In this document: positions 1-64,000 of the stretch, in pieces
Position numbering within the stretch: the stretch's first letter is position 1
How the letters are laid out: each line of letters starts with the position of its first letter
NCBI RefSeq assembly: GCF_001625215.2
Contig: NC_030386.2
Location: 34,971,296-35,035,295 of the forward strand
From: Daucus carota subsp. sativus
Taxonomy: Eukaryota > Streptophyta > Magnoliopsida > Apiales > Apiaceae
DNA: 64,000 bases
Direction: 5' to 3'
The notes under the pieces: model-generated
What the model saw: the letters and a program-made list of their open reading frames with translations, nothing else
Databases searched by the model: none
What the model was told of the DNA's origin: nothing
Translations under genes and position numbers: made by a program

Positions 1-132
1 GAGAGGAGGGGAGGGGGAGGGAGAAGAGAGAGAGAGAGAGAGGAGGGAGAGGAAGAGAGAGTGGGAGGACGAGAGAGAAAGGGAGAGAGGAAAGAGAGGG
101 AGGTAAGGGGGGAGAGGAGAAGGAGGAGAGCG

Positions 133-168
<36 letters not shown>

Positions 169-175
169 AGAGAGA

Positions 176-218
<43 letters not shown>

Positions 219-391
219 GCGAGAGAAGAGAGAGAGAGAGAGACGAGGAGAGAGAGCGAGAGGAGAGAGCGAGAGAGAGAGAGGAGAGAGAGAGAGAGAA
301 GAGATAGAGAGAGAGGCGAGGTGAGAGAGAGGAGAGAGAGAGAGAGAGAGAGAGGAGAGACGAGCGAGGAGGAGGGGAAGAGAGAGAGAGC

Positions 392-450
<59 letters not shown>

Positions 451-451
451 C

Positions 452-483
<32 letters not shown>

Positions 484-484
484 C

Positions 485-524
<40 letters not shown>

Positions 525-530
525 GCCTTT
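1..530. repeat. (GA)n purine microsatellite tract
   Basis: Almost uninterrupted AG/GA dinucleotides on the plus strand, broken irregularly by GGAG, CGAG and single odd bases. The tract stops about 70 bp before the start codon of the glycerol-3-phosphate dehydrogenase gene, so it is probably that gene's promoter or 5' untranslated region. GA repeats near plant start sites are known binding sites for BPC/GAGA-type factors, but no function can be shown here. The irregular breaks may be partly sequencing error in a low-complexity tract. Open frames rich in Arg-Glu within it are by-products of the repeat. Confidence 0.95.
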
Positions 531-597
531 TTATGTGGGGGTGGAAATCATGCTGCAATTTAGGATAGTTTGGGCTACCTGGGTATTGAAGTTGAAG

Positions 598-2880
598 ATG
601 GTGGGCAGTATTGAGGTGATGACTCGCAATTCGCACTCGAATGGGACTATTAGTAGCTACAATGGCTTGGAAGAAAAGCTTGATGAATTTCGACGAGTTC
701 TAGGTAAGGCTGATGGTGATCTGCTGAAATTGTTGGTGTTGGAGCAGGTGCATGGGGCAGTGTCTTTGCAGCTTTGCTCCAAGATAGTTATGGTCAATTC
801 CGGGATAAGGTACAAATCAGAATATGGAGGAGGCCCGGAAGAGCTGTTGATAGAGCTACTGCAGAAATTTGTTTGAAGTTATCAATTCGAGGGAGGATGT
901 GTTGAGGAGGTTGATTAGGCGCTGCGCTTATTTGAAGTATGTGGAAGCAAGATTGGGGGATCGGACACTGTATGCAGATGAAATTTTGAAGGACGGATTC
1001 TGCCTGAACATGATTGATACACCTCTTTGTCCCTTAAAAGTTGTGACTAACTTGCAGGAGGCAGTTTGGGATGCTGACATTGTGGTCAATGGCTTGCCTT
1101 CAACTGAAACACGCGAGATTTTTGAAGAGATTAGCAAGTACTGGAAAGAAAGGATCAGCTCACCTGTTATCATCTCCTTGTCAAAGGGTATAGAGGCTGC
1201 CTTGGACCCTGTTCCCCATATAATTACTCCCACACAAATGATTAATGGGCAAGTAAGTCTTCTTCTTTTTTAATTATTTACTTGGTTCTTATTCTCCAGT
1301 TTTCTATCAAGATACCTGCAGTCATCTACATACTTCTTCAAGATTTGGAAACTCTGGCACTGACTTACTTCAAGTTTAACTAATTTTTGCCACAAATTGC
1401 ATATAATCCTTTTCTTTTATACTTTACATAAAAATACTATGTAGTAATGAACTGCAATTGCGTGTTAACCCCAAAATCCATCTTCCACTACTTTGTCTAT
1501 TTTGATCGAAGTGTTGAAAATCTTTTACAATTAACTAATTAAGGAAATTAGAGTTTTGGTATAAGAAACTTTTACTGTGATTCATATCCCCCTCTTCTGT
1601 ATTATTATGAGAAAGTTAAGTTGTTTCACTAAAATTGTATTTTGCCAGCTGGAGTACCATTAGAGAACATTCTTTATCTCGGTGGACCAAATATTGCAGC
1701 AGAAATTTATAACAAGGAGTATGCTAATGCTCGGATTTGTGGGGCTGGAAAGTGGAGAAAAGCAGTTGCAAAGTTTTTAAGGCAGCCACATTTCATTGTA
1801 TGGGACAACAGCGACCTTGTCACTCATGAAGTTATGGGAGGCTTGAAGAATGTCTATGCAATAGGAGCTGGCAAGTTTAAATAATTAAGCTGTATAAATG
1901 CATATAACACAACACCTTGCACCACATTATTCAAAAAAAAAAAAAACTTTTTAGCAAGGAAAATTTAACTGCAAATGAACATCTTTTACCTCAAACTTGA
2001 GTCTTATAGTTGATCTATTTTTCAGGAATGGTGGCAGCTTTGACCAAGGAAAGTGCTACCAGTAAATCAGTATATTTTGCTCATTGTACATCAGAGATGA
2101 TTTTTATCACTCATCTGTTGACAGAAGAACCTGAGAAGCTTGCTGGCCCTTTGCTTGCTGATACTTACGTGACATTGCTAAAAGGTCGTAATGCATGGTA
2201 TGGACAGATGATAGCTAAAGGGGAGCTGAGTCTTGATATGGGAGATAGCATCACAGGAAAGGGGATGATTCAGGTACTAACAAAGTACAGTATTTTGTTT
2301 GATCAAAATTTGCAGTATGCGATCTCCAATATATTTATAGCTCTAGAGCAGTATCAATTTCCTTAAAAGTTCCATTAAAAACCTATGGCCAACATTGAGA
2401 ATCATAAGAGGATCACTTCAAGCCCTCCACTTAAGAGCAAAAGATTCATCAAGTCATTTGGATATAACTCTACCTTGTTAATATTTTTCTTTCTAGGGAG
2501 TATCAGCTGTAGAAGCATTCTATGAACTTCTGAGTCAGTTCAGTTTAAGCGTGCAACATCCTGAAGAAAACAAGCCTGTTGCTCCAGTCGAACTATGCCC
2601 CATCTTGAAGACGTTGTATAAAATACTTATAAAGAGGTGGAGCTTCATCGTTTTTCATATTTGTTTACATTGTTCAAGTACATACTACCAAATTTCTTCT
2701 AGTTATTTATTTAATTATGATTTCAGGGAACAACAGCCTTGTGGTATTCTTCAAGCCCTGAGAGACGAAACAATGAATGATCCTCGAGACCGCATTGAGA
2801 TTGCTCAAAGCCATGCATTCTACAGGCCATCACTTCTTGGGCAGGTTGAAGGCAAAACCATCACTGCAAAGAACAACTGA
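598..2880 (+). CDS. GPDHC1: Cytosolic NAD-dependent glycerol-3-phosphate dehydrogenase, GPDHC1 type, exon 1 frameshifted as read
   Basis: Interconverts dihydroxyacetone phosphate and glycerol 3-phosphate with NADH in the cytosol. Exons read as 598-1252, 1649-1870, 2026-2273, 2497-2636 and 2727-2880. The start is the ATG beginning MVGSIE, as in plant homologues. Exon 1 shows the Rossmann signature [11 protein letters not shown] and then [19 protein letters not shown]. Later exons give [28 protein letters not shown] and [18 protein letters not shown], ending SLLGQ plus a short tail. Exon 1 needs frame changes near 721-728 and 866-869, each one base missing in an A run. A third, probable one is near 1247, in a GGG next to the GTAAGT donor. 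Intron 2 starts with GC (1871), not GT. Exons 2-5 are intact. Either a real gene with local sequence errors or a recent pseudogene; I favour error. Family identity is near certain. Confidence 0.9.
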
Positions 2881-3779
2881 CAGAATCAACCAGTCATCAT
2901 TCTTCTGCAACGAGATATATTATTCACTTATGCTGCAATAAATAGATTTTCTGCAATGATCGAAAAATATATGGTTGTGAACCTTCTAGACTCAAATCAA
3001 AGTTAAGGTTGTGTACATGGGGAGGGGATATTTGTGCAGTGGCATTCATATTTCATGGCCTTTAGAACATATGGATTTGGTGTAGTAGTATATAATTGTG
3101 CCATTCAAATTCAATGTATGATTTTTTTTTACTTCAGTTTTTCTATGGTTTTGCCGAGCTCTGAACACATGGGCTTCTTTACTTTTTCATCTTATATAAT
3201 GTAGTATTTATTCCAATAATTCTCGAATACAAGAGAATTGAATCCAGGACACCACTGACACATTAAACCTTTATACTCGCCCTATTTTGATCCTTAAAAA
3301 TGTGAACCTAATTAAATAATGTGCATCAGATGATAATTATATTCTCGGATGGAGGTTCGGTAATGCTTTCTAATGTTTTATATTTTTTTTAAAATATTTT
3401 TAATATTTTTCCTTCTATTCAAAAGTAAAAAATTTGAAAAATAAGTTATTGAACTAAATTTTATAAAATTTAAGATACGTATATAATGAAAAAAATCATA
3501 CAAAATAAGTGAGAAGGAGTATTACAGAAGACTATAAAAATAAATCAAGAAGTTGCCGGTAAAACTTTACTATTTGGGTTTGATTGCATACATAGCGGAC
3601 AGCCATTCTTACATTCATCCATCAAGGCCACACATTAATTCAACAAAACTTGAGTGCATGATTAATTCCATTTACCCCTTACAACAACGCAAAATTAAAC
3701 AAACCCATGCCCTCATTAAATCTTCAATGAAACTTACCTCGACATATTTATCACAATCCTGCAAATTTTACAAGAAAAA
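2881..3779. other. Intergenic spacer, no gene seen
   Basis: AT-rich spacer between two plus-strand genes. It should hold the dehydrogenase 3' untranslated region and the transporter promoter. A short AT-rich stretch near 3370-3530 vaguely resembles the inside of Stowaway-type elements but has no clear ends. Confidence 0.6.
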
Positions 3780-5580
3780 ATGGCACCAAATACAGGAAAT
3801 GCAGCAAAGAAACAAGCCCTTTTCATATCATCCTTGATCGTGTTATGGTACTCATCGAATATCGGCGTTCTTCTCCTGAACAAATTTTTGTTGTCGAATT
3901 ATGGATTTCGATTTCCGATATTCTTGACAATGTGTCACATGACAGCTTGTGCTGTCCTGAGTTATTTGTCCATCGTGTTCTTGAAAATCGTGCCGTTTCA
4001 GAGGATCAAATCTAAGTCTCAGTTTTTAAGGATCGCTACGCTGAGCGTTGTTTTCTGTGCCTCTGTTGTTGGGGGGAATATATCACTTAGGTATCTGCCT
4101 GTGTCGTTTAATCAGGCTGTCGGCGCCACCACGCCTTTTTTTACAGCCATGTTTGCTTATTTTATGACCTTCAAGAGGGAAGCTTGGGTTACTTATGTTG
4201 CTCTTATACCAGTTGTTGCTGGTGTTGTCATTGCAAGCGGGGTATGTTTTTCTCGGATTCAAAATTATGTGATTTAATCATCGGATTTTCTAGCGAGTTA
4301 CCATAGACACATACTGACAACGACTTTTTAGTTAAATCTCTAATTCCATTAATAACAAAAATCGTCACCAAGACCTATGGGCATACACCAGAAAGAGTGA
4401 AGACCCTTTAGTTATTTACATTTCCAACATGGCTGTGGGCTCGCGCATATTCATCACACATGACCTTTATTTATGAATGATAGATACTTCAAAGCTGTAA
4501 ATTCAATAAACGTTCATGTATCTTATCTTCTGTTGTCTTCTGACAGCCCAGTGTCTCTAGTTACGATAAATTAATTATGAACAAATGCATATTAATGTTT
4601 CGATCGGTTGCTATCAGGGGGAGCCAAGCTTTCACTTGTATGGATTCATCATGTGCATCAGTGCAACTGCTGCCAGGGCCTTTAAGTCTGTTCTTCAGGG
4701 AATTTTGCTTTCTTCAGAAGGGTAATTTCTTATGCTTACATGTATGATATCGCCATCAACACATGCATATCTTCTAGTATAAAGTTGTATAAAGCTAGTA
4801 CCCCGTCCATAAGACTCCTGCGTCAACAAAGTCCCCTCGTAGACAGCCTTACCAACTATTTATATGAATTCCCTGTGCAAAAGAAAGTCTTTTTAAACCC
4901 CTATTGTAAGAAAATATAGTAAAAATGAAGTTAATAATGCAGAAGCACAGGAGGAAACTTTCAATAATTCATTTGACAATCAATCTCCATAGCAATATCT
5001 AATTATAAGTTCATATTAACTTGTCCGCAACTTAACATTAATTGTGACACAGCCTGTTTTATTTCAATCATTATTTCAGGGAGAAGCTGAACTCAATGAA
5101 TTTGATGCTTTATATGGCCCCAATTGCTGTTGTAGTTTTGTTGCCTGCAGCACTTTTCATGGAACCAGATGTGGTAGAAGTCACAGTAACACTTGGATTA
5201 AAACATACATTTATGTGGCTGCTTCTTTTTCTCAATTCAGTAATGGCTTATTCAGCCAACTTAACCAACTTCTTGGTGACCAAGCATACGAGTGCTCTAA
5301 CACTCCAGGTATTATCCCTCTCACACACTAGCAATTTAATCACACTGCACGATCCACTGTAAAATTTAAGCTTGCATGTGATGTGTTCGTTTGAGTCCAT
5401 CTCGGCTGAATGCCTGAATGTGTGAGTTGTCAGGTACTGGGCAATGCAAAAGGCGCAGTAGCTGTTGTTATCTCTATACTGTTGTTCCGAAATCCTGTCA
5501 CCTTTCAGGGAATAGCTGGTTATTCAATGACTGTTATGGGAGTGGTTGCTTATGGAGAAGCTAAAAGAAGATACAAATAA
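3780..5580 (+). CDS. Golgi nucleotide-sugar transporter, UUAT1-like (UDP-uronic acid transporter clade)
   Basis: Four exons: 3780-4241, 4618-4721, 5080-5308 and 5434-5580, all with GT-AG introns and consistent phases. The protein begins [15 protein letters not shown] and ends GEAKRRYK, about 313 residues, normal for this family. Many hydrophobic spans fit the ten-helix NST/triose-phosphate-translocator fold. Diagnostic strings are [60 protein letters not shown] and GVVAYGEAK. From memory the closest Arabidopsis relatives are At3g10290 and At5g04160 (UUAT1). UUAT1 carries UDP-glucuronic and UDP-galacturonic acid into the Golgi for wall polysaccharide synthesis. Substrate is inferred from clade only. 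This gene is not part of the Arabidopsis gene order that the flanking genes recall. Confidence 0.93.
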
Positions 5581-6399
5581 TCCTCAGTCCATGCACCGGC
5601 ATTCTTCTGTACAAACATATTTTCCTTGCCCTAATATAGTAGGCTTTAGTGAGTTAGATTCTGGTTCTGGTGCTTCCAGATATCTTTGGGACAAGACAAT
5701 TAGTTTCATGTGATGTCCTGTATATTATACCAAAGTCTTGCATCCAGTTGTAGGAGCTAATCTTGTAATATTCAACTTCTCTTTCACTCTGCACAGATCA
5801 AATGGGCTTTATTATTTTATACCTACATTCACCTATACCACTGATTTTTACCTGTATAATGACTTATTTCAAGAAAATAAAAATCTTTTAAACACGTTTC
5901 TTATTTGCATAAATAAATAGTTATTTTCAGGAAAAAACACATACTTATGTAATTTTCTCTAGAAATTAATCACTTATTTTGAAAAATAGAATAAGTCAGA
6001 CGAACTGTCACCAATAATAAGTTCCTATGTTCCCATCTATGTAGGAACTAGGAGGTGTCGCATTTTCAGGAGAATAAAACTCGTTCAGCCATACAGAAAG
6101 CCTGAATTGGCATAAAACAATTATAAATAAAGAAAAGGTAGACATGTATACAAATTTAGCCTCTACACAGTGCTCATGAACTACAAAACCAGCTTATAAG
6201 AAAACCACCTCAAGTTCGTAGAACAAAAGTACTTTGCAACTTTGCTCAATACTTGCTGAACAGTGGATCTATCCAAAGAAAACATACAGTGGTTTGGTCA
6301 AGTTAACATTAAAAGATTAGTTCGTACGGTCCAGTATTTGATATTGTGGTAGACCCGTGTTATTTTTTCCCAGAAGAAGAGTACTTATTTCTCTTCATA
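5581..6399. other. Convergent 3' flanks, no gene seen
   Basis: Tail-to-tail spacer between the plus-strand transporter and the minus-strand Ca2+-ATPase. It should hold both 3' untranslated regions. No conserved frame or repeat is seen. Confidence 0.6.
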
Positions 6400-9300
6400 T
6401 CATACAGCTTCTGGTCCCGTGGCGAGCCGATCATAACCATCATGGTGCTTGGGAACTCTTCTTTCAACAGGAATGCACTTCAAAACAACTGCAATAGGCA
6501 TGCCTACAAATCCAATTAGGATGCTCAGTAACCACAACTGCCAACTCAGCGGCACAGTGCTTGCGAAGGCCCCTAGGAACTCGACTATTATAACTTGAAA
6601 TATCACTGTGGCCAACATGACACCAATAAATATCCAGCTACTGAACATGCCACGGAAAATATTGATCTTTTCAATATCTCGGCTGTTTATCTCGTTAAAG
6701 ACCTGAAAATAAAAATAGTGAGCAAGATATTATTATTATTTAGCTGCGAGTGATTTTCTCTATCATGTACTCTATTAAGGAAGTAAAAAGAGAAAAAAGA
6801 ATCATGAAACAATCATTCTGCCCTCAAAAATTCAACTGACCAAACTAGAGCATAATGCCAGTTCCAGAAGACAACTTAAAGCATTTCCTACTACAATCAC
6901 ACATGATATTTGGATTGCACCCACAAATTATGTTTGTACTTAAGAACCTTGATGCTACATGAGATACTCCAGAGGACCCCTTTGTGGATCAAGATGACCC
7001 AAAATAAAGTTATGTTCCAGAAATGTGTTTGTGGGTTTACATGCATTTGCTAAAAACTAAGGCGAAGATACATCTCTTTAACCACAAGTTCTGCTTGTAA
7101 TATATTTCTATAACTGGCTTAGTACCCTAGCACATGAGTTGGCCCAGGCCATTTTGGACAGGAATGAGTAATCTGTATATAGGTTATGTTGAGGCTTAAT
7201 GTAAATGTGATGCAGGACAGAACTCCAAAACAATTAAAACTAGAACAAGATAAGCTTCGAAGGATTATCCACCCAAGAAAGGAGAGATAGGGACACAACG
7301 TAAATTATAAATACTGCAACTGTAACCACAGGCCTACAGACTATGGGGCTTATAACAAATAAACTAATAACTAAAGCGTACGTAACTATTAAATAAAATA
7401 ATATTCTGGATATTTAATATACTTGTTTATTTCCAATTTGGTCCCTTATCATAATCTGCTCAAAACATAAAGTTACACCGCTTAAAAAACATGGTGCTAA
7501 ACTAGGGCTAAGGAGGTAATATAGCCTTAAATGATTACAGACCAAAATTCAGATGAGTACCTGGAACTATTGACAACTATAGGTGGCCACATAGCAAAGA
7601 TGGTGCTAAACTAGGAATAAGGAGGTAATATAGCCTTAAATGATTATAAAAACTGCCAGCAAAATATAAATTCAAATCCCGAACAGTACCTGGCAGAATA
7701 CAAAGGTATTAAATATGAAGGTATTGACAATAATGGTAGCATCTGAACCATTGAGTCCCAGAATTTGCTTCCCTGCAAAATTGAACACGAACAGAACGAC
7801 CATTTGGTAAATACTCTGACCTGCTATATTCCTCCACATTGCTCTGGTTATAAAACTCACACCCCTCCCCACTGGGGGCCTATTCATCAATCCTTCATGT
7901 GCTGGTTCGGTAGCCAGTGCCAATGCACCTAATGTGTCCATAATCAGATTGACCCAAAGCAACTGCACAGCAGTGAGGGGAGCAGATCCTGAAAATGAAA
8001 TGTAAAATTTACCACTAAAATGAATACTCAATCAGTTAATTGTTAAAATAAAGGAAATAAATAGTTTAAGCTCAAAGGAGAAACGGACCAGAGATGCATG
8101 CTGAAATGAAATTGATCATAAGAGCAACAATATTAACAGTAAGCTGAAACTGAACAAACTTTTGGATGTTAATGTATACAGCACGCCCCCATTTGGCAAC
8201 ATTTACTATTGTTGAAAAGTTGTCATCCAATATAATGACATCAGCATTTTCTTTGGCAACCTGCATGTTCAAATCGTGAGAGCTTAAGGATTAGAAGTGA
8301 TGAAAAGCATGCTAAATCAAAATATCAATACTTACTACTAAATGTCTACTAACAAGGCTTAGGTTCTTATAATACTAAAACGGACTGAGAGTAGATGTTA
8401 GACTGGGGAAAAGGTAAACAGTATCATTCTATATAAGCAGAGAAAAGAATTCTCATAGTAGATGACATAATCAGACCTCTGTTCCAGCTATACCCATTGC
8501 AAGTCCAATGTCTGCTTCGTGCAAAGCAGGAGCATCATTTGTTCCATCACCAGTTACAGCAACCACCTCTTTATGGATGCTCCTTAAATTGGTTACCAGC
8601 TTGTGCTTGTCCAAAGGCAAAGATCGAGCCATTACCTATAAACAAGCATATTCAAATCAACTGCATCTTCGCATAGATAACAAATACTATTGCGGTTAAT
8701 TAACCACCTGAATATGTGGTACTATCGCCATCAATTCATCTGGACTTTTGTTGCGAAAATCTGGTCCTTCAATGGCCAAACCACCTTCAGTGAGTATTCC
8801 ACATTCTTTTGCAATGGCCTTCGCTGTGTTAATGTTGTCACCAGTGACCATACGCACAGTTATTCCAGCAGCTAAACAAGTTCGAACAGCATCCTTGACC
8901 CCTGGGCGTACAGGATCTTTAATACCAACTACTGCAATCAATGTATAACTACTATCAGGCAAACCGATCCCATCACAATTGTTGTCAGTATCCTTAAATG
9001 CCAAACAGATTGTTCTTAAAGCATCACAGGCAAAACCATTGATGACATCTGTGATGTTTTGTACGAATTCCTCCGACAGGTCAACTGTTTCCCCGTTGTA
9101 ATCAATTACCTTATCACACATTCCTAATACAATCTCTGATGCGCCTTTGCAGAAAGCTCTAGTTCTACCATCTGGAAGAGCCACAAGAACAGACATCGTC
9201 TTTTTAACAGAATTGAAGGGTTCGACTTTTAGCATCTTGATTTCTCGACGCTGTGCATCAAAATCACCACCCAGTAGCAATCCGTATTCTACAAGTGCTG

Positions 9301-12232
9301 ATTCTGTTGGTGTACCTAGTACAGAAGTTTTTCCATCTTTATTTTTGACAACCTCTGAAGCAGTATTCTGAAATATAGCCTGCAAGAGAAAGGGTAATAC
9401 ATTTTCTGATACATCAGAATGATTAGTATTATGATTTTCACCATCTTTCATCTCTTCAGGTTTCCCACATACCCATATCTTATCAACTACCATATGGTTT
9501 GTAGTTAGTGTTCCTGTTTTATCTGTGCATATGCAAGTAGCAGAACCCATTGTCTCACATGCGGAAAGATGCCTCACAAGTGCCTTGTCATTCATTAACT
9601 TCTTCATTGCAAAAGCAAGGCTCAATGTCACTGCCAGAGGTAGTCCTTCTGGAACAGCAACAACAATTATGGTCACTGCAGTAGCAAAGTAATTCAAAAG
9701 CTTCATAGCATCAACTGAAGTCCAACTGGTGAACTCATGGTGAATTGCTTTCTCCACCAAGAATCTTACTGTCAGAACAGAGAATGTCAGCACAGCAAAA
9801 ATCAAGCCAATCTTGCCTATGATTGTAGCAACACCATTCAGCTTCACCTGTAGTGGAGTCTCATCTTCACCTCCTTCACTCAATGTTTCCATCAACTTGC
9901 CCCATTCAGTTCGCATACCAACAGTGGTCACCAGCATCTTACCTGAACCATCTTGCACCTTGGTCCCTGCAAGTAGAAAAGGATTTTTCTCATTTATATT
10001 CACTGGCTCACTCTCCCCAGACAAGCTTGACTCGTCAATTAACAAGCTGTATCCTGATATAAACAATCCATCAGCTGGAACTTGATCTCCAATCGATAAG
10101 TGGACAACATCCCCAACAACCAGGTCAAATATGGACACCTTTTGTCTAGTTCCATCTCTTGTTACATGAACAGATATTTTCTTCTTCTCCTTGTCCAGAT
10201 CTTTAAACTGCAAGGATTGATTATAATCACTAATTGCAGTCACCATGACTACCAGAAAAATACTAAGTATGATTCCTAACCCATCATATATGCCTTTTGG
10301 CAACCCTTCAGTGGCAAGTCCTACACCTATAGAAACCACAGCACAAACAATAAGGATAATAAGGGTCAAATCATGTAAAGCCTCCCAGACAAACAGCCAA
10401 AAACTTTTAGATGGTTTTTCAGTATATCTGTTGACGCCCAAGAACTTTTGCCGTTTAGGCAAGTCAGTTGTCTCTACTCCCTCATCCAGTGAGACATTTA
10501 ATTCAGCTGCCACTCCACTTACTCCCTGGTGCTCTTCCAAGACTTTATTGTTACGGCTTCTGATAATCTTTGCAATCTTATCAGGATTAATATTATAACC
10601 TGCATCTATAGCCTCTTTGGAGGGCTTTAAGGCTGCAAAAGAAAAAAAAACTAATAAACAAAAAGGATACACATAAGTACTTATGTGGCATCCAAGACCA
10701 TAAATCATCTTACAGTTCTACCCTAATACAAGTATATATAAATTAAACACTTACCTTCGATAAACTTGTATGCTGCCTTAATTGTTGTAACAACAAGTCG
10801 CAGATCTTCCTGGTATATATTGATATTAAAAAAAAAAAAAAAATCAGACTTATATCCATAACAAAATTGTAAGGATGGTTCTAAAGAAATCTATAATAAT
10901 GTTATTAACATAACTATATTTGATCAAATTCTGTCAAAACCTAGTTACCATTTTTTATGAATATAGAGAAACTAAAAGAATGAAAGTTGAAGTCAATTTC
11001 CATACATTTAAAAAAAAATGTCCACCAGAGTTTCTAGCACATATGAGCTTCTGCAAAAGCTTTCCATAAAAGACCTAAAGTCAATAACCACCATAATCTA
11101 CCTAAAATTAATCACCTCCCAAATTTAATCTCAACAGCATTTTGCATAATTTTCCCTGGTGTTAAATGTAATTCAAAATTAACCAACAACATTTTCATTT
11201 TCAATTCCAGGAGACAACTACATATTATATTCGTTTAATTGTCTCATAATCATCAAGGGATACTCCCATCCACACTAAGTAAACTCTAATGCAAATTGAG
11301 AGAGCTGTAAGACCATTTGATTGAGAGACTAATAATAATTGTAAGCTTAGTATTTGATCAATCTCAATGAATGTTATTAGCTCTGTAGGGCAAGTTGCCC
11401 TAAAGAGCTAATAACATCATAGATGTTTTTCGAGATTTAGAACTCCTCGAATACCAGAAACATATAAGCATGATACCCTATAATTCATATAATATCCGAG
11501 GGAAAATGATTGTTTGGATCTGAGCAACACATCCATGGTGACATGAATACCATCAAATTAAATTGATTAAGTGGGTTGTTTTAGGATCAATCCTGGCCAA
11601 AAACGTTTTCAGGCTTATGTTTAAGCAATACATAGATAGTTAAGTACTTCATTCCAGGTTATGACCACTTCTTTGCCTTCCAGAACATTGGTGAACATAC
11701 AGCATACAACATACTCACCCGGCAAGGCAGAGCCTAGCCGAGATAATAGTGAAGCCCAGTACCAATATTCCCAGTTCCATTTCATAGCTTAATTAATTAA
11801 ATTTTAAACTAATTGCTATGTTTCGCTGGACCACTAAAAATTATAAATACAATATAATATTTAAATATTATTATCATTTATTCATAAATAAATTATAGTA
11901 GCAGTTAAAATAGCCACAAAAATTTAAGAACTGTACCTAGGGTTTCACTTAAGAACTACGCGTATTTTTCACAAAATATCAAATCAATACAATAACATAA
12001 TATTATCTGTATTTGTACCAATATTTTAATATATCGGCCTTTTAACACCACACACCAGTACCTGAATCTTTTGAACCTTGAGCTTCTGCTCGTTGCGTTT
12101 CGCCAGATCGACAATGTGACGGAATCGACGGCGGCGATTCTTCACTATCCCGACGGCGTTTCTCCACCGGAGCTGCGCTTCCTCCGGCGCATGCTTCGCC
12201 GGAATATCAAAGTCCTTGAGATAATTCTCCAT
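6400..12232 (-). CDS. ACA4: Autoinhibited P2B-type Ca2+-ATPase, ACA4/ACA11 type
   Basis: Pumps Ca2+ out of the cytosol using ATP; ACA4 and ACA11 of Arabidopsis act at the vacuole. Seven exons, in transcript order: 12232-12062, 10809-10755, 10632-8708, 8635-8477, 8260-8089, 7988-7690 and 6702-6400. Together they encode 1027 residues, matching the 1025-1030 of ACA11 and ACA4. The N-terminus [13 protein letters not shown] is followed by the basic segment [14 protein letters not shown] (about 30-43), the expected calmodulin-binding autoinhibitory region. Then come SGESEP (actuator), PEGLP in TM4 (about 403), the phosphorylated Asp in [10 protein letters not shown] (about 446), FCKGASE (nucleotide site) and TGDGTNDAP (about 745-753). 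The C-terminus [15 protein letters not shown] is of the ACA4 type. All introns are GT-AG. The first intron (1.25 kb) splits the regulatory N-terminus from the body. No lesion seen. Confidence 0.97.
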
Positions 12233-13497
12233 CTTTGTTACTTAATACTCAAATTTCTCCTGGTATGAGCAGCTATGGTGCTATAGAGACATGGATTTAT
12301 ATGTATTTATGTAAGTAGAGGTGGTGAAGCAGAGCAGAAGAGAGCAAATATATTGAACGCCGTGTTTGTGGTTATTTAAACCGTAAAAGTCGGGGGCAGT
12401 GGCCAGTGTGTGTTTGTTGATTTGACGTGTCCTGATCTCCCAATATTCAACGTTCATAAATTATCATTATTTTTTAGATGTAAAGTATCAGCCAGGACTT
12501 TTCTCTGTGTTTTTATTAGGTTGTTTTTATTAAGTTTACTTTTTCTCTGTTATTTCGAATTTAACTCAACTCATAAAATTAGGTCGGAATGATATATTTT
12601 ATACATATTAATTCTGTAAATAGAAACAAAATTCTAATTAAATTAATTTAACTAATTTAGTGATTTTTAATTAATAAAAATCAAATTCAATCGCAGTATA
12701 ATGTATATTCCTTAATTCATCATGAAACTCACACTCAAATTATTCGACAAAAATTATCGAATAATAAATATCTAATAAAATTAAGATGTCAATGTGAATA
12801 TTTTAAACTAAAATTTTTGACTCATTTTACCTTCCTATGTACTACTAGTATGATTGTATGTCAATAAACTGGATTCGAAAAAAAAAAACAGCGTAATCTT
12901 TGACATATGCTATATGCATCCCCTATTCCCCTGTTTCTGTCATGATATTTTCAAACTTTACATTTATATTGCAGTTTTAATTTCTAGCCTGTCAAGAAAC
13001 TTCTGTCAGCAGCAGTACATGATTTCATGTTCAAATTAATCTGCATTCTCAAAAGTTTAAAATCTAATCGAGATCTAAAGTTCCTTTATATGAACTTTTA
13101 AACAAATATTTTAAATTAATTCTGAGTGGAGCACTGGAATGTATAAAACGGAAAAGATGATGAAAAGGAAGATACGATTAAACTGTTCGAGAAAAGCAAA
13201 ATGAATATATAAAGAGCACGATGGTAGATGCGAGGGGAAAATGGGCTTCCGATATATATTTATCTGTCGATTTTCTAGTAATTTACTCCTTTTTCATCGC
13301 CGCCACCTTTTTTATTTTATTGATGCTTTCCTTTTCAATTCATTATTCTGTATAGTACTATTATTCTGCACCAAGCAAGTCTCCTGTGCACGGTAGTCAA
13401 CCAACGACCACCACCCCACAGGCACACGCACATCCAGTATGCATCCAATATTCGAATTCAAAGTTTCCTCCTTTGAGAGGTGCCCCTTGATGGACCA
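12233..13497. other. Upstream region of the Ca2+-ATPase gene, no other gene seen
   Basis: Holds the 5' untranslated region and promoter of the minus-strand Ca2+-ATPase (roughly 12233-12400), then AT-rich spacer. No reliable open frame or repeat was found up to the foldback element at 13507. Confidence 0.6.
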
Positions 13498-13506
13498 TAT
13501 AATCTA

Positions 13507-14872
13507 GAGGTAATTGCATATCGCACCCCCCAGTATTATCAAAAAATGATAGAATACCTATATTTTGAGAAATTCAACTCGCACTTCTTATCTTTAGTAT
13601 TCAAGCCCGAGATGCATCCCCTGCCGTTAACTCATTGCACTGCGTTAAGTCACTATACATATAATTGCAATTCGGACCCCCTAAGTTACGTTCAAAAACG
13701 ATGTTGTGCCCATATTTTTGGAAACCCAAATCGCACCACCTATCATTACATCTCAGAAACGATACGCACACCCTCCGTTGAATTTCATTAACTTCCGTTA
13801 AAATACACATCCGTCTCAATTTATATGTCCGTTTTGCTTTTTGAGGAGTCAAACTGACTAATTTTTGACCAACTATTTGAAAATATGTATTTATTATTTT
13901 AAAAAATAGAAAATTACATATTAAAATAGACTAGATTTAATTTTTATTGATATTTTTTTGATCAATTTTTTCAAACAAAATAATTAAAATTTATATATTT
14001 TAATCAATATAAAATTTATGTATTATTCATAATATATATCACATAATATTTATTTTTATATTTAAAATAGTGTATATTTTAAGTACTTAATACATATGTC
14101 ACTAAAAATTTAAAATCATTCAATATGTAAAATCATTTTGACTTGGGGATAAGTTAATTAAGCAAAAATTTTAAAAAAAAACATCAAAAAGTAAATCTAA
14201 TCTATTTGTTTTCGCAAATAATAGAAGGTCCGAATTTCGCAAATAATGATTTTAAATTTTTAGTGACATGTGTATTAAGTACTTAAAATATACACTATTT
14301 TATATATAAAAAATAAATATTATGTGATATTTATTATAAATAATACATAAATTTATATATTGATTAAAATATATAAATTTTAATTATTTTGTTTGGAAAA
14401 ATTGAACAAAAAAAATTTAAAAAAATATCAATAAAAATTAAATCCAATCTATTTTTAATATGTAACTTTCTATTTTCTAAAATAATAAATACATATTTTC
14501 AAATAGTTGGTCAAAAATTAGTCAATTTGACTCCTCAAAAAACAAAAGGAACATATAAATTGAGACGGAGGTGTATTTTAACGAAAGTTAACGAAATTCA
14601 ACAGAGGGTGTGCGTATCGTTTCTGAGATGTAAAGATAGGTGGTGCAATTAGAGTTTCCAAAAATATGGGCATAATATCGTTTTTGAACGTAAGTTAGGG
14701 GGTCCGAATTGCAATTACGGAGTGCAAAGAGTTAACGGAAGTTAACGGCAGGGGGTGCATCTCGGGCTTGAACACTAAAGATAAAGATAAGGGGTGCGAG
14801 TTGAGTTTCTCAAAGTATAGGTACTCTATCGTTTTTGAACGATACTTAGGAGGTGTGATATGCAATTACCTC
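13507..14872. mobile_element. 1366-bp foldback Mutator-like MITE with long inverted arms
   Basis: The ends GAGGTAATTGCATATCGCAC and its inverse (..GTGTGATATGCAATTACCTC) begin two arms of roughly 600 bp each that are nearly complementary along their whole length, with a short loop near 14140-14240. The flanks are TATAATCTA (13498-13506) and TATAATTTA (14873-14881), a 9-bp target-site duplication with one mismatch. A 9-bp duplication with long terminal inverted repeats is the mark of Mutator-like elements. The same short open frame appears mirrored in both arms and is not a gene. No transposase is present, so the element is non-autonomous. Confidence 0.88.
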
Positions 14873-14881
14873 TATAATTTA

Positions 14882-15831
14882 TGTTAGACTATGAACTAAT
14901 TTATATTAACTGTTCTGTGTGTTTTTTAGAATAAATCTTGATACACATCCTTAAACACTACAAACTCACTACCTAAATTATAAGACTAGTATATACTATA
15001 TTGCACTATAAATAACTGTTTTTCTTTTTATTTTCTTAAAATGGACCCGCCAGTGACATTCTTTTAATACTAGTAGTGTATTTGTAGTGTATAAGGATGT
15101 GTGCCAAGACTTACTCGTGTTTTTTATTATATATGTTAAACATAATTTTGTTTTACAAATACATATATAACTATACTTGTATATTAGTTAAAAAATAATT
15201 AATACATGTGTTTAAACTCAAAAAAAAATTACAAATAAAGAATTACGAGGGATACATTTTAATGGATTTTAAACAATCTCAATTAAATATCATCGAATTA
15301 AAGCATAATTTAAAAACCCCATTAAACACCTCAAAATTTTAATGAATTTCAAATAATCACAATTGAATACCCTCGAATTTCATAAATGAAGAATAATCCT
15401 TTAAAATCTGAATCCAATACCATCTTCAATCATAATTTTATAAATAAAGCAATTTCATCTTCATTTTCACATTTTTCACTTTATATCTTTATTCCATCTC
15501 CAACCATTACTTCATTTTATAAATAAAGCAATTTGTGCTTTATCTTCAAGTAACTTTATATATATAGTAGGATAGTGCATGACTTTATATATAAAGATAG
15601 AGTAATGGATGATTGGAGATGGATTACTCTATTTATAAAGTTAAAAGTGAAGAAATATGAAATTTAGAGTGATGGTTAGAGATGCCCTAAGTTAACGTTA
15701 AGTCAGAGGTCACAAGTCACAATTTAATATGAGCCAAACCGCCTCACAATCAATGTCAAAGTTTTGTCCAACAATAGTACATTGTGCATGTAGAAGCAAC
15801 ATGAGCACATTAATCTAATCCTCTAAATTGC
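14882..15831. other. Intergenic spacer with possible degraded MITE
   Basis: AT-rich sequence downstream of the mitochondrial protein gene. Between about 15430 and 15690 the motifs CATCTCCAACCATTACT and AGTGATGGTTAGAGATGC face each other. This suggests an old Tourist-like MITE, but clean ends and a target duplication were not found. Confidence 0.45.
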
Positions 15832-18800
15832 CTAAGAATCAGTCTCTTGGCCTTGAGCTATATAAGCTTTCAATTTCTCCAGCCAGTTCTCATACTGATT
15901 TTGTTCCTTCTTATGTAGGTGCAGGAGGAGGAAGTTGGTGAGGCTTTTTCCAATCCCCTTTGTCACTAAATATTGCTTGAGTTCATCCTGCAACTGGGGA
16001 TCCAAAGTACTGCAAAAAGAAAGGTAATTTCTATTAACCACGATTTGAAGTACCAAGAGCGAAGAACATATGCTATAATTTGGAAGTAAAGCCCAATACT
16101 GATTTTCTACCCGTATTTCTTCCAAAGTTGCAAGTTATCTAGTTTTCAAATGACTAATGTACAAGCCTCGTGTTACCAACACAACCCTCCACTATTCCAA
16201 CTCAGTGTTGACCTTTTTCTCTTCTCAATTTTCAGCTGTCATAGCAATGCCGTAAGCAAATAACTTACACCCAAGAGATACTCCTCGGTCTCAACTTTCG
16301 CAATCTTGCTCGCATGCACATATCTAGTATTGTCCTAACATGTTCATGGTTCCCTACTACCCTCAATGCTCAAATTAAAATTAGCTTAATACCCAAAACT
16401 ATACACATATACATACATACTTTTCATAACTCATATGCGTGCGTGTGTGTTAAGTTCTGTGGAGACAACAATTTATAAAATACCTTGAGAATTATGTAAT
16501 TTTTGCAAGTAAAATATTGCAAAATGTATTTTTCTACAAAACATGTTTTACAAGTTAAAAAACATGTTCTGCTCATAGAATATAACATGTTGAGTGAAAG
16601 AATAAATTTTTCAATATTTTAATTGAAAAACTTACATGGTCTCTGCGGTCTCCATAGAACTTTTATCTATATATATCAATTTCGCTCTATATCTCTGTGG
16701 AGTGTGTAGCTAATAACAAACTTGGGATATATATGACTACTGTTTGAGATACCATTACAAAAAGAATTAATTGAGTACAAAAACAAAAATATTATTTACT
16801 TCTAATCATATAGCCTCATGACACTTATTTTCTTATATTATTCCATATCATAAGATGCATATACTCATATCTTGGTAATTTCCTGTACCATCAAATTTGT
16901 ATAAGTTCAAGGAAAACTCATCAACACCTCTCTAAGATAAAGGAAAATGATAATCCATACAATATAAAATTGTTTCAAGCAGTCAGCAGTCATCACTCAT
17001 GTAATCTCTGTATATTTAAAAAAAGAACATAATTGAATGGGAGGATGGAAGATAAAACAACAGAATATGCCTTCACTAACTTCAGTTTCACGGATTCATT
17101 TAATGAGCTAATAAGGACTAAATGTAAGAGAGACAAAACAAAGTCAGTCTGTGTCCTTTTTAACAAAAAAAGCTTACCTAAATAAGGGACCTCTATAAAG
17201 TGAAGACCCCAAACTGCTTGTTGACGGGAGATAGTGAGCATGACGGATATTAAACTCAATGCCATCTTCACCTTTACTGAAAACTCCACAGTCAAATTGC
17301 AATATAGAGCTTAATCCAGGCTTTTTAATGCATACCTTCATCAAAGCTTCCCTGGGAAGCCTATCATCGTCTTCAATGGTTTCTTCACCAAGCAAAGCAG
17401 TAACAGCAAGTTCCTCACCTGAATTGCACGTCTTTCTCAAAACCACATCTTCAGAACGAGGAGAATCCCAGTCCACCACAAAATCTCCCAATGGTTCAGT
17501 TTTATCATTCTGCATTCATGTCCAAATTTTAGAACATTCAGAATTTTAGCAAAGTAAAAATCAGTAATATATAGACCCAGCAATTTTGTACACGACAAGA
17601 AACTTAGTGTCTGTTTTTATATTTTTGAGTACACGACAATACGACATAAAAGTACACCACACAGAAGTACACTGCATAAACTAATTTAAATATTTTAAGT
17701 TATAATAGCTATATGTATTTTCTTTGTATAAATATACATATTTTTACAATATTATATGTAAATATAATGTAAACATGTATATTAATGTAAATTAATAAAA
17801 ATATACATTATATTTTTGTTATTATATAGTGACACGCGATAACACGACACATAAAGTACATGACATGAAGGTACACAAACTCTAAATAGGTCGTGCTTGG
17901 GCTTAACGTTCAGTACCCAAAACACTAAAGTACCCGACATACACGAATTGCCAGGTCCGGTAATAAGCATATACTAATACCAATGCATAACAAAATGGTA
18001 TAGAAATTGATAGTGTCCACTTAAGATAACTTTAAAGTGGCATGGGCAAAAAACCTCAATGGTATTGATAAAGATATATTCAAATTCCGGATTTTCCATT
18101 GTCGACCAAGATTAAGAACATTAGCGCACATGTACATTGATCCATGTTTATATAATTCTAAAACACATAATTTTTTAAGATTAATACCTAATTATGCCAG
18201 CACTAAAGTCTATCTATATAGTGATGAATGAGAATAAGATGATAACTTGTGTGACTTCTCATTTTGCTTTCAACAAGCCTTTTGACTTCTTTTTTTTTTA
18301 TATGTAATCTGACTTCGTTTTACTTATTAACGAGTACAATGCAGTCAAAAGGCTTGAAGACGGAAACACCACAAACACATCACAAGTTTAATAAGAATAC
18401 ATTCAATCAATAAGCATAAAAGAACACATAGATGACCATATATCAATGTGTGTTTGTGCACAAGTTTAAATTTCATAATCCTCACATTCTTTCTCATGTT
18501 AGCAAATTTCATCTCATACTCTCTTAATTCTAAACTTAGAGCATCTCCAATAAACTCTTTATTTGAGCTCTTATATTAAAAAATAAAAAGCCATGTCAAA
18601 TTTTGAGCTCCAAGAGACTCTTAGAGGCTCTTTAAAAGCTTAAGAGGCTCTTCTCTCTCCTCAATTGTAGGAGCCACTAGATAGCTCTTAACTAATATTT
18701 TATTATAAGTTTGTTCCACTTACTCTCTTTCTTTCCACTTTCTTTTGTCTTTTTATGAATTCAATGTACTTTTAATAATATAAAAATAAATAAAGAGTGG

Positions 18801-19750
18801 ATATAAAGAACATTGTTGGAGTACATGTACACTAAATTGCTAAGAGCTAATAATTTATATTATATTTAAGAGTGATTCTAAGAGTCTATTGGAGATGCTC
18901 TTAACAAGTTTAAACTTCATAATCCTCACATTCTTTCTTATGTTAGCAAAATTCATCTTGTACTCTTTTAATTCTTAATTAAATATATCTAAACATTACT
19001 TAAAGAAAATATGTTGAGACTTGAATTCGAGAGAAAAAGTACATGATCTAATCTGTGAACTTAGAAATTCAGGACTTAATTTTAAAAAAAAATAAAATAT
19101 CAAAGGAGTATTTTTATTTCTGAACGTGTCCTCTGGTCTAGTATGACATTGCATCTTTCAAACCAAATCCGGGAAAAATAGTAGAGTACCTTAACCAGGG
19201 GACCAGGCATAGGAAATACTGAAGAAACTACTGAGGTCTGAATATATATATACATGTCTGAATAATTGCCCCCACCCCGCCGCCCCCGCCCCTGCTAATT
19301 CCAATACTCATCAGTAACCAACTCCATCGCTTTCTGCAAAGCAAATTCCTATATGTATATATCGATGAAAACCAAGCTACTAGTCAAACTCAAAGTCAGG
19401 TGTCAGCTCCTCCTCGACTATAAAACCTAAAAACTTAATGTACCTTCTGTCCGCGTAAATAACTTTATAACCCACAATTCACCCATGTTTTCGGCAATCG
19501 AACAATCAAACAATTAACATATTCGCTGTTAAGAGCAAATTAAAATTTAAAATACCTAAATGCTAGAATGACACACGGTATATTGAATTAGATATATAAG
19601 TGTGTATCTGAAAAATGAACAAGAGGGAAATAAGAGGACCTTGAATCGGTTGGAGGAAAGCTCGTGAGATGACTCGGACTGCAAAATCTTGAGGAGATTT
19701 GAATTACATTTTCGACTTAGCTTCATAATTGCTGTTGTTACCCGAGGCAT
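15832..19750 (-). CDS. MAM33/p32-family mitochondrial acidic protein
   Basis: Three exons in transcript order: 19750-19640, 17509-17178 and 16009-15832, giving 206 residues. Exon 1 encodes a basic N-terminus (MPRVTTAIMKLSRKCNSNLL) suited to mitochondrial import. Exon 2 has LGDFVVDWDSPRSEDVVLR, ALLGEETIEDDD, PREALMKVCIKKPGLSS and LQFDCGVFSKGED. Exon 3 has LDPQLQDELKQYLVTKGIG and NFLLLHLHKKEQNQYENWL. These are the conserved blocks of the plant mitochondrial glycoprotein family, homologous to yeast Mam33 and animal p32/gC1qR, which form acidic trimers in the matrix. The exact role in plants is not settled. Introns are GT-AG. The 2.1-kb first intron carries a Tourist MITE. From memory, an Arabidopsis family member (At2g41600) sits between ACA4 and NUP93A, as here. 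Confidence 0.93.
18461..18980. repeat. 75-80 bp direct repeat flanking a MITE
   Basis: The sequence from about 18461 (CACAAGTTTAAATTTCATAATCC onward) recurs from about 18904 (AACAAGTTTAAACTTCATAATC onward). Both copies continue through CTCACATTCTTTCT and end in a TTAATTCT stretch. The copies directly abut the two ends of the Tourist element at 18539-18900. Confidence 0.8.
18539..18900. mobile_element. Tourist-like (PIF/Harbinger) MITE
   Basis: Terminal inverted repeats GAGCATCTCCAATAAACTCT and AGAGTCTATTGGAGATGCTC, flanked by a TTA duplication on each side (18536-18538 and 18901-18903). It is 362 bp, with no coding capacity. It lies in the first intron of the MAM33-like gene. Confidence 0.88.
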
Positions 19751-20160
19751 TTTTATATCTCCCTGCTTTTACTCTCCAACAAAGCTGCTTGGGATTGGAA
19801 TTTGTGATGGTGTTGGTAACAAATCAAAATTTGAGCGAATTGGGGTGGGGCGAAAATCACAAAATTGACCACGGCCCAAAACACAGCCCAAATTAATATG
19901 AATGAATTCACCGTTTAATAACGAGAGGCCCTGTAGTTTTGCAGTTAACCCAAGTTGGAACTAGCTTAAAGAAAACGGTTTTTCTGGTTTCTACTCAGGA
20001 CACGTGCTAAACACCAAAATTTATAAATTTGATTGATTTTGATTGTTTGCCACCAATCAAACTCCACTATACTTATGAAATCTGGAGCACTAGACAAACC
20101 CTAAAGAAAATTCAAAGTAACTAAAATTTAATGTAAAACTGATCTAAATTATAGTTAATA

Positions 20161-20410
20161 CTCCCTCCGTCCCCCTGAATTATATACATTAGAGGACGGG
20201 AGAGCGGCACGGACTTTAATACTCCTGTAAAGTATAGTTCCGCAGCGTATTTTTAAGATTTTTTTTTCTGAATAAAAGTTTGAATGTTATATTTTTATTC
20301 AGAAAAAGAAAATTTTGAAAATAAGTTATAGAACTATCTTTTATAAGAGCATTGAAGTGCGTATCGAGCAGTGTAAAAGAAACGTATAGAATTAAATGGA
20401 ACGGAGGGAA
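20161..20410. mobile_element. Stowaway MITE
   Basis: Ends CTCCCTCCGTCCCCC and GGAACGGAGGGAA form the Stowaway (Tc1/mariner) inverted repeat. A TA duplication flanks both sides (20159-20160 and 20411-20412). It is 250 bp and non-coding. Confidence 0.88.
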
Positions 20411-21522
20411 TATGATATAAATTTTATATAACATATAATCAAATTGATTTAAGTGATTTAACGGTTATGAAACCATCTTCGACTATGCTACTAAAATGAT
20501 TAGCTAAAATATATGAAATACAATTTGCTAGCTTGTTGGGTACCTAGTGGAATTGACTATAATGATTAGTTATATTTAAGGAATAATACGGCATTTCTGT
20601 TTAAAATTATTATAAATAAAATATATTAATTTAGTTTGATAATAAATAATATTTTTTATTATAATTTTGAAGAGAATTTGTTAATGTGAGGGCCTATTAG
20701 ACGGTGAAAAAATGTATTTGGAGTAAAAAAATTTACATGCTTGTTTTAAAAAAAACTGTGAATTAAAGATTTTTCGATATGAAATGAAAGAGTACATTGT
20801 GATAATATAAATAATGAACAGAATTTTACATATTTACTTTTAATCGTATAATACATATATAAATGATCAAAGATTTACATATCTGCTTTCAATAATATAA
20901 TATACTTATGAATCTTTGTTAAAAATTGAGGAATTATATTTACGTACTAGATTTCTTATTTTAAGATTGATTTTAAGGAGTTCGGTTCGGTGTGTTATAA
21001 AATTAAATTTCTCATATTCCTAAAATATGAGTATATTATGTTAAAGGGACATATGAGTATAAAGAAGTGAAATTTAAATAAATTGTATTTTTCATACTTT
21101 TATTAATATATAATTAATTAAATATAAATTATAAATGTCAGATTAATGCAATAAATTAATATGTTTTGTATAAGAATGATTTTTTAAAATTATTTTTGTT
21201 ATTTCAAATTAAATCTAAAATTTTCAAATAAAACCCTTGTTTAGGCCACATAAGTTGCACTTATTTTTCACTTATATCTTTGTTGGCCCGTTTGTGTTAA
21301 CAAATTTGTAATATTTTTAAAAAGCGTGTAAAAGAAGTTGAAAGTCGAAAATACTAATTTTTGTATATAAAAATATACATATTTTTCAAACACTTTAATA
21401 ATTTAAAACTATCAATTTAGCTATCAATTATACTTCACTTCTTTATTTTACTTTTTTTTTTTTTGAAACAACGATCTCTAAATATACTAAATTCATACAC
21501 TAAATTCATACCTAGTCAGACA

Positions 21523-21840
21523 GAGGTGGTGATCGTTTCGTTTCATATATTTTCGTGTACCTAAAGATGAAAACCGTATGGATTTTACAGAATAACAATT
21601 TTTTTTTTGAAACAAAGAATTACATATGTATAAGTATAACCAAAACTGTGTACAAATATCTTTATGTATTTTCGTGTACCCAATATGAAAACTCGTTCCC
21701 AACACGAAATCTATCATGTAATTTTGTATTCGTGTATTTTCGTATATCAAAAATCAAAGCTCACATATTTTTTTCATATCGTATTAACATGTTACGTGTT
21801 AAATTATCGGGTTAGAAAATCAGATACAATCAAAGCCATA
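21523..21840. repeat. Dispersed repeat copy 1 (second copy at 41613)
   Basis: Starts GAGGTGGTGATCGTTTCGTT and contains several short strings based on TTTCGTGTACC and GAAAAC, ending near a TTAACATGTTACGTGTTA motif. The 41613-42030 segment opens the same way (GAGGTGGCAATCATTTCATT), carries the same internal strings and a similar ending. The family is unknown to me; no terminal inverted repeat or target duplication was found. Confidence 0.65.
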
Positions 21841-22081
21841 CCGATACTTTGGTCCCGATTCATCGTTTCAAACCCGGTACCACGCCTGGAGCCCGACTTG
21901 ACCAAAAAACAGTACAGTGAGACGCATCCCACACCGTGCACGCTACAACACTCAATCCCCCCATCCAATTCCCACTTTACCGCTCAAAATTAGGGTTCAT
22001 TTTAAGCTCTGCAAAATATTGAAAAACCCTAACGAAGCTCGTACAAACACTGTGTGTGTACATTGTATCTATAATTCGAGC

Positions 22082-25000
22082 ATGGCGAACGAAGCAGACA
22101 TGAGTAGCTGGACCGATCTTCTCCATTCTTCATCAAAACTCGTCGAACAAGCCGCTCCTTCCGCTCAATTTCCGCCTCTTCAGGTCCGTACGCTCGTTCT
22201 CAATCTCTTTTCAACAGTCTGATATATTTTTTCTGATTTCTGTTATATTATTTGTTGAAATTGTTTATTTTGAGCGTTTTAGAGGAATTTGGATCAATTA
22301 GAAGCATTGTCGAAGAAGCTTAAATCGAAAACATTGCGAACCGAAGCTCCCTCGCAGTCCATTGCTGCTACTAGGTAATATATGCAAGTTTACGTGTGTG
22401 TTTGATAATTCTTCTTTTTAAGTTTTGAACTCGGAGGTTTTATATATTCGTGTATGGCTTCTTAGTTGAGCTACTAGGCATGGCTAATTGTGAGGTGTTG
22501 TATAGGACATGAGTTGTTTCGAATGAGTAGTAATTTGATTTGTTGTTTTAATTTGTTATGTTTGTTGCAGGCTTCTTGCACGAGAGGGGTTAAATGCCGA
22601 GCAGCTTGCTCGAGATCTTAAGTCGTTCGAACTGAAGGTAAGAAATTTCACTATGTGGCTAGTAACTATAATTACATTTTACTCAGACCTGTGAAACAAT
22701 GTATTATGACAGTAAGTGTAACTGGAGATGCAACTGCACACTTGGCAATCTTTTTTTTGGATGCCATTGGAACATTCATGTCTTTAGGAACACAAAATTT
22801 GTGGGCCATTGGCAGTGCTCAGTGATATTATGCATTTACACAGTTTGTTAAAATTTCATTACTATATATAATACACTAATAGAAAATAATGGCTTCTAAC
22901 TTGACTTGCATGGTGGAGAAAAACACAGAAAAATTCCACATCCACAATGGAAGTTATATATGGAAGACATATATGATATATGGCTAATGTTTTTGACTTA
23001 AAATGTTGCCTTTATAGCAGTGGCGGATGCAGAACATTTTGTTCATGGGGGCACTATAATTTTTTTTAACTGTAAGTGTAACAAAGATGTGTAAATGTAA
23101 AAACTAAAACAGAATGATAAAATTGAAGGTTTAAAATAAGAGGAAAAACCTGAAAGAGAAGCCGTAAAACTAAAACAGAACAATAATAATTGAAGTATAC
23201 CCAAAAATAAAGCTTTAGTCGATCTCTTCTCTCTTCTAAAATATGGTATCTGCACTTGTTATAATTTTCTATGGGGGCACTTTGTATACAAAATAATAAA
23301 AAAAATAAATTACTACTTTATTATTTTTTTTAATGGGGGCATGTGACCCCAGGGGGCAACACATGCATCCGCCACTGCTTAATAGGCGTTAATGTCCCAC
23401 ACATACATTGCACATTCGTAATAATATCTTATATGAGTTGTTTAAATTGCGTCTCTTGCCTTAATTGTTATTGTAACTTCTTGTGCTATCAATGGTCATT
23501 GTATCAGTCCTAATACAGTTTTGTTCAATGATTGAAGACTACATTTGAAGATGTTTTTCCCGCCGAAGCAACAAGTGTTGAAGAATACCTGCAACAGGTT
23601 TGTTGAAGTCCACTTAGCTTAAGAATTAAAAATCTTCATATACAGATGACTGACTCTTGAATGGTCTTTGCATGTCATAACATTAATTCATAGCTTCATT
23701 TATTTCAAAATTGTAGCGGGTGTCTTACCTGTGATGTTCTTTGATGGTGCACCAGGTCCATGAAATGGCAATGGTATCTGCTGTCCAGGAAGCCCAGAAA
23801 GATAACGTTAGGAGCTTTAATGATTATATGATGACAGTATTGGAGGTTAGCACTATTGTACTTGTCATTATCATCCCTATATATTTCTGTAAAGCCTGTT
23901 GGCTGTTTGTATATAGCAGCATGTCATGATACATTTTTGAATCATTGATTTATGGGTTGATATTATTCCTTTAGATTTTGAGAGAGTTGGTTACCTAATA
24001 TGGTATTCCAGTTCAATGAGATGTCTCAAGTTCGAACCCTTTCAGGCACAATATATAAGTTTATTTGTCCATTTCCACTCGTTGAAGTTAGAGATAGTGT
24101 TGGATATAATGTATTCCAATTAAGGCCTCCTCCTAACCGCTAGCACCTTAAGGTTATATGAGAATTGATACTCAACATATATGATATTATGTGTCACATG
24201 TACATGCCAAACCCCATTGGCGGACCGGTGTCAACTTCCGGACATATGTCTATGGATTTTGTTAAATATAAGAATCTGACACTTGAATTTGCACTCAAGT
24301 CCCACACTCGTACCCGAGCCCAAGGAGCATAGTTGTGTGTGTATATACTATGTTCCTCTTTTTTTAGTACAATGCTAACGTGACGTGTTATTTTTACATG
24401 TTTATTATTGGAGTTCTCTATTTCAACTTGCGTATATATGTGCAAATTACCGTGGGATGTATTTTAAGTATGATTTTTAAATAGATTTCTTTAAAAAAAA
24501 AACCCTTTTCCCTTGTTGAAAAGTGCGTGCTGGTGTTTTTCATCTTATTGGATGAGAGATCTTCCAGTTCAACTCTACATTTGGTGTTCAGCTGCTTTTT
24601 CTTAAATGCTGGCAGAAACTTTTGCTTTTTTAGTTGCAAACTAGGTAATAATGTTTGTGCTTCCCTTTTTGAGTCTCTGAGGTGGGAAATTGGGACAAAC
24701 AGTTTTTGGAAACTAATTATTGCCAATAAGCTGATCTAAAAATTCATTATCTTCTTTAAAATGCCATCTATGTTTTTTTATTTATTTATACAAACTAAAT
24801 GAGAATTCAGCACAGTCTCATTTCTCATGGTGTCCCTCGTATGGTTATTGTGATTAAATGTAGTTTCATTGCAATTTGAGCTGGATAGTTAAAATCAATA
24901 TCAGGGTGCCAAATTTTCACCACCAACCTTTGCGGAGTGTAGTGCCTAGAGTTATGGTGTTGTAGACACCTGACTTGCAAAAATCTGACAAATATCAAAA

Positions 25001-28000
25001 GTTGCCCCATCAACAGAACTTAAGGTTGATACCTATCATTTAATTATTGGTATTGATTATAGTATGAAAGTTTATGCAAGTTTAAGTTTCTAAAGGGGTG
25101 ACTTCTTATGCCATGCTGCAACCTTGTAATATTGCCCTTCCAGTGTATTGCTTTCAATGCAGATCTCTAACTTTTAGGAGCAAAGAGGAAGCAGTAGCTA
25201 TCTGAGAAGTGCTATAATACTACCCTAATTGCTACCTAAAGCTGCTTTTGATTCGGATCATTAATCTTATGCCCATTTAATATAATACAAGTCAAGTATG
25301 TTGTTGCTTCTGTTTTCATTTATACTTGCTCTATCTTTGTCCACTCTGTCAGGAGGACTGGCAAAAGGAAAAACGGGACTTCCTTCAGAGTTTAAGTCGC
25401 ATCACATCATTACCTAGGACAAATGTGGGTGGTTCAAGTCCCGCCAGTGGTCATCACAATCAAATGGTATCCGTTTCTAAGCCCCATCTTTCACCTATGT
25501 CATCTCGGATGGAGCTAGCACCTCCAGCTGATAAGTCCGTTGCTGAGAAAAAAGCTGCAGTGTATGCTCAAACTGTCAAGACCTTGAACGATGCTAGGGA
25601 GTGCGGCTTACCATTTAAAGTAAGGGTCTTTCAAATTGTTTTAGTGAACTTAAAATTCTTTTTTCTATCTATAAAGCTGATTTTTCTACGCCTGCATACT
25701 TTCTCCATGCTTGTAAAATAACGACTCCTAATTTATTTTTTCACTTTTCTGGTACATGTACGATTCCTTTATAATGCAGAACTATTGATACTTCAGTAGT
25801 TAATTTGTTGTTCCACTCTGCTATTAAACAGTTCTTATGAAAATCATCTCTCCCAATAGTAGAATGCACTGAGGACTTTGCCTCTTAATAATATGCTTTC
25901 TGGGATTCCCTTTAATATATGTCTGTAGTTCTGTATACAAATTGATTTTTTTTCCCGTATGGCATTTATCGAGTCAACATAGAAGGAATTAAGAAATTGA
26001 AGGGATACAAAAGAACACACATTATTTTGACTTTCTGCTTAATGCAAATAATGGTCTTTCGGAGAAGGCCAAAAGTGGTGGTAATCTGGTTTTTTTGGTG
26101 AGGTTAGAAATTTATGAAAATTTAATCTCATGGTTAAAATAGTTTACTTCACCTTTCTAAGCTTTTTTAGTCATATAGTCAGACACCATGATGGTATTAA
26201 ATATATTAATAGATGTTATCAATGATCAAATTGAGTACAACTCATCTAATTGTAATCGACTTTTGGTAGCATGGATACATTATAATCTTATCTTTCTTGT
26301 TAGCCTGCCACAGCTTTCAAGAGTGCCTATGATAGTTTAAATCTGGATACTTCTGGTGGTAAATCAGTAAGCATGCAGAAAATATGGCACCTAATTCAGG
26401 TATTGAAGTAATATGGATACTTATTAAGGTAAAGTTTAAAGTTCTGTGTAGGGTTGTTCAAAAAATAGTTAATGTGTTTAACCATTACAGATGATGATGG
26501 GTGAGGATTCATATCCTCAACAAAATGTTTCAAAGAAAATGTCACTGATAATTGGTGCAAGGCGTCACCTTGAATGGGGGCATGAGAAACATGTCACTGA
26601 AACGATACAAAGTCATCCTGCTCAGGTAAGTAATTGGTCTTACTCTTCAGATATGTTTCGCTCAAAATCTTGCTGCAGAACTTTTCTGCTCTCACTGCTA
26701 GGGCATTCGGCAGTGTTAGCATTGTTAATATGATTATTTAAACAAACATATATTCCCTTTGATTCATCATATACTGATTTCATTATAGGCTGCTCTGGGT
26801 GGAGCCGTTGGAAAATTGCAACGAATTCATGCCTTTCTACGGGTATGTCTCAGTTATTTATAAACTAGCATGCGCAAGTTATGGGACTTGTGGCAGCATA
26901 TATTCTTATATGTAACTTTCACTTGTTACATATGATGTTTCAGAAACATATATGTATCTTTTTCTGAATATTTGTGGGGTTCCCTGTGTGCAGATTAGGT
27001 TGAGGGACTATGGTGTGCTTGATTTTGATGCTGGCGATACTCGTAGGCAGCCTCCTGTTGATACTACTTGGCAGCAGGTCACTACTGCAGCAAGTCTTTT
27101 TAATTTTAATTACAAGCTGTCGAGATATGTACATGTTTTTACATTTCAACGGTGAATATGCTATCTTATGATGTAGGTCCTTAACCTTTTTCTTCCTCGA
27201 AAATTGTTTTGTTGACACTAGTTCTTGAGAACACGGTATCCACTATCCATCAAGAACCTACACCTTACACTATAAGTTTATCACCTTTTTATTTTGGTTC
27301 TAAAAGTGAATTCCAAATCTGAATATGGTTCTATCATGTCTCTGTAGCTTATTGAGCTGCTTATCGACTCAAAACCCTTTTATGGCAAAACTTGTTGGGG
27401 CAATTAAGGACTTTAGTTCTAGAAGATAATGTTTTCATCGAGAATGTAAACTTTACATATTTTCCCTGTTATTATTATTATTTTTTCAAAAAAGGGAATT
27501 CTAAATGATGATCTCCAGTTTGATCACGGTGATATAGCATTCTGAACTGTTTATATACTCACATCCTTTTGTAGTAAAGCTTGTCAGGAAAACCAAATCT
27601 CTCTTGTTTTGACTACCTTTGCCATTATTTACCAACAGATTGAGGGTTCAAGCCGCCTATCAGGCAAAAGTGGTGTGTGTGGGTTCAATAAAAAAAAAAC
27701 CTCTAACCAGAATATAAAAGAGTGGGTTTTATAAAAAAAAATCGGGAAACGGAGAGAATGAAGGGACATTAGTAAACATACAGGATAAGACGAGGAGAAA
27801 AAATGAAGCTATTAGCATAACAAAAGTAATAATGGAAATCAGAGATCAAGAAATGAGAAGAGGAAAGATGGTCCCCACAATATATTTATGTATATTAGAC
27901 ACTAAGGCGAGGATTGAAGGGGAAATTAAGTTAAGTCTATGAACTTATCAGTTTGGAGTCTTTTATTGATGGTCCTGGCACTTGTTATCTAGTTTTATAT

Positions 28001-31000
28001 AGTAGTATAGCTCTAAGCAATTCATGATTGGAGGCCATGTAAATGAATGTCGTGGGCTGAACAAGAACTGGCTTGACAATTCTTGATTGGAGGCCATGTA
28101 AATGAATGTCGTGGGCTGAACAAGAACTGGCTTGATAATTGATATTGTATCTATATCCTTGTATTGCTAATTTTTTCTATAAATAGGTTATTTTCTCATT
28201 CTCAGAATTTTTTCCCTGAGTTTGTTATTAGAGTTGTAAGATGTGGCTGCCAAGATTCTGGGCAGTAGCCTCTCAACGTAGATCATTTCTTATACTGTCA
28301 CTTCACTTGCATTTACCCATTAGTTGTGATTTTTCTTTTTTACCCCCATAACTCATGGCTTATTAGTGCTTATACCTTTCCTGATCAAACTATTTGAATA
28401 TATTGTTAGCTGCTGACACAAAGCCAAATTTTAACCAAATGCTGTTATGCTGAAATTGTACTTCCCTTCCTTTTCTTATATATTAAAAAAATTAGTGGAG
28501 TGGGACTTTTTTGACAGTGAATTAGGGTCTGTTTGAGAGTGTTGTTCAAAACTGTTGTGCTGGTAAAAAAAAAAAGTGCTACAGAAATCAGACAACTGTT
28601 TGGTAATATATTTAATATTCGCATGTTTTGGGGTTTAATATAAAAAATAATGATTTGGGTAAGGTTTGATAGAGAATTATGTGACAACTTCCCAAGAAAG
28701 CTGAACAACAGCTTTTTTCAAAAGCATGGGGGGACCTGCTTTCTCTAAAAGTAGCCAAAAGCTGTTGTTTAGAAAAGCTGTTTTTAGATTTACCAAACAG
28801 ATTTTTACTTGCTTTTAAGAAAAAAAAAACTGTTGTTGCTGCATGCAATGGCAATGCCGAAAGGGCCTTTATTCAGTTGCTGGAAATAAAAGGCAAAGCT
28901 GAGAAAAATATATCATAGAAAGACTACCACATACACCTTTTTGCATGTTTTTTCAGCTCAGCTGCTGTTGTGTTGTTGACTTTCCTTGAACATCTTTTCC
29001 ACAAGTGTTTATAGTTTTGGCTCTTTCTCACATTCTCCTGATACAAAATTAGATATTATATACATGTATCTGTATGATTGTATCATCTGTATCTCCTTGA
29101 TTTAATTAAATTTGGATATCTTTGGCAGAATTACTATTAAAAAACTTTTGCTCTTCCCTGTGATGACAGATATATTTCTGCTTAAGAACTGGGTACTATG
29201 ATGAAGCTAAAGATGTTGCATCATCCTCTCGTGTATCTCAACAGTTTGCTTCCCAGGTAGTGAGTTTTCAGCACTTGTGATCCATAATTTCTTCTTTCAT
29301 CCTTTGTTATATATTCTCCCATGTTAACAGCTTAAAGAGTGGATTTCTTCTGGAGGCATGGTATCAGCTGAGACTGCTGCTTCTGCTGCAGAAGAATGTG
29401 AAAAAATGTTAAGAATGGGTGATCGAGTAGGGCGAACTGCATATGACAAAAAGAAGTTGCTCCTATATGCAATTGTCTCTGGTTCTCGGAGGCAGATTGA
29501 TCGATTGCTTAGAGAACTGCCTACTCTTTTCAATACTATTGAGGATTTCTTGTGGTTCAAATTGTGTGCTGTACGAGACCAACCAGGTGGATCCTCCTTT
29601 GTCCTTAATGATGGGTCGTCTCCTTACACTTTAACTGATTTGCAAGCTTACTTGAATAAGTTTGAGCCATCATACTATACAAAGAATGGAAAGGACCCGC
29701 TGGTGTATCCCTATGTTTTGCTATTGAGTATACAGTTACTACCCGCTATTTTGTACCTGTACAAGGATATGGGAAATGAAGCGTATAATATAGATGCTGT
29801 TCATATTTCAATTGTGGTGGGGGACCATGGAATACTTGCTGAAGGTTTTGGAGCTGGTCAGACACTAGGGATGATGGATGCTTTTGCAGAGGCATCTAGT
29901 TTGATTAGGCAGTACGGGGCACTTTATTTACAACATGACGATCTTTTAATGGCACTGGAATATTATGCACAAGCTGCTGCGACAATGGGTGGAGGGCAGC
30001 TGTCATGGACTGGAAGAGGAAGTGCAGATCAGCAATGGCAGAGAACATCAATGCTAAAGCAACTTCTGATGGAGCTGTTGTTACGTGATGGTGGAATACA
30101 TCTTTTGCTCGGTTCAAGGGGTGCAGGGGAAGAAGGTGAGCTTGGAAGATTTTTGACAGATGGAAAATCAAGACAACAGTTTTTGCTTGAAGCTGCTCGC
30201 CAGTGTCAGGAAGCTGGACTGTATGAAAAAGTAATTACTCCCATTTCCTTATTCCTTTTGATGGCAAAATTATATGTTTGCAGTGCACATATGGACCCTA
30301 ATTTTGTTATCCTGTCTGCTCTTCTGATATTTGCCATATATCACTTTAGTTTAACGTTCCTTGCTTCATTATGTTTTGTGCTGAGCACTTGCGCTGATTG
30401 AATCACTCCTTAGAGTCCTTGATTGATCTTTTCATGGACATTGGCACAAGGCATTTTTCTGGCCAATTAACTAACACAAGGCATTCTGGCTTATTAGAGA
30501 CAGGAACCGAACAGCTATGAACTAGCTGAGCTTAGGTCCATGCCTTATGGTCTTAATAATGTGAACATCAACTCCTTCACTTTCTCCAAGGCCTGGGTTT
30601 TAGTGAAAATCTCGCAGGAAAAAAAATTCTTATACCCTCAATCAATTACATCTTCTAATCTTAAAAAATATAACTTCAGGTATTACTGTAAATTACTTGT
30701 TGCTAGTATGTAAGGTGTGTGGAGTAGACCTTAGCATTGGTTTAATATCTAAGTGTACCTATAGACTCTCCTTTCTTTCTCCTAGCTCTCGTCACGTGTA
30801 TTCATATACTTCATATGTGATTCATTTACTTTAATATCTCTCTGCGTTGCTCCCCCAAGTGTTTTTCTGGTAGTGGATGAGATAAGTTATAATCCCTTAG
30901 AAGTTACTATCAGCGGCCAAATAATTAACGCCTTTTTAAAGTTTTACAACACATTTACTTTAAATAATCCAACTATTCTGATCCTTTCTTGATATCTTTG

Positions 31001-33199
31001 AAACAAGATGGTTTGTGGATGAATTCCTTCATCTAAATGTGCTATAAATCAAATTAATTGCTTATTTACTATACTTGCAACCCTTAAATCCTTGGATTTT
31101 ATTAATTTTTTTTCCTTCATACTAACAAACGGGTTGCCTTTTTTATAACCTCTCAGCGACAATTTGTAACTTTTATGTGAATTCTAGCTTGGTGATTTGC
31201 GTTTGTCTAATATCTCTAACTCTCCTTTTGTTTGATTTAAAATCCAGTCTATTGAGATTCAGAAAAGGGTTGGGGCATTCTCTGCTGCTTTGGATACGAT
31301 AAACAAATGTCTTTCAGAAGCAATCGGTGCTCTATCACGGGGAAGATTGGATGGTGAGAGTCGTACTGCTGGGCTCATCCACTCTGGAAATGAGCTTGTG
31401 GAGACTTTTAAATATTATCCTGAAGTCAGGTTGTTTACTGATTTCTTTTATGTTGCTATATATTCTTTCTATTGGCGTGTTATGGCTTGATTAAAAATGT
31501 TATCAATGTTCAAGTGAACCTATGTTGAGGCTAGCCCAGTTCTATTTTGCAAGCTTTGCTAATTTTTAATTTTATACGATCTGAAAGTATATATCTTTTG
31601 CAACATATAAAAGCCAAAGAATCTTGATGTTTTTATGTATCAGAATGGCAGCACATTTCATCAACCTGCCTTTTATCTTGCTTAATGCTTGCTCTTCTTG
31701 ATGAAGTATGTGTTCTTTTCTTCTGTTCATATTTTCTAATTATCTTGTCTTTTGTTCAGTCTTCAAGAAAGAGAACAAGTTCTGGAGCAGCAAATGGTGT
31801 TAAGACAACTTGAGACCATTCTATCAATCCATAAGCTGTCCAGACTGGGTAATCATATAGATGCTCTGAGGGAGGTGGCAAGACTTCCGTTTCTGCCTCT
31901 TGATCCACGTGCACCAGATGTTAATGTTGACGTGTTTCAGAGGTTATCTCCTCATGTCCAAGCTTGTGTGCCTGACCTTCTTAAAGCCGCTCTTCATTGT
32001 TTGGACAATGCAATTGATACTGATGGATCACTTCGTGCTTTGCGAACCAAGGTATGGCAAGCTATATTTAATATAGATATTTAAGCTCTATTTCAACATC
32101 TATTTTTGTGGCCCATTTGGTTCTAGTAACTAGTTTTCCTTTAGAAGTTACGAAATATGAATAATGTTGGTATGTGTGTCTCTTCTGGTTGCATCAAGCA
32201 TGAACCATATGGATATATGTTCACCTCACGCACGTGCCCATGTCGAGAATAATGAGACTCTTTGTTCAGCTAATAAGCGCCAGTTACACTCTTAAGTATG
32301 CCAACATTGAATGATATTTTTGGGAGCATATAGTGTTATTGGGATTTGGGGTTATACCTGATTTTAGGGAAAAAAATCGGGATTTAACCCCGGTTGTCAC
32401 ATTATGACTACAAATAATAACTTTTTTGATATGATAAAATTTGTAATTTTTTTAAACACATGAAGAATCCCGGCTTTGTTTGTGACATCTTGAGTCCTGT
32501 GACTTTGGCAATATTGACTATTAAGCTACTTAGTATAAAGCAGGAAAGAGTGCAAGTGAGGTCAAGGTTAAATTTGTACGGAGGATGTAAAGTTCACTGC
32601 AGGAAAATGCATGTTTTAAAAGAGGTTTACTATAACTTAACACCAGCGAAATCTGTTTTTTCGTGGCTTTAGTATTGGCAATTGAGATGGTTTGGGTTTA
32701 CCTTTTTGTTATATTACTATACAAGGAAAACATCATAGATCTAACACTAACAGCATGCTAGCACACTGTTGGGTTTTACAACTTGCCTCATTTTGCTTAT
32801 AACATTATACAGGAATCATTTCTGGTTTTATTCTGTGTAGCGTATGTTCTTTGTTTAACGAGGGTTTGAGGCCTAATGTATAAAGCTATTATTATTGTTT
32901 CAAAGGGGCAAGTTGACAAGCAAACTGATATTTATAGCTGTTGCTAAACACAGATACATATATTCGGAATATGTTCATGATCATTTATGAAAGATGATTA
33001 AGCTGTGATGATATTAGAGTCATTATCTATGAAATGTTGTGTGTGTGTGTTTTGATTAATTCTTAATCTGCATTTAGTACCATTTTCGTTCAATAATAGA
33101 CTTTTATTTGGTACCATGCAGATTGCAAATTTCCTTGCAAACAATTTGAATAGAAATTGGCCTCAAGACTTGTATGAAAGAATTGCTAGAAGCCTCTGA
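22082..33199 (+). CDS. NUP93A: Nuclear pore complex protein NUP93
   Basis: Scaffold nucleoporin of the pore inner ring. Fifteen exons: 22082-22183, 22283-22374, 22571-22637, 23538-23597, 23756-23845, 25353-25619, 26304-26399, 26491-26625, 26789-26842, 26994-27077, 29170-29256, 29331-30230, 31248-31429, 31760-32051 and 33122-33199. All phases agree and the product is 861 residues, the usual length. Landmarks are WTDLLHSSSKLVEQAAPS, RNLDQLEALSKKLKSKTLR, TTFEDVFPAEATSVEEYLQQ, EECEKMLRMGDRVGRTAYDK, YLNKFEPSYYTKNGKDPLVY, YYAQAAATMGGGQLSW and LSIHKLSRLGNHIDALRE. It is largely alpha-helical with no membrane segment or FG repeats, as expected. Exon 12 alone encodes 300 residues. Introns are GT-AG and several carry repeats (23018-23377; 28021-28138; possibly 28525-28867). 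Intron 10 is 2.1 kb. The ATG was chosen for its match to homologues; an in-frame upstream extension exists but is not conserved as far as I recall. Confidence 0.97.
23018..23377. mobile_element. hAT-type MITE in NUP93 intron 3
   Basis: Ends CAGTGGCGGATGCA and TGCATCCGCCACTG are perfect inverted repeats. The flanks CTTTATAG (23010-23017) and CTTAATAG (23378-23385) are an 8-bp target-site duplication with one mismatch, as for hAT elements. It is 360 bp and non-coding, with internal GGGGGCA motifs near both ends. Confidence 0.87.
28021..28138. repeat. Two-copy 59-bp tandem duplication
   Basis: The unit starting TTCATGATTGGAGGCCATGT spans 28021-28079 and recurs almost unchanged at 28080-28138. 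It lies in NUP93 intron 10. Few differences between copies suggest a recent event. Confidence 0.92.
28525..28867. mobile_element. Possible hAT MITE in NUP93 intron 10
   Basis: The left end GGGTCTGTTTGAGAGTG and right end GGCAATGCCGAAAGGGCC resemble the GGGCCTGTTTGG-type ends of common plant hAT MITEs. Each end has a subterminal CTGTTTGGTAA/TTACCAAACAG pair in inverse orientation. No 8-bp target duplication was seen, so the boundaries are uncertain. Confidence 0.5.
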
Positions 33200-34967
33200 T
33201 GCCAAATCTATAAATGACAGTACACAAATTTGCAGGGTTGGTTAACTTAAATTGTTTAGCTCCTAGTTCCAGTGAGAAATCATTGTCTATTAAATCTGTT
33301 TTGCTTTCACGAGCAATGGTTTAGTTTTGTGGGAGAAGCACAGGTAAGACACTTCTAAGTTTGATGTTTAGTTGACTGTCATGCTTGTAATGTTTTTGAA
33401 GTTATATAAAGGGCAGATTTATGGTTGTGAATTTTGATATCATGCGATATATCGTGCTTATATGATTTTTTGGTATATTTGTTGCATGGATTTAACCAGG
33501 ACTAAAAAAAATAAAATTACACCCCCTCAAAATTGGCCTTCTTGTTGACCTGATAGTATGGATAGTAGAAACGAAAATATGTAAATACAAAATGGGAGCT
33601 GATCTCTGGCGGGGAGCTTTTTATCCGGTCAACTAATTTCAGCTGCTGGATTGTGGGAAGAAAGATTTTGCTTCGGCCACTATTTTTTGCTGGAAGACTT
33701 GCTACCAACAATTATTTTTAGCTGGTAGATTGTCTTTTAGTTCCAATTTTAGTTGGTAGATTACCTCTATTTCCGTACTATAGTACTAAAGTAGACAATT
33801 TTTTGGTTAAATTAAGAGTTGCTGGAAGGGGGGGGCTAACATAAATTGAAAAATTGTTACAATGTGATTATACTCGGTGGTTATGATCAGGTTTGATTGA
33901 GTCTATAATTCCTACAGTACCTTAATTCCACCAAACGATACGCTGAGCAGCTTCTAAGACTATAAACATAAAGTAATTGTGATATAATATTCAATATAAT
34001 ATTATTGAGGTCATTTCAATAAAATATTGTATTGAATTCATATAATTTAATTGAGATTATATTAAATATTTTGATTTTTTTCTAAATTTAATATAATGTT
34101 ACTATATTATATTAAAGTATGTAGCATGATGCAGAATCTAAATAATATATTATTACTTAATTATATATTAGAACTTTTACAAAAATTTAAAAGATTACTA
34201 ATAAAATACTTTTATTAAAACAGGTATGCTAATTTGGATTTTATAAGAACCTAATTCGAATTGGATAAACTGTTTTTGAAAATAATAAAAATGAATAGAA
34301 TAAAATAAAATATACTCATTAAATTTCAATTGGATTTTAATCACACTAAAACGAAACCGCGTTAAACATTGTTTGGACAGTGCATAAAGTTTGCTTTCTA
34401 TTTCAAGACAATTATGTAGCCTAGTATGGAGGGGTATTTTTTCTATAGTTTTTGGTTAATATATTTAACTTCGAAAAAAAAGGGTGCAAGTATTGGGCAA
34501 TAAAAGGCTAAAAAACATCGTAGTCTAGATCTAGATGTTGCAGAGATGCCAAGAAGGAGGCTGAGCAAAGTATAAAAGTGAAACTTCGGTTGCCACTCGC
34601 CACCGACAGTAGCTAGTGCTTGTGGTAGTTTTGGGTGATTCTGTACTTGCTCATACAATAGTAACAAACAAACAGAGAGTCGCAAAACGATGATAGTATT
34701 ACGTTTGTGCAAGAGAAGACCCCTAAACATTTGCACATCAACTCTAATAGAGTAATAGCCCCTTTTCTTTTGCCATTACTAGAGTCTTGGAGCCTTGACA
34801 ACCGTGAATTAAGAAAAAGTTGGCCAATTTTTTTTTGTTCTGATCCCCAAGCTTTCTGTTTTTCTTTTCATATACTAATTTCATTATGTCCAAAACAAAG
34901 AAACTAATTCACCGCAGAAACTGTGTCACGTGTAATATTTATGTTTTTTACCGAGTCAAGTGCATGC
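33200..34967. other. Intergenic spacer, no gene seen
   Basis: NUP93 3' flank followed by AT-rich spacer. Short open frames near 34440-34900 show no recognisable domain and are not called. Confidence 0.6.
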
Positions 34968-34976
34968 TATTATGAT

Positions 34977-35523
34977 GGGATTTTATATAAAACTGACCAC
35001 CCATTTCGTCAAAAAATCTCAGCTGACCCATCCAAAAAATTTCGGACTCATGTAAGTCACTGTAAACAAAATATATATCATCATTATTCATAACTCTTTA
35101 CTTAAACAATTATAAAAAATCAACCGTTTGTTTTTTCACTACAAAACCACTTCGAGTATTTTGATAATAGTCCTTAGTATTTATCAAAATAATTTGGGAA
35201 TTCCTAAAGCAACATAGATAGGATAATCATATAACTATATCTATAACTATATATTTTTTTAACTACATGGCTATGTTGCTTTAGAAATTCCCAAATTATT
35301 TTAATAAATATTAGGGACTATTATGAAAGTACTCGAAGTGGTTTTGTAGTAAAAAAATAAACGTTTAATTTTTTTTATAAATAATTAAGTAAGAAGGTAT
35401 GAATAATAAAGTGGGTAAAATGATATATATTTGGTTTATAGTGGCTTAAATGAGTCCGTAATTTTTTGGGTGGGTCAAGTGAGATTTTTTGATGAAATGA
35501 GTGGCTATTTTGATATAAAACCC
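34977..35523. mobile_element. 547-bp foldback Mutator-like MITE with perfect 9-bp target duplication
   Basis: The element starts GGGATTTTATATAAAACTG and ends with the inverse, TATAAAACCC. The two arms are complementary along most of their length and meet near 35235-35265. TATTATGAT is repeated exactly on both sides (34968-34976 and 35524-35532). Exact 9-bp duplications with GGGATTTT-type ends are typical of plant Mutator-like MITEs. It lies 44 bp upstream of the tRNA-Cys gene. Confidence 0.93.
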
Positions 35524-35566
35524 TATTATGATGAAATTTATTTATCCAACAATCATCAACACAAAT

Positions 35567-35638
35567 GGGTCCATAGCTCAGTGGTAGAGCAATTGACTGC
35601 AGATCAATAGGTCACCGGTTCGAACCCGGTTGGGCCCT
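35567..35638 (+). tRNA. tRNA-Cys (anticodon GCA)
   Basis: A 72-nt cloverleaf. Acceptor GGGTCCA (35567-35573) pairs with TGGGCCC (35631-35637) through one G-U pair. The D arm is GCTC/GAGC, the anticodon stem ATTGA/TCAAT with loop CTGCAGA (anticodon GCA at 35599-35601). The variable loop is AGGTC and the T arm ACCGG-TTCGAAC-CCGGT. Base 73 is T (U), the cysteine identity base. A box (TAGCTCAGTGG) and B box (GGTTCGAACC, 35617-35626) are present. A T6 run at about 35643 is a Pol III terminator. No intron. It matches the nuclear type of plant tRNA-Cys. Confidence 0.97.
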
Positions 35639-35642
35639 TATA

Positions 35643-35648
35643 TTTTTT
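35643..35648 (+). terminator. Pol III T-run terminator of tRNA-Cys
   Basis: Six T residues begin five bases after the tRNA 3' end, the usual RNA polymerase III stop signal. Confidence 0.75.
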
Positions 35649-35780
35649 AACTTTTCAGCAAAGAAGAGAAATCCTTTTGTTGATGCGAATGGACAATTTC
35701 CCATGGAACCAGTCTCATAAAACCGTATCCTATTTATAACCGTCATCAGCAAACATAGTATTTTAATTTTTAACAATCAT

Positions 35781-37226
35781 TTGGTTTTCATCTGCATGCA
35801 TCCACTACCTAGAGTGGCCTGTCTTTCTCTATTAAACCTCAAACTCAAACACATCAACAACGTTAAGGAACTTCATGCACAACTAATCACCAATGCCTTG
35901 TATTCATTTTCCAATCTTGCAAAACTGATTCAACAATATTGTTCATTCTCATCTCCACAAGCCACTAATCATGCAGACTTAATTCTCAAACACTTCGAAA
36001 TTAATACAAACGTGTATCTTTTGAATGTGTTAATCAGGTGTAGTTCTCCCAGACATTCTGTCCAGGTTTTCAAGAATTATGTCTCGCGGCCGGGGGTTTG
36101 TTTCGATAATTTTACGTATGTTTTTGCACTTGGAGCTTGTGCGAGAGCTAGTTTGTTGTTGGAAGGGAGACAAATACATTGTAGGGTGGTGAAACATGGG
36201 TTTTGGACTGATGTTATGGTGCAGACTACTGCTGTGCATTTTTATGCCAAGAGTCGGGATGTTGGATCTGCACGTAAGGTGTTTGATGAAATGTCTGTGA
36301 GAAGTAGAGAGACTTGGAATGCTATGATTGCTGGGTATTGTTCACAGAGGGAAAGGGTTGGTGGGGATGCATGTGGGGTTGCGTTGAGTTTGTTTTGTGA
36401 GATGTTGGGTGGTGGGGTGAAGCCGGATGGGACTACAATGGTGTCTGCTTTATCTGCGGTTTCTCAGCTAGGTGTTTTGGAGAGTGGGATTTGTGTCCAT
36501 GGGTATGTGGAGAAAATGTTGTGTGAGCCGCAGAATGATGTGTATGTGGGAACTGGACTTGTTGATATGTATTCGAAATGTGGGTGTGTTGATAGTGCTA
36601 TGTGGATATTCAAGAGGATGAAAGAAAGGAATGTTTTGACGTGGACAGCGATGACTACGGGACTGGCTATTCATGGGAGAGGGAAAGAAGCACTGGAAGT
36701 CCTGGATATGATGGAGGGTCATGGACTTGTACCCAATGCAGTGACTTTTACTAGCTTGCTATCTGCTTGTTGCCACGGAGGGCTTGTTCAAGAAGGACTC
36801 TCGTTGTTTTACAGTATGGACCGGTTTGGAGTTCTGCCAACACGACAACACTATGGATGTATTGTTGATCTTCTTGGTCGAGCTGGGCATTTGGAAGAAG
36901 CTTATAATTTCATAGATAATATGCAGGTCGAACGAGATGCGATACTCTGGAGGACTCTACTAAGTGCTTGTAATGTGCATGGGGATTTGTTGACAGGAGA
37001 GAAGATTAGGCAGATCCTACTAAATATGCAAACGGAACAGAAATTTAAGTCCACGGGTGCTGCAGCTGATATGAGTGAGGACTACATAGCTTTATCTAAT
37101 ATGTATGCTTCTGCAGATAGGTGGGATGATGTGAAGATAGTGAGGGAGGAAATGAAATTTAAGGGGTATGGAAGTAAGCCCGGTCTTAGTTCTCTACAGT
37201 CACCTGGTAACTTCATTACGGGTTAG
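35781..37226 (+). CDS. PLS-class pentatricopeptide repeat protein, E subgroup, MEF20-like
   Basis: Intronless, up to 481 residues; a second in-frame ATG at 35796 is also possible. The PPR superfamily binds RNA, and E-class members direct C-to-U editing in organelles. The N-terminus has KHINNVKELHAQLITNALYS, typical of PLS proteins. Repeats follow, with TWNAMIAGYC, VYVGTGLVDMYSKCGCVDSA, TWTAMTTGLAIHGRGKEALE, VTFTSLLSACCHGGLVQEGL and HYGCIVDLLGRAGHLEEAYN. The C-terminal E-type region contains EDYIALSNMYASADRWDD and ends soon after KPGLSS. There is no DYW domain. From memory the best match is Arabidopsis At3g18970 (MEF20), a mitochondrial editing factor. Targeting and RNA target are inferred only. 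It starts about 140 bp after the tRNA-Cys gene on the same strand. Confidence 0.93.
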   Translation: MVFICMHPLPRVACLSLLNLKLKHINNVKELHAQLITNALYSFSNLAKLIQQYCSFSSPQATNHADLILKHFEINTNVYLLNVLIRCSSPRHSVQVFKNYVSRPGVCFDNFTYVFALGACARASLLLEGRQIHCRVVKHGFWTDVMVQTTAVHFYAKSRDVGSARKVFDEMSVRSRETWNAMIAGYCSQRERVGGDACGVALSLFCEMLGGGVKPDGTTMVSALSAVSQLGVLESGICVHGYVEKMLCEPQNDVYVGTGLVDMYSKCGCVDSAMWIFKRMKERNVLTWTAMTTGLAIHGRGKEALEVLDMMEGHGLVPNAVTFTSLLSACCHGGLVQEGLSLFYSMDRFGVLPTRQHYGCIVDLLGRAGHLEEAYNFIDNMQVERDAILWRTLLSACNVHGDLLTGEKIRQILLNMQTEQKFKSTGAAADMSEDYIALSNMYASADRWDDVKIVREEMKFKGYGSKPGLSSLQSPGNFITG

Positions 37227-38638
37227 TTATAGCCTGGTGTTGAAAGATAATTTTATGTTTCGAGGTTTAATTTGTTTATATGATAATTAAACTGATTTCT
37301 TCACCGTTGGTCGTCTGCAATTGATTCTCCAGTCGGTATTCGATTTCATCAGCTGTCACATGTCTTCTTCTCTAATGTTCTCTGTTTACTGAGCTGTAAA
37401 CAGCTGGTTTTACTTAATTAGATGCAATATGCAATTGATTCTAGAATAGTTTTCTTGCTCTCCATCTCTCCACAGATGAATTCGACTTGTGTTCGACTCC
37501 TCTGTGATAGAAAATCATTGTATTAATTTTGAATATGCTGAACTTCTTACTGATACAAGTGAATCAGATTTGTTCATTTCAATTATAAGGTACCATGATG
37601 ACCCACGAATTTTCAGTACTTGACTTCATGCATTTAGAGATCTACAACCACCTTGGTCCGAACTATAAGTGAAGTTTTATTTTTGCTTTGTGGTTGAGAA
37701 GTTGTTGCTTTGTTGTTGAGAAACTGTTGAGTTCTTTTGTTATATGGAGCTATTGGTTTATTTTGACATGTCTTCTTCTCCAATGTTCTCTGTTTATTTT
37801 GACATGTAACAGACTTGCTATAAACCAAAGACGACCTGCCAAGCATACTCCGAATCTCAGACAGTTTTGGCTGCAGACCATGATGTGCTCTCGACTACAG
37901 ATGAGGTCTGTTTTTATTATAGTACATATATATGTTGGTATTTCAAATTTCCTTCAACTCATGAATGTTTCAGACTTTTAGCCATAAATCTGTTACCAAA
38001 TCGGTTTGGACAGTTACAGTTCCAGACTGTTGTGCAGCCCTAGTTGTTAATAAGATGATAGATATAGAGTGATAAACAGCCGAATGATCAGTTAAAATAT
38101 ACATGATTAAATGTGAGACCTGTCCCTGCTGTCCATAAGATTATATCCTGTCTTCAACTGCACATGGCGTTAAAAATCCGAAGTAGACTAGTTTACCATA
38201 ATTAAGGTCCTCCCATATTAAGTTGTAAATTTTGGCCGAGCTTTAGAGGTATTTGACTTTACTTGGATGATAGTGCAGATGGTGGGATCCGGGAATAATA
38301 GTTGTTAACATCCAAAATTATAGAATTCCTATTACATGAATTTCCTGAATATAATAGAAAATCTAAATGTGAAGATGTATTGCACTGCTGCTGTTGTGGA
38401 TTGATGACATTACTTATCAAATTCACCTATGAAATCACTTAAGACAAGCAAAATCGAGACAAGTTCTATCCCCATAGTTTAATACTCTAACAATTAATAA
38501 TTGCAATACAAACTTAGCAGAAGCACACAGGTTTTAAGATTCCTGGTATTCGGCCATGACCTCATAAACCTCTTCGAGGAATGCTTGACCGTGAATCCGG
38601 CAGTAGAAAACTTTCTCTATTGAATGATAGAAATTTTT
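37227..38638. other. Convergent spacer between PPR and UGT genes
   Basis: No gene seen. A roughly 30-bp string (ACATGTCTTCTTCTCTAATG and its near copy) occurs at about 37369 and 37767, both followed by TTCTCTGTTTA. Confidence 0.55.
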
Positions 38639-40045
38639 TTACTGGCTTGTTACATGTGTGAGAAAAGATTCCAACTCTGTGCGAGTAATGCCGCCTTTAG
38701 CTACCGATCCCCGGAGGTCAGCGCTAACTTCCTCAGCCCTCTTCCTAATCTGCTCTCCTTCGGTTGATGCCATCAATCTCTTAACAGCATTTTCCAATGT
38801 TGAAGATGTCACTAGTTCATCCCCACTCTCCCAGTCCCGAACCATAATACCAGCTTTGAGTCCCTTGGTAATTAGCAAGCTGTTTCTAGGCTGATCACAG
38901 TGCATTGGCCATGCGGCTATAGGAACCCCCATCGTCAAACTCTCTATGCAAGAATTCCATCCGCAGTGAGTCAAGAAACCCCCGGTTGATGAATGTCCCA
39001 AAATCTCAACCTGAGGCGCCCAATCTCTAATAATAATTCCCTGCTCTTTCACTCTCTCTTCGTAATTGTTTGACAACTTGACCCCCTCTGCGCCTTCTTC
39101 TCTAGCAAAAGCTTCCTTATCAGCGACTCTTAATACCCAAATGAACTTCTTCCCGCTTTTCTCTAATCCAATTGCCAGCTCTTCAACTTGTTCATCTGAC
39201 ATGGAAACTGAAGTACCAAAAGAAACATACATTACAGAATTTTCTGACTGTTCATCAAGCCACTTTAAGCATGTATGACGTTCATTTGGTTCCTTTTTTG
39301 GGGTGTCATCTATAAGATCGAATGGCCCGAGCGCCCATTGTTTAACCTCAGGACCCATCATTTCCTTGGAGTTTATCAAATCAATGTATTTACCTTCAAG
39401 TAATCTACACCCGTCATAAAGAAACCCTGTCTGGAGCCCCAAGAGCTTCAAGTTTCTGCCAATATGTTCCACAAACTCGGGAGGGAAAGAAGTATCAATA
39501 GGAGGGAGATACTCCACAGTTGCTTCATTAATAATGTCTGGTTTTCCATAAATTTCCCAAAAAAAGGTAAACACCATGAACGCAGAAACCCCCTGGAAAG
39601 AGTAGCCCTTGATGTTTGGCAACGAAACAAAATCTTGTACAGTAACAGATGAAAGAAAGTCATATATGACAACAAGCTTATCTGTTGTAACAGATATTGT
39701 TGCCAAGAGCTCAGCCACCGGCTGGCGAAGGTGCATTGCAGCTTCAGCCGATGGCTGAAAAAGTCCGGAAAAATTTCCAGGGTTTTGTGATGGTGCAGCG
39801 GGGAAAGGAGGGACAGGAAATGCATGGAAGTTGATGTTGGTAAGGGGTGCACCCACGAAGCGGGACTTAGCTCGGTGGAGGAGAGTGTCGGCCGTGACAA
39901 AGTGAATCGGGATATCGCGAGAGGCGGAGATGGTGGTGGAGAGTTGGAGAAGCTGGTTTACATGGCCTTGTGCCGGAAATGGCACCATTAGTATTACTAG
40001 TGGAATTTTGTTGGTTTGGCTGTCACTGCTTTTGCTGGCTGCCAT
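38639..40045 (-). CDS. Family 1 UDP-glycosyltransferase, zeatin O-glucosyltransferase-like (UGT copy 1)
   Basis: Intronless, 468 residues. It should transfer a sugar from a UDP-sugar to a small acceptor in the cytosol. Catalytic His28 lies in VPFPAQGHVNQLLQLS and the partner Asp in VVIYDFLSS (about 129). The C-terminal PSPG box begins WAPQVEILGHSSTGGFLTHC and includes GWNSCIES; it ends HCDQ, with the Gln common in glucose- or xylose-using enzymes. Sequence around LNQLL, WEIYGKP and QWALGPF resembles bean ZOG1 and relatives, which glycosylate zeatin or phenolics. The real acceptor cannot be read from sequence. A related gene lies 10 kb away on the same strand. A relic duplicate of this gene's promoter lies just upstream. 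Confidence 0.93.
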   Translation of the reverse strand: MAASKSSDSQTNKIPLVILMVPFPAQGHVNQLLQLSTTISASRDIPIHFVTADTLLHRAKSRFVGAPLTNINFHAFPVPPFPAAPSQNPGNFSGLFQPSAEAAMHLRQPVAELLATISVTTDKLVVIYDFLSSVTVQDFVSLPNIKGYSFQGVSAFMVFTFFWEIYGKPDIINEATVEYLPPIDTSFPPEFVEHIGRNLKLLGLQTGFLYDGCRLLEGKYIDLINSKEMMGPEVKQWALGPFDLIDDTPKKEPNERHTCLKWLDEQSENSVMYVSFGTSVSMSDEQVEELAIGLEKSGKKFIWVLRVADKEAFAREEGAEGVKLSNNYEERVKEQGIIIRDWAPQVEILGHSSTGGFLTHCGWNSCIESLTMGVPIAAWPMHCDQPRNSLLITKGLKAGIMVRDWESGDELVTSSTLENAVKRLMASTEGEQIRKRAEEVSADLRGSVAKGGITRTELESFLTHVTSQ

Positions 40046-40475
40046 TGCTAGCTAGTAAAAGGACTTGATATCAATGGACTAGCTTAAACTATTTATAGAC
40101 TATAAAAACTCAAGCTATAAATAGTAGTATTAGTTTTGGAATAAGCAGGCTTATGTTAGTGCTTACGATCATCGACAAATAATTTAAGCATGGCTTCGCA
40201 AGGTGTGTGGAAACAGAGCTAAGCCCACTGCACCCTCTCAGCACTTTGGTAAATGTCGCTCTAAATTATTATTCGGCTATTGCTAGCTAGTAAAAGAACT
40301 TGATAAGATCTGAATGGACTAGTATACTTTGTTTTATTTATAGATCCCGACGAAAAAGTTAATAAATATTTTATAGACGATTGAAACCCAAATAATATTA
40401 TAAGCAGGCCTGTCTCAGACTCCCAGATGCTTACGAAACTTACGTTCATCGATAATATAAGTATGGGAGATGGGT
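40037..40475 (-). repeat. Duplicated UGT promoter/5' leader: intact copy and relic copy
   Basis: The segment just upstream of UGT copy 1 (about 40037-40195) recurs at about 40275-40475. Both contain ATTGCTAGCTAGTAAAAG followed by RACTTGATA, then AATGGACTAG, TTATAGA, ATAAGCAGGC, GCTTACGA and TCATCGA in the same order. The first copy leads into the ATG (minus strand GCAATGGCAGCC). The second reads GCAATAGCCGAA, so the ATG is lost and no coding sequence follows. Confidence 0.82.
40089..40097 (-). promoter_or_regulatory. Candidate TATA box of UGT copy 1
   Basis: TATAAATAG on the minus strand, 44-52 bp upstream of the ATG. This would imply a very short leader of about 15-20 nt. Position and sequence fit a plant TATA box; no experimental start site is known. 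Confidence 0.5.
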
Positions 40476-40793
40476 CTTCTTGCTTTGATATGTTTTTTCA
40501 TCGTGTTGCACGAGATCCCTCGTGGATATATTATATTATTTCAAAACTCTAATATTGATCTAGCTATAGCAAAACAAAGTTTAAAGATGTGAATATATTA
40601 TGCAAAGATAATAATATCGCATAATTTTACGTCGTCATAAGATCTAGAAGCTTCAGATACAACCATTGGTTCTACTCAACGCCAGCGATCGGATGTTTAT
40701 GCAATTATTTTGTGCTGTCCTTCCTTTTTGTTTATGCAATTTTTTGACTTTGATTACATATTTTAAGTGCTTTAATCAGAAAACTAAATTATA

Positions 40794-41097
40794 CTCCCTC
40801 CGTCCCCCTCAATTGTTTACATTGGAGGGGGACACGGAGACCAAGACAATGTATGAAAAATGAGTAAAGTTAGATGAAAAATGGGTAAAGTGGTGGGACC
40901 AACCAATATTTAATAATAGATTTGAGATAGTGGAGGAAAGTAGTGGGTGTAATAGTAGTTTTTATTGTTAAATATGAGATAGTAGAGGAAGATAGTGAGT
41001 GTAATGATGGAAAAAACTTACTATTTATAGTAACGTAAAGAAATGAGAGGGACATCCCAAAATAGTAACTGTAAACAAATGAGAGGGACAGAGGGAG
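40794..41097. mobile_element. Stowaway MITE (first of an adjacent pair)
   Basis: Ends CTCCCTCCGTCCCCC and GGGACAGAGGGAG, with TA on both sides (40792-40793 and 41098-41099). It is 304 bp and non-coding. Confidence 0.9.
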
Positions 41098-41118
41098 TAT
41101 CAAATATTATAAATACTA

Positions 41119-41377
41119 CTCCCTCCGTCTCTAAAAACGTTTCTCGTTTGAAATGTCGGTACTGTTCATAACATGAGACAAATTACTAATTTACGTCTAA
41201 TCTATAAAATAAAATATAGTCATGAGTGATCTTGTTGGATTCGTATTTATGAGTACTTTAATACAGTGAATTTTTTTTATTTAATACTAATACAAAACTA
41301 AAGATATTATTGATTAAAAGTGTGTGTTGGCAAACGTGAAAAGTACAAATGAGAAAAGCATTTAGGGACGGAGGGAG
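41119..41377. mobile_element. Stowaway MITE (second of an adjacent pair)
   Basis: Ends CTCCCTCCGTCTC and GGGACGGAGGGAG, with TA on both sides (41117-41118 and 41378-41379). It is 259 bp. The interior differs from the copy 22 bp away, so they are separate insertions. Confidence 0.9.
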
Positions 41378-41612
41378 TAGTATGTTTGCCCGCTCCGCAT
41401 GGGCGTTGAAAAATAATGTTTTTGAAAAAAATATGCTTGATTAAATTTGTATTTGATTATAGTTGAGGTTTTTTGATTTTCGATATAAATTATTTTAATT
41501 TTTTTCCTATTTCTTGTTCTCATCTAATTTATGTTCTCATCTAAAATAAATTCTAAAATGGAAAATATCTGATAATAGAGCTAATCTCATTAGTCCAATA
41601 TTTGGTACGATT

Positions 41613-42030
41613 AGAGGTGGCAATCATTTCATTTCGTATATTTTTGTATTTTGTGTACTCGAAGGTGAAACCCGTATCCGCACCCATTATTGGTTTTGTG
41701 TACCTAATTTGAAACCTGTATACGATCCGAAACGTTTTTGTATTTTTTTGTGTAGATTATATATAAATATATTAATATAATTTTAATCAAAAATAGTTTT
41801 AATATAAAATTTCCCTGTATAATTTTACACAATTATATATATAATATATTATAACATATATATAATAAAAATTATGTAGAAATATTTCGTTTACTTTCGT
41901 GTATTTCGTGTACCCGAAATGAAAACCCATATCCGACACGAAATCTATGGTCTACATTCATGCATCAAAAATGAGAACTTATATCCATTTTTTTCGTGTC
42001 GTTTCATGTTAACGTGTTACGTATCCCAAA
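41613..42030. repeat. Dispersed repeat copy 2 (first copy at 21523)
   Basis: Shares the opening GAGGTGGCAATC..TTTC, several TTCGTGTACC-type strings followed by GAAAACC, and a closing CATGTTAACGTGTTACGT with the 21523 segment. No ends typical of a known transposon class were seen. Confidence 0.65.
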
Positions 42031-42340
42031 TATATATAACTATAAATATAGTTTACAAAAATTAAATTATACAAAATATAGTATAGAAATTTAAATTGTC
42101 TTTTAAAAATAGGAAGGCAAGACCCAAATATTAGTTGTTTTTTATAATAAATAAAAAATATCAGTTGTTTTCAAAATTTGAAAGTAGCCACCAATATCTG
42201 TTGCTTTTTAATGTTAATTGACTTCAACTCCTACCTAAACAAAATTTAATTGACATTGAAGTACTACTCTCCCACTGTGAATTTATGATAAAAATAAATG
42301 CCCAGGATAAGAAAATCTATACGGGATCTTACATCACAAT

Positions 42341-42418
42341 TTGTAGCACATATGAAAGAGTATTAGAAAAATGCATTATTTGTAGCACATATGAAAGAGT
42401 ATTAGAAAAATGCATTAC
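42341..42418. repeat. Two-copy 39-bp tandem duplication
   Basis: The unit TTGTAGCACATATGAAAGAG, continuing TATTAGAAAAATGCATTA, occurs at 42341-42379 and again at 42380-42418 with essentially no change. This is probably a replication slip. Confidence 0.9.
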
Positions 42419-42545
42419 TTGCAAAACTCCGTTGACGTTCCCTCATCATTTTCGTATCGTAGTTTACTACACAGTGTTAAACACACAAACATAAGGACAG
42501 CTGGGGAAAAACTATTTAGGTATATCAAAATCATAAAACCAAGTT

Positions 42546-42707
42546 GGAAAATGCTACATGCACAGAACAGAATGAGTATGTGTCAACTTGTGATTGGAAT
42601 GGGCCCCCTGCACATGCATTAATAGCACTAATTAAAACTCCCCACCTAGATTGCCATGTCATTTTGTGTAAAATTATGTACCCAATTTTGTACATGTAGC
42701 ACTACTC
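42546..42707. mobile_element. 162-bp MITE with 9-bp target duplication
   Basis: The left end GGAAAATGCTACATGCACA and right end TGTACATGTAGCACTACTC are imperfect inverted repeats. AACCAAGTT flanks both sides exactly (42537-42545 and 42708-42716). A 9-bp duplication suggests a Mutator-like parent. Confidence 0.83.
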
Positions 42708-42800
42708 AACCAAGTTTACATACAAACATCAAAGAGCACTTAAATCCTTGCTAACATGAATCCTAAATCCTTTATAATGGATGATCTTAAATCCTTGCTA

Positions 42801-42959
42801 ACATAAAATTAAGATCATCCAGGTCATGACCCATTTGGAGAAGAGGCATGTCTACATCTTTATCAATTAAAATAGATGCTTGCCAAATCTCCCAGCAATC
42901 AAGTGTGCAATGTGAGAGGCTTGTTTCTCAAGAAAAGGAAGACCGCCGAGGAACAAAAG
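42801..42959 (-). pseudogene. Fragment of a DUF676 (ROG1-like) lipase/serine esterase gene
   Basis: After a T-rich tract and an acceptor-like TTTGGCAG at 42960, the minus strand encodes LLFLGGLPFLEKQASHIAHL then AGRFGKHLF. It stops, then in another frame resumes DKDVDMPLLQMGHDLDDLNF. This is the segment before and after HLFLTD in plant DUF676 alpha/beta hydrolases (compare At4g25770, from memory). The catalytic parts are absent. An exon-sized, frameshifted piece; not a working gene. Confidence 0.72.
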
Positions 42960-43081
42960 CTGCCAAAGCAAAAAAAAAAATAAAAATTATGATATAGAAC
43001 AGGCATTCTAAACAACGAACACTTTCAACACAATTAAAAAAAAAAGGCAATAAAAGTACTTGGTACCAAAATATAGGATTT

Positions 43082-44126
43082 TTTTTTTTTTTTTTTTTGA
43101 AAATGAGAATAAATCTCAACGAGAATCGGCAATTCACCGTGATAATTCTTTCATTCAAGAAAGCTTATTATCTAACCGTCGGACATGCAAGATGACCGGG
43201 GAAATTTAGACAATAAAACTTTAATGTCCGAAAAGAAAACCGGCCTTCTTCCAAAAATCCTGAAAATAAAACAAGAGAAACAAAAAGAATATAAGTCGAT
43301 ATATTTAACACATTACATCAAAATATTCCCACAATCATGATAACTCATGATTGAGACAATTAAACTCTTAATTAAGGCATAATAATAAAATATTAATATC
43401 CTTAATTAAGACACAATTAAAGCCCTCAAATAAGGCCCAATTAACGCCCTCAATAAAGAGGCATAATTAACGAGGAACAATTACCGCCCTCAATTAAGGC
43501 ACAATTAGCGCGCTTTCCTTTCTGAAACCGGGTCCCGTCCTGAAACCGCCGTCACCGCCACCATCGACCACCACCGCAGCACCGCTATGCTATCGATCAA
43601 ATTGCCTCGTCGTATGCGAAGCGAACAACGAAGCGTATCACATGTAACATGAAAAATTGCCAAAAACACCAAAAACCAAACAAAACACAGGGATTAAACA
43701 AAAAAACAAATACACACAAACAAACAAGATTAAAATCAACACCTTTCGCAATTTCACTCAAAATCATGAGAAAAAGAAAGAATATTATAAATAATTGTAA
43801 TAGAAGGGCATACCAGTTGAGCCATGAGGAACCTCATAGGATTTGAAAGTCGTAGCAGCATCATGTGACAAACCCATCTTTTTAATTGCCCCTCTCTCTT
43901 GCCTCTCTCTCGATCTTTTTCTCTTCACGCAGAACAAGATATAAGATGTTATATCAAGCTTTATTACTCAGGTGCCGGAGGATTGAATAAACAGAGACCA
44001 AACAGGGGTGAGTGAATGTGGATGAGTATGAGTTTGAGTGAGAGAGAGAGAATTTGAACGCAAGAAATTCTCAATTTGAAGTTCTGACCTAGGAGGAGTA
44101 GGAGGTTGAAGCGGCAGAGCAAAAGG
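43082..44126 (-). mobile_element. Retroposed transcript-like insertion with poly(A) and 16-17 bp target duplication
   Basis: ACCAAAATATAGGATT is repeated exactly at 43065-43080 and 44127-44142. The insert ends, on the minus strand, in a run of about 20 A (T-run at about 43079-43098). Its 5' end near 44126 is CT-rich. An ATG at 43877 opens MGLSHDAATTFKSYEVPHGS. A GTATGC donor (43813) and a pyrimidine-rich TTTTCAG acceptor (before 43259) would join it to a second exon ending at 43168, giving a 51-residue product. The intron carries degenerate repeats around CAATTAACGCCCTCAA (43370-43510). The parent gene is not recognised. It is either a partly unspliced retrocopy or a short non-autonomous retroposon. 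Confidence 0.8.
43168..43877 (-). CDS. Putative two-exon 51-residue ORF inside the retroposed insertion
   Basis: Exons 43877-43814 and 43259-43168 are in frame when joined (156 nt). They start MGLSHDAATTFKS and end GHLACPTVR. No known domain was recognised. Expression is unknown, and the ORF may be a remnant of the parent transcript. Confidence 0.3.
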
Positions 44127-44879
44127 ACCAAAATATAGGATTTGTAAGGGAAGAAACTGCATAACATGAAGCCATGAACATGTAATGGGATCAAAAATTC
44201 AGTAGGTCTGAGCAGGTTTGATTGTTTTCCACACCAGCCAAGCCAGCTATCAGTGACTTTTCTTTCACTTTTTGTAGCCACTTTTTAGTTCACTTCTTTT
44301 TATTTTCTTTTGGAGATTTCAAGTCCATAGTCCTTTTATAAAAGAGAGATCTTTGAAGCAAGAGATCAGTGATCTCCATCAAGTTGCATTTACTAATGCA
44401 ACAAACATATATTATCTGGTGATTGCCAGTGGAAGAGAATAAAAAACTTTTTAACAATGAATAAAGTAAAAAATAATTAAAAGAAAATAATTTCATAGTC
44501 AAAGTGCCTTCTAATTTTTCCTTTAACCCCCCTTCAAATATTTCCTTATAAGAGTTTTACTAATTGATAACAAAGCTTTCTTAACTATTTTTCCATTTTG
44601 CTATTACTCGTGCAAGAAATTCTGGAATTTGTTTCATCTGCAGCCTATGCGAAATGAAAAAATCTTATGAAATGAAAAAATCTTAAAAGAAAAATACTTA
44701 ACTTGAGCCTATGCTAAGGGCCTATGCGAAAACATGAATAAGTTGAAGTATATCACCACTTTATATTCAGGAACCACATTCCTCATTTTTTAAAGACTGT
44801 ATATGCTTGTCTAAGGCCTGTTGCAGATTTTAATTATGAGCTGATAATACTAAAACTTGAGAAGACATATACATACCTG

Positions 44880-45250
44880 CGGAACCCCAACTACCATGAA
44901 ATAAAAGCCCTTAACCGGATGATCAGCTAGCGACATTTGTTCCACTGACCCGATCATATTTGACATAGTCATGATCTAATGTTCAGCGTGCTATGAATGT
45001 ACTCAGCCGTGGCCTGATTCACAAAATTCAGCATTGTTGAAACAATGAAAATGCTAGATCATTTTTTGTAATATAATTAATGGTGTAGATTCAGAAGCCT
45101 TTATTGATACGATTAATACTCTTTAGTGTGCATACCTCAGGACCTCTATATCTCCTCATTGTTTCTAATAATCTGCCAGTGAGAAAGATAGCTGCAGATT
45201 CTCTCTTTTTTTGATGATTTCCTGTGCCCTGTACACAAACTGAATCTGGT
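44880..45250 (-). pseudogene. Exon-like fragments of unrecognised origin
   Basis: Two open, splice-bounded segments on the minus strand. One ends GTATGC after a frame reading KKRESAAIFLTGRLLETMRR and YRGPE (about 45230-45137). The other ends GTATGT after SVEQMSLADHPVKGFYFMVV and GVPQ (about 44960-44879). I do not recognise the parent gene or genes. Their density and strand match the neighbouring gene fragments. Confidence 0.4.
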
Positions 45251-45365
45251 GAGAACATTCTTTTCAATTTAATTCTGGAACTGAGACATTTAAGAAACTG
45301 AACTGGTTTCCCCATTGCTTCCCGACTGCGGAAGCATCAGCCATTTCAAAATTGGTGGAACTTAC

Positions 45366-45594
45366 TTAGCCTGTTCAGCCTCTTTCTCCTCCAACCATTT
45401 CTTAACCTTCGTGGAATCAAGTAATACCTTAAAGGAAAATTTTGTGCTTGGTTAATCAGTGTTTGATACATATATAACCAAAAAACTATTTCAGCATGCC
45501 AAATAAAGTAAGCTATAAATTGAAGGTAACTAAACACCTCGTCAATTCTTTGTTTTGGAAGCCAAGATTTATTTGTTTCCGATCCTTGTACTAT
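45366..45594 (-). pseudogene. Two-exon fragment of an HSP70-17-like (Hsp110/Lhs1-type) chaperone gene
   Basis: The exon at 45594-45538 encodes IVQGSETNKSWLPKQRIDE. The exon at 45427-45366 encodes VLLDSTKVKKWLEEKEAEQA. Both have AG acceptors and GT donors. Joined, they match the C-terminal stretch ETNKTWLPKEKIDEV..W..EQ of the ER chaperone HSP70-17 (At4g16660, from memory). The ATPase and peptide-binding domains and the rest of the C-terminus are missing on both sides. This is a genomic, intron-bearing capture, not a retrocopy. Confidence 0.72.
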
Positions 45595-45765
45595 CTGCAG
45601 ATACACAGAAAGAAAGTTTTAGAACCACTACTGCAGAATTAACGTGCAAAAAATATACAGATGAAATCTATCAACTCAAACGAATTCTTAGAAAAATCAA
45701 AGCAAGCTCTCTTTTTAAAAAATCATATAGAGGAATCTGGGTGGTTATCAACACAGAGCTGCAGA

Positions 45766-46641
45766 ACTGTTAGGAATCTCCAATACCTACTGAGTAGAGA
45801 CATGGGCTTGGTTGTTGCGGTTCCAGGTTTTGAGCTGGTGCAGAACATGGGGCTGGGAGAGGTAATAGACGATGCCCCGCCGCCACGCCCTTTTAAACGT
45901 AAGAGGGTAGATACATGCGATGAATGTGGCCGCAATGTGGTCAGGCATGTCCCTACTCGTGCAATCTCTCGAGATACTGGGGGATCCTCTTCAGCTCTAA
46001 TCAATTCCTTTGCTCGCCAAAACTTCAAGGGAAAGACTACTGGCTATGAAACCTTTGCCTTCTATGATGATGGGGCACTCTCGCGTCGCGCAATTGACAT
46101 TCTGGACTCTGGAGCACTTATGAAATTTGCTCCATTCTTTGCTGACGTAGAGCTGAATCTGGAAGCCCATGTTAAAAACGGCTTCTTCGTTAAGGACATT
46201 CTGCACTATGCTTGCCTAGATACCCTTGGTCTTGTGGAATTCATGCTGGTAGATTCATACATTCAGGACTTCAATGCGGTGCCTGATGACTCTGTGCTCA
46301 TGCCGTTTGATCAGGTCGGCATAAACATGGGTTTAGATGATGCTGTGGTTCCGGCGTTGGATGAGGATGGGGTGACCCATGAAGCTTCTGCAGGGATTTA
46401 CTTGGCTGGTCCCTCAACTACTGGACTCTGAGTCCTTGTCTCTGGCTTCTCTTTGTAGTTTTAGTTTCTTTCCTGTACTTTATTTTCGGCCTGTAGGTTC
46501 TTTTGGTGGTATTTCTCGGGGTCTCTTACTCCTCCTCTGCTTGTTTAGTTTGATGGCTTAATGCCTTTTTGTGCTGATATCTTTTGATATCTCTTTGTAA
46601 GACATTCCGAGAAATTATTATAATTTGGCTTATCAAAAAAA
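45766..46641 (+). mobile_element. 5'-truncated LINE-like retroposon with 16-bp target duplication
   Basis: AACACAGAGCTGCAGA is repeated exactly at 45750-45765 and 46642-46657. The insert is 876 bp and ends TTTGGCTTATC plus an A run, the usual 3' end of plant L1-type LINEs. Its reading frame is already open at the first inserted base, which fits a 5' truncation inside a longer ORF. The 3' untranslated part (46432-46641) is T-rich. Perfect duplications point to a recent insertion. Confidence 0.87.
45802..46431 (+). CDS. Uncharacterised 209-codon ORF in the LINE-like insertion
   Basis: Open from the insertion boundary, with the first internal ATG at 45802 (MGLVVAVPGFELVQNMGLGE). A basic patch PPPRPFKRKRVDTCDECGRN contains a CxxC pair. 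A mixed acidic/hydrophobic segment follows (YETFAFYDDGALSRRAIDIL; HYACLDTLGLVEFMLVDSYI), and it ends GPSTTGL. No reverse transcriptase, endonuclease, RNase H or CCHC knuckle can be seen. It may be the C-terminal part of a LINE ORF1-like or other element protein, or a captured host sequence. I do not know its function. The frame is intact, in contrast to the fragments around it. Confidence 0.5.
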   Translation: MGLVVAVPGFELVQNMGLGEVIDDAPPPRPFKRKRVDTCDECGRNVVRHVPTRAISRDTGGSSSALINSFARQNFKGKTTGYETFAFYDDGALSRRAIDILDSGALMKFAPFFADVELNLEAHVKNGFFVKDILHYACLDTLGLVEFMLVDSYIQDFNAVPDDSVLMPFDQVGINMGLDDAVVPALDEDGVTHEASAGIYLAGPSTTGL

Positions 46642-47784
46642 AACACAGAGCTGCAGAGAGCAGACCCAACTCATGTGGCCAACTCTTCAAATAGCATGTA
46701 CCAACGCTTTTATAAAATTGGTGGATCACTTCCAAAAGTTTTGTCATGTTTCTAATTTACTACTGATTAGAAGATTTCTGATGTCCTTGACAATCATTAT
46801 AAGAGTAAAAATAGTGAATGATACTAATATGAAAGAATAGTTTTATAGATCAATGTACAGTGTATTTAAACTTCTCATCACGACAATGTATGCTGGAAAT
46901 TAAATCGTTAATTAAGCATTTCTCGAGTATCCTGCATAAGAAAAATTGTAAACATATATTTTGTTAGCAGAGCAGAACCACCAATTAAAAATATAATACA
47001 TTTGGGCAGAGATGTACACTGATGTATAAATGCATCAATAGCTTGTCTTAAAATAATTCAATGAATTAACAATTTCTTCTAAAAAACCGCCATACATTAT
47101 GTTTATAAATTAGGTAATAAATAGGCATCCAGCGCATCAAAGATGTGGCATATGATACAGTATAGTTCATTTCTTAAACGAATTGCAAAACATTACAACA
47201 GGAAGTGCAGGGCATTTCTAAACCGAAGAATTAATACAATGAATGGAGTCATTTGGATTAGACTAATTAAAGAGCCGCAAAGAACTAAACAGGGAAGAAG
47301 TTTTACCCGCCACAATTTCAATTAATTTTGATAGTTTGACATGTATTGGATGATTCCCGAGAAACTGCAAATTAAGGGAGACTTTGATGCTCACGACATT
47401 AGTTGAGAAGAAAGACAAAGCAATAACAACAGGAGAACCCAGGAGCAACGACTTATTAGGCCTCCTCTTGCAATCCAGTAAACAAATAGATCTGCAAAAT
47501 ATGCGAGGGGCACAATTAGTAACCAAATGACAATAGAAGAGATCATTGAAGAATGCAAGTTGTTCTACCTTGCTGGTATAATAGGTTGAGGCTTCCAAAT
47601 TGCTGAAAGACAATTTCATTATTTCTGTGAAGAGATAAGAATAGTGCATGCACATTCCTAATGAAGCTCCTAAAATAATAGAAGAACATCAACCTCCACC
47701 AAATGCTATATACCAAAACAATTTTCACTTGCACAGATCCACTTTACATGAATTATTTGAACCTTAAAATACGAAGTGCACGAA

Positions 47785-47998
47785 CTTAACAATGCAGTGA
47801 GCAGTACGTGATGTGCATAGTATTGCAGCAAGGCCAAGATCACTTGAATTCCCTTTGATTACCATTTACAAAAATAGTGTCACACTTGAGATCTCTATGT
47901 ATAATTGGAGGATTATGGCTATAGAGGTAAAGAAGGTCTTCCAACATCTGCCGACAATGTTTTACTTCTCTGATGATCACTTTCTTGTGTTTCTGCCT
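47785..47998 (-). pseudogene. Fragment of a WNK kinase gene
   Basis: The minus strand reads [40 protein letters not shown] and [11 protein letters not shown], then hits a stop. It resumes in another frame as DLGLAAILCTSRTAHCIV. This is the catalytic-loop region of plant WNK kinases (HRDLKCDN..GDLGLA). The Asn after HRDLKCD is changed to Thr, and about five bases are missing before the DLG motif. The rest of the kinase is absent. Certain as WNK-derived; not functional. Confidence 0.85.
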
Positions 47999-48419
47999 AT
48001 ATCTATTAATACAATAGCATAGAATATATAGTCATTAAAAACTGGAAAATAAAGTTTCATGAAGAAAAGTCCAAATAAATAAATGCTTACAGAGACCGGG
48101 AACATCACTTACTGCATTTATTTACTCTCCTTTTTAAAAATAAATGCTTACAAAATTGCATTTAGTATTTTTAAAATCACTTATTCCCTCCATTCTCCAT
48201 TTATTATTTACTCTCTTATTTCACAACTTGACACGTATCTTAAAACGTGAGATCTATTAATATTTATAATCTCAAATAAAAAACTCGTCGACTTTATGTG
48301 CATCTAATTCATGCTGGCATGATGAGGACTCCTAAACATAATAACACCGTATATCTCTGCTAATTGCAAATTGCAATAAGCAAACAGAACATAATGTTAA
48401 TGCTTTCAAATATTTGCAG

Positions 48420-48491
48420 GCTGATCTGCTAAAAGTGGACCGTAAAAGGACACCATGGCTACTTGTACTGTTCCATGTTCCATGGTATAAC
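48420..48491 (+). pseudogene. Fragment of a purple acid phosphatase gene
   Basis: After an AG acceptor at 48418-48419, the plus strand encodes ADLLKVDRKRTPWLLVLFHV then PWYN. This is the conserved block of plant purple acid phosphatases that holds a metal-binding His in HVPWYN. The frame then diverges and stops. It lies on the opposite strand to the WNK, HSP70 and DUF676 fragments. Confidence 0.75.
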
Positions 48492-48624
48492 TTTACACAA
48501 TATCTGTTGGAAAATGGGGTATAACTTTATTGAGAAGACATGGCAATTTTTTTTTTCATATATTGTTGATTGAAAACAAAAATTCAGAAATTTCATATGT
48601 GATAAAAAAGAAAATAGTTAATAA

Positions 48625-48810
48625 TATACCTTAACATCATCAGCCAGAGGGACTCTAATTGATATTGCTGAAAGTTTTCGCAACACCCTGCAACAGCTTC
48701 AGAATTTTTACCCTCAATCTTGCGAGCGGATTATTTAATACACTTGCTCACTTGCTTCATCCTCTCCATTTCAACTTGCTTCTCTAAGATGGAGTTCCTC
48801 ATCATTTCTA
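48625..48810 (-). pseudogene. Further exon-like fragments, parent unknown
   Basis: The minus strand reads EMMRNSILEKQVEMERMKQV (after an acceptor-like TTCTGTAG near 48811). Another open stretch, VLRKLSAISIRVPLADDVK, ends at a GTATAT donor near 48630. Neither is recognised. They are listed because they share the look of the neighbouring captured exons. Confidence 0.35.
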
Positions 48811-49984
48811 CAGAAACATTGTAAAAAAAAATCATGTTACATAATGCAAATAAAAACGTCAGGGCCACACAAAAGTCTCTATAGTCTATTCTCGATCAAA
48901 TGTGGGAATAAATAATAAAGTAATAGTCTTTCTACAATCAAGTATAAAGATTTATAAAGTAATGCCTATACATAGTACATTAATGGGATTATGAACAATT
49001 TAATAATTTAATTCAAGAACAATGAAAATCTCTAAGAACTATAATCAAATAGTTGGTGTGCAGCTGTATATATGTCAAACTGGATTCTACATTGCACTAC
49101 AAAATACCAATTTATAAATAAAATGGACGCACATCAGGAACAAATCCTCTCAAAAAGTAAATACAACTCCAATCACATAGTTGTATTAAAACAAAGCAAA
49201 ATCTATAAAAACAAAGTCTATGATTTAGATACCTTTTTGCATCATAATGAAATCTTAAATCCAAATTATCATACTTGATGTCACAAACAATAAATCTCAA
49301 ACAACCTGCAAAAGAAATCAAATAGTAATTATACATCGACAATTGAAATAAATATTGTCAAATGATGAAAATATATGAATAATAATTATAGCATATGATT
49401 TACATACACCAAAAATAAAAATTTACATTAAAACATATCCTTTTCCAGCCTCTTGCACACATATAATGTAAACAGTCAAATTACAATGCACCACTCCAAA
49501 AAGTATTACCAACAATAAAAGTTATCATTTTATACTTTTATCTCTCAAATTTTTCGTAATTATCTAACGCCTCAAATAGATTTTCATAAAAATCCTAAAT
49601 AATGCAAGTCAAACCAATAAGCAGACATGTTAACAAAAAACAAATGAAAAATCATATATAATACATAAACATCGTGTATTAAACTCATGGAGAGTGCAAA
49701 AATTACCTTTTTAAGCCTCTTGCATATATATGATGTAATTGTGAACTCGCAAAACAGCAAAACTGTAAAAAAAAAAAAAATTTAAGTTAGGACTTCTATC
49801 AAACAGTTGCAAAGCAAACCAATAAAACATGATTATACAAAGTAATCATGTCTATAAAATCACAAAAAAATCATATCCACAACAAAGTCTGATCAAAGAT
49901 ATGACCGGATTAAATAAAAGACAATCAAAGAGAAACTATTTTACATCTTACAATTTCAAAGAAAGCATACGGAGGAAGAAGCTG

Positions 49985-50145
49985 TAATGAGATGTGAAAT
50001 CAAATGTGGTAGGTGATAGAAGATACCTCTTCCATTAGAAACCAAGACTCGGAGAAGAAGATGAAGAAAAGCTGTGAAGAATCGTGAAAAGGGCGAGATG
50101 GCGGAAGGAATCGAAGCTCACGCGGGAGAGCATAATCTTTTGAAA
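49985..50145 (-). other. Leader/first-exon-like segment at the right end of the fragment cluster
   Basis: The minus strand has an ATG near 50131 opening MLSRVSFDSFRHLALFTILH, then a Ser-rich run, 32 codons in all. A second ATG (ATGGAAGAG) lies directly before a GTATCT donor near 50027. It could be a transit-peptide-like first exon or an untranslated leader from a captured gene. No continuation was found. Confidence 0.3.
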
Positions 50146-50489
50146 TTTGAAAACCTAATTGTACTGCGATGTACTGCTGAGCCGAGAAGAGGTGGATAAT
50201 GGAGAGAATATGTGGCTGAGCAGTAAGACACGTGTGTATACCGTATATTCAAGCCGTATAGAGTGGCAATACACTGAAGATACACAAAAAATAGAGGGAC
50301 AAAGTAGACAATTTGTACCCAAATATGTAGTAGGCTTTATAATTTAAATAGATACGTCAAACATCTATGACAGCTAGAGGTGATGAAGTAGGCATCAAAA
50401 AACAAAAAATATACTGGTACGGAAAATTACAAACCCTTTTTATTCTACTAACATTAAACTTCATTTATTACTTTCTGCAGCTCCATAGG

Positions 50490-51908
50490 TTAAATTCTAC
50501 TAATGTGAGCGACGAAGGAATCGAGTTCCATGCGAGTAACGCCACCATCAGCTAAAGATTGCTTAACCGCAGCTCCCATCTCCACGGCCCTCTTCCTATT
50601 CTCATCACCTTCCTCGCTTGCCATAAGCTTTCTAACCGCTTTCGCAATCTCTGAAGCTCCAACCACCTCACTCCTCTTCGCCCACTCATTCACAAATGTA
50701 CCCATCTTTAGTATATCAACAACAAGCATTGCGTTCCTTGGCTGATCAGAATGCATAGGCCAAGCGGCTATAGGCACACCCATAGTTATGCTATCCAAAC
50801 ATGAATTCCATCCGCAATGACTCATGAATCCACCAGTCGATGGATGTGCCAAGATCTCCAGCTGCGGAACCCAGTCTCTCACGATCATTCCCCTTTCTTT
50901 TATCCTGTCTTCGAACCCGGTTGGCAATTCGGCCTTTCTTTCAGGTCCTGCGTATATGTCTCCACGATCAGCGTCTCTGAGGACCCAAATGAATGTTTGT
51001 TCACTTTTTTCTAAACCGAGAGCGAGCTCCTGGATTTGTTCGTCTGTGAACGAAATTGTGGTACCGAAGGAAACATATATGACTGATCCTGGGCTCTGCT
51101 TGTCGAGAAAAGTCAAGCACTTGTGCCTGATCTTCTCTTCATTAGGAATCGAGATTGGATTGAATGGACCAAGAGCCCATTGTTTGATACCACCGCTAAA
51201 CTCTTCCCTGTCTAAGAATTCGACATATTTGCCTTCAATAGCCTTCGACGTATTATGAATAACACCCGAGGCAAACTGATTTGCAAGGTGAGACTGGCCC
51301 ATTAAAATCTCAATAAACTCCATAGGAACGCAACCCTCCTGCGACAGAAGGTGATCGAAAGCTTCATCCTGAACAGACAAAGGCTTCCCCATCATTTCCC
51401 AAATCGTCGAAAAATGATTAAACACCGACACACTCTGCAGCGCATAGGCCTCGGCGTTTGGAATATTCGTCACTTCTTGCACAACTGAACTTATCAGAAC
51501 ATCATGAATAACAACAACTCTATGTGCAGTAGCTGCAAGAGACTGTAAAAGAGCGGTGACAGGCTCTTGAAGATGGCGAGAAGCGTGGAACATTGGCAAA
51601 AGATGGGTGGGGAATTTGGTGGGATCATTCGGGTTGGGGGGGAGGGCTTCGAAAGAAGGAATTGCGAATTCGTGAATGTGAAAATCGTTTGCGGAGTTGA
51701 GATTCCAGTTCTGGAGCCGAGACTTGGCCTGACGAATATGACTAGGGGTGCTGACATAGTGAATGGGGATGTTGTAGGGTGAGATGAGTCGCGAGAGGTG
51801 GAGGAGCTGGTTCAAGTGGCTCTGTGCAGGGAAAGGTACCATAACAACTACAATTGGGGACTTTGATTCTCCATTGGATTGGTGGTTGTGATTATTAAGA
51901 GAAGCCAT
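50490..51908 (-). CDS. Family 1 UDP-glycosyltransferase, zeatin O-glucosyltransferase-like (UGT copy 2)
   Basis: Intronless. The frame is open from an ATG at 51986 (498 residues), but the ATG at 51908 (MASLNNHNHQS, 472 residues) matches the family N-terminus and is preferred. The catalytic His is His31 in VPFPAQSHLNQLLHLSRL; the usual Gly before it is Ser. The partner Asp is in VVVIHDVLIS. The PSPG box starts WVPQLEILAHPSTGGFMSHC, continues GWNSCLDS and ends HSDQ. The C-terminus SRMELDSF..HIS-type is close to bean ZOG1. It probably O-glucosylates a cytokinin or phenolic; the acceptor is unknown. It shares strand and architecture with copy 1, so the pair looks like an old tandem duplication later separated by insertions. 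A 140-bp piece of its 5' coding end recurs at 53530. Confidence 0.93.
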   Translation of the reverse strand: MASLNNHNHQSNGESKSPIVVVMVPFPAQSHLNQLLHLSRLISPYNIPIHYVSTPSHIRQAKSRLQNWNLNSANDFHIHEFAIPSFEALPPNPNDPTKFPTHLLPMFHASRHLQEPVTALLQSLAATAHRVVVIHDVLISSVVQEVTNIPNAEAYALQSVSVFNHFSTIWEMMGKPLSVQDEAFDHLLSQEGCVPMEFIEILMGQSHLANQFASGVIHNTSKAIEGKYVEFLDREEFSGGIKQWALGPFNPISIPNEEKIRHKCLTFLDKQSPGSVIYVSFGTTISFTDEQIQELALGLEKSEQTFIWVLRDADRGDIYAGPERKAELPTGFEDRIKERGMIVRDWVPQLEILAHPSTGGFMSHCGWNSCLDSITMGVPIAAWPMHSDQPRNAMLVVDILKMGTFVNEWAKRSEVVGASEIAKAVRKLMASEEGDENRKRAVEMGAAVKQSLADGGVTRMELDSFVAHISRI

Positions 51909-52452
51909 GAGTTCTGTGGAGTTTGATTCGGGTTTGTTGCAGGGAATTGGAGCTAGTGAGGGACTAAATAGAAGAGAGTCGTGCAACTACAACATCATAG
52001 GAGATGGGTCAACGCCAGAGTCAACAGGGTAGCTGAGTAAATACAGTACTTTTTTTGTGGGGGAGTAGATTGATTCAGATTGCCATTATTGTGGCAGACT
52101 GAAAATGAAAGGATGAGGAGACTGGGTTTTTGGTCAACTGTGGAAAATTGTTGATTCGGCCACAACCATTGATTACATTTAGCTGAGAGGCTGAGAGGTC
52201 GAGCTGAATAGTATAAGGTATAGACTCTGAACTCTGAAGTCACGTCAACCCCGTGATTTCTTGTGCAGGTTTAATCATTTAAGCGTCATACTTCAGTAAA
52301 GGGGTGCTTAGGTCATTTTGACGAAGAACTGGACACCATTAATCTCGCAGTGTGAGACTATGAGCATAAGTATTCTAGAAGATCCAGAAGTACTTCACTC
52401 CATGGTAGATTTAAAATAGCATCAAACTACGGGATGTTGAAAAGAATATCAA

Positions 52453-53506
52453 GTACACCTTTAAAAGCATGGCTAATGGTAGTGCTAAAATACGTGTAGT
52501 TATTGCTATATTTTAGCATCAAAAAACGACTTGACACTTTAAAGTAGCACTTCTACTTCAATGGGTAGATTTAAAATATCGGTCTTTCTAATGTGTGCCC
52601 AAGGGCACACATTACCAAGGCACACATTAAACACTAAATTTTATAAAAATGACTTGTTTTGATTGGTGGAATTGATGTGAATGCAGGGAGGCCATTATCA
52701 TTTATTGTTCATCCACCAATCAAAATGAGTTATTTTTATTGGAGTTAGAGACTATTGTGTGCCCTTGGGCACATCATAGAAAATCCCTTAAAATATCACT
52801 AAACTATCTAAATATAGCTATATTTCATTCACCAAATCTTTAAATGCTCTACTTTATTTGTCAACATTACTTTAAATTAAATATTAATTTTCCTACTTGC
52901 ATGCTTATGAGGCAATTATAACGACGTCTCTACTTGGTTTTATATTTAACACCAAGTATAGAATTTCGCTATTTTACATCCACGTTTAGCAACCCATTGG
53001 AGCGAGATTTTTTGCTTGGGTGCTATATTATATATGTCATTCACTAGCAAACCAAACTTTCAGAGAACACTTTTCTTTGGCTTGTGGAAATACTTGTTCT
53101 CTATGCGCAAGCACCTGTAATATTACATGATATATGCTTGCATTTAGATAATCCAACCAGGACAACTATTAGAGTAAGTCAAATAAAGGTGCTAAAGGTG
53201 ATGCTATATCTATAATATAGCACTCAAGCAATATACCAACTAAATATAAAATCAAGTATAGACGTTGCTATAATTGCCACATGAGAATGTAAGAGGGAAA
53301 ATTAATATCTAATTTAAAATAATGTTGACAAATAAAATAGAGCATTTAAAGATCTGATGAATGAAATATAGCTATATTTAAATCGTTGCTATTTTAAATC
53401 TACCTATTGGAGTAAAAGTTCTATTTTAATATCACAAGTCACTTTTTAGTGCTAAAATATAACATAACTATACATATTTTAGCATCACCGTTGAGCAAGG
53501 TGTACT
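52453..53506. mobile_element. About 1.05-kb foldback element with a nested MITE
   Basis: The sequence from AGTACACCTT (52453) inward is mirrored by AAGGTGTACT ending at 53506. Matching inner strings include TGCTAAAATA/TATTTTAGCA, AAATATAGCTATATTTCATTCA and GTCAACATTA. The arms are imperfect, and the left arm is split by another element at 52581-52787. No convincing target duplication was found, so class and exact ends are uncertain. Confidence 0.72.
52581..52787. mobile_element. 207-bp Mutator-like MITE nested in the foldback
   Basis: Ends GGTCTTTCTAATGTGTGCCC and GGGCACATCATAGAAAATCCC are inverted repeats, each adjoining an internal CCAAGGGCACA/TGTGCCCTTGG palindrome. TTAAAATATC is repeated exactly at 52571-52580 and 52788-52797. 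The 9-10 bp duplication fits Mutator-like MITEs. Confidence 0.86.
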
Positions 53507-53529
53507 AGATTGTTTTCACCAGCTCTTAA

Positions 53530-53673
53530 TACGTGACTAGGGGTGCTGACATAGTGAACGGGGATGTTGTAGGGTGAGATGAGTCGCGAGAGGTGGAGGA
53601 GCTGGTTCAAATGGCTCTGTGCAGGAAAAGGTACCATGACAAGTGACAACTACAACTGGGGGACTTTGAATCT
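53530..53673 (-). pseudogene. UGT gene fragment (5' coding end, copy of UGT copy 2)
   Basis: Nearly identical to about 51733-51870, which encodes roughly residues 13-60 of UGT copy 2. It shares TGACTAGGGGTGCTGACATA and GGTGGAGGAGCTGGTTCAA. There are a few substitutions and a short insertion after GGTACCAT. Homology stops abruptly on both sides. The high identity points to a recent duplication. Confidence 0.9.
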
Positions 53674-53848
53674 GCAAATTTAGAAATGTTTACGGCTGGT
53701 ATTTTTAACAATTAGGCTATGTTTCGATGTACATCTACAAGTTTAAAACTTGGTATTTATAATAATTAGGTTCTACTTATTTCACAAAAAATAACTCTGT
53801 TACATGAAATATAACTTACTTTTGGAAAACATTTTTAGAAAAAACAAT

Positions 53849-54350
53849 TTATATAAACTCTCTCCTCTCTCAAAACCGTAAATTTCTCTCTGACTTTGAG
53901 TAACCGCCGTCTCTTTTATCTGGAGGGCTTCCATCGGCTTTCACCGGGGGAAAGCCCCAATATTGTCTTCTCTTGTTACTATTAGTTGATCTCTTGTTTT
54001 GTTCAATAGGTTCCCAATTTATTTGGGTTTTGTTTGGTCTCTCCTTCTGTGAGAGTTTGGTTTTTGTTTGTTCATCATGTCCGGGGTTACAGATCTGCGG
54101 GATTTTCATGATGTTGATTCAGTGATAAAGGTTTGTATGATGATGCATTTATGGTCGATTGCTCAAAACAATATTGGGAGTATTACAACATGTACATATC
54201 TCTTCAAAAAATCGCTTGGTTGCCTACCGAAGAAGGAAGGATTCAACGGCGATATGATTCTGCGTTTGTTCAATTTCGACTATATTTGTAGATGCCGTAT
54301 GACTTTTGATTATTGAATTATTTTTCTTTTTCGAAAAAAAATAATAATTT
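53849..54350 (+). mobile_element. Possible short retroposon
   Basis: AATTTATAT occurs at about 53849 and again at about 54347. The segment between begins with a CT-rich leader, contains an ATG-started frame (54077, MSGVTDLRDFHDVDSVIK) and ends in an A-rich run before the second copy. This resembles a truncated LINE or retrocopy, but the duplication is short and AT-rich and could be chance. Confidence 0.35.
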
Positions 54351-57300
54351 ATATGTTAACATTTTATTTTATAGAATGTGGAGATATATAATAATATGAC
54401 ATGTTTGACCGTACAAAATTTGTTCAAAATAACAAGTACTCGTATAGACTAAGTAACGTAAATGTGAGAATTTGACATGAATCATCGAAAATCTGTTTTT
54501 CTCTATTAATATATTTACGTATTTAGTAATGGATTATTGGATTTCGGCATTAATGTCAAATTGCGATCTTATATAGATAAACTCTTGTTTAATACTTCCT
54601 CCGTCCCCGTAATAGTTTATGTATACTGTTTGCACGTATTTTGAAACTTTTATAAAATATAATTTTATAATTTTATTTAATATTTTTTTAAATAAAAATA
54701 TAAATATCAAATTTTTATTCAGACAAAAAAAATAATTAAAAATATATATGAAACTATACTTGTGTTTGTGTGGGAAAATGTGTCAAAGTAATAAGCTGTC
54801 TCTCCGCAGCGGGCTACATATTGGACGGTAGCAGACTGCATTTTGTCCATGATCTATGGGCCTTTTTTTAATATTAGTCCATTCCTAACATGAGTATATA
54901 CGTTCTCATAGAAGTTTCCTTGGCTACGCAGAATCCAAGAGTTAGAATTAGAATTTTAGTTAAAAATTATTTATAATATATATTATTTTTAAAAATTATA
55001 ATAATTATAAAAAAGTTAATTTTTATAATTTTCTGGATATAAATATTAAAGAGATGTTTCATATTCGTTATTTGAAAACTATAAGGGTTTGTTTCAGGAA
55101 AAAATAAATTTTGTATAATTTTTTTCAGAAATAAATTCTTATTTTTGAAAAATATGTGTAGTCAAATGGCCCCATAGTTGAGGCAAGGTTGGAATTTTAG
55201 TTTTTTGATTTTACTAATTAGGAGTTTATTAAAGTATATTATTTATTAATTTAAATATTATTTATAAGATTATACAAAAGTTAATAAAATATGTAATTAA
55301 ATTTATGTACAAATATACTTCTACGAAAATATTTTGAGATTTAAGACGGAGGTCCGCACTAATTCGATTTTAAACTAAAAATATATGTTAATAAATAATA
55401 AATTATAAAGTGGTTGACATTAAAAGATATATTTTGTACTGGTATCTTGTTAAATAATTGCTTTTAATTTATTTTTTATCTTGATAACGTTTTCCATCCT
55501 GAAAATAATTTATACATTTATTTTTAATTATATTTTAATAATGTTAATTTTTTCTTAAACATTGGTTTTGTTATAAAAATTAAATAATTAACAAATATTT
55601 CTTAAAATTACGTTATGGATCTATTATATTAATAATCAAATAGACACTTTCATAAGCCCTAATTTTAACCCACTAACTTAGAAATGGACTTATTTAAGAT
55701 GAGCGACACATCAATGCACATACACATACTTATTTATTTGCTCCTATATCAGAACAGAGATTGAGATTTCACTTTAACCATGTAACATGTTCATCTGGTT
55801 TTAAATTTTCGCACAAGATTTTGACTGTATAATAAATTTTAATATTTTAAAATAATTTATAATTTAATACATATATTTATTATAAAAGCTAGAAAAATAT
55901 AAATCTTAATCCGACAGTGTAAAAAAATTGATGAAGGTGCGTGTATAATGCTTTTCTTTTTCCATTACGTATCTATTGTCTCATGTTTTTTCTTAGGGCA
56001 ATCTTTTTCTTTCTAATTCTTTCTGTACCGTAGCCCGTGGGAATAAACTGAACTCTGGACAGAGAGCATACAAAGTCTCGTTGCTTCGTAGATGTCTCCT
56101 GCTACCTCAAAGTGGTCCTCCATCTACTGATCATTTCGGATCGCATTTGCTAGTAATATTATATTTTTCATTACATGTAATAGAAAAATGGATAGAGATC
56201 AACTCAAAAGTCTATCAGATCCGGTATGAGTCAAGCAACACTAACTTCGGAATCAGTAACATGTTAAACAACAAGGGACAATGTCAAACTAGAGGTCTTT
56301 GTGTTATCGTTAAGATATAACCACAGAACATTAAAAAAATTGTTAGTGACATTATTAATTATTTTAAGGATAAACAATAATCAGTATGCTATGCATTAAG
56401 AAAACAAAGGCAACTCAATGATCTAATAATAAGGTGATGAATTACTAGAGAATAATGGAATCAAATTATAGATGCAGATAATTAAAGAGTTGAGAAGCTG
56501 GCTTGGGGCCAAGTGATCCCATGGGAAGGGATGCTTTGTAGTGATCAGTGGTTCCCCTGTTGGTTGTATGGTCATGTGCTCTTGTCATTTATATATTGAG
56601 CAAGTCAAGTGTAGTCGTAGTTTGCTAGCTTTTGTCCATGCATCGTCTCTTTAATTAGCGCACAAGCCACAGTTGCAACAAGTTATGTGATTGTTTTTAG
56701 CTGGCCATGCATGCATCCATCTTTGCAAGCCAATTGGGTTTCTAATCTTGTTACATGACATATACTACTAGCATTACTGCATTAGCATACAAGAGTATAG
56801 CCTTTTATCCCGCTTAGAATTCGATTATCATTTATCCCCAAATTTATTAAATTCCATATTCACAAGTACAGATTCATATAATTTTTTTACATATATGTAT
56901 CACGGCTATTCTAATTATATAATGGTTGTAATTTACTTCTATAACTCTTAAATTTTGAAATTATGCTTTTAGAGTTTTCAATTATTTCAACCAAAATTTT
57001 TAAGACATAGGACCGCCTCTTTACATGTAAGTAAACCTAGAGTTGTTTCTTCTTTGTCCCAACCGGGTGTAAAGCTATTTAATCAGAAATCAATTTTAGG
57101 TACTTTTTTCAATTATTTATATTTTTTAATTTTTTTGATAAAAAAATGTTCATAAATCATAAATTATTTATAAATCACTTTTATTTTATCATTATATTTT
57201 TAATAATTTATAAGTTATTAATAAGTCAAAATTATCTAAACATATATTTAAAACCCTAAATTACATTAAATCATATTAAATCATATATCACGATTTTCAT

Positions 57301-60300
57301 CCCGCCAAATCCGTTCCGGACTTTCAATCTTATACAAATTGCATGCTTTGTTGTGGCATAGTGGGGGTGGGGCTTCAACTGACAAGCAGCAAGTGAGTCA
57401 CATGTGATTGGATTCTTGCCGATATTAATTTTCATTAGATTGTGTTTCTATTATCTTCTCCCAGTTTTAAACTCGGGGGAGCACAGTGTTGTGTGTTTAT
57501 TAGACGGAAGACTTTAGAGTTGCATGTCTATCCTCATCCATGTGGAATAGTGATTGGACTTGGTCAGTCACCACTCATATCCATTACAATGAGCAATGGA
57601 TGTATCTTAACGGTAAAAATGTCAGTTGGTTTGATTGTGATATCTCGAACCTCGTGACAATTGACATTGTGTGTTTGCCTTCTCTTTCGTCTCATTTCTT
57701 CCTGTGTAAAGCCTGGTGACAGTTACAGTAACATTTTGTATTCTTCTTATTATTGTTTCCGGCAAAACTAAAAAGTCTCCCTCAATTTTCACCAAATCTG
57801 TATGTGTTTTTGTATTAGACAACTTTAGTAATAAATATTTAAAAATTACATGGAAGAGAAAGTTGTTGAGGATTAACTGAAGTTACGAAAATAATATACT
57901 CTCTCCCTCCGTCACGTCCATTTTCATTTTTAAGTTGTAAGGTATGAAAATGACCGATTTTTGATTAAACATTATAGATTATTAATTTATTATTTTATAA
58001 ATTTGAAAATTGCATATATTTTCTAATGATATAAACAAAATCATGATAGTTTAATGGTCAGAACCATTATTATCACTTATCACCAACTGAGGCACAGGAG
58101 GTACATAAACTAATTGTTTGACTAGCTTGAAGTTACATTTACATGCAAACTCATCCGTAAAAAAGACCTAGCCACGGTCTGAGTCGTCTGACCATGTCCG
58201 GCTTGAAGCATCGGCTAAACTAGATTAAAGTAACATTATTATATGCATTCAGTAGGCGTATAAAAGATTTCGATTTGTTTGATGATATCTCGAGGAGATT
58301 AAAGTGCGTAGAGGTAGAGGCACATAGACACAAAGCTTGCTTATAATATGAAGGTATGCGACCACATGCTCCCTGTATAAAGGAGATACATTTATGCAAA
58401 TGAACCAATCAAGTGCTGCTTCAGAATATTTTAGTGCGTCACTACAAAAAGGTTGCTGGCATTGGAATGCCAATTGCACACCTTTCTCCAACATTTTTCT
58501 GTAAATACATCTACTTTATGTTAAATCTATGCTTTAAATATTATTTTCGAGGTAAATTCTTGAAATTTTCGTCTCCAGACGTAAACTTTCAATAACAAAT
58601 CACGTTTTTAATTTTATAACAGGCCTAGTCGCCATCATCTTATCTCCTACTATCTCTGCCACCTTTATTCTACGCATACATGCTATAATTACACTGTAGA
58701 ATCCGATGAAAAAGAATCCCGACTTAGGTTATCACATTATTTTTGTTAGGTTTGGTAAGAATTTTACGAATAATAATGTCATTATTCAAGTTGTATATTA
58801 AATAATTCTTTGCATTCGAAAACTTATTCTTTTACATAATTTCCTATTCTCATATAATATCAAGTCATAGCATTATTAGCATCGTGTTGATTTGTGTAAT
58901 TATATGGTAGTTGAATTTTATATTGTTTTGCTAATAATACCGTAGTTGATTAATATTCACCTAAACTTATCTTATTTAAGTATGACCATTTTTTGTATAA
59001 TAAGGTGATCGTATAATATATAGCATTATATTTAACTAAATTTTGGATATAAATTTATGTTTAAAGCAGTGATCCATTAATCTTTATACGTAAGTAGCGA
59101 TCGCAATAATAATTAGGTACGGAGTACTAAAGGTTCTCATACCACCCTTGGCAATTGAATAAGCGATTGATTTAAAATTTAAATCACTGACTTTGTTTTG
59201 CCTCGTATATGATTAGCAAAATCAGCAAACAAAACCCAGTACGACGTCATATATAATTAATGTGATCACAAAAAATAAAAGCTGAACCAAACCTCGCCTT
59301 CACCTTGTATATACAAATTATTTTATATAGTGATTAAATTATTTTATATATATAAACAAATGGCTGCCAGATATCTAAAAATTTTGTTCGACAAAATTAT
59401 ATTAATCTCGTTGCAATGAACTTATTGGAGATGCCTACTCTCTTTTGTTAACAAAATCCCGCCAAAAACTTGACAAAAGCGTTACGATGTCTCATGATAT
59501 GGTCGCCATTTTAGCTGCGCATCAATGTTTTAAATGCGATGCGATCAGTTCTGACTTAGAAATAAAAATAAAAAAGACCGATTCATTTTAATAAGACAAT
59601 ATATTGGTGACTCCGAAACTAAATCTGGGATTAATTTAGCTTAGTATATTTCGACCGGAATGTGTATTAAATATAGTTTAGACACTGAAGTGGACCAGCA
59701 ATTGGCGGATGAAGCAGAGCACATGGAGTATTATTAGACTAAAGATATCATGTCATAAAGTGAGAATGCTTGTTATTTCCACATCTCAAACAGAGCGCTC
59801 AATTCTTTGAACTCCTCAATTTTTCCACTAGTACTAATTTAGTAGTGAATCTAACTTAAACTTTTAGTTTCGTCCCTCGAAAACATTAGAAAACTTGAAT
59901 TGACTTGCCCAAAGCAACGTTATCCAGCTAAAGAATAGGATGCTTAAAGCACCTTTATGTAACAATGTAGATTATGAGTTGTAGTCGAAGGGAGGAGTCA
60001 TTCACAAAAGATCCTAACTTAAAGTTGTGTTTATCCATGTACAGTGAATATAGCCAATAAACAGATGCGAGTTTCAATATATGTCGAGTTCGTTTGAGTT
60101 TGGGTGAAGATAAACCAACTCAAACTTCTGTTTTGCGTCTGATCAAGTTTATTTTTATTTTTTTTTGAAGATATGGGTCTGATCAAGTTAGAAATTAATT
60201 TAAGCGAGTCAGAAATAATTTATTTGCAATTTATAAAATAATACTCTTCGACTTTAATTTATATATTTTTATAAGATTGTTTGCGCTCAAGATCATCAAA

Positions 60301-61178
60301 ATTAAATATAATAGTATAGTAATATTAAAAATTATATCCCTGTGCCCACCAGGTTTTTTACGTTACTTTTTGACATGCATTTTGAGCTCCCGTAAAATAT
60401 ACTTACATAATATATTTTTTTTAAAAAAAATTCTGAAAACAAGTTTGATGTTTAAACTTTTATTCAAAAAAAAAAAATTAAAATACGTTGTAGGACTATA
60501 CTTTACGAGAGTCTGAAAATACGTGCAAACAGTGTATGTAAATAATCTTGGCAGAACAGAAGGAATATTTATGCCGGCACAAAAGCAATATTTAATCTAC
60601 TTTCAAATATAATTTGCAACTCTTTTAAAATTGTAAGATTTGTTGTATCAACCAAATTTAGTCAATTTAGACCAAAGAAATCAAAATAATTGTTAGTTTT
60701 TATAATTTAACAAGGAATATATATTACTCATTCAATGAGTAATATAATTCTTCTTTTTAAACTATATAAACTCACAAGATGATTTGTGTTTCTGGTCTGC
60801 GATACGCCAATCGAGAAGTAGCTATTAGTATTAGCTGGCATCCTTGCTCAGACGAGCACGGCACTTAAAGAAGCAAGCGCGTGACACTCACCCTCCAATG
60901 TTTAACAAGTACGAGGTCTAGACCCTAGTCTATGTTCTCACAACTAGCTTGTCTTAATAATTCAATAAATATCAGTAATAATAATATCACCACCAAATAA
61001 ATAGCCAATATCGACTGAGAAGTCGATATATAAGAAAGCCCAGAAACAAAAGCAAAAGGCCTCTCTATCCTGATCAGCCCCTCTCATTGCCAGCTCTTTG
61101 ATTCTCTCCCTTCTCAATCTCCTCCCCACTTAAATATCCACTTTGCATCAATAAAATTTGATAACTTTTAAAGAAAAC
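54341..61178. other. Long AT-rich intergenic region, no gene supported
   Basis: About 6.8 kb without a recognisable gene. It contains one-sided or worn Stowaway remnants near 54595 (CTTCCTCCGTCCCCG), 57900 (CTCCCTCCGTCACGTCC) and 60345-60565 (right end CAGAACAGAAGGAATA, with an interior like the 20161 element in reverse). Short open frames around 56081, 57442 and 58249 match nothing I know. The last few hundred bases should include the GT61 promoter and a CT-rich leader (about 61060-61150). Confidence 0.6.
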
Positions 61179-63811
61179 ATGGTGCATTATGAGAGATATG
61201 TTCAGTTGAAAAAAGGAGTAGTAGCTGCAGTTGTTTATGAAGAAGATGTTAATGGAAACAACAAGCTCTTGGGCTCACACAACACTCTTGGTTTGCTCTG
61301 TGGAGGCTCTGCTGCAGGAGGATACTATAATTATCAGTATTATTTTAATTTAAGCATCAAGAGAACAAGGCCCAAGCTTTTGTATCTTCTTTTGCTTACA
61401 CTTTTGTCATGTACTCTCATTGTGGCTCCTCAGTTCTGTTTCCTCCCCTCCACTTTTCCTCTCTTATGTAAGTGTTTGATATTGTCTTTGTTTGTTTTTA
61501 TTTTGTTTTTTGTTTTTTTTGTCTGATTTTCATGGTGGGTTTTTGCAGATTCGACTGGAGCTGAAGATAAGGGTCTCATTTCAGATGCAAATGCTTCTCT
61601 TTGTTCCTCTGTTTCTAACGGTAACTAATGTATATTTTTTATTATTTTTTTACTAGCGTCTATGTTAAGGAAAAGCTATCTTTGTGCCAGCTTTACTACT
61701 CACATTTGTCTGCCGGTTATCGATTTCATGGATGATCGATAACTTAAAAATCTCCTCGTTCACACATCGGACATACTCATGAATACCATATTCGTGAAAC
61801 AAATTAATTCCTCATTGACTCCGAAATTCAAGCAAGATTGTCTTAGGCAGATGCCCATCAGTGCTTAAAACAAAGAAATAAATTCAGAAAAGATATGAAA
61901 TAGTAACTTTTAAGAGTTTACTTTTGAATCAGTTCTGCAATCTTCTGTGTTTCAATGTGGTTGTTTTCTTCTTCAGTAATAGAGGTCTGTTAGATGTAAC
62001 CGAAACTCGTGTCGTTTTCATTGATTTTTCTGCTAAAATATAAACACAGTTGTTATTTAGATCCTTAATTTGATGGATCAATGAAACAGTAGATTAGTTT
62101 GCATTTTGACTGTGTCTACTTTCCATTTTGACATACTAACAAGTTATGACTTATAGTAGCTAAAGTTGTGTAGGTATAGTGACAATTTATCATATGGAAC
62201 ATTTAGTTGGTGGGGACTTGCCAAGTTGATATACTCTTGATCAATTTATTGTGCTGTCTCTGTTTGCTTTGTATTTGTTGCATTAGTCCACATGAATCTC
62301 AGTATTACAGCTGCTGCTCATTTGTTTCTATCTGTTGCATTATTTCACAAACAATCATTTATCAGTATTCTTCTAATGTAACAGCTACTGTATTTTTTGT
62401 GTATTAGTTGCAACATTTCTCAATAATTAAGTTGTTAAACCAACTGCCCTCTTCCACAATTGCTGATAGAATTTCGGTGACTATCTGTGCAGGGACTATC
62501 TGTTGTGAAAGAAATAGTGTTCGGACTGATGTATGCATAATGAAAGGGGATGTGAGAACACAGCCTTCCTCCTTTTCGGTTCTCCTTTACACACCCTCTA
62601 ACAGTACAAATGATTACATCAGTCGTGTATCGGATCTATCAGTTGATGGTAAAGACGAATTGCAGCATGAAAAGATCAAACCTTATACTAGAAAATGGGA
62701 ATCAAGTACAATGGCAACAATTGATGAGCTACACCTCATCTCCAAGACACAGAATTATGGTGTTCGTCATCAGTGTGATGTTAAACATGATGTTCCTGCA
62801 GTTTTCTTTTCAACTGGAGGCTACACTGGTAACGTATACCATGAGTTCAATGACGGGTTATTGCCTCTTTTTATAACTTCACAACAATTTAACAGAAAGG
62901 TTGTGTTTGTTATTGTTGAGTATCATGATTGGTGGATTACTAAGTATGCTGACATTCTTTCACTCCTCTCGGATTATCCACCTATTGATTATAGTGGAGA
63001 TAAGACGGTACATTGTTTCCCTGAAGCTATTGTTGGCCTAAGGATTCATGATGAGCTTACAGTAAATTCTTCTTTGATGGAAGGAAATGTATCTGTCAGA
63101 GATTTTCGCAACATTTTGGACCAAGCATATCGTCCTAGAATTTTAGACATTATTCAAGAAGAGGAACGAGAAGCTGAACTGTTAAAAGATAACTTCCCTG
63201 CATTACAGAAGTTGAGAAATCCACCAATAACAAAGAAAGGGAAGAACAGGCATGTGGTAGTGAAACCGAAGTTGGTCATCATGTCACGAAATGGATCAAG
63301 GTCAATTATGAATGAAGATTTATTGGTGAAAATGGCTGAACAAATCGGGTTTTTCGTGGAAGTCCTAAGGCCAAATCCAACTACAGAACTTGCAAAGATA
63401 TACCGGTCACTAAATTCAAGTGATGTGATGATTGGGGTACATGGTGCAGCCATGACTCATTTTCTTTTCATGAGGCCTGGTTCTGTGTTTATTCAAGTGG
63501 TTCCTCTCGGAACTAATTGGGCTGCAGAGACTTACTATGGGGAACCTGCAAAGAAGCTTGGTTTAAGGTACATAGGCTATGAAATTATTCCAGAAGAGAG
63601 TTCATTGTACGAGGACTACGCCGCAGATGATCCTGTATTGAGCGACCCTGACAGCGTAAACAATAAAGGTTGGGAATATACTAAGAAGATCTATCTTGAT
63701 CGCCAGAAAGTGCAGTTAGATCTCGGAAGATTTGGGAAACGCTTGGCTCGAGCCTACTCTTACTTCTCCGGTGGCAAGAAGAGAAAGCATATCCGTCGCT
63801 CAATGCAATAG
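61179..63811 (+). CDS. GT61-family glycosyltransferase (DUF563), type II Golgi membrane protein
   Basis: Three exons: 61179-61467, 61549-61620 and 62493-63811, with GT-AG introns and agreeing phases, giving 559 residues. The ATG beginning MVHYERYVQLKKG was preferred to an upstream in-frame ATG at 61158 because homologues start MVH. A short cytosolic tail is followed by one membrane span (LLYLLLLTLLSCTLIVAP, about 66-83) and a lumenal domain. Landmarks are RTDVCIMKGDVRT, PAVFFSTGGYTGNVYHEFND, PKLVIMSRNGSRSI and VHGAAMTHFLFMRPGSVF, then QVVPLGTNWAAETYYG. GT61 enzymes add xylose or arabinose to xylan or N-glycans; which sugar this clade uses is not clear from sequence. From memory it is closest to Arabidopsis At2g41640 and At3g57380, neighbours of NUP93 genes. 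Confidence 0.94.
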
Positions 63812-64000
63812 TTCCTGGCCTTCACAAGTTAAAGCTGTCATTTTAGTCCATTTTCTAGACCCCCATTCAATTGATTTCTTAAACAAGTGTAGATTGGAAG
63901 TATGTTTCTGGGAATCAGTTATATAATCACCTGTATATTAGTAGTATGACACAAGAAAATAAGAAATGGCTCCAATTAAGTAACTTGCCCATCAGCTAAA

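Follow-up and report, generated by a model that had tools for sequence, protein, structure and literature searches.

The window analysed here, a 64,000-nucleotide stretch of the carrot genome, contains a block of gene fragments that is, with a probability of about 96 %, one non-autonomous Helitron with captured gene scraps, lying between two UGT (sugar-transfer) genes in minus-strand orientation. It is a Helitron of an already known kind, for which we can now give the ends, the relatives, most of the source genes and a likely helper. An earlier note on this DNA had reported the cluster and proposed capture by what may be an undescribed element. The part of that reading in which a transposon took up intron-bearing DNA stands, Helitrons being one of the two mechanisms it named, and the description 'undescribed' is not supported.

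Extent, ends and relatives of the element

The limits given in the earlier note, 42801..50145, were too narrow, and the actual unit extends from 41116 to 50352 on the minus strand. It is 9237 bp long at present, or about 6.85 kb once the four later inserts are taken out along with a single copy of every target duplication that they made. The note had seen no TC/CTRR ends. The 5' terminus, TCTATTTAAATTATAAAGCC (50333..50352, minus strand), found in the genome with a degenerate pattern, begins with the TC at 50352 and is preceded by a host A. The 3' terminal region (41380..41404, minus strand) comprises an imperfect hairpin, AAACATA and CTAG, which is followed by a host T. The CTAG went unseen because a Stowaway-type MITE (41119..41377, with ends CTCCCTCCGTC and a TA duplication at 41117-41118 and 41378-41379) sits within it, leaving the G (41380) on one side and the remaining three bases (41116..41118) on the other. 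At the corresponding position, the copies on C1, C3 and C5 contain an unbroken ACTAGTATG, and the window ends match those of these copies exactly or nearly.

Genome-wide searches covered the 441 Mb carrot genome. The whole block recurs on C1 and C3 at 87-97 % identity with the same ends, and the fragment cluster is therefore not due to chance. The arrangement TC...CTAG between a host A and a host T fits all nine related elements read end to end (9/9), a tally that counts the MITE-split CTAG of the window and a duplicated TCTATT (6-mer) at the 5' end of the element at C1:19.65 Mb. There were 40 exact genome matches to the 3' motif GCGGGCAAACATACTAGT and 31 to the degenerate 5' pattern with its leading A; the reversed controls gave 0 in each case. 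A correctly oriented 3' motif lies within 25 kb of 18 of the 31 5' matches, a figure into which the window was entered by hand because its own 3' motif is split, and no exact 3' motif was found within 25 kb of the other 13 in the genome-wide search. Elsewhere in the genome, matches to the WNK fragment are upstream of 3' motifs at 5 of 17 places and matches to the WS/DGAT-HSP fragments at 12 of 21.

A Helitron is expected to carry a GC-rich hairpin some 10 nt ahead of its 3' terminus. This hairpin is not strong in the branch to which the window element belongs (z -0.51, with 60 of 200 shuffles as good) or in the C5 copy (z -0.19, 82/200), and a strong hairpin was seen only in a sister branch (z -3.57, 1/200). 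The weak hairpin of the window's own branch counts against the Helitron reading.

Captured fragments and later insertions

The element carries scraps from six genes, with broken frames and on both strands, and alignment to the source genes shows that intron sequence is present in the captured DNA. All four fragments named in the earlier note (DUF676, HSP70-17-type, WNK and purple acid phosphatase) aligned to source genes, and they span about 5.7 kb, close to the 5.6 kb it gave. Two of the further exon-like pieces it had mentioned can now be named, as WS/DGAT and cytochrome P450. The parent genes of five of the six fragments were located, on C5, C9, C8 and twice on C3 (at 11.2 Mb and 13.9 Mb). 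As these five sources are at distinct loci, the fragments were not neighbours in the source genome; neighbouring sources, as in a simple segmental duplication, would by the note's own criterion have refuted its reading. Divergence from the source genes is lowest in the phosphatase exon, at 5 %, and highest in the HSP exon, at 26 %.

The captured DUF676 exon and flanking intron (42789..43081, minus strand) are 82 % identical over 302 columns to the C5 source gene, and the rest of this segment, which is intron (44127..44585, minus strand), is 77 % and 76 % identical to it over 393 and 136 columns, respectively. The broken window piece scores under the Pfam cut-off (E 0.0092; 15.9 bits against 20.3) and the source gene, whose alignment covers both exon and intron, scores above it (1.1e-6). 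The WS/DGAT exons and introns (44835..45348, minus strand) recur in sister Helitrons and are 71 % identical to a WS/DGAT gene on C1, with WS_DGAT_C found above the Pfam cut-off in 44853-44975 (2.1e-8). No close source was found for this fragment in the genome, where the best matches outside the family are 69-76 % identical, and a PDB search with the joined pieces gave nothing useful (one lysozyme match, E 0.59). The HSP70-17-type exons (45371..45597, minus strand) consist of two exon-sized pieces, 84 % identical over 81 bp and 74 % over 77 bp to the gene at C3:11.20 Mb. An upstream exon of that gene matches Pfam HSP70 (1.7e-40), and no relative was found when two of its exons were searched against PDB. 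The subtype is taken to be '17'.

The WNK kinase exon with flanking intron (47761..48091, minus strand) is 87 % identical over 339 columns to a C9 gene. WNK1 chains lead its PDB matches (3.9e-10), and alone it reaches 22.7 bits, below the Pfam kinase cut-off of 31.7. The remaining two fragments are on the plus strand, antisense to the Helitron. The cytochrome P450 exon (47386..47576) is 90 % identical over 192 columns to a C8 gene; the pieces by themselves had no family match in Pfam or PDB, and the name is given because the source gene matches Pfam p450 (6.3e-12). The purple acid phosphatase exon with upstream intron (48263..48490) is 95 % identical over 98 columns and 87 % over 130 columns to the gene at C3:13.89 Mb, with a PDB match at 5.4e-6 and just 0.14 for Pfam Metallophos.

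Two stretches that had been included among the captured pieces, 43082-44126 and 45766-46641, are later insertions of retrocopy type, and the two closest copies, on C1 and C3, have neither. The first (minus strand) is bounded by a 17-bp target duplication, ACCAAAATATAGGATTT, and has poly(T) on the plus strand, equivalent to poly(A) on the minus strand. The second (plus strand) has a 16-bp target duplication, AACACAGAGCTGCAGA, and a short A tail; its ORF, which counts 256 codons when read from its first ATG (45661-46431), had no match in Pfam. A 162-bp insert (42546..42707) with a 9-bp target duplication, AACCAAGTT, is also absent from the C1 and C3 copies and, from the size of this duplication, is probably a Mutator-like MITE. 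After its own insertion, the window copy gained two retro-insertions and the 162-bp insert, and a MITE split its CTAG, so that this copy should no longer be able to transpose in the normal way.

Origin of the block and candidate helper

Short fragments on both strands and from many source loci are also what would be expected of filler DNA, a patchwork arising from segmental duplication or from the repair of double-strand breaks, to which Helitron ends would lie close only by coincidence. We consider this very improbable, as the whole block is found with the same ends at unlinked sites whose flanks are unrelated, near-identical pairs among them; whole-block copies with shared ends contradict it. 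A TIR element of the Pack type (MULE or CACTA), or some capturing element not yet described, could be entertained since ends were not seen at first reading and several TIR MITEs lie within and beside the block. This is the least credible of the alternatives and is contradicted by the ends of the copies, where TC follows an A, CTAG precedes a T and no target-site duplication was seen in the flanks; nor does a long inverted repeat connect the block ends, no inverted pair joining them having been found in the window at the inverted-repeat search settings used.

A third possibility concerns the route by which the Helitron was filled. The fragments may have been gathered elsewhere, for example in a pseudogene array, and then acquired in one or two large captures, and it is in keeping with this that the WNK, P450, phosphatase, HSP and WS/DGAT pieces stand in the same order in the window element as in its copies on C1 and C3. 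However, sister elements carry subsets only (by alignment, those on C5, C6, C4 and C2 and at C1:41.6 and C1:48.5 have WS/DGAT or HSP parts only), and the 5-26 % range of divergence fits captures at different times, although differing constraint on exons and introns may be a partial cause of this spread. We regard large captures as unlikely. Under the preferred reading of stepwise capture, the Helitron lineage would have copied intron-bearing genomic stretches from at least six genes at distinct loci in earlier rounds of transposition.

Mobilization would have been in trans, probably by the RepHel protein of full-length relatives that share the ends. The likely helper, judged from its sequence, is an element of approximately 15 kb at C9:2322736-2337683, which has both Helitron ends and encodes Rep and a Pif1-like helicase (PIF1, 3.4e-87), together with DUF223. 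Its first 21 nt are the same as those of the window element and its 3' end is CATGCGAAGCGGGCAAACATCCTAG followed by T. This end was sought with a 12-mer allowing two mismatches, which gave four matches, one with a GC-rich stem and CTAG. No homology to the window element was found beyond the ends. At least 2 of the 31 5' ends have, on their own strand and no more than 15 kb away, a Rep, against 0.08 expected, as counted from 150 of the 168 Rep matches. A second helper may exist where the Rep at C3:44696095 is followed, 15.6 kb downstream, by a 3' motif, and another Rep is near the 5' end at C3:37546594. Mobilization by the C9 relative, stepwise capture and rolling-circle chemistry together make up the mechanism we infer.

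Comparison with known Helitrons and recent movement

Like the carrot element, the gene-capturing Helitrons of maize (Dong et al. 2011, PMC3288121) are non-autonomous and carry fragments of many unrelated genes from different chromosomes; sister elements share subsets, and autonomous relatives have Rep, helicase and RPA-type domains. Capture there was stepwise. The carrot element differs in host, end sequences and its five named sources, and its six fragments are within the 0-12 reported for maize helAs (PMC3288121). Helitrons of Brassica napus likewise capture gene fragments; the captured stretches measure 92-1270 bp and average 230 bp, and 35.25 % of gene-capturing elements carry more than one fragment. 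The captured exons there are mostly UTRs, whereas all six in the carrot element are coding (PMC11986588). Helraiser, from bat Helibat1, is alike in its TC...CTAG ends and AT target. It has a 3' hairpin, that of the carrot window being weak, and a read-through capture model, and is an experimental animal system (PMC4778049). In what is taken to be the same genome assembly, a Helitron disrupts DCAR_730022 at Y2, a carotenoid candidate gene (PMC10581907).

Of two pairs of related elements at unrelated flanks, one has no mismatch over 3.55 kb and the other has 18 over 5.77 kb (0-0.3 %); the first consists of two unlinked WS/DGAT and HSP elements that are identical over this length besides gaps and a 1.1-kb indel. 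As read from these alignments, near-identical pairs with unrelated flanks show that the family has moved recently.

What was a heap of gene scraps can now be named as an element, its ends and sources given and a helper proposed, and insertion polymorphism, activity and chimeric transcripts therefore become testable in carrot. It also serves as a warning that the gene-fragment blocks of such Helitrons can be misread as genes in annotation, and that a Helitron end can be hidden by a MITE. We suggest, tentatively and as somewhat less probable than the contrary, that a gene-shuffling Helitron group is active in carrot now or was until very recently, as the near-identical unlinked copies and a possible complete helper on C9 would allow; new exon combinations may in that case be transcribed and may segregate among carrots.

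Termini and family of the window Helitron

The window spans C6:34971296-35035295, and the non-autonomous Helitron in it lies on the minus strand at 41116-50352, between two UGT genes. When a 1.2-kb query from this block was searched against the carrot genome (G000; 441,086,747 bases in 11 contigs), it matched C1 (97%) and C3 (93%) across its first 966 bases, and both matches break off at the start of an insert at 45766-46641. Aligned with the copies in C1 and C3, the window copy shows 87-97% identity across most of 41.4-49.0 kb, falling to 73-78% toward the 5' end. The block is repeated, and its ends are fixed. In the C1, C3 and C5 copies, the 3' end consists of a hairpin and then AAACATACTAG, followed immediately by T, and the 5' end is TCTATTTAAATTATAAAG, immediately preceded by A. 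The earlier note had found no TC/CTRR ends. However, the 5' end of the window Helitron is at 50352, and its 3' CTAG is present but split by a Stowaway-type MITE flanked by a TA duplication, which is why the 3' end could not be seen. Another Stowaway-like pair, with CTCCCTCC-type ends (40785-41110), directly adjoins the Helitron 3' end.

Nine elements were excised end to end, namely the window Helitron on C6 and those at C1:19651760-19671211, C3:60219153-60224388, C5:4043543-4049180, C1:48549670-48553220, C1:41615986-41620642, C6:33798036-33803032, C4:24564083-24569851 and C2:44314082-44319846. An A precedes TC and a T follows CTAG in 9/9, provided that TCTATT is taken as duplicated in the C1:19.65 Mb copy. 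Their flanks (up to 400 bases per side) match in only 3/36 pairs, each over 14-20 bases, mostly A/T-rich. Across the genome, the pattern from the 3' terminus has 40 exact matches, and the degenerate pattern from the 5' terminus has 31 matches (reversed controls, 0 for each); 18 of the 31 5' matches have a like-oriented 3' match no more than 25 kb away, with the split motif of the window added by hand.

Captured gene fragments

Counted from the Helitron 5' end, the cargo comprises fragments of phosphatase (48263-48490, antisense to the Helitron), WNK (47761-48091), P450 (47386-47576, antisense to the Helitron), HSP70-17-type (45371-45597), WS/DGAT (44835-45348) and DUF676 (42789-43081 and 44127-44585) genes. 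Pfam gives the family of the matched WNK, WS/DGAT, DUF676, P450 and HSP70 genes; the phosphatase gene was recognised from its own exon sequence and a PDB match of the fragment. Source genes were located at C3:13.89 Mb for the phosphatase (exon 95%, intron 87%), C9:40.74 Mb for WNK (87%, intron included), C8:9.15 Mb for P450 (90%), C3:11.20 Mb for HSP70 (84% and 74%) and C5:30.70 Mb for DUF676 (76-82%, intron included). Relative to its source, the WNK fragment has lost the splice donor GT and carries deletions of 3 bp and 5 bp. As gene-like matches to WS/DGAT outside the family reached just 69-76% in the genome search, its immediate source is counted as not found. Of the places matched, 5/17 for WNK (window excluded) and 12/21 for WS/DGAT-HSP have a 3' motif no more than 12 kb downstream; the remaining 12 and 9, respectively, include source genes, paralogues and some unexplained.

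Later insertions and divergence

Two retrocopy-type insertions interrupt the window copy, one at 43082-44126 (minus strand; 17-bp target duplication, poly(A) of ~17-20 A on minus) and one at 45766-46641 (plus strand; short A tail on plus, 16-bp target duplication). Neither is present in the C1 and C3 copies, which have a single duplication copy at each site. An intron-like stretch is seemingly kept in the former. The latter, which has 9 genome matches in total, window included, contains an ORF of 256 codons without a match to any Pfam family; a 97% relative is at C4:34163239-34164086, and weaker ones are at four other places. Of these three copies, only that in the window carries a 162-bp insert flanked by a 9-bp duplication. 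A 39-bp unit is present inside the Helitron as two perfect tandem copies (42339-42416). Elsewhere in the window, nested MITE-like inverted repeats (147 nt, 88%; 75 nt, 81%) are found downstream of the second UGT gene (52504-53464), and a long simple repeat, GA-rich, occupies 17-524 at the start of the window.

Substitution differences are 2.5% for window-C1 and 4.3% for window-C3, which at 6.5e-9 substitutions per site per year would place these divergences at about 2-3 million years. The C4-C2 pair differs by 0.31% (18 mismatches). The sister Helitrons C1:41615986-41620642 and C1:48549670-48553220 have 0 mismatches in ~3.55 kb; their alignment has 5-6 gap columns, and a 1.1-kb internal indel between them marks a recent gain or loss. 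Judged by divergence, both pairs would be far younger than the window-C1 and window-C3 splits.

Candidate helper and proposed mode of capture

In a PF14214 profile search (344 candidates, 150 scored), 168 matches were obtained; the 150 listed all exceed the cut-off. Among these 150 of 168, at least 2 of the 31 5' ends have a same-strand Rep match no more than 15 kb away (0.08 expected). The candidate helper, C9:2322736-2337683, is identical to the window Helitron over its first 21 nt (100%), and no similarity beyond these was found in the first 600 bases. It includes a Rep piece (Helitron_like_N, 3.8e-7), a PIF1 helicase (3.4e-87) and a DUF223 piece (2.6e-5), and ends in CATGCGAAGCGGGCAAACATCCTAG at 2337683, followed by T. 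It was read in stretches, with ~3.4 kb lying between them, and intactness is not implied.

No description of this family was found in open papers on Helitron capture in carrot. One report refers to a curated set of carrot Helitrons and to a single Helitron insertion at Y2 (PMC10581907), and the family may belong to that set. Multi-gene cargo is described as arising through several capture rounds (PMC3288121), and in the read-through model the 3' terminator is passed over and the Helitron takes up neighbouring DNA (PMC4778049). The weak 3' hairpin of this family might conceivably suit frequent read-through.
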